Origin: Azospirillaceae bacterium
Lineage (GTDB): Bacteria; Pseudomonadota; Alphaproteobacteria; Azospirillales; Azospirillaceae
DNA length: 33,557 nucleotides
Direction of reading: 5' to 3'
Assembly: GCA_028281465.1 (NCBI GenBank)
Contig: JANQJV010000081.1
Coordinates: 1 to 33,557 of the forward strand
The position numbers and the translations under genes were made by a program. Each line of letters opens with the position of its first letter. The stretch's first letter is position 1. Below, piece after piece: positions 1-33,557 of the stretch. The notes below the pieces were generated by a model. That model was given only the letters and a program-made list of their open reading frames with translations. It did no database searches and was not told the origin of the DNA.

Positions 1-98
1 TCCAGCCGGCCCGGACCACGTCCAGCGGCAGGCCGCCAAGATTGGCGGCGGTCCAGCCGGCAGGGATGCCGGCGCTCCTCGTTCAGCGCCGAAACCGA
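1..98. repeat. GC-rich hairpin repeat, copy R1 (cut by window edge)
   Basis: This is the right part of a dispersed repeat seen again at 16918-17122 and 33056-33175. Shared blocks include CCGGCCCGGACCACG, GGCGGCGGTCCAGCCGG, GATGCCGGCGCTCCT and GTTCAGCGCCGAAACCGA. The blocks contain many GCCGGC/GGCGGC inverted segments, so the transcript or single strand would fold into strong hairpins. The left end lies outside the window. No protein is expected here. Confidence 0.75.
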
Positions 99-156
99 AT
101 CCGTGCGAGGCGTTCTCGACAAGATCATGACCGGCCTCTGATCCGGACGCCCGTTC

Positions 157-421
157 GTGATCGAAGGCGCAGATGTCGCCCGCCGCTTCGTTTCGGCTTA
201 CTATGATGTCTATGGCTCGTCGGTGCTCCCATCGCACCGGCATGCCTTCACCGACATCATTTCGCATCACCTACCACCCGCACGTCCATTGCCTGGTGAC
301 CGGTGGTGGCGTGTCGGCCGACGGCCGACACTGGCATCCGCCGGTCCGGGACGGCGTCCTGGTACCAGTCAAGGCGCTCGCCAAGCTGGTTCGCAACAAT
401 GGCGCCGCCCTGCTTCTCAAT
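157..421 (+). pseudogene. IS91-family transposase remnant
   Basis: Two neighbouring frames give pieces of one transposase. From 157 one frame reads DVARRFVSAYYDVYGS and VLPSHRH, which resembles the N-terminal part of IS91-type proteins. From about 260 the next frame reads YHPHVHCLVTGGGVSADG followed by VLVPVKALAKL, a strongly recognisable central block of the IS91/Y2-type putative transposase family (HPHVHCLVTGGG). The intervening part, the N-terminal zinc-finger portion and the catalytic C-terminal half are missing, and the frame is broken. It ends directly at a 13-bp tandem repeat. It is a non-functional scar of an insertion. Confidence 0.7.
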
Positions 422-486
422 GACGACGATCTGGGACGACGATCTGGGACGACGATCTGGGACGACGATCTGGGACGACGATCTGG
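422..486. repeat. 13-bp tandem repeat, five perfect copies
   Basis: The unit GACGACGATCTGG occurs five times without a mismatch. Because 13 is not a multiple of three, each unit shifts the reading frame. It lies exactly between the IS91-type fragment and the IS630-type fragment, so it marks or created the junction between two mobile-element scars. Identical copies suggest recent expansion. Confidence 0.95.
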
Positions 487-665
487 CCGCCCGGGCGGTG
501 GCACTCCGTGAGAAGCCGGCGGACGGTGGGCTGTGGACCGGAGCCAAGGTCGCCGCTTGGATGTCTGCCCGCCTGGGTCGGCCGATTTCGCCCAAGCTCG
601 GCTTGGATGACTTGCACCGGCTGGGCTTCAGCTTGCAGCGTCCAAGACCCTGCCACACCGCGGTC
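483..665 (+). pseudogene. IS630-family transposase fragment (N-terminal winged helix)
   Basis: The frame reads ALREKPADGGLWTGAKVAAW, then ARLGRPISP and LHRLGFSLQRPRPCHT. This is the winged helix-turn-helix domain typical of IS630/Tc1-mariner-type transposases (LRE-PADGGLW-G-KVA-W ... RLGF-L--PRPRH). The DDE catalytic domain that should follow is absent: after about 665 the frame stays open to 830 but no family sequence is recognisable. The start is fused into the 13-bp repeat. It is a decayed fragment, not an active element. Confidence 0.7.
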
Positions 666-905
666 GATGCCATGTATGGTATCGGCCGCACCGTTGTGGA
701 GGTGAGCGGCATCGACGGTTCCGTCTCGGTGTGGGCGGTCAATCCGAGGCGGGCGCTGTCGGTTCCTGAATCCTCGCATGGCTGGGTTCGGGGCCGCGTG
801 CTTGATGGGCGCATTTGTCGCGGCGCATAGTTGATCGGTCGTTCGGGGTCGGTGCCATTGGTGCGCCGATCCCGTCCCCCCATCAGTCTGGTCCGTTCTT
901 CGACA

Positions 906-2177
906 ATGCAAGTGCCGAATTGGTCGGCCGTCGGACGGGTGCCCGCCGTGCGCGTGCTGCGCCAGCCGGCCTATGGTATCCTGGCTGTCGGCTTCGCCGC
1001 GTCCCAGCTTGGGACCTGGGTTCAGGACATCGCCGTGCTCTGGCTGGCTTGGGTCCTGACAGAATCCGAAGCCTGGCTCGGAGTCATCGCGTTTTGCCAG
1101 TTTTCGCCGACGCTGCTGCTTGGCCCCCTTGCGGGCGCCTTGGCCGATCGTCGCCACCAGCTTCGAATTCTCCTTATCGGTCAACTGCTGGGCGCCGTCC
1201 AGGCAACCACGCTGTTGATGTTGGCGCTGACGGGAAATCTGACCATCCACGGCTTGGTCGGGGCCGTGCTGTTCCTAGGCGTCACGACCACCTTTGCGCT
1301 TACCTCGATGCGCGTCCTGGTTACGAAGATCGTGCCGCCCGATCTCATTGCCGCCGCGGTGTCGGTAAACTCGATCAGTTTCAACACGGCGCGCTTCACC
1401 GGGCCCGCGGTGGCTGGGTTGTTGATCCACTTCGGTCATGTCGAGCTATGTTTCTTGCTCAACGCCATCAGTTTTATTGTCTATGCGGCTGCCCTGGAGG
1501 TGATCCGGCGGCGCGGTTTGGCACCGCCGTCGCCGCCCCGTCCACCGGGCGGGCGGATCAGCTTGATGCGCGAAATGGCAGACGGTTTCGGCTATGCCGT
1601 GCGGCACCGGGTCATCCGCCTGCTGCTGCTGATTTATCTGGCCTATGCGGCCATGGGTCGGCCGCTGATTGATCTATTGCCGGCCATCGTCGGCGAGGTT
1701 CTTCAGGCTGATAGCGGTGCTTTGGCATTGTTGACCAGCGTTTTTGGCGCGACGGCGATCGTCTCGGGATTGCTTATGAGTCTGGTGACGCGCCCGCAAG
1801 CGTTGTGGTTCTGGATGTCGGCGGCTTTGGCCGCGCTCGGTGTTGGTACCTTCGGCGTCACGCAGGGAGGCGGTCTCGGTGTGGCGATCGTCGCCATGGT
1901 GGTGTTCGCGGCCGGACAGAACACCATCAATATTGCGTCGCAAACGCTGACACAACTATTCGTCGACGCTGACGTGCGCGGCCGAGTGATGGCGTTGCAT
2001 TTCATGATCTTCCGCGGTGGTGCGTCTTTGGGAGGCCTCGCCATCGGCGTGTTGGCGGAGGTATTCGGCTTGGGTCCCGTCTTTCTGTGCACCGGACTTA
2101 TACTATGCGTTGCGGCTGGCCTCAGTCTGGCGGTCAGTCCTGCGGGGACGACGGCAGGGGAGGACGCATCGCCGTAG
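906..2177 (+). CDS. MFS transporter, EntS/MFS_3-like exporter
   Basis: A 423-residue polytopic membrane protein of the major facilitator superfamily, probably a drug/proton or siderophore-type exporter in the inner membrane. About twelve hydrophobic segments are seen. The N-terminal half has GTWVQDIAVLWLAW and the loop GPLAGALADRRHQ, which fits the conserved MFS loop 2-3 motif; the central part has a typical MFS_3 (enterobactin exporter EntS-like) arrangement, and the second half has GRVMALHFMIFRGGASLGGL. I chose the ATG at 906 because the protein from there begins just before the first helix; the frame stays open up to a TTG at 831, but no clear ribosome-binding site supports either. The substrate cannot be read from the sequence. 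It stands alone, between transposase debris and a gene-poor stretch. Confidence 0.85.
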   Translation: MQVPNWSAVGRVPAVRVLRQPAYGILAVGFAASQLGTWVQDIAVLWLAWVLTESEAWLGVIAFCQFSPTLLLGPLAGALADRRHQLRILLIGQLLGAVQATTLLMLALTGNLTIHGLVGAVLFLGVTTTFALTSMRVLVTKIVPPDLIAAAVSVNSISFNTARFTGPAVAGLLIHFGHVELCFLLNAISFIVYAAALEVIRRRGLAPPSPPRPPGGRISLMREMADGFGYAVRHRVIRLLLLIYLAYAAMGRPLIDLLPAIVGEVLQADSGALALLTSVFGATAIVSGLLMSLVTRPQALWFWMSAALAALGVGTFGVTQGGGLGVAIVAMVVFAAGQNTINIASQTLTQLFVDADVRGRVMALHFMIFRGGASLGGLAIGVLAEVFGLGPVFLCTGLILCVAAGLSLAVSPAGTTAGEDASP

Positions 2178-2552
2178 CTCCGGGCGGCGGCCGGTTATCG
2201 AAACAGCCGCGGGCCTTTGCGCGCTGAGCGCGGGATACGATGGAGGGCGTTGTTGTCCGTTGCGTTGTCGAGGCAGGTCTTCGGGCGTCGCCGACGCGAA
2301 CCGTTCTGGTGTGGTCGATTTCAGCACGGTCTGCGTTTTTGAACCCATTTCTTGGAGCTGGTCTTGGAGCTGGTCTTGGAGCTGACCACACCCATTGTCG
2401 TTGGGTGTCGCGGCATCGGCCGATCTCTCTTTGCGGCGGAGGCGGGGCGCCGGGTGTCATGGGCCGGCGTGTTGCAATGGGCCAATCGCTTGGGTCGGCC
2501 GGGGGATCGGAGGCCGAGCGATGGGCAGCCCCACGCCTCCCACAGGTCCGGG
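2178..2552. other. gene-poor stretch with 12-bp repeat
   Basis: I find no supported gene here. Open frames exist on both strands but give Arg/Pro/Gly-rich shadow proteins without recognisable motifs. The only clear structure is an almost threefold 12-bp tandem repeat, CTTGGAGCTGGT, at 2351-2385. Confidence 0.6.
2351..2385. repeat. 12-bp tandem repeat, about three copies
   Basis: CTTGGAGCTGGT is repeated twice perfectly and a third time as CTTGGAGCTGA. In one forward frame it would encode repeated ELVL, but no real gene is supported around it. Function unknown; probably replication slippage. Confidence 0.85.
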
Positions 2553-3003
2553 TCAGAGCGCGGACTGTTCGGTGTCCTCTTCCACCCAGTCGACCGAAGG
2601 GGCGGTCTTCAAAATCGCTGCCGCCTGGTCGTCCACCTCAACCGTGACGAAGCCGAACCCCCCGTTGGGGAGGGCTGGCGAGGGTTTGCACCGGTTGTGG
2701 AATCGAGCGCTGTTCGTTTTCTGCCATGTCGGCCACCATGTCGTCGCCCCGCAGTCGGTCGATCTCGTCGTCGTTTAGGTCGACTGCGGCGCAGGCGGAA
2801 TGTTGGTGCACTTTCACGGGCGGACCACTGGTCCGGCGGGGTTGGAAACTAAGCGTGCCGGTTCCACTGGCAGCCATGGGCGTGAGCCGTAGGTTTGAGG
2901 CGAGGCTGCTGACGGTGCGCTCCGAGGCGCTGCGGAAGACGACGACATGGCTGGGACGTCCCGCCTTGGTGGCAACGGACACGCGCGGTTCAACTGTGGA
3001 CAT
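2553..3003 (-). pseudogene. subtilase-propeptide (I9)-like small protein, apparent frameshift
   Basis: From an ATG at 3003, preceded by GGGAG eight bases upstream, one minus-strand frame reads MSTVEPRVSVATKAG, HVVVFRSASERTV and, later, DLNDDEIDRLRGDDMVADM followed by ENEQRSIP. This pattern (exposed beta strand, then a helix DDEIDRLR, then a strand ending in an acidic ENE) resembles the I9-type prodomain of subtilisin-like proteases. The frame ends at 2638, but the adjacent frame continues with GGFGFVTVEVDDQAAAIL and SVDWVEEDTEQSAL to a stop at 2553. The two frames meet at a run of six G, so a one-base insertion would explain the break; the joined product would be about 149 residues. No DTG/HGT/GTS catalytic motifs are present. 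Either a compact inhibitor-like protein carries a real or sequencing frameshift, or a protease lost its catalytic domain. Family assignment is an inference. Confidence 0.45.
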
Positions 3004-3520
3004 GACCAAATCTCCCGAATGCGGTGGGTTGCCGTGGGCGTTCGGGCCGGTTCGGCCGCCGATTCCAGCTTGGCTGGTCGTGCTGCGGTCTCAGGCGGCG
3101 CAATCAGGCGGCGCAATCTGGGGCGAGGAATCGGTGGTCCGTCCGGCATCGGGTGCCAGCGCATTCTCGTTGATCCGATTCAGGTGTCCCACTAATAAGA
3201 AAAAATTATAGTAGAAATGAGATAATATTATTGCATTATCACTCAACGTACTGCTTTGTATTTACATGAAATTACGAAGAATTTCGGATGGGTGCGATGT
3301 TGATGTTTCGATCGACAGAGTTTCGAAAATGGGACCGGCGAAAACCGGGACGAGTGTTGGCCGACCCTTCGATCTCATCAGGTCAGGCGCAATCAGTGCA
3401 ACCACCGGCCCCGAACATGTCTGGTCCGCGCGACGGGTCCGATTGAGAGTGCATCGCGCGGGGCCCACGTGTTCATGATCGGGCGCAAAGGGGCGTCAGC
3501 GTTCGAGTGGAATTCGGGCC
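3004..3520. other. intergenic region with AT-rich island
   Basis: This stretch between the divergent minus-strand propeptide-like gene and the Crp/Fnr gene holds no supported protein. Roughly 3190-3290 is strikingly AT-rich for this window (runs such as AAGAAAAAATTATAG) and contains an imperfect palindrome at 3221-3240. It could hold promoters for both flanking genes, but I cannot assign -35/-10 elements with confidence. Confidence 0.6.
3221..3240. promoter_or_regulatory. Fur-box-like palindrome in AT-rich island
   Basis: The sequence GATAATATTATTGCATTATC has inverted ends GATAAT/ATTATC and resembles the classic Fur operator GATAATGATAATCATTATC, but it is one base longer and imperfect in the centre. 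AT-richness makes chance matches more likely. If real, it could control either the minus-strand small gene or the regulator downstream. Confidence 0.25.
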
Positions 3521-4204
3521 ATGGATGCACGGGCACTGGGGCCGGACGATTGGGTACAGCGGTTTCCTGCACTGAGGTCTTTGGAGCCGGAGGCTCTGGC
3601 GGCACTTAGGCAGGGGTCTGACATCGTGCGGCTACCCGTCGGGGCTCGGGCGTTCGAAGCCGGTCAGCCATGCCGGCACTACCTGATGCTGCTGGAGGGC
3701 GTTGTGCGCGTTCAGCAGTTGGCGGAATGTGGTCGGGAGATCGTCTTGTACCGCGTTGGCGCCGGCGAAACCTGTATCCTGACGGCGGCCAGCCTGCTCG
3801 CCCAAGAGGACTATGCGGCCGAGGGCATTTGCGAGACGGCCGTCATGGCAGCAGCGCTGCGTCGGTCGACATTCGAGGTGCTCCTGGCCCGGTCCGCTGC
3901 ATTCCGCCGCATTGTGTTCCAGGCCTATGGCGAGCGTCTGACCCGTTTGATGTCCGTCGTCGAAGAGGTTGCCTTCGGTCGCATCGACGTGCGGTTGGCA
4001 CAGCGTCTGCTGACACGCCGCTCAGCAGACGGAGTCGTCATGGCCACGCATCAGGATTTGGCAGCCGAACTGGGATCGGCGCGCGAGGTGGTCAGCCGGC
4101 AACTCAAGGATTTTGAGCGGCGGGGCTGGCTTGGTCTCAAGCGTGGGCGAATCGGCGTCATTGACGCAGGTGCGCTGGCCCGTTTGGCCAATTCAGGTGG
4201 CTGA
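3521..4204 (+). CDS. Crp/Fnr-family transcriptional regulator
   Basis: A 227-residue cytoplasmic regulator. Residues about 15-130 form a cyclic-nucleotide-binding-type beta-barrel (RLPVGARAFEAGQPC, YLMLLEGVVRV), followed by a long dimer helix and a winged helix-turn-helix with THQDLAAELGSAREVVSRQL at about residues 175-195. Four cysteines lie in the sensor domain (AGQPC, AECGRE, GETCIL, EGICET); the last two sit in a GETC-LTAASLL stretch that recurs in regulators found beside DUF2892 and sulfur-handling genes. It lacks the FNR-type N-terminal cysteine cluster. It is followed in the same direction by DUF2892, Rieske and DsrE-like genes, which it probably controls. A sulfide, redox or NO signal is possible but is inference. 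Confidence 0.88.
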   Translation: MDARALGPDDWVQRFPALRSLEPEALAALRQGSDIVRLPVGARAFEAGQPCRHYLMLLEGVVRVQQLAECGREIVLYRVGAGETCILTAASLLAQEDYAAEGICETAVMAAALRRSTFEVLLARSAAFRRIVFQAYGERLTRLMSVVEEVAFGRIDVRLAQRLLTRRSADGVVMATHQDLAAELGSAREVVSRQLKDFERRGWLGLKRGRIGVIDAGALARLANSGG

Positions 4205-4226
4205 ACCACCCTCCGGCGTCACCGGT

Positions 4227-4239
4227 GTGACAAAGTCAC
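4227..4239. promoter_or_regulatory. 13-bp palindrome, candidate Crp/Fnr operator
   Basis: GTGACAAAGTCAC is a perfect 5-3-5 inverted repeat lying between the regulator gene and the DUF2892 gene, 67 bp before the DUF2892 start. Crp-type proteins bind TGTGA/TCACA-like half-sites; here the half-sites GTGAC and GTCAC have a shorter spacer than the usual Crp site. Position and symmetry make it the best operator candidate for the downstream three genes. No binding is proven. Confidence 0.4.
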
Positions 4240-4306
4240 CGATCGGGGTGGGTGCCCTGGGTCAGGATTCCGCCGTCCAATCTGCCGACGGAAAGGAGTC
4301 TCCGCC

Positions 4307-4492
4307 ATGACCGCCAATATCGGCATCCTCGACCGCGCGCTGCGTGTTCTGCTGGGTGTCGGCTTGATCGCCATTGTCTTTGTCGGACCCGAGACGCCAT
4401 GGGGTTGGATCGGCGTCGTGCCCCTGCTCACCGCCGCGGTCCGGTTCTGCCCGGCCTACCGATTGCTCGGCCTGCGCACCTGCGCCGGGTGA
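4307..4492 (+). CDS. DUF2892 (YgaP-type) small membrane protein
   Basis: A 61-residue inner-membrane protein. The start MTANIGILDRALRVLLGVGL, the two hydrophobic segments (about residues 12-27 and 31-47) and the end FCPAYRLLGLRTC are characteristic of the DUF2892 family, which also forms the membrane part of the rhodanese YgaP. The ATG at 4307 has AAAGGAG nine bases upstream. It is 29 bp before the Rieske gene, so the two are probably cotranscribed. DUF2892 proteins often sit beside rhodaneses, DsrE-like proteins and thiol/sulfide regulators; the molecular role is not established. Confidence 0.85.
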   Translation: MTANIGILDRALRVLLGVGLIAIVFVGPETPWGWIGVVPLLTAAVRFCPAYRLLGLRTCAG

Positions 4493-4521
4493 ATCCCACC
4501 ATCCCATCAAGGAGAGATGCC

Positions 4522-5094
4522 ATGTCCGCAACCCTGGCGGCCGGCCCCGGCGGGGCATCGGCTGGCCTACCGCATCCCGACGGCGCCACCCGGCGTGACC
4601 TTCTGATCCTTGCGACGGCGGCCATGGGCAGTCTTGGCGCGGCCGTTGCCACATGGCCCTTCATCGACAGCATGAATCCGGCGCGCGATACCGCCGCCCT
4701 GGCCAGTATCGACGTCGATCTGGCGCCGATCGCCATAGGCCAGGCGGTCACGGTGCTGTGGCGCGGCAGGCCCGTATTCATCCGCCACCGCACCGCCGCC
4801 GATATCGCCGCCGCGGCCGCCGTGCCCTTGGATAGGCTGCCCGACCCCGAGCCGGACTCGGCGCGGGTCCAGCGGCCGGAGTGGCTGGTGATGATTGGTG
4901 TCTGCACGCATCTCGGTTGCGTGCCCAAGGGCCAGGCGACCGGCGACCCGAAAGGCGATTTCGGCGGTTGGTTCTGCGTCTGCCACGGGTCGCACTACGA
5001 CACCGCCGGCCGCATCCGAAAGGGGCCGGCTCCGCGCAACCTGGATCTGCCGCCCTACCGCTTTCTGGACGACACCACACTCCGCTTAGGCTGA
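4522..5094 (+). CDS. petA: Rieske iron-sulfur protein, ubiquinol-cytochrome c reductase type
   Basis: A 190-residue membrane-anchored Rieske protein. An RRDLL motif at about residue 24 precedes one hydrophobic helix (about 30-50), matching the Tat-type anchor of bc1 Rieske subunits. GQAVTVLWRGRPVFIRHRT is typical of PetA/UQCRFS1. The cluster motif is CTHLGC (C128, H130, C133) and CVCHGSHYD (C152, C154, H155): by family knowledge C128, H130, C152 and H155 bind the 2Fe-2S cluster and C133-C154 form the disulfide. Val153 replaces the usual Pro in CPCH, which could change the redox potential. AAGGAGAG precedes the ATG. No cytochrome b (petB) or c1 (petC) gene follows, which is unusual; instead a DsrE-like gene does. 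It may be an alternative Rieske for bc1 or part of another electron-transfer module. Confidence 0.9.
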   Translation: MSATLAAGPGGASAGLPHPDGATRRDLLILATAAMGSLGAAVATWPFIDSMNPARDTAALASIDVDLAPIAIGQAVTVLWRGRPVFIRHRTAADIAAAAAVPLDRLPDPEPDSARVQRPEWLVMIGVCTHLGCVPKGQATGDPKGDFGGWFCVCHGSHYDTAGRIRKGPAPRNLDLPPYRFLDDTTLRLG

Positions 5095-5102
5095 TCGTCC
5101 GC

Positions 5103-5124
5103 TTGGTCCCATTTTGGTCCCATT
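5103..5124. repeat. 11-bp direct repeat before the DsrE-like gene
   Basis: TTGGTCCCATT occurs twice in direct succession, just before the ribosome-binding site (CTGGAG) of the DsrE-like gene. It may be a slippage product; a regulatory role is not shown. Confidence 0.8.
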
Positions 5125-5137
5125 CTGGAGAAACCCG

Positions 5138-5578
5138 ATGCAACACTTGCGATGTCTTGCTTTCTTCGCCCTTGGACTGTTTTGCGTGGCCGCCATATCG
5201 GCCCGGGCCGAAGCGCCGGCAACTTTGACCATTCTGACCAGCCCGGCTAACGAGATTCAGGGCATGGCCTTGGTCCTGGCCAATCAGGCCGCGCGTCAGG
5301 GCGCGCAGGTCCGTTTGCTCCTATGCGATGCCGCCGGCGACATCGCGTTGGCTGAAGCGCCGGACGCGGCTCTGGTGGCGATCACGCCGCGCGGTCAGTC
5401 GGTACTGGATCTGCTTCAGGGCCTGCGCCGGCAAGGCGGCACCGTGGAGGTTTGCGCACTGTATCTGCCCAACCGGGCCCTCACGGCAGGCGTCCTGGCC
5501 GACGGCATCGGTGTTGCGCGGCCGGCTGATATCGCTGCCCTGATGGTCGATTCGGCGGTAAAAGTGTTCGTTTTCTGA
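5138..5578 (+). CDS. exported DsrE-like protein
   Basis: A 146-residue protein with a signal peptide (basic start, hydrophobic LAFFALGLFCVAAIS, cut near ARA), so it acts in the periplasm. The mature part (TLTILTSPANEIQGMALVLA, then VRLLLCDAAGDIAL, LDLLQGLRRQGGTVEVCALYLP) has the DsrE/DsrF-like alpha/beta pattern. The cysteine in VEVCALYLPN sits where sulfur-carrying DsrE proteins have their active cysteine; another is in LLLCD. The ATG at 5138 follows CTGGAG at 7 bp spacing. It lies 43 bp behind the Rieske gene, in the Crp-controlled cluster. Most DsrE proteins are cytoplasmic; export here suggests handling of thiols or sulfide outside the cytoplasm, which is inference. Confidence 0.75.
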   Translation: MQHLRCLAFFALGLFCVAAISARAEAPATLTILTSPANEIQGMALVLANQAARQGAQVRLLLCDAAGDIALAEAPDAALVAITPRGQSVLDLLQGLRRQGGTVEVCALYLPNRALTAGVLADGIGVARPADIAALMVDSAVKVFVF

Positions 5579-5698
5579 AGGCGCCGGGGCCGAGGGGGCG
5601 GAGGGCAGCAGCATGGGGCTTGGCAGCGATGGTCCGGACACCTAGTCTTGAGGGGTAAACGACTATTCACTGACTAGGAAGATCGGGAGTCGCCCGCT

Positions 5699-6715
5699 GT
5701 GCCTGACCTGCCTTCCCGCTCTGCGGCGCCTCAGCCGGCGCTCGGCGTTTTTTCTGGTCTCGACCTGATCGGCGACGGACTGACCAAACTACCGTTCTTG
5801 CGTGCGGTGCGCGCCGCATTCCCCGAGCATCGCATCACCTACATCACCGCCGGACAGACCACCCTGGAGACCGCCTTGCGGCCGTTGACGCGGCCGCTGA
5901 TCGACGAATTCCTCACCGGCACGGGTTTGGGCCGGTCGCCGCGTGAGCTGGTGCGATCGTTGCCGATGGGTGCGCGGTTCGACGTGTTCATCGATACCCA
6001 GCCGGTGGTCTGGCGTAGCCTCTTGTTGCGTCGGCTGTGCCGGGGGCTCTTCGTCACCAATGCCTGGGGCTACCGACTGTCCGACCGACGTCCGCAGGAA
6101 CGGCGCCGACGCCCAGTCAACCTGGCCTTGCGCCTGGTCGAATTGGTCGAGCTGGCCAGTGGCCGGCCGGCCGTGGTGGACGGGGCGGTGGCCGTCCCGG
6201 CGGATAGTGCTGCCAAGGCTGCGGACCTGCTGCCCGACGGGGCCACCTATGTCGGCTTCGCGCCTGGTGCTGGCGGTGAGCCGAAACGCTGGCCACTGGA
6301 GCGGTTCCAGGAGATCGCCCGCGCGCAACAAGCCCTCGGGCGCACCCCCGTCTTCCTGCTCGGGCCCGACGAGGCGTCGTGGCTGTTGCCGATCACGGCC
6401 ACGGTGCCGGACGCGTTGTTTCCTTTGCAGGCGCGTGGCGTCTGGGGTCCTGATTTCGATCCAGTACACACGGTGGCGCTGGCGTGCCGGTTGGCGGCGG
6501 CGGTGGCCAACGACAGCGGCACGAACCAGATGATGGCCGCCGCCAATGTGCCTCTGGTCACGCTGTTTGGGCCCACCAATGCCGAGAAGTTTCGGCCGCT
6601 GGTGAGTCGTGGCCGCATCGTCCGGGCCCAAGACCATGGCGGCGACGACATGGCGGCGATTCCGGTCGGGCCGGTCGCGGCGGCCTTGGAGGCGGTGCTG
6701 GACGGTTCGGATTGA
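5699..6715 (+). CDS. glycosyltransferase family 9 (heptosyltransferase-like)
   Basis: A 338-residue cytoplasmic enzyme of the ADP-heptose:LPS heptosyltransferase type. The N-terminal half has GLDLIGDGLTKLPFLRAVRA, the usual IGDxxxxxP-R opening, and ITYITAGQT. The C-terminal half has VGFAPGAGGEPKRWPLERF, the donor-binding GA-KRWP block, then VANDSGTNQMMAAANVPLV and TLFGPTNAEKFRP, both hallmarks of GT9. The start is the GTG at 5699, preceded by CGGGAG. It probably adds a sugar to the LPS core or a related surface glycan. The acceptor and sugar cannot be read. It stands 120 bp after the DsrE-like gene. Confidence 0.87.
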   Translation: MPDLPSRSAAPQPALGVFSGLDLIGDGLTKLPFLRAVRAAFPEHRITYITAGQTTLETALRPLTRPLIDEFLTGTGLGRSPRELVRSLPMGARFDVFIDTQPVVWRSLLLRRLCRGLFVTNAWGYRLSDRRPQERRRRPVNLALRLVELVELASGRPAVVDGAVAVPADSAAKAADLLPDGATYVGFAPGAGGEPKRWPLERFQEIARAQQALGRTPVFLLGPDEASWLLPITATVPDALFPLQARGVWGPDFDPVHTVALACRLAAAVANDSGTNQMMAAANVPLVTLFGPTNAEKFRPLVSRGRIVRAQDHGGDDMAAIPVGPVAAALEAVLDGSD

Positions 6716-6817
6716 TCCGGCAGCTCCGGCGGCGCGTCCGTCGACCGCTTCTGTCCAGGGTGGGTCTATGCTAAGCGAAAGGCCTATCGTGTCGACCCGC
6801 CGCCAGCCAGAGTGGTC

Positions 6818-7612
6818 ATGCCGTCATTTTCCGGGACCCAACTCACCTGCCTAAGGGGCGATCGCCTCGTCTTCTCGCATCTGTCGTTTTCCTTGGACAG
6901 TGGCGAGGCGTTGATTCTGACCGGACGGAACGGCAGCGGCAAGACCAGTCTGCTGCGGCTTATGGCCGGTCTTGCTCGACCATGGCAGGGCGACCTGCGT
7001 TTCAACGGCCAGGCCATCGCCGAAGACATGGAGTTACACCGGCAACGGCTGCGTTATGTCGGGCATGCGGAGGCGATCAAGCCGGTGTTGACCGCGTCCG
7101 AGAATCTGGCGGTGTGGGCCCATTTGGCGGATGCCGGGCGGTCGGATGCCGGGCGTTTGGGAGCCGTTGATCCGGCTGCGCGGGCGCACGCGGCGTTGGA
7201 TTGGTTCGGCATCGGGCACCTGGCGGATGTGCCTTGCCAGGTCCTCTCCGCTGGGCAGAGACGCCGCGTCGGTTTGGCTCGGCTCCTGGTTACCCCGGCC
7301 CCGCTATGGCTGCTCGACGAGCCGACCACGGCGCTGGACCGTACTGCGGTCGGTCTCCTGAACCAGGTGATCGCCGATCATAGGGCGCGCGGCGGTTTGG
7401 TGGTGCTATCGACCCACGCGGATTGGCCAATCCCGAACGGCATTGCCTTGTCGTTGGACGACTTCGCCGGCTTGGGGCCGATTGTGGTGGACGGTGACGA
7501 CGACGAAGCTGGCGCCAACGACGCGCCGGGCGAGGTCGGAACGGACCACGATGGGGCCGGCGGGGCCCCGCCCCAGGCGCAGGCCCGCGTAGATCCGGAG
7601 CATCGGCCATGA
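6818..7612 (+). CDS. ccmA: heme exporter ATP-binding protein CcmA
   Basis: A 264-residue ABC ATPase that powers the CcmABCD complex, which releases heme-loaded CcmE in cytochrome c maturation. Walker A is GRNGSGKTS near residue 38, the signature is LSAGQRRRVGLARL, and Walker B is PLWLLDEPTTALD; HAEAIKPVLTASENL is characteristic of CcmA. The ATG at 6818 is preferred over a GTG two codons upstream. The last roughly 40 residues (DGDDDEAGANDAPG ... PPQAQARVDP) form an acidic, Pro/Ala-rich tail beyond the usual CcmA length. The stop overlaps the ccmB start (ATGA), indicating translational coupling. Confidence 0.92.
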   Translation: MPSFSGTQLTCLRGDRLVFSHLSFSLDSGEALILTGRNGSGKTSLLRLMAGLARPWQGDLRFNGQAIAEDMELHRQRLRYVGHAEAIKPVLTASENLAVWAHLADAGRSDAGRLGAVDPAARAHAALDWFGIGHLADVPCQVLSAGQRRRVGLARLLVTPAPLWLLDEPTTALDRTAVGLLNQVIADHRARGGLVVLSTHADWPIPNGIALSLDDFAGLGPIVVDGDDDEAGANDAPGEVGTDHDGAGGAPPQAQARVDPEHRP

Positions 7613-8271
7613 TCGCATTTCTGCGTCTGGTTCGGCGGGATCTGCGGCTGGCCTTTCGTCAAGGGTCCGATGCCACCACCGCATTGGTGTTCTTTGTTCT
7701 GACTGTGGTGATTTTTCCGTTTGGTGTGGGTCCGGAGCCGAACATTCTGGCCCGTATCGCCCCGGGCATCCTATGGGTCGCGGCCTTGTTGGCGGCCCTG
7801 CTGTCGCTGGACCGGCTGTTCCAGGCTGACCAGGACGACGGAAGCCTGGACCAGCTTGCGCTGAGTGGGCCGCCGCTGGAGATCGTGGTGCTGGCAAAGG
7901 CCGCCGCGCATTGGCTCATGAGCGGCCTGCCGCTGATTGTCGCGGCGCCGGTGCTGGCCGTCTTGCTGCAGATGCGCGACGGCTTCGACACGCTGCTGCT
8001 TTCGCTGCTCGCCGGTACGCCGCTGCTGAGCCTGATCGGCACGATCGGCGCGGCGCTGACACTGGGGGCGCGGCGGGGTGGCGTACTGATCTCTCTCTTG
8101 ATCCTGCCTTTGTACATCCCGGTGCTGATTTTTGGCGCCGGGGCGATCGATGTCGCACTTGCTGGCCTGTCGCCGCGGCCACATCTGCTGTTCCTGGCCG
8201 GTATGTTGGCGGCTGCCCTGCCGCTGGCGCCTGTTGCCGCGGCGGCCGCCCTGCGCCAGGCCTTGGAGTGA
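7609..8271 (+). CDS. ccmB: heme exporter permease CcmB
   Basis: A 220-residue inner-membrane protein with six hydrophobic segments. FLRLVRRDLRLAFRQGSDA at the start, GILWVAALLAALLSLDRLF and DDGSLDQLALSGPPLEIVVL are strongly conserved in CcmB. It pairs with CcmA, whose stop codon it overlaps by four bases. The usual next genes ccmC, ccmD, ccmE and ccmF do not follow; a flavin-binding-fold gene does, so the rest of the cytochrome c maturation set must be elsewhere. Confidence 0.92.
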   Translation: MIAFLRLVRRDLRLAFRQGSDATTALVFFVLTVVIFPFGVGPEPNILARIAPGILWVAALLAALLSLDRLFQADQDDGSLDQLALSGPPLEIVVLAKAAAHWLMSGLPLIVAAPVLAVLLQMRDGFDTLLLSLLAGTPLLSLIGTIGAALTLGARRGGVLISLLILPLYIPVLIFGAGAIDVALAGLSPRPHLLFLAGMLAAALPLAPVAAAAALRQALE

Positions 8272-8283
8272 GACCAAGGGACC

Positions 8284-8898
8284 ATGATGCATACGATCAC
8301 AACCTTGGCCCACCTCGATGCCTTGTACGGGCGGCCGAACGACGCGTCTGTGGTCAAGGAGGTCGACCGGGTCACGCCGGACTACGCCGCCCTGATCAAA
8401 GCCTCGCCTTTCTGCGCCTTGGCGACGGTGGGACCGGAGGGGTTGGACTGTTCGCCACGCGGCGATAGCGGAGACGTTGTGCGGATTGCCGATGAGCGTA
8501 CGCTCCTGTTGCCGGATCGTCGCGGCAACAATCGAACGGATTCACTGCGGAATGTCGTCCGCGACCCACGGCTGGCGTTGCTGTTTCTGATCCCGGGGTC
8601 TGGCACCACGTTGCGCGTCAATGGGCGTGGCCGCGTGTCGATCGATCCGGCTCTGCTGGAGGCGTTCGCCATCGACGGGCAGGCACCGCGCAGTGTGCTC
8701 GAGATTGCCGTCGAGCGCGTCTATTTCCAGTGCGCCCGTGCGATCGTTCGTTCTGGCTTGTGGGTCCCGGACCGGTACGTTCGTCCAGGGGATCTTCCTA
8801 CTCCGGGCCAGATTTTGGCGGCGTGCAGTGACGGTCAGGTCGGAGGTGAGGCGTACGATCGGGCTTGGCCGGAACGGGCCCGGCGATCGCTCTGGTGA
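8284..8898 (+). CDS. pyridoxamine 5'-phosphate oxidase-fold protein
   Basis: A 204-residue protein of the split-barrel flavin-binding superfamily (MSMEG_1061-like subgroup). Recognisable segments are FCALATVGPEGLDCSPRGD, LLLPDRRGNNRTDSLRNV, DPRLALLFLIPGSGTTLRVNG and VYFQCARAIVRSGLW. The R-GNN-DS-RN block is typical of FMN-binding members of this subgroup, which are annotated as putative flavin-nucleotide-binding proteins; the substrate is unknown. Two tandem ATG codons occur (8284 and 8287); AAGGGA at 8276-8281 fits the second better. The gene follows ccmB by 12 bp and may be cotranscribed with it. Confidence 0.82.
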   Translation: MMHTITTLAHLDALYGRPNDASVVKEVDRVTPDYAALIKASPFCALATVGPEGLDCSPRGDSGDVVRIADERTLLLPDRRGNNRTDSLRNVVRDPRLALLFLIPGSGTTLRVNGRGRVSIDPALLEAFAIDGQAPRSVLEIAVERVYFQCARAIVRSGLWVPDRYVRPGDLPTPGQILAACSDGQVGGEAYDRAWPERARRSLW

Positions 8899-9113
8899 GG
8901 TACGGCGCTGGGGACCACGGGCGGACCGAGTCGAGACGGGTTTCTGCAGATCGGGCTTTGACCGAATGCGGCGATGGCAGTGGCGGATGCGGTCCGAAAC
9001 CGGCATAAATATGTATGGCGTGCCGGCGACAAGGGGTCTCTCGGCTTGTTTCGACCGTTTCCCGCGTGCAAACTCGTGTTGCTCTGCAAACGGCCCGAAC
9101 AAAGTGACCCCGC

Positions 9114-9806
9114 ATGTCCAAATCGGTGGAACAAACAAAAGTCACCCTCGATGTCCTCAGATCGCAGTCGCTCACCAATGTGGTGCGGTCCGAGGTCGAG
9201 GGTTTGATCCTGAACGGGGAATTGGCACCGGGTGACCATGTCAGCGAGATCGGCTTGGCCAACCGGTTGCAAGTCAGCCGTGGGCCGGTGCGGGAGGCCT
9301 GTCGCGCCCTGGCAGGGGCCGGGCTCTTGGAGTACCGGGTCAATCGCGGGTTCTTTGTGCGCAAGCTGAGCATGGCGGAGATTGCCGATGTCTATGACGT
9401 TCGGGCGTGTCTTGCCCGCCTGGCTGGTCAGACCTTGGCGCAGCGCATCGGCGATGACGAGGTGGCCCATCTGGCTGCGCTGATCGATGGCATGGACGAG
9501 GCCAACGCAACCCGCGATGTGACGCGATTCTACGAATTCAATATGGAGTTCCATAATCGGCTGATTGAATTCACCAAAAATGGCAAATTGCTTCGTATTC
9601 ACAATGATCTAATGAAAGAATTACATGTCTATCGGCGGCGTGGTTTGGTTGCGGGGCATGACACCGAACAATCCAACCGGGAACACCGATCGATTCTGGA
9701 AGCGATCAAGGCGCGCGACGCGGAGCGGGCCGGATCGGCTATGGAGCACCATGTGCTTCAAGGCAAGGCGCGCTTTCTAGCGGCAACGGCTGGAGACGCG
9801 GCCTGA
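9114..9806 (+). CDS. GntR-family regulator, FCD (FadR-like) type
   Basis: A 230-residue DNA-binding regulator. Residues about 18-85 form a GntR winged helix: VVRSEVEGLILNGELAPGDHVSE, LANRLQVSRGPVREACRAL and AGLLEYRVNRGFFVRKLS. The rest is an all-helical FCD ligand domain with MAEIADVYDVRACLARLA, FNMEFHNRLIEF (metal/ligand His region), and SNREHRSILEAIKARDAERA. Such regulators sense organic or amino acids and usually control neighbouring catabolic genes. The best target nearby is the carbamoyl-hydrolase-type gene starting at 10250. The 215 bp upstream (8899-9113) show no other gene and probably hold the promoter. Confidence 0.9.
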   Translation: MSKSVEQTKVTLDVLRSQSLTNVVRSEVEGLILNGELAPGDHVSEIGLANRLQVSRGPVREACRALAGAGLLEYRVNRGFFVRKLSMAEIADVYDVRACLARLAGQTLAQRIGDDEVAHLAALIDGMDEANATRDVTRFYEFNMEFHNRLIEFTKNGKLLRIHNDLMKELHVYRRRGLVAGHDTEQSNREHRSILEAIKARDAERAGSAMEHHVLQGKARFLAATAGDAA

Positions 9807-9829
9807 TCTTTGGAGGTGGGGTACGCATC

Positions 9830-10060
9830 ATGTCGATGGCGTACGATAACGATGTCCATCTCTGGTCACGGGGGTTGGCGTCCCGATTGCGCCAGGGCTT
9901 TGACGCGCTCGACCTGGCACAGGTGGCGGACCAGGTTGAGGACATGGGCAATTCCGGACGCCGGACCTTGGGGTCCCGTTTGGGGATGCTGGTTGGTGAC
10001 GGTGCGCACCCCGTGCAAAGCGATGTGCTAGCTTCCGGCCCGAAACTCGGGAAAGAATAA
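9830..10060 (+). pseudogene. truncated DUF29-family protein
   Basis: A 76-residue frame starts at an ATG preceded by GGAGGTGGGG. MAYDNDVHLWSRGLASRLRQ followed by DALDLAQVADQVEDMGNSGRRTLGSRLGMLV matches the N-terminal half of DUF29 proteins (YD-D---W---QA-LLR, FDALD-ENLAEEIEDMG-SERR-L-SRL--LL). Full-length members are about 140-150 residues; here family similarity stops after LGMLVGD and the frame ends 24 residues later. The missing half is not found in other frames downstream. It is a truncated, likely non-functional gene. Confidence 0.7.
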
Positions 10061-10249
10061 CCCGGCCGTCTTGGCCGATGCCCTGCCGACCGCTTGGAGC
10101 GCGGGGTAAGCTCTGGCCTTATGCGCTGGAGCGTTTGGGCGACGGCGGGGATTGGCTCGGCTGGGGCAAGACCTGATATCCTCCGTTCCGGTTACGGCAC
10201 AGCAAAAGGGCTGGGCCGGGCGCCTGTGATCGGAATGCGGGAGCGAGGC

Positions 10250-11497
10250 ATGCGTGGGATCGACGCGGAACGGGTGTGGCGCAACATCATGGCCCTGGCG
10301 GCGGTCACGGATCCAGAGCGGCCTTACACGCGGCGCGCTTTTACGGCCCGGTTCCTGGATGGCCGACGCTGGCTGACCGAGCGCTTCGAGGCGGCGGGTC
10401 TTGCTGTCAGCATGGATGTCGCCGGCAACCTGATTGGGCGCTTGCCGGGGCATGACCCGGCGGCGAAACCAATCGTGGTCGGCTCGCACATCGACACGGT
10501 ACCGGACGGCGGCCGGTTCGACGGCATTCTGGGCGTGCTGGCTGGGCTTGAGGTGGTCGAATGCCTGCGCGCTGCCGGCGAGACGCTGCGTCACCCGCTC
10601 GAGGTGATCGATTTCCTGGCCGAGGAACCGTCGGACTACGGCGCGTCGTGCATAGGCAGCCGCGGCATGATCGGCACGCTCGACGCGGCGTCGCTGGCGC
10701 GCGCCAACCCCGACGGGGAGCCGTTGCACGCCGCCATCGCGCGCATGGGCGGTGACCCGACGCAACTCGACCGGCCGTTGCGGCAGCCAGGCGACATCGC
10801 CGCGTCGCTGGAGCTGCACATCGAACAGGGCCGCGTGCTGGAAACCGCTGGTCTGCAGGTCGGTGACGTCATGTCCATTGTCGGCATCGAACGGCATTCT
10901 GTCACCGTCGAGGGACGCGCCGACCATGCTGGCACAACCCCTATGGGCCTGCGCCGCGACGCTCTGGCCGGTAGTGCCCAAGTGATCGCCCGAGCCGAGA
11001 GCCTGGCGCGGGACCTGAACCGAAACGGCGATTACTTCGTCGCGACGGTGGGTCGGCTGGCCGTCACGCCCAATGCAGCCAATGTGGTGCCAGGCCGGGT
11101 GGAGATGACGGTGGAAATCCGCAGCACGCGGGAAGCGGCGTTGGCTGATTTCATGGCTGCGCTCACCGGGTTCGCGGAGCCGGTGTGCGCCGAGCGTGGC
11201 CTGACCTATTCGAGCCACCGCATCAGCCTATTGCCGCCGACGCAATGTGCGCCGGTGGTGCGCGAGGCTGTGGGTGCGGCGGCGGCCGAACTCGGTCTGC
11301 GGTTGACGGCGCTTGCCAGCGGTGCCGGGCACGACACGATCCAGATGGCGCGTCTTGGACCCGCCGGTATGGTCTTCATCCGCTCCGCCGATGGTCGCAG
11401 CCACGCACCGGAAGAATGGAGCAGCCAAGACGATGTGGCCGCCGGCGTGGCGTTGGTGCTCGCGGCCGTGCGCCGGCTCGATCGCGCCTTGCCCTGA
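10250..11497 (+). CDS. Zn-dependent hydrolase, N-carbamoyl-L-amino acid hydrolase / allantoate amidohydrolase type
   Basis: A 415-residue M20-fold amidohydrolase of the HyuC/AllC group, which cleaves carbamoyl or ureido groups from amino-acid-like substrates using two metal ions. Metal-ligand motifs are in place: GSHIDTVPDGGRFDG (H80, D91), FLAEEPSDYGASCIGSR (E125/E126), LELHIEQGRVLE (H190) and GRSHAPEEW (H385). The dimerisation domain shows ERHSVTVEGRADHAGTTPM. I chose the ATG at 10250 because GGGAG lies six bases upstream; an earlier ATG at 10235 has no ribosome-binding site and the frame is open from 10094. The exact substrate (N-carbamoyl amino acid, allantoate, beta-ureidopropionate) is uncertain. 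The GntR gene upstream may regulate it. Confidence 0.88.
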   Translation: MRGIDAERVWRNIMALAAVTDPERPYTRRAFTARFLDGRRWLTERFEAAGLAVSMDVAGNLIGRLPGHDPAAKPIVVGSHIDTVPDGGRFDGILGVLAGLEVVECLRAAGETLRHPLEVIDFLAEEPSDYGASCIGSRGMIGTLDAASLARANPDGEPLHAAIARMGGDPTQLDRPLRQPGDIAASLELHIEQGRVLETAGLQVGDVMSIVGIERHSVTVEGRADHAGTTPMGLRRDALAGSAQVIARAESLARDLNRNGDYFVATVGRLAVTPNAANVVPGRVEMTVEIRSTREAALADFMAALTGFAEPVCAERGLTYSSHRISLLPPTQCAPVVREAVGAAAAELGLRLTALASGAGHDTIQMARLGPAGMVFIRSADGRSHAPEEWSSQDDVAAGVALVLAAVRRLDRALP

Positions 11498-11502
11498 CTG
11501 CA

Positions 11503-11522
11503 GGGCACTGTTGTCGGTGCCC
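11503..11522 (+). terminator. small hairpin after the amidohydrolase gene
   Basis: GGGCAC and GTGCCC form a 6-bp stem with an 8-base loop, beginning six bases after the stop codon. There is no U-rich tail, so intrinsic termination is uncertain. Confidence 0.3.
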
Positions 11523-11622
11523 GTGGCGGTTCCGCAACCGGCTTGCCTGGCGTAAGATGACAAGCGATCGGATTGGGGTGAATGGTCGCAACGACTAGCC
11601 GGACGGCTGGCATGGGGACATC

Positions 11623-13473
11623 ATGTTCCGTTATTTCGAACGTTTGGTCGAACCCTTTCCGGCAGACGGGCCGCAGACGCCACCCGCCGGCCTGTTCGCC
11701 TTCTGTTGGCATCACAGCAAACCGGTGGCGCCGTTTGTCGCGCTCATGGCCCTGTTTTCGGCGCTGATTGGCGTTGGCGAGGCAATGCTCTTCGCGTTTC
11801 TCGGCAGTATCGTCGATTGGCTGACGGAACGCGACCGGGCCACCTTCCTGGCCGAGGAGGGGTGGACACTGGCGACCATGGGCGTGTTCGTGGTGGTTGT
11901 CCTGCCCGGCATCGTCTTGCTGCAGAACTTCGTCGTGCACCAAGGTCTCTTGGGCAATTACCCCATGCTCATCCGCTGGCAGAGCCATCGCCATCTTCTC
12001 GGTCACAGTCTGGCGTTCTTCGCCGAGGAGTTCGCCGGCCGGGTGGCGACCAAGGTGATGCAGACCTCGCTGGCGGTGCGCGAAAGCGTTATGAAGCTGT
12101 TCGACATCCTGGTGTATGTGGTCAGCTTTTTCATCGCCATGGTGTTCGTTGCCGCATCGGCGGATTGGCGCCTGATGATCCCCATGCTGGTCTGGTTGGT
12201 GGTGTACGTGACACTGTTGTGCGTTCTGGTGCCGCGGCTCGGCAGAGTGGCCCAATTGCAGGCCGATGCCCGGGCGGTGATGACCGGTCGTATCGTCGAT
12301 AGCTATACGAACATTTCGCTCGTCAAGCTGTTCTCGCACGCCCACCGCGAGGAGTCGTACGCCCGGGAGGGTATGGACGCGTTTCTGGAAACGGTGTACT
12401 GGCAGATGCGTCTGGCCTCGGTGCTGAGCGCCACCCTGTACTGGGCGAACAGCCTGCTCGCCTTCGCGGTCGCGGCGATGGCCATCGCGTTCTGGCTGGA
12501 GGCCGCCATCAGCCTGGGCGCCATTGCGGTCTCGGTCGGGCTGGCGCTGCGGCTGAACGGCATGTCCTATTGGATTATGTTCGAACTGTCGACATTGTTC
12601 GAAAACATTGGCACGGTCGAGGATGGCCAGCGGTTGTTGGCGCGCCGTCACGGCGTGGTTGACCGGCCGGCCGCGGGAACGCTGGCCGTCCCCGAAGGCC
12701 GGGTTGCGTTCGAGTCCATCCGTTTCCACTACGGCAAGCACGGGGGGCTGATCGAAGACTTGAGCCTCACGATTCAGCCTGGGCAGAAGCTGGGCCTGGT
12801 CGGACGGTCCGGGGCCGGCAAATCGACCCTGCTGAACCTGCTTTTGCGTCTGCACGACCTGGAGGGCGGTGTGATCCGCGTCGACGGCCAGGATGTTTCC
12901 GCGGTCAGCCAGGAGTCGTTGCGCGCGCAGATCGGGGTGGTAACGCAGGACACATCGCTTTTGCACCGCTCGATCCGTGAGAACATCGCCTACGGCCGTC
13001 CGGATGCCACCGAAGCGGAGATCGTAGAAGCGGCACGGCGCGCCCGGGCGGATGAGTTCATTGCCGACCTGGTCGATGCCCAAGGGCATGTCGCCTACGA
13101 GGCTCAGGTCGGAGAACGCGGTGTCAAACTCTCCGGCGGGCAGCGCCAGCGCATTGCTATTGCACGCGTGTTTCTCAAGGACGCGCCGATCCTGCTGCTG
13201 GACGAGGCGACCTCGGCCCTGGACTCCGAAGTCGAGGCGGCGATCCAGGACAGCTTGTACGATCTCATGCGTGGCAAGACCGTGATTGTGATCGCGCACC
13301 GCCTGTCCACCATTGCCGCGCTCGATCGCCTGGTGGTGATGGACCAAGGCAGCATTGTGGAAGACGGTAGCCACGAGCAGCTTCTAGCCCTCGGCGGCCT
13401 GTATGCCCGGCTTTGGCAACGCCAGTCCGGTGGGTTCCTCGATGACGGTCTGCGTGATCAGGCTGCCGCATGA
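11623..13473 (+). CDS. ABC half-exporter (fused membrane and ATPase domains)
   Basis: A 616-residue ABC exporter subunit of the MsbA/multidrug type, acting as a dimer in the inner membrane. Residues 1 to about 330 carry six membrane helices (ABC_membrane fold). The ATPase domain has Walker A GLVGRSGAGKSTLLNLLLRL at about 391, Q-loop VVTQDTSLLHRSIRENIAYG, signature VKLSGGQRQRIAIARVFLKD at about 503, Walker B PILLLDEATSALDSE and the switch IVIAHRLSTIAALDR. The ATG at 11623 follows GGGGACATC. A lipid, peptide or drug could be the cargo; the sequence does not say. It is convergent with the next gene, 21 bp away. Confidence 0.9.
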   Translation: MFRYFERLVEPFPADGPQTPPAGLFAFCWHHSKPVAPFVALMALFSALIGVGEAMLFAFLGSIVDWLTERDRATFLAEEGWTLATMGVFVVVVLPGIVLLQNFVVHQGLLGNYPMLIRWQSHRHLLGHSLAFFAEEFAGRVATKVMQTSLAVRESVMKLFDILVYVVSFFIAMVFVAASADWRLMIPMLVWLVVYVTLLCVLVPRLGRVAQLQADARAVMTGRIVDSYTNISLVKLFSHAHREESYAREGMDAFLETVYWQMRLASVLSATLYWANSLLAFAVAAMAIAFWLEAAISLGAIAVSVGLALRLNGMSYWIMFELSTLFENIGTVEDGQRLLARRHGVVDRPAAGTLAVPEGRVAFESIRFHYGKHGGLIEDLSLTIQPGQKLGLVGRSGAGKSTLLNLLLRLHDLEGGVIRVDGQDVSAVSQESLRAQIGVVTQDTSLLHRSIRENIAYGRPDATEAEIVEAARRARADEFIADLVDAQGHVAYEAQVGERGVKLSGGQRQRIAIARVFLKDAPILLLDEATSALDSEVEAAIQDSLYDLMRGKTVIVIAHRLSTIAALDRLVVMDQGSIVEDGSHEQLLALGGLYARLWQRQSGGFLDDGLRDQAAA

Positions 13474-13494
13474 CAGCAGGCTGCACTGCCGATT

Positions 13495-15306
13495 TCATTG
13501 ACGGCAGGCGCGGCGTAAGGACTGGATCGGGCGGGCAGACCCCTGCAGCGGCAGCCGGGTTGTATGCGGGCCGGCGGCGATGGTCACTTCGGTGCCGGCG
13601 GCCAGCCGATCCAGCAGGAGAGCAGTGTTGCCGACCTGAGCGACCAGGTCATGGCTGGCTTCCAGGACCTGGTCGAGTCGGCGCGCCGGTAAGGTTTCGC
13701 GGATGCCGTCGATCGTGATTGTCACTGCGACGGTCGTCGGGGGGGTGGTCTTGACGTCGGCCGACGGCTGCCATTCCGGCACATCCATGACAACGGTGAT
13801 GTCGGGCCGTGTTGTCAGGCAGGTGAGAAGCAGGCCCGAGTACTTGTATTCACCGTCGCGCACCAAGCCGGCGCGCAGCCCATCGGCCATCCAGCGGTAC
13901 GGGAGGCGGCCGTCGGACGCGGTTGGCGTGTTCACCGGAACCGGTACCTCGGTCACGATCGGGCCAACCGGCGCAGGCACGGCCGGGGTGCGGATCGATG
14001 CCGGGGCCGGCGTTTCGTTCGATTGGTTCACTAGCGGTTGGTTCCCATCGGTGGGTGCTGCTTCGGCGGCGGCCGTTTCCCTTGGCACGGCATTGGCGGG
14101 AGGCTCCCGCACCAGGAGTGCGGCCGTGTCCGTTCGAGTCAAACCATCCGGTCCCGTTGCGTCCGGTCCGTGTGCCAGTGCCGGTTCGGTCATTGCCTCA
14201 TCCGTCGCTGGTTCGGTGCCGGGTGGGGTCACGGCCACTGCCCCAATGGTTGGCAAGTCGGGTGCCACTCTGGCCGCTTCGGCACCGGCGTTAAGCCCGT
14301 TCGGCCCCGGGGTGCTCGACGCTTCGCTGGGTTTGCGCTTGGGCGCTGGCGGCGTGCGGACCAGGGAGAGCGCGGCGTTGACGCCGGGTTTCTGGCGAGG
14401 TGTCGGCACGTCGGTGACCAGGGCGGCTGGCTCCCGCAGGGCTTGATCGAGAATGGACGGCACGTCGGACACGGTTGGCGTGCGAGGCGCGTCGCCATTG
14501 CGCAGGTCGCGCGGCTCCGACGACAACGGCTTGGCTGCAGCCACGACCGCCGCCGTGGCCTCTGTTGCCCCGTCAGCGTTGGCGCGTGTTGCCGCCAGGT
14601 CGACCGGGGTTTCCCCCGGTTTGCCGCGCGGCCGGGGCACGTCGGCCTCAGCCATCCGTGTCTGCGGTGCGGCGCGATCGGGCTCGGTGGGGCCGGGTTT
14701 CGGAGCCGGTGTCGGTAGGTCGGTCGGTGAGGTGGGAGCGTCCTCAGTCGGGTTTGAGGACGGGGGGGGTGGTGGCAATGTGGCCAGTCGAACGGTTTGC
14801 CGGCCGCGCGGTGCACTGCCGCGCCGGGCGATCGACACGTCCGGCCGGGCGTCGGGGCAGCGCTCGATCAAGCTGGTCAGGGCCTGTCGATTGGGTGCCA
14901 ATGGGAATGTCTGGATGTCTTCCAGGACAGTGCGGCCGCTGCGCCTCCGGTCGGGCACGATGGCCATCAGCGTCAGCTCACGGCTGTCCAACAGCTTACC
15001 GACGACCAGGGCGCTCAGCCGTTCAATGACGATGGCACCAACACGCCGTGGGGCGTCGTAGAAATAGGGCCCCTCGCCGTCAATGCGGAGCGCCAGGACT
15101 GGGCGTTGACGGTTCGGCGCCACCCGTCCGGGCCCGTCATAGCGCAAGGCGAGACCGCCGACCGCACGACAGGACAAGGCCAGGGCCCTGCCCTCCGATC
15201 GCAGCACCACGGGGGCGTCCAAGTCGACCTGGGCGGCGGCGGACCCGGTTAGCCCACAAATCAGGGCGATGGTGGCACAAAGGGAAGGGCGGTTGGGTCG
15301 TGGCAT
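13495..15306 (-). CDS. exported protein with two similar end domains and a Pro/Ala-rich linker
   Basis: A 603-residue protein of unknown function starting at the ATG at 15306, chosen because a signal peptide follows directly (PSLCATIALICGLTGSAAAQ). The N-terminal domain (about 25-160) reads VVLRSEGRALALSCRAVGG, LTLMAIVPDRRRS and LAPNRQALTSLIERC. The C-terminal domain (about 480-603) reads EYKYSGLLLTCLTTRPDIT, ITIDGIRETLPARR and LPLQGSARPIQSLRRAC. Both have strand-rich sequence and end in a similar (L-PL/LAP)---IxSL-R-C block, suggesting an internal duplication. Between them lie about 300 residues rich in Pro, Ala, Thr and Glu with repeated motifs such as VPRPRGKPGE, VPTPRQKPGV and LPTPAPKPGP. 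A periplasmic, wall-spanning or envelope role is plausible but inferred. It is transcribed divergently from the next gene. Confidence 0.75.
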   Translation of the reverse strand: MPRPNRPSLCATIALICGLTGSAAAQVDLDAPVVLRSEGRALALSCRAVGGLALRYDGPGRVAPNRQRPVLALRIDGEGPYFYDAPRRVGAIVIERLSALVVGKLLDSRELTLMAIVPDRRRSGRTVLEDIQTFPLAPNRQALTSLIERCPDARPDVSIARRGSAPRGRQTVRLATLPPPPPSSNPTEDAPTSPTDLPTPAPKPGPTEPDRAAPQTRMAEADVPRPRGKPGETPVDLAATRANADGATEATAAVVAAAKPLSSEPRDLRNGDAPRTPTVSDVPSILDQALREPAALVTDVPTPRQKPGVNAALSLVRTPPAPKRKPSEASSTPGPNGLNAGAEAARVAPDLPTIGAVAVTPPGTEPATDEAMTEPALAHGPDATGPDGLTRTDTAALLVREPPANAVPRETAAAEAAPTDGNQPLVNQSNETPAPASIRTPAVPAPVGPIVTEVPVPVNTPTASDGRLPYRWMADGLRAGLVRDGEYKYSGLLLTCLTTRPDITVVMDVPEWQPSADVKTTPPTTVAVTITIDGIRETLPARRLDQVLEASHDLVAQVGNTALLLDRLAAGTEVTIAAGPHTTRLPLQGSARPIQSLRRACRQ

Positions 15307-15495
15307 GTTGGCGGCAGCGGTTTCGGAGTAAACAGACCCAAGAGTATCACTGGTCCGGGCTGTCCCGTCCATTGGGCCCTTCGCCGCTGATCCGCAAAAA
15401 CCGCGTGCCGTGGTACGGTTTTAATTAGAAAGCCGCTGATCAGCTGTGATAAATGCTGCGCGCAACGGCGCGACGACAAGAGACGAGGCGGTGCC
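15307..15495. promoter_or_regulatory. divergent intergenic region with GCTGATCAGC palindrome
   Basis: These 189 bp separate two divergently transcribed exported-protein genes and must carry both promoters. A perfect 10-bp palindrome GCTGATCAGC lies at 15435-15444, next to an AT-richer segment TTTTAATTAG. No consensus promoter can be assigned safely. Confidence 0.35.
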
Positions 15496-16398
15496 ATGAG
15501 CGAATCTTTAATTATGCTTGGCCGGCACATCCGGGCCTTTGTATTGACCCTTTTGGTCGTTTACCCGATTTCCACACTGGGTCTTGCCCAGACGGGGGAA
15601 ACGGGTGGCGAGGCAGCGGTGGCATCGGACGCGTTGTCGGCCACACCCAACTTCCGCGATCTCGTGGATCGGACCGGGTTTAAGATCGATACGGTGGTGG
15701 AAGGCCTGGAGCCCCTGCCGATCTACTGCGTTGCTTTCGAGCCGGTCGAATTTCCGAGCCGGGAGGCAAGGGTTGCGGCGGCCCAAAGCATCGATCTGTA
15801 TTTCCGCGAGCGTGGCACGCCCTGGTACGACCTGGTCAGCCAAGGCGAATGGTGGATGCTGAGCGAACTGGCGGCCATCGACGAGGGCGTGTCCCGCTTC
15901 ACGTCGCTGTTCAATCTGAAGATCGAGGGCGTGGACGTCCACATCCTGCCGGTCCCCGCCATGGAAATCGAGCTGACGCCGATCCATGACATCGACGACC
16001 CGGACTACAACCCACCGTCCACCCTGGCGCTGCTGTTGGAGGATTACGGTTTCCGTATCGTATTCATAGAAGAGGAGACCACCCTGCTGGGCCCTGAGGC
16101 CAAGGTTCTACTGCGGCGTACCAAAATCCTGGACGAAACACAGCGCCGGTCTATTAAAAGACGCGTCGACGACTACTTGAATGATCACCCGGACGGCTGG
16201 TCCTGGGCCTATCTGTTCGACCGCATTTTCCTAAACACCTTGATGGGCATCGAAGAAGGTTTTATGGAGCTGAGTTCGGCCCAGGGCCTGGAACTGCATG
16301 ACGTGATCGTGCATGTATCGTGGATTCCGATGGTGAGCACGCGGGCCCGCTTGGTCGGTGAAAGCATGGTGGGCTATCCGCCTCCGCCATGCGCGTGA
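15496..16398 (+). CDS. exported protein of unknown function
   Basis: A 300-residue protein I do not recognise. The N-terminus has a signal-type hydrophobic segment (HIRAFVLTLLVVYPISTLGLAQ), probably cut after LAQ, so the mature protein is periplasmic or outer-membrane associated. It is acidic, with stretches such as PIYCVAFEPVEFPSREARV, SIDLYFRERGTPWYDL and VDVHILPVPAMEIELTPIHD, and ends in GYPPPPCA. Two cysteines (about residue 77 in IYCVAF and the penultimate residue) could form a disulfide. GAGGCGG precedes the ATG. It is divergent from the 603-residue exported protein, so a shared process is possible. No enzyme motif was found. Confidence 0.7.
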   Translation: MSESLIMLGRHIRAFVLTLLVVYPISTLGLAQTGETGGEAAVASDALSATPNFRDLVDRTGFKIDTVVEGLEPLPIYCVAFEPVEFPSREARVAAAQSIDLYFRERGTPWYDLVSQGEWWMLSELAAIDEGVSRFTSLFNLKIEGVDVHILPVPAMEIELTPIHDIDDPDYNPPSTLALLLEDYGFRIVFIEEETTLLGPEAKVLLRRTKILDETQRRSIKRRVDDYLNDHPDGWSWAYLFDRIFLNTLMGIEEGFMELSSAQGLELHDVIVHVSWIPMVSTRARLVGESMVGYPPPPCA

Positions 16399-16917
16399 AC
16401 CGGGGATCGTTCGGATTTTGCAGATCCGCCGCCGCGTTTCCGCGTGTCAGGCACCGGCGCTGTGTCGGAACTGGCTGTGCATTCGGGCGAACATGTCGTT
16501 GCTCACATGTCGGCCGCACGAACAGTCCTGCGGGCAGCGCCAGCGTGTCGCCCTGGCGCCTGCCAGCCTGCGCCTCTGCGTCCGTGGCCAACGCAAGAAC
16601 ATCCAGTACGACGGGCAGGTGACGGCCATGGATGTCACCGACGACCAGATCGAAGCCATGATTTGATCGACGGCAGGGTGGTGGGCGGCGCCTTCTCGGC
16701 GCCATGGGTGTGCATGGGTGGTTTTGATGTGCTGCCGTCGGGTCAGGTGACTTGGGGCTTCCCCGCCGAGGATGCCATCGCGACGGTGTCGCGTTCTCCC
16801 GCACCGTCCTCAACTCGCTTCGTGTCACCACCGCTGTGGTGATCATGTTGTTGACCGTTCCCCCGGGGGATGACCCGGATCTGGTGTTGGCCGTGTTGAT
16901 GCGCGGGAAGGCGCGTT
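16399..16917. other. gene-poor stretch
   Basis: Several overlapping frames are open but none shows a recognisable family, signal peptide or well-placed ribosome-binding site. Short pieces such as GGFDVLPSGQVTWGFPAEDA look protein-like yet end without a credible gene. It may be eroded coding sequence. Confidence 0.5.
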
Positions 16918-17122
16918 ATACCAACGGCCCGAAACACTGACCGGTCCTCGGGCCGCCCTGTTTCGGAGCGCCGGCCTCCGTGCCGGCCGGACCGCCGGCT
17001 TCCAACCGGCCCGGACCACGCCCAGCCGCCGGCCGCCAAGATGGCGGCGGTCCAGCCGGTACGGATGCCGGCGCTCCTCGTTCAGCGCCGAAACCGACCG
17101 TGTCATCAATGCGGGCCATGGG
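16918..17122. repeat. GC-rich hairpin repeat, copy R2 (longest)
   Basis: Outer blocks ATACCAACGGCCCGAA, GACCGGTCCTCGGGCCGCCC, GTTTCGGAGCGCCGGC on the left and GCCGGCGCTCCTCGTTCAGC, CGAAACCGACCGTGTC, GCGGGCCATGGG on the right match copy R3 at 33056-33175. Between them R2 carries about 85 extra bases made of nested GGACCGCCGGCTTCC/GGCCGCCAAGATGGCGGCGG inverted segments, which also occur in R1. The whole folds as a large cruciform-like structure bounded by GGAGCGCCGGC and GCCGGCGCTCC. Confidence 0.85.
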
Positions 17123-17128
17123 TGTTAT

Positions 17129-17461
17129 GTGCTGTTCGAGACCGCGAACCCGCGCCATGGCCACGAGCGGCGTGTGCTCCGCGACCACCGCGCTGACATT
17201 CCGAATGGCCGGCCGAATGGCCAGCCGAATGGCCGGATTTTGGTGTTCGAGGTGTTCGCCTCCCCCACCAATGTCGTCGAACCCGCGGCTCAGGTGGCGA
17301 AACGCCCGCGGCGGGTTGTCGTCACCTCCGGACTTGGACCAGTTATGGCCAGGACGAACTGCAGCTTGTGCACCTTCGCCGGCTTTGGCGCCGTCAACCT
17401 GGACATCGCCGACATCAAACCCAGGACCTTGTCCGAATGGGTGGTGCTGGCGTCCGTTTGA
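17129..17461 (+). other. doubtful open frame with 12-bp repeat
   Basis: A 110-residue frame whose end (GAVNLDIADIKPRTLSEWVV, then LASV) looks protein-like but matches no family I know. At 17203-17238 it contains GAATGGCCGGCC three times with small changes, giving a short NGRP/NGQP repeat. There is no clear ribosome-binding site, and it starts inside the edge of a hairpin repeat. It may be the tail of an older gene disrupted by that repeat. Confidence 0.25.
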
Positions 17462-17926
17462 CCATGGCCCCGTATCGGAGTGCAACAGGATCAGGGAAGG
17501 CAGGGTGGGTTGGTTCTCGCCGTCTGAACCGGATCGCCGGCTTCCCGGTTGTACGCTGTACTTCCGTCTTCGAAGACCTTCAGATTGATTTGCTCATTGT
17601 CCCAATGACCGGCATGGCGACCCATTTGGCCACGTTTACATCCACAATGGCAACGCAAACGCGAAATGGTACGCATCCAATGGATAGTGATCCAATCGTC
17701 CGACCGGTAATGTGACGAGCCACAAGCTGCCAACACGATGGCACGGCGATGATCTGGGCTAAATCGTTGCTATGCACCGGGCGAGCGCTTCGGGTTGCCG
17801 CGCCGATCCGGCCTTGCTTATGCTCAACGATCCGCTTTGGGGCGGCGATCATGACACGCAGGGCATCCCGACCTGGTTGGCTGGAGGGGCGGGCGTTCGG
17901 CCGGCGAAGCATGGGGGAGGCGAGGC
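17462..17926. other. intergenic region before the binding-protein/kinase operon
   Basis: No gene is supported in these 465 bp. The segment 17580-17720 is less GC-rich than its surroundings and is a likely place for the promoter of the downstream operon, but I cannot name a specific site. Confidence 0.5.
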
Positions 17927-19021
17927 ATGGGATATCCGTGTTGGCGACGACGGTGGCTCTCCGGCATGGCGGTGCTGTCCGCTCTGATCACCGGTTGCGC
18001 CATGGCGGCTCCGGACTCGGGTGTCGGTCGCCAACTGATCATTATGACGTGGTCGGAGTATACCCATCCGGATCACGTGGCAGCGTTTGAGGCGGAGACG
18101 GGGGTGACGGTCCGTTTCGTCTACTACAAGTCCGATACCCATCGCGACCGGATGGTCGGCGAAACCCACGGCCGCGGCGTCGATCTGATGGTCGTGGAGG
18201 GGTCCAAGCTTGCCGTTTACCGCAAGCGGGACTGGATTGCGCCGATTTCCGCCGACCGAATCCCGAATCTGCGCCACATCGCGCCGCGTTGGCGGCGAGC
18301 CTACCCGGCCGCCGAGACTCATGCCGTACCCTATTTCTGGGGCACCCTCGGCATCATCTACCGCCGTGATCTGGTGGCCGAGCCGATCCTGTCTTGGCAC
18401 CACTTCTATACGCCGGACGATCCCACCCTCATCGGCCGCATGGTTCTCATCCAAGACCCAATCGAGGTCGTCGGCACCGCCCTCTTGGCTTTGGGATCCA
18501 GCTTCGGCGCGACCGATCCGGCGGCATTGGACCGGGCGGCTGAGCTTTTGCAGGCCCACCGCCCCTATGTGCACAGCGACAACTATCTGAATTTGGACGA
18601 AGAGTCGGCGGTCGTGCGCGGCGATGTCCATGTCGCCATGATGTACAGCGGCGACGGATTGGTGGTGCAGAGCCATCACCCAGAGCTGGTCTACGTCACG
18701 CCTGAGGACGGCACGGTTCTCTGGATCGACTATTGGTGCTTGGCGCGCCACGCCCAGGCGCCGGACTTGGCGGTCCGGTTTATCGATTTCATCAACGAGC
18801 CATCCCGGGCGGCAGAAGCCGCGCAATACTTCCACTATCCGACTCCCAATCAGGCTGCGGAGATGCTCCTGCCCGCGTCGTTTCGTGGCGATCCGCAGGT
18901 CTATCCGCCGGAGGACCTGATCGAGATGTCAGAGCGATTCGAAACACCGGATCCGCGCAGCCTGCGCCGGCGCAACGAGATTTACTCGCGCATCTATGAT
19001 GCCGGACCGGCGCCACAATGA
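17927..19021 (+). CDS. PotD/PotF-like solute-binding lipoprotein
   Basis: A 364-residue extracytoplasmic binding protein of the spermidine/putrescine (SBP_bac type) family. An RRR start, hydrophobic segment and lipobox LITGC (C24) mark it as a lipoprotein. Family-like segments are [20 protein letters not shown], then [49 protein letters not shown] and [22 protein letters not shown] lies 8 bp before the ATG. No ABC permease or ATPase gene is adjacent; instead its TGA overlaps the ATG of a hybrid histidine kinase (ATGA). It therefore probably presents a polyamine-like or other small ligand to the kinase rather than to a transporter. The ligand is not known. Confidence 0.85.
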
Positions 19022-22000
19022 AGCTCTCGCCCAAGCTTTCGGCCATTCTCCTGCCCGTTTTGGCCTTGCCTCTGGCAGCCGTTGGTTTTCTGGTTTACTG
19101 GGATCTTAGCCGCGCGGCGGTGCATGGGGCGCTGAAGGAAATCGATGCCACGCTGGCCAAACATGCGACGGTGATCGAAACCTTGGTGGATGCGGCGCGC
19201 TCGAATGTCACAGTGCTGGCCGGGTCGCTCCGCTTGGAGGAATATCTTAGGGCGACGGACGACTACGACCGATATCTTCTGTATCAACCGTCATTACTCG
19301 AGGAATTTTCAATTCTTCAGTCTGTCCATCCTGAATACTATGAAATTCGGGTTCTTCTAGAGAATGGCGACGAAGACGTCCGGCGGACCAGCCGGCCGCT
19401 CGGCAACCACCGGGAGAACGAGCGCGATCAGGCCTATTTCCAGCTTGCCGCATCGGAAACGCCCGATCGGGTGCACGCCGTGGTCGCCCGCAATCCCGAC
19501 ACTCGAACGGTTGCCCTCTATGTGATCCGCCAGGTTCGATCCATCGACGTGGTCGATGATCCCGTCACGGCGGTTCCGCGGCTGCGGGGTTATCTGGTCG
19601 CTACGGTCGATCTCGAACCCTGGGCCAGGTCGGTCCGCCGGGACCGGATCGGCGACGCCGGGTTCGTCGAAATCCTCTTCGGTCCCGATGCCGCACCTTG
19701 GAACGGCCGACCCTCGGCGGATCACTGGACGGTTCACCCATCTCTCGCCGATTTAGCGGCAGCCGACCGGGACCCAACCCGTCTCGTGCCGATCGAGGAC
19801 CCCACCACTGGCCGCCGCGTTATGATCCGCAGTCTTGCCGCGTTGCCCAATCTCACCCTGGTTGCAATCCTCCCGGAGGCGGAATTGACCGCGGCCGCAA
19901 CCCGCGTCGGGCTGAGTGTGGCGGCCATCGCGGTCGGAACCCTGATCATCATGGCGTTGTTTCTTTTCTTTGCGCTGGAGCAGGTGATCCTGCGGCAGAT
20001 CCGGACGGTGCATGGCGCTGTTCGTGCGGTCGAACGCGGCGAGGCTTTGCCTGCGGCCGAGGTCTGGACCGCCGATGAATTGGGTGATCTGTCGCGGGCC
20101 TTCGGTCACATGCACCGCAGCATCGTGCTGTACCGGAAAGAGCTGGAACACCGGCTCGAGGCGGCGGAGGCGGGCAACCGCGCCAAATCCGAGTTCCTCG
20201 CCAACATGAGCCACGAAATCCGAACGCCGATGAACGCCATCATCGGCATGAGTCAACTGGTGCTGCAAACGCCGCTGGACAAACAGCAGCGAACCTATGT
20301 CACCAACACGTTCAATGCGGCCAATGCCTTGATGGGCATCATCGACGACATTCTGGATTTCTCGAAGATCGAGGCCGGGCGGCTTGACATCGAGCATGTG
20401 CCGTTCCGTTTGGATGAGGTGATCGACGGCCTGTCTCAAATCATCACCGTCAAGACACGGGAGAAGGGTCTCGAGTTTCTCATCGCCGTTGCGTCCGACG
20501 TTCCGCTGGACCTGGTCGGTGACCCGTTGCGGCTCGGTCAAGTGCTCATGAACCTGACCAACAATGCGGTGAAATTCACCCACACCGGCGAGGTCGTCCT
20601 CCGCGTTTCACGCTTGTCTGCCGCGGAGCCCGGCGCCGCCGTCGATCGGGTCGTTCTGGCGTTCTCGGTTCAGGATACCGGCATCGGCATTGCGGCGGAC
20701 CAGCGGGCCCGCCTGTTCGAGGCGTTTAGCCAGGCCGATTCCTCGACGACGCGACGGTTCGGCGGCACTGGGCTCGGGTTGGCGATCTGTAAGCGGCTGA
20801 TCGAATTAATGGGTGGCCGGATCGGTGTGGAAAGTGAATCCGGCGTTGGCAGCACCTTTCGGTTCGAGGTGCCGTTGGGCCGGCGAACGCCGAGCGTGCG
20901 GGCCCCGTTGGTCCTGCCGCCGTCGCTGGCCGGTCTACGGGTCCTTGTGGTCGACGACAGCATGATCTCGCGGCTGATCCTGCACGATACGCTGGAGCTG
21001 CTCGGCTTGCACTCCGAGGTGGCACAAGACGGAATCCGAGCGCTTGAGCGCATTTCGGCGGCGGATCGTGCCGGGCAGCCATTCGGGTTGGCGCTCGTGG
21101 ATTGGAAGATGCCGGGCCTGGATGGTCTGGAAACCGTCAGGCGCATCCGGGCCGATGCCAAGCTTGGCCACCAACCCAGGCTTATTCTGGTGACGGCCGC
21201 GCGGCGGCCGGAGTCCGCAGACCTATGCCGGTCGCTCGATATCGACGGATTTGTGCTCAAACCGGTCAACACGTCGGTGATGTTGGATGCGATCGTGGAT
21301 GCATTCGGTCAGACCAGGTCCATGGTGCCGTGCCAGACGGCTGCGGCGGAAAACCTTGGTCACGAGATTGCCTGGCCGATTCGGGGGGCGCACCTTCTTT
21401 TGGTCGAGGATAATGAGGTGAATCAATTGGTGGCCCGCGATCTGCTCGAACGGGCGGGCCTGCGGGTCACGGTCGCAGGCAATGGGGCGGAGGCGCTCGC
21501 AGTGCTTGGCACCGAGGCATTCGACGGTGTCCTCATGGACCTGCAGATGCCGGTCCTGGACGGATTGACGGCGACCCAGCGGCTGCGCACGATTTCCAGC
21601 TTTCGGGATTTGCCGATCATCGCCATGACAGCCAGCGCCATGGTCGGCGACCGGGAGCGCTGCCTGGCGGCCGGGATGACCGATCACATCCCCAAGCCCC
21701 TGGATGCCAAGGTACTTTACGAGAAGCTGGTCACATGGATCCGACCGACAGCGCCGGTGACCGCATTGACATCGGGGCCTTCCAGGGACGGCTCGTCAGC
21801 AGTGGCGGCGGTCGCCCGGATATCGGAGATGGAGGGGTTCGACTGTGACGACATTCGCCGGCGTTTTGACCACGACTGTGGTGGTTTTATCACTATTCTG
21901 CGCGTCTTCGTTCGGTCGGAGGCCGATGCCGTCGTCCGCGTCAAGGCCGCACTCCGCGCTGATGACCGACAGGTGGCAACGCGGGTGGCACACAGCCTGA

Positions 22001-22176
22001 AAGGGGCCGCCGCCGGGATCGGCGCGCCTGCGCTCAGCAACTTGGCCGAACAGCTTGAAATGGCCCTGCGGGCCCGTCGAGACCGATCCATTGAACCCCT
22101 GTTGGATCAGGTTGAGGGAGCGCTGACTCTCGTTTTAGACAGTGCTGACGCCGTGCTCCGGCGCCCGACGGATTAG
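19018..22176 (+). CDS. hybrid sensor histidine kinase with two receivers and HPt
   Basis: A 1052-residue inner-membrane sensor (BarA-like layout). A first membrane helix (about 8-28) is followed by a periplasmic Cache-like sensor (about 30-298), a second helix (about 299-325), HAMP, HisKA with [16 protein letters not shown] (H399), HATPase with [22 protein letters not shown] and [19 protein letters not shown], receiver 1 ([11 protein letters not shown]695 in LVDWKMPG), receiver 2 ([15 protein letters not shown]841 in [11 protein letters not shown]) and a C-terminal HPt ([12 protein letters not shown]992). All phosphorelay residues are present. No separate response regulator lies nearby, so the output protein is encoded elsewhere. 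It is translationally coupled to the PotD-like lipoprotein, its likely ligand-capturing partner. Confidence 0.93.
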
Positions 22177-22399
22177 GCGGTGCTCGGCGCCGAAACCACC
22201 GGCGCGTCCCGAAAGAGCGTCGGACATGTGGCAGCGCCGGCATCCTTGCCGGGCGGACCGCCGGCTGCCAGCCGGGTCATTCCGTCGATCAGTGAGTCGC
22301 CAGGATCAGAGCACCGCCGAGCCGACCGACCCACCGAACGGCCGTTGCGGACGCGTCCGGCGGACCTGAAGGTCGGCTCAGCAGCACCGAATCATGTCT
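22177..22399. repeat. convergent gap with partial hairpin repeat R4
   Basis: The gap between the convergent kinase and molybdenum-hydroxylase genes contains, at 22232-22275, GCGCCGGCATCCTTGCCGGG followed by CGGACCGCCGGCTGCCAGCC. This matches the inner hairpin blocks of copy R2 but lacks the outer blocks. It could act as a bidirectional transcript end. Nothing else is supported. Confidence 0.6.
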
Positions 22400-24601
22400 T
22401 TATGCATTCCGCGCCACGTTGTTGAGGAACGGCAGCCGGCGCACGCTCCGGCCGGTGAGGGTGCGCCAGGCGTTTGCCACCGCGGGCACGATCGGTGGTG
22501 TGCCCGGTTCGCCGACGCCGGTCGGAGCCTCGCGGCTGTCGACGATTGCCACCTCGATCGCCGGCATCTCGGTGATGCGCAGCGAGCGGTAGGTGTCAAA
22601 ATTGCCCTGTGCCACCGTGCCACCGTCTTCCAAGGTCAGTTCCGCGTAGAGCGCATGCCCGAGACCGTATCCAACCCCACCTTCGATCTGGGCGCGGATG
22701 ATGTTGGGGTTCACCGGCACACCGCAATCGATGGCGCACCACACCTTGTGCACCTTGGGTTCGCCGTCGGGGCCTTCGGACACCTCGGCGATTTCAGCCA
22801 CATAGCTGTTGAACGACTTGTGCAACGCGATGCCGCGGGCACGGCCGTTTGGCACTGGCCCGCCCCAGTCGGCGATCTCGGCCACGCGCTCCAACACAGC
22901 GCGGTGGCGAGGGTGGGCATCACCCAACAAGGCCCGGCGGCCTGCCACCGGGTCGGTGCCGACCAGCGCGAACAGCTCGTCCAGGAAAGCCTCAGTGGCA
23001 TGCGCCGTGTGCGTGTGGCCAACCGAGCGCCACCATAGCACCGGAACGCCCGCCTGCATATTGTGCACGGTCACACGGAAGTTGGGGATGGCATAGGGCA
23101 GGTCGCGGGCGCCTTCGACCGAGGTGGAGTCGATGCCGTCCTGGATCATCATGTCGAACGGCGAACCGGCGAGGATCGATTGGGTAGCGATGGTCTGGTC
23201 CCAGGCCGTGATCGTGCCAGAAGCATCAATGGCGCCGCGCAGGCGATGCACGGTGAGCGGGCGATAACGGCCGCCGCGGAGGTCGTCTTCCCGGCTCCAC
23301 ACCAGTTTGATGGTGGCGTCGCCGCCGAGCGCGCGCAACGCCCCGGCCGCCTCGGCGGCAAAGCCGCTGTCCGGTTGGGCGCGCCGCCCGAAGCTGCCGC
23401 CGGCCAACATGGTGTGCACCAACACCTGCGCGGGGTCGAGGCCCAGATTGCCCGCGATAACGTTCTGGTCCACCGTCGGCAATTGGCTGCCCAGCCAAGC
23501 ATCCACTCGGTCGCCGCGCCGCGCCAGCACGGCGTCCAAAGGTTCCATGGGGGCGTGGGCCAGGTAAGGAAACTCGTAGACGGTTTCGAGGGTGCGCACG
23601 CCGTCGGCCGCCAGGGTCCCCTCCGCGTCGCCGCGCACGGTTGCTGGCAGGCCGGGGCGGGCGACCGCTTGGTTGTAGGCGGCGAACAGCTCTTCGGAGG
23701 ACCGCGTCTCGGCCGCACTGTCGTCCCAGGTCACGGAGAGCGCGTCGCGCCCGGTGAAAGCGGCATAGGTGTTCTCGGCATAGACAGCAACACCGCTGGA
23801 CAGTGTATGCACCGTCACGACGCCGGGGATGGCGAGGGTGGCCGTGGCGTCCACCGATGCCGGTTTGCCGCCGAAGCGCGGAGGGTGCCGCACCGCCACG
23901 GTCAGCATGTCATCACGGATCAGGTCGAGGGTGAACTGGGCGCTGCCATCGGTTTTCGCCACTGTGTCCAGTTTCGGTCGGTCGGTACCGATCAAGACGA
24001 ATTGGCTCGGGTCCTTGAGCACCGGCTCTTCGGGAGCGGTCTGTTGGGCCGCACGGTCGGCAAGGGCGCCGAAGCCGCTGGTTTTCCCGCTCGGTGCGTG
24101 CCGCACCTGGCCTGCTTGGACTGTGATCTCCTCCACCGGCACGTCCCAGGCTTCGGCGGCGGCCTCCACCAGCATGGCGCGGGCGGCAGCACCCGCTTTG
24201 CGCATCTGAATATAGGAGTTGGCCATGGCCGTGGAACCGCCAGTGCCCTGGACGCCGAAGAGCAGGTTGGCATACGCGGCGACATCCGAGGGGGCGTGCT
24301 CGGCGCGCATCTGGCTCCAGTCCGCGTCCAGCTCCTCGGCCACCAATGTCGCTAGGCCGGTAAAGGGGCCCTGGCCAAACTCGATGTGCTTGATCAGCAC
24401 GGTCACCGTGTCGTCCGGAGCTATGCGGATAAACGCGTTGGGTGCGAACACCGTTGGATCGGAGGACGGTTGGGCCGGCGCGGCGGCTGCACCCGACTGG
24501 GGTCGCGCCAAGCCGGGCAGCCAGGTGGCGATCATGAGGCCCGCACCCAGGCCCTTGAGCAGGTGGCGGCGCGAGGCTTGCGGCGGCGCGTTCGTGGTCA
24601 T
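22400..24601 (-). CDS. iorB: isoquinoline 1-oxidoreductase-type molybdenum hydroxylase, large subunit
   Basis: A 733-residue member of the xanthine dehydrogenase superfamily that holds the molybdenum cofactor and hydroxylates or oxidises aromatic heterocycles or aldehydes. A Tat signal (SRRHLLKGLGAGLMIATWLP) sends it to the periplasm. Family motifs are VLIKHIEFGQGPFTGLATLV, GTGGSTAMANSYIQMRKAGA, LAGGSFGRRAQPD and TGVGEPGTPPIVPAVANAWR with the catalytic Glu698. The ATG at 24601 follows the small-subunit stop by one base, so the two subunits are coupled. The usual electron-accepting cytochrome c subunit of IorAB-type enzymes is not adjacent. The substrate is unknown; isoquinoline is only the name-giving one. 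Confidence 0.9.
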   Translation of the reverse strand: MTTNAPPQASRRHLLKGLGAGLMIATWLPGLARPQSGAAAAPAQPSSDPTVFAPNAFIRIAPDDTVTVLIKHIEFGQGPFTGLATLVAEELDADWSQMRAEHAPSDVAAYANLLFGVQGTGGSTAMANSYIQMRKAGAAARAMLVEAAAEAWDVPVEEITVQAGQVRHAPSGKTSGFGALADRAAQQTAPEEPVLKDPSQFVLIGTDRPKLDTVAKTDGSAQFTLDLIRDDMLTVAVRHPPRFGGKPASVDATATLAIPGVVTVHTLSSGVAVYAENTYAAFTGRDALSVTWDDSAAETRSSEELFAAYNQAVARPGLPATVRGDAEGTLAADGVRTLETVYEFPYLAHAPMEPLDAVLARRGDRVDAWLGSQLPTVDQNVIAGNLGLDPAQVLVHTMLAGGSFGRRAQPDSGFAAEAAGALRALGGDATIKLVWSREDDLRGGRYRPLTVHRLRGAIDASGTITAWDQTIATQSILAGSPFDMMIQDGIDSTSVEGARDLPYAIPNFRVTVHNMQAGVPVLWWRSVGHTHTAHATEAFLDELFALVGTDPVAGRRALLGDAHPRHRAVLERVAEIADWGGPVPNGRARGIALHKSFNSYVAEIAEVSEGPDGEPKVHKVWCAIDCGVPVNPNIIRAQIEGGVGYGLGHALYAELTLEDGGTVAQGNFDTYRSLRITEMPAIEVAIVDSREAPTGVGEPGTPPIVPAVANAWRTLTGRSVRRLPFLNNVARNA

Positions 24602-24602
24602 G

Positions 24603-25064
24603 TCAGCCCCCCAGCTTGGCGGCGGCGTTGTGGATAGCCTGGCGAATGCGCACGTAGGTGGCGCAGCGACAAATGTTGCCGTGCATGCCGAAATCGATGT
24701 CCTCATCGGTCGGTTTTGGCGTGTCATGGAGCAGGGCGACCGCGGACATGATCTGGCCGGACTGGCAATAGCCGCATTGCGGCACATCGATCTCGCGCCA
24801 GGCGGTCTGGACGGCTTCGGCAATGGTGCCGCTGAGGCCCTCGATGGTGATCACCTCTGATCCTTCGACCGCCGAGACCGGCAGGCTGCAGGAGCGGGCG
24901 GCGAAGCCGTCGAGATGCACGGTGCAAGCGCCGCATTGGGCGATACCACAGCCGTATTTGGTCCCGGTCAAACGCAGCAGGTCACGGAGGGCCCACAACA
25001 GCGGCATGTCGGGATCGGCGTCCAGCGTGGTCGGCTGGCCGTTCAGGGTGAAGGCGATGCGCAT
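24603..25064 (-). CDS. iorA: 2Fe-2S small subunit of molybdenum hydroxylase
   Basis: A 153-residue electron-transfer subunit with two 2Fe-2S clusters. The plant-type ferredoxin motif is [20 protein letters not shown] (C39, C44, C47, with C59), and the second cluster lies in [17 protein letters not shown] (C97, C100) and [16 protein letters not shown] (C132, C134). The ATG at 25064 has GGGAG upstream; longer upstream frame has no family similarity. It is the first gene of a two-gene minus-strand operon and passes electrons from the molybdenum site of the large subunit. It has no signal peptide and would be exported with its Tat-bearing partner. Confidence 0.93.
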
Positions 25065-25505
25065 GCGCGAAATCTCCCGAAGCGATGCATGCCGGCCAAA
25101 CGCCGACGTCGAGGGTTCACGGAACACCGATCCCCGCAGTGTCGCACACTCTACCGTTGCGGCGACATGACGCAACGCAGCAGACGATTTAGGTCGATGG
25201 TCGAAGCGGGCAGGACGCCGACGGTCCACCCGCCATCGGACAGGACGGGACCGGCGGCGAAGTGTTCGATGCGCATATGGCCAGGCGGACGTCCGGTGCA
25301 CCTCAGAGACCGATTTGTTGGTACCGCGACGGTGATCGACGCCGTCTGTCCGGCGGTGAATCGTTGAGGTCCGTTCTCCGGCGTTGGTGGGGCGATGCCG
25401 ATTGTCGAGGTTGCCCGGCTGTCCGGATTGCGGCAGCATGCCGGACAGCGGCACATCGGCGCGGCTTGGCCGACCTGCGAGGGCGTGGATGGGGCGACGG
25501 ACGCC
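25065..25505. other. gap between iorA and degenerate nuclease-like genes
   Basis: This 441-bp stretch holds the iorA promoter region. A minus-strand frame (25151-25582) is open and ends with [20 protein letters not shown], which looks protein-like but belongs to no family I can name. The forward frame of the next gene is also open back to an ATG at 25395. Confidence 0.4.
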
Positions 25506-25928
25506 ATGGATGATTTGAAGGACGCCATCGATGTCTTTGCCCGGTTCGCCATCTTGCCGGCTGCGAGACGGTTGTTTCTCAACCCGCAATCGGTTCGCTC
25601 GGGTTCCGCCGGTCCGGTCCAAGTCCGGTTCGGGTCGGGCTGGATTCGCTTCGAATTGATTGTGGAGGATGACTCCCATGTCTATGCCATCGACGTGCGT
25701 AGCCATCTGCAGGTGGAAAATGTCGCGGTCCATCTGAAGCGCATGGAGCGTTTCCGCGGCGCCTTCGGCATCTATCGGGACCATGTGGCGATCGGGGCAG
25801 TGTCAGGCATCACGATCGACAACGACGCGGTGGCGTTTGCGCACCGCAAGGGCCTCTATGTTCTTGGCGAAGAACGCAGCACCGTGCTGATTCGCAACCG
25901 ATCCGGGTTCCGGCCGAAGCGGTGGTGA
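25506..25928 (+). CDS. DUF3782/PD-(D/E)XK-nuclease-like protein, probably inactive
   Basis: A protein of about 140 residues from the ATG at 25506 (an earlier ATG at 25395, after GGTGGGG, would add 37 residues). [20 protein letters not shown], the helix [38 protein letters not shown] and [16 protein letters not shown] with a FRPKRW end match the C-terminal core of DUF3782-type proteins (VVVEVKS-L---DV--FL--LERFR--FPEY ... VYGAVAGM ... YAYRKGLFVL ... FRPR). The E-x-K of that nuclease-like core is replaced by DVR, and the coiled-coil N-terminus usual in the family is absent. It may be decaying. A related fragment follows at 25987. Confidence 0.6.
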
Positions 25929-25986
25929 TCCGGATTGCTCCATGAGTCGAGCGCGATGGTGATGTGAGCGGGTCCGGACCCAGAGG

Positions 25987-26180
25987 ATGGGAAACGTCGA
26001 TGCGATGATGGCGCAGTGGTTGGCCCGCAGCGCCGGCGTCCGGGTGTACAGCGTCACGCGAGATCGTCGGCGCGGCGGGATGGACGCGCCCTGCAGATCG
26101 ATATCCTTGGATGCGACGACGACATCGTGGTGGCGATCGAGATCAACAGCCGCTTGAAGGTCCGGGATGTGGAAGAGCAC
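25987..26180 (+). pseudogene. second DUF3782-like fragment, frameshifted
   Basis: From an ATG at 25987 one frame gives MGNVDAMMAQWLARSAGVRV, then YSVTRDRRRGGMDA; near 26085 the family sequence continues in another frame as LQIDILGCDDDIVVAIEINS and RLKVRDVEEH. Together this is the core strand region of a PD-(D/E)XK-like DUF3782 protein (V-R---R--GG--MEIDIL----VV-VEVKSRLKVRDVEEHL). The catalytic E-x-K reads EIN. The C-terminal part is missing. It is a pseudogene beside a related complete copy. Confidence 0.6.
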
Positions 26181-26224
26181 CGGACGCGCGGTGATCGGTC
26201 GTGCGGGCGGCGACCGTTGGCGTG

Positions 26225-26350
26225 TGCCGGAAAAGCCAAACGGTCAGGAACGCGCACCTTGTCCGAAAGCACGCTCCTCAGAGCGAATGAAATGTCCAGG
26301 ATCAAGGTCTTGCCAGTGTCTTTGCGTCCCACGAGGACGATACCACGCAT
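26225..26350 (-). pseudogene. P-loop ATPase N-terminal fragment
   Basis: The minus strand from 26350 encodes MRGIVLVGRKDTGKTLILDI and FALRSVLSDKVRVPDRLA. GRKDTGKT fits the Walker A consensus (G-4-GK-T), directly followed by a helix, as in AAA/SMC-like ATPases (AAA_15/AAA_21 type). Similarity ends after about 42 residues, where the sequence runs into the DUF3782-like fragment on the other strand. No Walker B is found. It is a small remnant at best. Confidence 0.35.
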
Positions 26351-26392
26351 TCTCGCTGGCGCGCGCGGCGGCGACTTCTGCTAGCGTCCCCG

Positions 26393-26422
26393 TGTTGCGT
26401 TGGCTGATGTTGCGTTGGCTGA
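26393..26422. repeat. 15-bp tandem duplication upstream of purD
   Basis: GTTGCGTTGGCTGAT occurs twice in succession, ending 24 bp before the purD start. It lies where the purD promoter or leader is expected. Probably a slippage duplication. Confidence 0.75.
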
Positions 26423-26446
26423 TCGTCAGAGGCAGGTCGCTTTGCC

Positions 26447-27763
26447 ATGAAAGTGTTGGTGGTCGGGTCCGGTGGGCGGGAGCATGCCCTGTGTTGGGCG
26501 CTGGCGGAGTCGCCCCTGTGCACCGCCCTGTATTGTGCCCCGGGCAATGCAGGCATTGCGCGTGAGGCCACCTGTGTGCCGGTTGCGGCCGACGATGTGG
26601 ACGGACTGGTCACCTTTGCGCGTAGCGAGGGCATTGGTTTCGTCGTGGTCGGGCCGGAGGCGCCGTTGGTACTGGGCCTGGTCGACCGGTTGGAAGCCGC
26701 TGGCATCGCGGCGTTTGGACCCGGTGCGGCCGCCGCGGTGTTGGAAGGCTCAAAGGGATTCACCAAGGCGCTGTGCGATCGGGCCGGAATCCCGACCGCC
26801 CGTTATGCCCGTTTTGACCGTCTGGATGCGGCCGAGGCCCATCTGGCCGAGGTGCGACTGCCGGTGGTGGTCAAGGCGGACGGATTGGCCGCCGGCAAGG
26901 GTGTGACCATTGCCGACAGCCGCGACGCGGCCCGTCGGGCGGTGGCCGATGCGCTGGTCGGCGATCGCTTCGGTGCGGCCGGCCGCACCGTGATCGTGGA
27001 GGAGTTCCTCGACGGCGAGGAGGCCAGCGTCTTCGCCCTGGTCGATGGGCGCGACTGCCTACTCCTGGCTACGGCCCAGGACCACAAACGGGCCCACGAC
27101 GGCGACACCGGTCCCAACACCGGCGGCATGGGCGCCTACTCGCCGGCCCCGGTCATGACGCCTGCCCTGTGCGAGCGGGTCATGGACACCATCCTCCGAC
27201 CCACGGTGGCAGCCATGACCGCGGACGGGCGGCCCTACAAGGGCGTGCTTTACGCGGGGTTGATGCTGGTGCCGGGCCCCGATGGCCCGTCGCCGTATCT
27301 TCTTGAATACAATGTTCGCTTCGGCGACCCGGAATGCCAGGTGTTGTTGCCGCGCCTGCGCTCAGACCTGCTGCCGGCGCTGATGGCGGCGCGCGACGGC
27401 GTCCTCGGCAGCTTCGACCTGCGCTGGTCGTCCGACGCCGCGCTGTGCGTTGTCATGGCGGCCGAGGGCTATCCCGGTCCCTATCGGAAAGGCAGCGTCA
27501 TCGACGGTGTCGAGGCGGCGGAACGGGAGACCGGGGCCACCGTGTTCCACGCCGGCACCCGGCGCGGCGAAGACGGTGCGCTGCTGGCAGACGGCGGCCG
27601 CGTGCTCGGCGTGACCGCGTGCGGCCACAGCATCGCCGACGCCCAGGCCACGGTGTATGCCGCGGTTGACCGCATCCGCTGGGCGGGTGGTTTCTGCCGA
27701 CGCGACATTGGCTGGCGAGCCTTGAAGGCGGACGGCACTCCGGCGGGTGCGCGAACGGATTAA
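26447..27763 (+). CDS. purD: phosphoribosylamine-glycine ligase
   Basis: A 438-residue cytoplasmic enzyme (GARS) that joins 5-phosphoribosylamine and glycine with ATP in the second step of purine synthesis. The start MKVLVVGSGGREHALCWALA is diagnostic. ATP-grasp motifs follow: GSKGFTKALCDRAGIPTA, PVVVKADGLAAGKGVTIAD, VEEFLDGEEASVFALVDG, AQDHKRAHDGDTGPNTGGMG and LEYNVRFGDPECQVLLPRL. Length is normal for the family. It is followed closely by a RidA-family gene. Confidence 0.97.
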   Translation: MKVLVVGSGGREHALCWALAESPLCTALYCAPGNAGIAREATCVPVAADDVDGLVTFARSEGIGFVVVGPEAPLVLGLVDRLEAAGIAAFGPGAAAAVLEGSKGFTKALCDRAGIPTARYARFDRLDAAEAHLAEVRLPVVVKADGLAAGKGVTIADSRDAARRAVADALVGDRFGAAGRTVIVEEFLDGEEASVFALVDGRDCLLLATAQDHKRAHDGDTGPNTGGMGAYSPAPVMTPALCERVMDTILRPTVAAMTADGRPYKGVLYAGLMLVPGPDGPSPYLLEYNVRFGDPECQVLLPRLRSDLLPALMAARDGVLGSFDLRWSSDAALCVVMAAEGYPGPYRKGSVIDGVEAAERETGATVFHAGTRRGEDGALLADGGRVLGVTACGHSIADAQATVYAAVDRIRWAGGFCRRDIGWRALKADGTPAGARTD

Positions 27764-27845
27764 GCCACACCCGGCCTTTCCCTCGCCAGGCCCGCGGACT
27801 ATCTTGCGCTCGCAGAGTGTCGTGACCGATGTTGGGGAGGCTGCG

Positions 27846-28313
27846 GTGGCAGCGGATATCGAGGCGAAACTGAAAGAACTCGGGTTGAGTTTGCCGACCG
27901 CCAGCCCGCCGGCCGGCTCCTACGTGCCTTACATCGTCCATGGATCGACCTTGTACATTGCCGGCCAGGTGCCGTTCCGCGATGGCACCATCGCGGTCAC
28001 TGGGCTTCTCGGCGATGAGGTGAGCCTCGAAGCGGGGCAGGAGGCGGCCCGCATCTGCTTGCTGAACATTCTGGCCCAGGCGAAGGCGGCCTGCGGTGGC
28101 GACTTTGCTAAGCTCGACCGATGTCTGAAGTTGGGTGGCTTCGTCGCCTCGACACCGGCGTTTACCGACCATCCCAAGGTGATGAACGCAGCGTCTGAAC
28201 TGCTTGCTCAGGTGATGGGTGAGGCTGGTCGGCATGTTCGCTTTGCCGTCGGCGCCAGTTCATTGCCGCTCGGTTCGGCCGTGGAGGTCGAAGCGATTTT
28301 TGCGCTGGCTTGA
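27846..28313 (+). CDS. RidA/YjgF-family protein
   Basis: A 155-residue protein of the RidA (YjgF/YER057c/UK114) superfamily, whose best-known members hydrolyse reactive enamine/imine intermediates. The sequence YVPYIVHGSTLYIAGQVPFR, the helix LEAGQEAARICLLNILAQAK and the end GRHVRFAVGASSLPLGSAVE fit the YjgF-like subgroup with a longer N-terminus. The GTG at 27846 is chosen because GGGGAGG lies 5 bp upstream; a GTG at 27822 in the same frame is the alternative. Tight clustering with purD suggests cotranscription. The substrate is unknown. Confidence 0.85.
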   Translation: MAADIEAKLKELGLSLPTASPPAGSYVPYIVHGSTLYIAGQVPFRDGTIAVTGLLGDEVSLEAGQEAARICLLNILAQAKAACGGDFAKLDRCLKLGGFVASTPAFTDHPKVMNAASELLAQVMGEAGRHVRFAVGASSLPLGSAVEVEAIFALA

Positions 28314-28328
28314 CGGTGGCGTGCCGGC

Positions 28329-29519
28329 GTGCCGGACAGCCCGCTCACGGTCCGCGTCGCCGGATCGATCGACCGTATTGCTTCGCGCGATTGGGACTGG
28401 TGCGCCGGAGCGGACAACCCGTTTGTCGGCCATGCTTTCCTGAAGGCATTGGAAGACAGCGGATCGGTCGGGTCGGAAGCGGGCTGGCTACCAGTGCACC
28501 TTGCGGCGGAAGATGGTGCTGGTCGGGTGTTGGGGGTGGTGCCGCTTTATGCCAAGAGCCACTCCTATGGTGAATATGTCTTTGACCACGCCTGGGCCCA
28601 CGCATACGAGCGCGCCGGTGGCGACTACTACCCCAAGCTGCAGGTGGCCGTACCGTTCACGCCAGTGACCGGGCCGCGCCTGTTATTGGCGCCAGGGGCA
28701 CCTGAAGGTGTTGCTGCCGGTCTGATCCGAGCCTTGGAACGGGTGGCGCACACCAACCGGTTTTCCTCCGTGCACGTGACGTTCCCGACAGAGACGGAAT
28801 GGCAGCGGCTGGGCACCCAAGGCTGGTTGCTGCGCACCGGTCAGCAGTTTCATTGGTTCAACGCCGGCTACACGTGTTTCGACGATTTCCTGAGTGCGCT
28901 CAACTCCCGCAAGCGCAAGGCCATCCGCAAGGAACGTCGGACGGTCGCGGACAGTCCGGTGCGCATCCACACCCTGACCGGCGATGACCTGAGGCCGGAG
29001 CACTGGGACGCTTTTTTCCAGTTCTACATGGACACCAGTGATCGCAAATGGGGCATGCCCTACCTTACACGTGATTTCTTTCATCGGCTCGGCTCGGTTC
29101 TGGCCGACCGGGTGGTGTTATTCCTCGCCGAGGAAGACGGTATGTGGGTCGCCGGGGCGCTGAACCTGCGTGGCAGCGACGCGCTATACGGCCGAAACTG
29201 GGGCGCCATTGCCGACTACAAGTTTCTGCACTTCGAGGCGTGTTACTACTGCGCCATCGACTTTGCCATCGCCCATGGTCTGAAACGGGTGGAAGCGGGC
29301 GCCCAGGGTGAGCATAAGATCCAGCGCGGGTACTTGCCGCAGCCCACCTTTTCTGCGCATTGGTTTCGCGACCCCAGTTTCCGGAAAGCGTTGTCGGAGT
29401 ACCTGGATCATGAGCGCGATGCCATGGCCTGTCACCGCGAAGAATTGGGCGAAGCCTCGCCGTTCCGCAAAACCGGCGAGGTGTGCTCTGGCGATGCAGG
29501 TCCGAAAGACCCACAATAG
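28329..29519 (+). CDS. DUF482 / FemAB-like acyltransferase
   Basis: A 396-residue GNAT-superfamily protein of the PF04339 type (peptidogalycan/FemAB-like). Clear segments are NPFVGHAFLKALEDSGSVG, WLPVHLAAEDGAGRVLGVVP, YGEYVFDHAWAHAYERAGG, YYPKLQVAVPFTPVTGPRLL, RKRKAIRKERRTV and LKRVEAGAQGEHKIQRGYLP. Members are cytoplasmic and presumed to transfer amino-acyl or acyl groups, but no reaction is firmly known. Start is the GTG at 28329, 15 bp after the RidA gene, so it probably belongs to the same operon. The last bases of this gene are found again at 30790-30840 between the two binding-protein genes downstream. Confidence 0.85.
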   Translation: MPDSPLTVRVAGSIDRIASRDWDWCAGADNPFVGHAFLKALEDSGSVGSEAGWLPVHLAAEDGAGRVLGVVPLYAKSHSYGEYVFDHAWAHAYERAGGDYYPKLQVAVPFTPVTGPRLLLAPGAPEGVAAGLIRALERVAHTNRFSSVHVTFPTETEWQRLGTQGWLLRTGQQFHWFNAGYTCFDDFLSALNSRKRKAIRKERRTVADSPVRIHTLTGDDLRPEHWDAFFQFYMDTSDRKWGMPYLTRDFFHRLGSVLADRVVLFLAEEDGMWVAGALNLRGSDALYGRNWGAIADYKFLHFEACYYCAIDFAIAHGLKRVEAGAQGEHKIQRGYLPQPTFSAHWFRDPSFRKALSEYLDHERDAMACHREELGEASPFRKTGEVCSGDAGPKDPQ

Positions 29520-29588
29520 GGACGGTGTGAGTGGGCGGGACTGATCATGCCCGTTGGCCCATCGTCAACATCCTCGGGGAGTCGTCGG

Positions 29589-30593
29589 ATGAAACCATTG
29601 CACCCGCCCTTGGCCGCCATTGTGGCTGTCGTCGTCGCTGCGGTCAGCGTCGACATGACCGCCCAGGCCGACAACAAAATCTACACCGGCGGGAGATCGG
29701 GCAGCTATTTCAATTCGTTTGGACCAAAGATCGATAGTGTTCTGGAGCGTTCGTTTTTCCACTATGACGTTGCCACCAGCGCTGGCAGTGGCGAGAATCT
29801 GCGCCGCGTCATCGAAGACCCGAGCGCCATCGGTCTTGCCCAATCGGATGTCTTGGCGTTTGAAACCAGCCAAGACCCATCATGGGCCGAACAGATCGTG
29901 ATCATCCGCAGTGATGTTGCCTACGAATGTGTGTTCGCCATCACCAGCCCAGACTTCGCCGATCGGCTAAGAAATTGGGGCGATGTGCAGAGCTTCGCGC
30001 GCCGGCTGACCATTGCGGTCGGGCCGGAGGCCAGCGGCTCGGCCACCACCCTCCGCTTCTTGCGCAGGCTCAGCGACCGGCTGGCCCAGGCCCGGGTGAT
30101 GCATATGGAGAACACCGACACGGCCATTGCCACGATCATCGACAGGCAAGCGCAGCTCGGTTTCTTCGTCCAGTTCGCCGACACCGGCAACCCGCGCTTC
30201 GAAACCATTAACGACGCCGAGCTGAGTTTCATCCCGGTGATCGACCGCAGCATGCTGCGCCAACGGGTGAACGGCGAGCCTGTCTACAAGGCTCAGGAAG
30301 TCAAGGTCACCAGCGCCGGCCTGCTGAGTTGGCGCGGAGTGAAGCGTGTCGTGACCGCCTGCACGCCATTGGTGATCATAACCGGCAGTCCCGACCGGTT
30401 TCCCGAAGGCAGCGCCGAGCGGCTGGATCTGGTGGATATGATTGCGGCCCTGCGCGATGCGCCGGTGGAGGAGTTGCGGCCGGATGAGGGCTGGTTCACG
30501 GCCCTGCTGGATGATGCTGTGGAACTGTCCGGTCAGGGTCTGGAAACTCTGCTTGAACAGGCCGAGCGTGCCGCGCAGGAACTGCAGCAGTAA
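29589..30593 (+). CDS. TAXI-like periplasmic solute-binding protein, copy 1
   Basis: A 334-residue exported binding protein. The ATG at 29589 is preceded by GGGGAG and followed by a signal peptide (AAIVAVVVAAVSVDMTAQA). The mature start DNKIYTGGRSGSYFNSFGPK, then SAGSGENLRRVIEDPSAIGL and AQSDVLAFE resembles TAXI-type TRAP and related type-2 periplasmic binding proteins (TGG--G-Y, T-GS-ENL, G--QSDV). TACTP and YECVFAI contain two conserved Cys. No membrane subunits (DctQ/DctM) or ABC genes are near. It is a paralogue of the gene at 30913 with identical length. The ligand is unknown; it could serve a distant transporter or a sensor. Confidence 0.8.
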   Translation: MKPLHPPLAAIVAVVVAAVSVDMTAQADNKIYTGGRSGSYFNSFGPKIDSVLERSFFHYDVATSAGSGENLRRVIEDPSAIGLAQSDVLAFETSQDPSWAEQIVIIRSDVAYECVFAITSPDFADRLRNWGDVQSFARRLTIAVGPEASGSATTLRFLRRLSDRLAQARVMHMENTDTAIATIIDRQAQLGFFVQFADTGNPRFETINDAELSFIPVIDRSMLRQRVNGEPVYKAQEVKVTSAGLLSWRGVKRVVTACTPLVIITGSPDRFPEGSAERLDLVDMIAALRDAPVEELRPDEGWFTALLDDAVELSGQGLETLLEQAERAAQELQQ

Positions 30594-30912
30594 GTGTGCG
30601 CCTGGTCTTCTGACAGATTGGGCGGACATGGAGCGTCCGCCCGAAGCATGCTCCATACCGCCGAACGCATGGTGACCCTGCTGACCGAAGGCGCACCGGG
30701 GATTAGTTCAGTGATTCCAAAATCACGGCGTTCTGACCCCCACCGGCCGACCACGGTACGGCATTGGGCGAGACGCGGCCCATGCACGAAATCGGCGAGG
30801 CTTGTTCTGGCGATGCCGGTCCGAAAGACCCACAATAGGGCAGGCATCGGCCGGCACCGCCTGCTGATCCACCAAGAACACCCGTATCAAGACCACCCCT
30901 AGGAGTCGTCTT
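30594..30912. other. spacer between paralogues with a relic of the acyltransferase tail
   Basis: At about 30792-30840 the sequence GGCGAGGCTTGTTCTGGCGA followed by TGCCGGTCCGAAAGACCCAC nearly repeats the last codons of the DUF482 gene (29475-29520), including its stop codon and AATAGGG. The offset (1319 bp) matches that of the two binding-protein starts (1324 bp), so this is the junction of a tandem duplication. No gene is otherwise supported. Confidence 0.8.
30620..30642 (+). terminator. hairpin after binding-protein copy 1
   Basis: GGGCGGAC and GTCCGCCC form a perfect 8-bp stem with a 7-base loop, 27 bp after the stop codon. There is no T-run, so it may be a Rho-assisted or mRNA-stabilising hairpin rather than a classical terminator. 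Confidence 0.5.
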
Positions 30913-31917
30913 ATGAAACCAATGCACATATCGCTGGCGGCCGCATCGGCAGCCGCCGTGTTGGCACTGGGCGTCGGCACCCCCGCCGAAGCTGACAACA
31001 AAATTTACACCGGCGGGGAGTCGGGCAGTTACTTCAACTCGTTCGGGCCCAAGATCGAAGCCGTATTGGAGGCTTCGTTTTTTCACTATGACGTCGCCGC
31101 CAGCGCCGGCAGCGGCGAGAACTTACGTCGGGTGATCCAGGAGCCGGGTTCCGTTGGCCTGGCCCAAACGGATGTGCTGGCGTTTGAGACCAGCCAGGAC
31201 GCGTCGTTGGCTGAACAATTCGTGATCATCCGCAACGACGTGGCCTATGAATGTGTGTTCGCCATCACCAGTCCGGATTTCGCAGACCGCCTAAAGACCT
31301 GGGGCGATGTGCAGCGCTATGCGCGCCGACTGACCGTGGCGGTCGGTCCAGAGGCCAGCGGCTCGGCCACCACTTTGCGGTTCCTGCGCACGCTCAGTGA
31401 AAAACTGGCCGAGGGACGTGTGGCGCACATGAGCGACACCGATGCGGCCATCGCCACGGTGATCGAGAATCAGGCGCAGCTCGGTTTTTTCGTCCAGTTC
31501 GCCGACACCAACAATCCGCGCTTTAAGACCATCAATGATGCCGAGTTGACTTTCATTCCGGTGATCGACCGCGCCATGCTCCGTCAACGGGTCAACGGGG
31601 AACCGGTGTACAAGGCGCAGGAGGTCAAGGTGACAAGTGCCGGCCTGTTGAGCTGGCGCGGAGTCAGCCGCGTGATCACGGCCTGCACGCCGCTGGCAAT
31701 CATCACAGCAAACCCTGAGAGCCTGCCCGAGGGCAGCCCGGAGCGCCAGGACCTCGTTGACATGATTGCCGCGTTGCGCGATGCGCCGGCGGCGGATCTT
31801 CAGCCGAGCGAGGGCTGGTTCACCGCTTTGCTCGACGATGCCGTGGAGATGTCGGGCCAGGGCCTGGAAAGCCTGCTGGAACAGGCCGAGCGCGCCGCGC
31901 AGCAATTGCAGCAGTAA
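30913..31917 (+). CDS. TAXI-like periplasmic solute-binding protein, copy 2
   Basis: A 334-residue paralogue of the protein at 29589. TAGGAGTCGTCTT before the ATG mirrors the first copy. A signal peptide (LAAASAAAVLALGVGTPAEA) precedes DNKIYTGGESGSYFNSFGPK. Large blocks are identical between copies, for example AVGPEASGSATTLRFLR and the run QRVNGEPVYKAQEVKVTSAG, while signal peptides and surface positions differ (for instance VMHMENTD versus VAHMSDTD). This means the duplication is old enough for divergence, yet both frames remain intact, so both are probably kept by selection, perhaps for different ligands. A terminator-like hairpin follows at 31943. Confidence 0.8.
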   Translation: MKPMHISLAAASAAAVLALGVGTPAEADNKIYTGGESGSYFNSFGPKIEAVLEASFFHYDVAASAGSGENLRRVIQEPGSVGLAQTDVLAFETSQDASLAEQFVIIRNDVAYECVFAITSPDFADRLKTWGDVQRYARRLTVAVGPEASGSATTLRFLRTLSEKLAEGRVAHMSDTDAAIATVIENQAQLGFFVQFADTNNPRFKTINDAELTFIPVIDRAMLRQRVNGEPVYKAQEVKVTSAGLLSWRGVSRVITACTPLAIITANPESLPEGSPERQDLVDMIAALRDAPAADLQPSEGWFTALLDDAVEMSGQGLESLLEQAERAAQQLQQ

Positions 31918-31942
31918 ACCGGCACGTCGTCCCCTTATCTCG

Positions 31943-31972
31943 CGTCGGGTGGGCCTACCGGCCCGCCCGACG
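31943..31972 (+). terminator. hairpin terminator after binding-protein copy 2
   Basis: CGTCGGGTGGGCC pairs with GGCCCGCCCGACG (one T-G wobble) around a 4-base loop. The following TGCAATTCTT is only weakly T-rich. It lies 26 bp after the stop codon and separates this gene from the dehydrogenase. Confidence 0.65.
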
Positions 31973-32000
31973 TGCAATTCTTGAAGCTCGGACATCGCCC

Positions 32001-33056
32001 ATGACCGACCGCGTGTCGTTGTTCATATCGACGCCGCTTGAAGGCGAGCATGTGGCACGGATCCGTGCCGTTGCCCCCGAACAGGTCGAGGTGGTGCACG
32101 AACCAGACCTTTTGCCGCCAACCCGCTTCGTCGCTGACCATGGCGGGAGTCCGGATTTTCGGCGCACGGCCGAGCAAGACCGCCGGTGGCGCCGGCATCT
32201 GGGCGCGGCACAGGTCCTGTTCGACCTCCCGCCGGTGGTGGCCGACGACCCGCCGTTCCGGTCATTGATCCCGAATGTGCGCTGGATTCAGACCACCAGT
32301 TCCGGTGTGGGACAAAAAGTGCATCATCTGGGCCTGCACGAGACCGAGGTGGTGGTGACCACGGCCCGTGGCGTGCACGCCGAGCCCTTGGCCGAATTCG
32401 TCTTCATGGCCTTGCTCAGCCACGTGAAGCGTTTGGAATACCTGAAGTCCGAACAGCGGGCGCACCGGTGGGAACGGTATTGCGGTGATGGCCTTGCGGG
32501 CCGGACTCTGGCGATCATAGGGGTTGGTGAGATTGGTCGGCGCGTAGCGGCGATCGGCCGCGCTTTTCGCATGCGCGTTTTGGCGATGAATGCCGTCTAT
32601 ACAGTGAGCCGTGCGACCGATTTGGGCGTGGACGTGCTGTATCCGCCCAGCGAGCTCCATGCCATGCTGGCCGCGGCCGATGTCCTGGTGTTGAGTATGC
32701 CGCACACACCGGAAACCGAGCGGATGATCGATGCTGCCGCGCTTGCTGCTCTCAAGCCCGGTGCCATGCTGGTCAATGTGGCGCGCGGCACGGTGGTCGA
32801 CGAGCCGGCGCTGATCGAGGCGTTGCGCAACGGTCATCTCGATTTTGCCGCTCTGGACGTGACGCTGGTGGAACCCCTCCCGGACAAGAGCCCGTTGTGG
32901 GATTTGCCCAATGTCTTGATCAGTCCACATTCGGCGAGCACGGTGGCGCAGGAAAACCAGCGGATCACCGACATCTTCTGCCACAATTTACGTTGCTGGC
33001 TGGATGGCCGTCGGGCGGATATGCGCAATGTGCTCGACAAGGCCCGGCTGTATTAA
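32001..33056 (+). CDS. D-2-hydroxyacid dehydrogenase
   Basis: A 351-residue NAD(P)-dependent oxidoreductase of the D-isomer-specific 2-hydroxyacid dehydrogenase family (GhrA/SerA-like). The Rossmann motif is GVGEIG (G174-G179) in GRTLAIIGVGEIGRRVAAIG. Catalytic residues fit the family: R262 in NVARGTVVDE, E291 in DVTLVEPLPDKSPLW and H310 in ISPHSA. WIQTTSSGVG and GVHAEPLAEFVFMALL are typical. It reduces a 2-keto acid or oxidises the corresponding D-2-hydroxy acid in the cytoplasm; the substrate is uncertain. Its stop codon touches the start of hairpin repeat R3. Confidence 0.92.
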   Translation: MTDRVSLFISTPLEGEHVARIRAVAPEQVEVVHEPDLLPPTRFVADHGGSPDFRRTAEQDRRWRRHLGAAQVLFDLPPVVADDPPFRSLIPNVRWIQTTSSGVGQKVHHLGLHETEVVVTTARGVHAEPLAEFVFMALLSHVKRLEYLKSEQRAHRWERYCGDGLAGRTLAIIGVGEIGRRVAAIGRAFRMRVLAMNAVYTVSRATDLGVDVLYPPSELHAMLAAADVLVLSMPHTPETERMIDAAALAALKPGAMLVNVARGTVVDEPALIEALRNGHLDFAALDVTLVEPLPDKSPLWDLPNVLISPHSASTVAQENQRITDIFCHNLRCWLDGRRADMRNVLDKARLY

Positions 33057-33175
33057 TACCAACGGCCCGAAGCAATGACCGGTCCTCGGGCCGCCCTGTT
33101 TCGGAGCGCCGGCAGGGATGCCGGCGCTCCTGGTTCAGCGCCGAAACCGACCGTGTCGTCAACGCGGGCCATGGG
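33056..33175. repeat. GC-rich hairpin repeat, copy R3 (short form)
   Basis: It shares the outer blocks of R2 (ATACCAACGGCCCGAA, CCTCGGGCCGCCCTGTTTCG, GTTCAGCGCCGAAACCGACC, GCGGGCCATGGG), but its centre is just GGAGCGCCGGC-AGGGAT-GCCGGCGCTCC. Two hairpins are obvious: CGGCCCGA/TCGGGCCG at 33063-33093, and the central 11-bp stem with a 6-base loop. It begins at the dehydrogenase stop codon and may end that transcript. Confidence 0.85.
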
Positions 33176-33177
33176 GA

Positions 33178-33308
33178 TAAGAGGGGCAAAATGGGTGGCA
33201 ATGGCCCAAGATGACGATTTGCTGAACCTACAACCCATTGATTTGGCTCGAAGAATTCTGGCATCCCTTCGGCACCATCATGATCTGCCACCCATTTTGC
33301 CCCTCTTA
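33178..33308. mobile_element. 131-bp MITE-like element with perfect 23-bp inverted ends
   Basis: The first 23 bases (33178-33200, beginning TAAGAGGGGCAAAATGGG) are the exact reverse complement of the last 23 (33286-33308, ending CCCATTTTGCCCCTCTTA). The 85-bp centre codes for nothing recognisable. Ends beginning with TA would fit a Tc1/mariner/IS630-type element that duplicates a TA target; no transposase is inside, so it would be a non-autonomous MITE. It sits directly beside repeat R3. A very strong transcriptional hairpin is an alternative reading. Confidence 0.65.
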
Positions 33309-33410
33309 CTTATTTTTTATTTAAGCCGTTGATTTTCTTGGATACCTCTGCGCCGTTGGCGGGAAGGTCCGTTAGAGGATGAACCTCTGGGCGGGTCGTG
33401 GCCACATCCC

Positions 33411-33557
33411 GGAGCGCCGACGCCCCGTCGGCCCAGCCCGTCAACCCGGCACCGCGGCGGGAACACCGGACACCGTCCGCCGTCCGCGGAGCTGTGGCCA
33501 TCCGACGGCGGCCCCCGCACCGGCGTGCACACGAGGCCGACGAGGCGTCGGCGCTCC
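33411..33557. repeat. 147-bp element with 22-bp inverted ends, copy R5
   Basis: The left end GGAGCGCCGACGCCCCGTCG (continuing GC) and the right end, read on the other strand as GGAGCGCCGACGCCTCGTCG (continuing GC), match at 21 of 22 positions. Each end is itself a small hairpin (GCCGACG-CC-CGTCGGC type). The outer GGAGCGCCG is the same as the bounding motif of R2 and R3, so this appears to be a diverged member of the same hairpin family with a different core. The right end coincides with the window end. Confidence 0.65.

Follow-up and report, generated by a model that had tools for sequence, protein, structure and literature searches.

Several described systems come close to the repeats analysed here. 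REPINs are a known parallel (as described in passages of PMC3116915; PMC2817692 is cited alongside), and a section of PMC3733652 describes REP dimers that regularly lie within another repeated palindrome, as in A. variabilis GTAG-15, T. roseum GTAG-23 and H. neapolitanus CGTC-1. According to an excerpt of PMC6006769, double-foot REPs could come from the central deletion of an inverted REP dimer. For transposition targets, the relevant passage of PMC12016507 assigns a 3-bp TNA duplication to the IS1031 group of the IS5 family.

The window analysed here, a stretch of 33,557 nucleotides, is one entire contig (C53) of an assembly of 6.33 Mb in 426 contigs. It contains five repeats, R1 to R5, at the places given in the initial annotation. 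R2 is one copy of a miniature inverted-repeat element (MITE) whose family has well over a hundred copies in the genome. The reading that we favour, with a probability of roughly 0.7, is that R2 is a MITE copy inserted with a TNA target duplication, that the family captured a REPIN once, that the composite was then amplified, and that its core was shortened by deletion.

R2, its copies and their target sites

The features of R2 and its ends are as follows.

16916–16918, no strand: left target-site duplication of R2, TTA (TTA on either side)
16919–17124, plus strand: R2, full-length MITE with the long 125-bp core (DNA search of the own genome, copy comparison)
16919–16931, plus strand: left terminal inverted repeat (TIR) TACCAACGGCCCG (TIR motif count, end alignment)
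17112–17124, minus strand: right terminal inverted repeat CGGGCCATGGGTG, consensus CGGGCCATGGGTA (TIR motif count, end alignment)
17125–17127, no strand: right target-site duplication of R2, TTA (TTA on either side)

R2 is thus 206 bp long, with ends TACCAACGGCCCG and CGGGCCATGGGTA. A DNA search of its own genome yielded 476 first-look candidates, 40 of which, including R2 itself, were scored places with 92–100% identity. Comparison of 30 copies with their flanks revealed abrupt boundaries, similarity ceasing just beyond the ends. The TIR motif ATACCMAYGGCCCG has 270 exact occurrences in the genome compared with 0 for the reversed pattern used as a control, and GGAGCGCCGGC has 448 compared with 15 in its control, numbers far in excess of chance. 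The ends are imperfect inverted repeats of about 13 bp, identical at 11 of the 13 first positions and reading TACC(A/C)A(C/T)GGCCCG on both sides, and the backbone shared by the copies amounts to 81 bp (a 46-bp left block and a 35-bp right block). With lengths of 89–206 bp, no coding capacity, a dispersed distribution and hundreds of ends, the elements have the properties of a MITE. The initial annotation had suspected a mobile, amplified unit, and this is borne out by the end-motif counts together with the TNA duplications and the two empty-site comparisons described below. It had also named few copies, or copies inside larger duplications, as counting against the idea; we found many copies, with flanks that vary from copy to copy.

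The following counts refer to a sample of 81 loci with 952,711 bases, consisting of the window and 80 regions, in which 44 R2-type elements were paired. The sample is biased in that 20 regions were picked for TIR hits and 60 by contig numbering, four of the latter (C2, C66, C94, C134) having been placed over known hits. Among the 40 elements with the 46-nt left block and both flanks, TNA is found on the left in 31, on the right in 35 and on both sides in 27. The paired TNAs are identical in 17 of these 27, compared with 7.44 expected by shuffling (p = 10−4). Identity was seen in 5 of 5 REP-less elements, 4 of 7 elements with one hairpin and 8 of 15 longer ones; the REP-less count becomes 6 of 6 once the element at L099 is included, which was left out for a block one base short despite its TAA/TAA match. 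Outer ends flanked by a duplicated TNA indicate DDE-type transposition of the MITE. The 10 mismatched pairs count against our reading and may stem from recombination between copies or from misassembly.

Unoccupied sites were sought with 39 joined-flank queries, which led to 7 spanning hits, 3 of them clean and relating to two insertions, an independent demonstration of the target duplication. These insertions, one of the 89-bp form and one of a form with a 102-bp core, lie within a decayed transposase gene at L032 on contig C1. The paralog L060 is unoccupied at both sites, with a single TCA at each, and the paralog L157 is likewise unoccupied at the second site, where the left copy of the duplication in L032 now reads TCG. 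The 4 other spanning hits (L098, L049) were rejected as other repeats or self-overlap. L032 (positions ~9700–10600), L060 and L157 each have a decayed IS transposase gene copy that provides landing sites for the MITE; the one at L060 is a PF01609 hit. At L098, L051 and L115 the flanks of the MITE have another repeat in common, GGTTGGSGCACGGCGC...GCGCCGTGCCCC.

No autonomous insertion sequence with R2-type TIRs was found among 12 PF01609, 2 PF13586 and 9 NF033580 hits in this incomplete assembly, and a search with the TIR pattern gave three hits, all of them MITE copies. None of the 9 IS5_3 hits has ends matching the R2 type, the copy on C2 having GGACCTGTGG-type ends next to CTA/TAG. Membership in the MITE class does not strictly require an autonomous relative with the same ends. 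Outside this genome, the R2-type element is absent from 38 relatives (a set without any other species of the same genus) and 288 other members of the class, with only short chance-level or core-only matches. The DNA search with R2 had hits in 9 of 39 genomes, the own genome among them, and the hits in other genomes were core-only, 25–55 bp, with E ~10−4. The 89-bp query matched 11 of 289 class genomes at E ≤ 0.01, again including the own genome, the rest being short partial matches, and the REP pattern was found in 1 of 39 genomes, the own one, all 38 relatives being negative. Plasmids gave no match, viral contigs none to an exact 20-mer, and Rfam none in the window.

Core forms and the other repeats of the window

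Within R2, the core and its connection to the right block comprise the following features.

16965–17077, plus strand: R2 core, a REPIN/BIME, i.e. two GGAG-tagged REPs in inverted orientation enclosing nested hairpins (47-nt arms 81% complementary; RNA fold; match to the BIME next to the RAYT gene)
16965–16987, plus strand: left REP, GGAG plus GCCGGC hairpin (REP pattern)
17055–17077, minus strand: right REP, inverted (inverted-repeat listing, REP pattern)
17078–17089, plus strand: tail TCGTTCAGCGCC joining the core to the right block, with an AGCGCC that repeats the AGCGCC at the core start (junction and end alignments)

The RNA fold of R2 has an energy of −126.1 kcal/mol (z = −7.12). In all elements the middle lies between the left block, ending in CTGTTTC, and the right block, starting with GAAACCGA. 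Its length among the 44 elements is 8 bp in 6 cases, 40 bp in 10, 125 bp in 16, and between 52 and 110 bp in the remaining 12. The 8-bp middle consists of GGAGCGCC alone and yields the 89-bp, REP-less element, the 40-bp middle is a single hairpin GGAGCGCCGGC-N6-GCCGGCGCTCC with the tail TSGTTCAGCGCC, and the 125-bp middle is the nested fold-back found in R2. Most of the 28 cores of other lengths than 125 bp equal the long-core consensus less one segment, with a mean junction microhomology of 5.9 bp compared with 2.0 bp at random breakpoints (p = 2 × 10−4, although the copies are not all independent events). The initial annotation had proposed GGAGCGCCGGC as the site at which cores enter or through which they are swapped. 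This proposal is not supported, and we reject the exchange: the mobile unit is the outer MITE with its TNA target duplications, and the length variants mostly fit deletions between direct repeats GCCGGC or AGCGCC within the fold-back core.

In some one-hairpin copies the loop matches the left loop of the long core (ATCCTT), in others the right one (AGGGAT); at least two kinds of deletion are therefore implied, and this form was reached by more than one route. Individual copies depart from the common forms. The element at L156 has an extra deletion running from the GGCCCG of the TIR to a GGCCCG of the core and is flanked by TCA at both sides, L095 has gained sequence as three 80-bp tandem units, and two adjacent elements at L044 have a rare core in common. 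At L037 a left block stands on each end of the core, making the copy fully palindromic by way of recombination or misassembly. Two observations in this part of the data count against our reading. A single deletion fits poorly in 4 of the 28 cores (both at L044, L046 and one copy at L041), and one allele of the right block is commoner in short forms (14 of 16 compared with 7 of 16, p = 0.023), so that the short forms are not a random draw of the long copies. Some short forms probably transposed as short forms.

The favoured reading would involve the following course of events. One ancestral MITE would have acquired a REPIN once; we infer a single capture because the 16 long cores all conform to the same consensus (no more than 7 mismatches), in a single orientation and with a nearly constant tail. 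The composite of MITE and REPIN could then have been amplified by a DDE-type transposase supplied in trans and working on the TIRs, the REPs hitch-hiking. The fold-back core would be unstable and could lose segments by slippage at the direct repeats GCCGGC (or AGCGCC, GGCCCG), and such slippage would give rise to the shorter forms, down to the 89-bp copy without REPs.

The other four repeats of the window are located as follows.

1–101, plus strand: R1, a long-core copy of which the contig start leaves the right part, with the right block broken after about GAAACCGAAT (repeat comparison)
22233–22275, plus strand: R4, core fragment without MITE blocks (repeat comparison)
33054–33056, plus strand: TAA, both stop codon of the gene 32001–33056 and left target-site duplication of R3, the right one being at 33178–33180 (gene-context table)
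33057–33177, plus strand: R3, 121-bp form of the R2-type MITE with a single double-foot hairpin at 33103–33130 (TAA on either side)
33374–33557, plus strand: R5, member of a second repeat family, reduced to its left part by the contig end, with a core from 33411 and bounds GGAGCGCCGACG / CGTCGGCGCTCC (I8 inverted repeat, copy comparison)

Much of the initial description of these repeats was accurate: R1, R2 and R3 have the right block in common and R2 and R3 the left block, R3 has a single hairpin with an 11-bp stem, R2 is 85 bp longer with nested hairpins, and R4 is core only. The repeats are real; the true units of R2 and R3 are 16919–17124, with TTA on both sides, and 33057–33177, with TAA on both sides. 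R3 sits exactly on the TAA stop of the dehydrogenase gene 32001–33056, and the duplication restored the stop. R5 is, by comparison of its copies, a second abundant repeat family with flanks unrelated to those of R2, and not the same element. It does have a different core and inverted ends as first described, the ends measuring 23 nt (96% complementary) instead of 22 bp.

The right junction of R5 has 88 exact occurrences in the genome. Elsewhere in this family, left ends follow a TNAG-like sequence (TTCCACACCG...) and right ends (...CGTTTCTTG) precede one. The 147-bp core between GGAGCGCCGACG and CGTCGGCGCTCC is GGAG-ended and similar to the R2-type core; the left blocks vary among copies (L117, L112, L089, L135, L086), and none of the copies examined was seen to be intact. 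At L007, L010, L024, L045 and L050 an R2-type MITE adjoins the left end of an R5 element with the junction GTGTGGAAC-TNA-TACC, reflecting either a preferred site or a compound unit.

The window has some further repeats. Positions 33178–33308, starting at the right target-site duplication of R3, contain a 23-bp inverted repeat (TAAGAGGGGCAAAATGGGTGGCA) that is perfect and has arms 85 bp apart; this may be a further small mobile element. At 422–486 four overlapping copies in register of a 13-bp unit, GACGACGATCTGG, form a tandem repeat of ~65 bp. The adjacent NMT1-like genes 29547–30593 and 30913–31917 (region 29444–31201), 74% identical over 300 bp and alike in their upstream DNA, look like a tandem duplication.

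REPs, the RAYT gene and rival explanations

A search for a Y1 transposase, suggested in the initial annotation, returned one Y1_Tnp hit in the whole genome, and the same gene is a RAYT (NF047646, 93.4 bits, cut-off 80). It is flanked by the palindrome of the MITE core, with GGAGCGCCGGCATCCTTGCCGGC...GCCGGCAGGGATGCCGGCGCTCC immediately upstream and half a palindrome inside its 3′ end. The upstream BIME and the MITE core align over 52–54 bases with a score of 84, compared with 36 for the best of 300 shuffles, in agreement with the REP/BIME-like nature first ascribed to the cores. An inverted doublet of GGAG-tagged REPs homologous to this BIME is present in most of the MITE copies. No MITE block was seen at the RAYT locus (L031), which lies outside the 81-locus sample used for counting REP seeds. 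In that sample of 952,711 bp, 116 of 121 exact GGAGCGCCGGC seeds fall within MITE clusters and 5 outside; on inspection one of the five belongs to a truncated MITE and four are without a hairpin. REPs in the sample therefore travel nearly always as MITE cargo, and the hairpins appear to spread as passengers, not by themselves.

The RAYT has three relatives in Verrucomicrobia MAGs, with 41–46% identity and hairpins in their flanks. Beside these relatives, a strict scan for GGAG directly at the foot of a hairpin found 5 at L139, 1 at L137 and none at L138; the own locus had none either, its GGAG tag standing one base away from the perfect stem. A literature search pairing GGAG with RAYT had no match.

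The most substantial rival explanation starts from the 89-bp junction, which counts against our reading because it retains GGAG exactly where RAYT chemistry would insert, with a 7-bp-stem hairpin at the same place. The 89-bp element could accordingly be the ancestral, empty MITE, and the RAYT could have put REPINs repeatedly, in different copies, into the loop of GTTTCGG-AGCG-CCGAAAC, directly 3′ of GGAG. A target tetranucleotide flanks the left end of IS200/IS605 elements (excerpt of PMC6006769), and REP dimers inside palindromes are known elsewhere (section of PMC3733652). The uniformity of the 16 long cores is, however, what one capture would leave, the 7-bp AGCGCCG microhomology at the junction is what a deletion would leave, and free REPIN donors are nearly nil besides the RAYT locus, all of which makes this history rather unlikely. 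It is far harder to believe that the whole unit is a REPIN/BIME moved by the RAYT with the outer blocks as mere BIME decoration. The same palindromes do flank the RAYT gene, but the RAYT locus is without MITE blocks, REP-less copies occupy clean TNA sites, and the outer 3-bp duplication is a DDE-type signature.

Misassembly of short reads at palindromic repeats has to be considered as well. Of the 139 contig ends sampled, 40 fall in R2-type and 27 in R5 repeats, 67 in all, and both families are therefore a main cause of the fragmented assembly; the palindromic left-core-left copy at L037, and mismatched TNAs found mainly among the longer copies, also suit the notion that the length variants and mixed duplications are largely artefacts. 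On the other hand, ordinary reads can span elements of 89 or 121 bp, the TNAs match in all six 89-bp copies and in four of the seven one-hairpin copies, and the window itself includes one 121-bp and one 206-bp form that are clean. Artefacts on that scale seem improbable to us, and a single REPIN capture by the MITE followed by amplification and deletion remains the reading that we prefer. More tentatively, we speculate that the REPs are second-order parasites: the RAYT's own dispersal of REPINs may have ceased or never begun, and MITEs may have been all that carried the REPs to high copy number. Two unrelated MITE-like families (R2 and R5 types) possibly captured them in separate events, and capture by MITEs might be a general route by which REPs spread.

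Gene context and comparison with known systems

R2-type elements are intergenic and mostly downstream of genes, in line with the initial remark that copies adjoin gene ends. Of 40 elements, none was placed within a predicted gene (the other 4 of the 44 paired elements were dropped for a nearby contig edge or a short left block; a home-made codon-usage gene finder predicted 742 genes in the sample). Where both neighbours are known (29 elements), 14 are convergent, 13 co-directional and 2 divergent. Convergent neighbours are commoner than among gaps >60 bp (14/29 compared with 55/364, p = 7 × 10−5 by Fisher's exact test) and divergent neighbours rarer (2/29 compared with 93/364, p = 0.023). Targeting of stop codons was considered and rejected: 5 of 40 elements lie exactly on a stop codon, which a rough, uncomputed estimate judged unremarkable because TNA includes TAA and TGA. 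When transcribed at the end of a gene, the core would fold into a hairpin of very high stability, and a role as a terminator or at the mRNA end is possible.

REP copy number and RAYT activity, usually assumed to be linked, come apart here, another transposon being the carrier that agrees with the data. Before RAYT activity is read off from the number of REPs, the surroundings of the REPs should be checked. In addition, the 89/121/206-bp series offers natural material for testing the loss of fold-back DNA by slippage.

The R2-type composite shares with REPIN/BIME systems the inverted doublet of tagged hairpins, the intergenic position and a linked RAYT gene flanked by the same palindromes. It differs in its tag, GGAG one base off the perfect stem instead of GTAG or GTGG, and in that it was not found to disperse as a unit of its own but almost wholly within a MITE. 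With bacterial MITEs that make DDE-type target duplications, such as Correia/NEMIS and RUP, it shares TIRs, non-coding sequence and high copy number; unlike them it carries a REPIN as cargo, and the partner transposase was not found in the assembly. The TNA duplication is like that of the IS1031 group of IS5, whereas the TIR TACCAACGGCCCG is unlike the IS1031-group repeat quoted in the passage of PMC12016507. Our searches of the open-licence literature turned up no MITE with demonstrated target duplications that was reported to carry a REPIN. The composite has precedents in the REP dimers within palindromes, for which the section of PMC3733652 reports neither a target duplication nor a series of nested deletions, and does not infer the outer element as vehicle. 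Finally, the 121-bp form resembles the double-foot REPs of the PMC6006769 excerpt in having GGAG...CTCC on one hairpin, and the junctions reported here point to the central deletion suggested there; the differences are that its hairpin lies inside a MITE and that its tag is GGAG.
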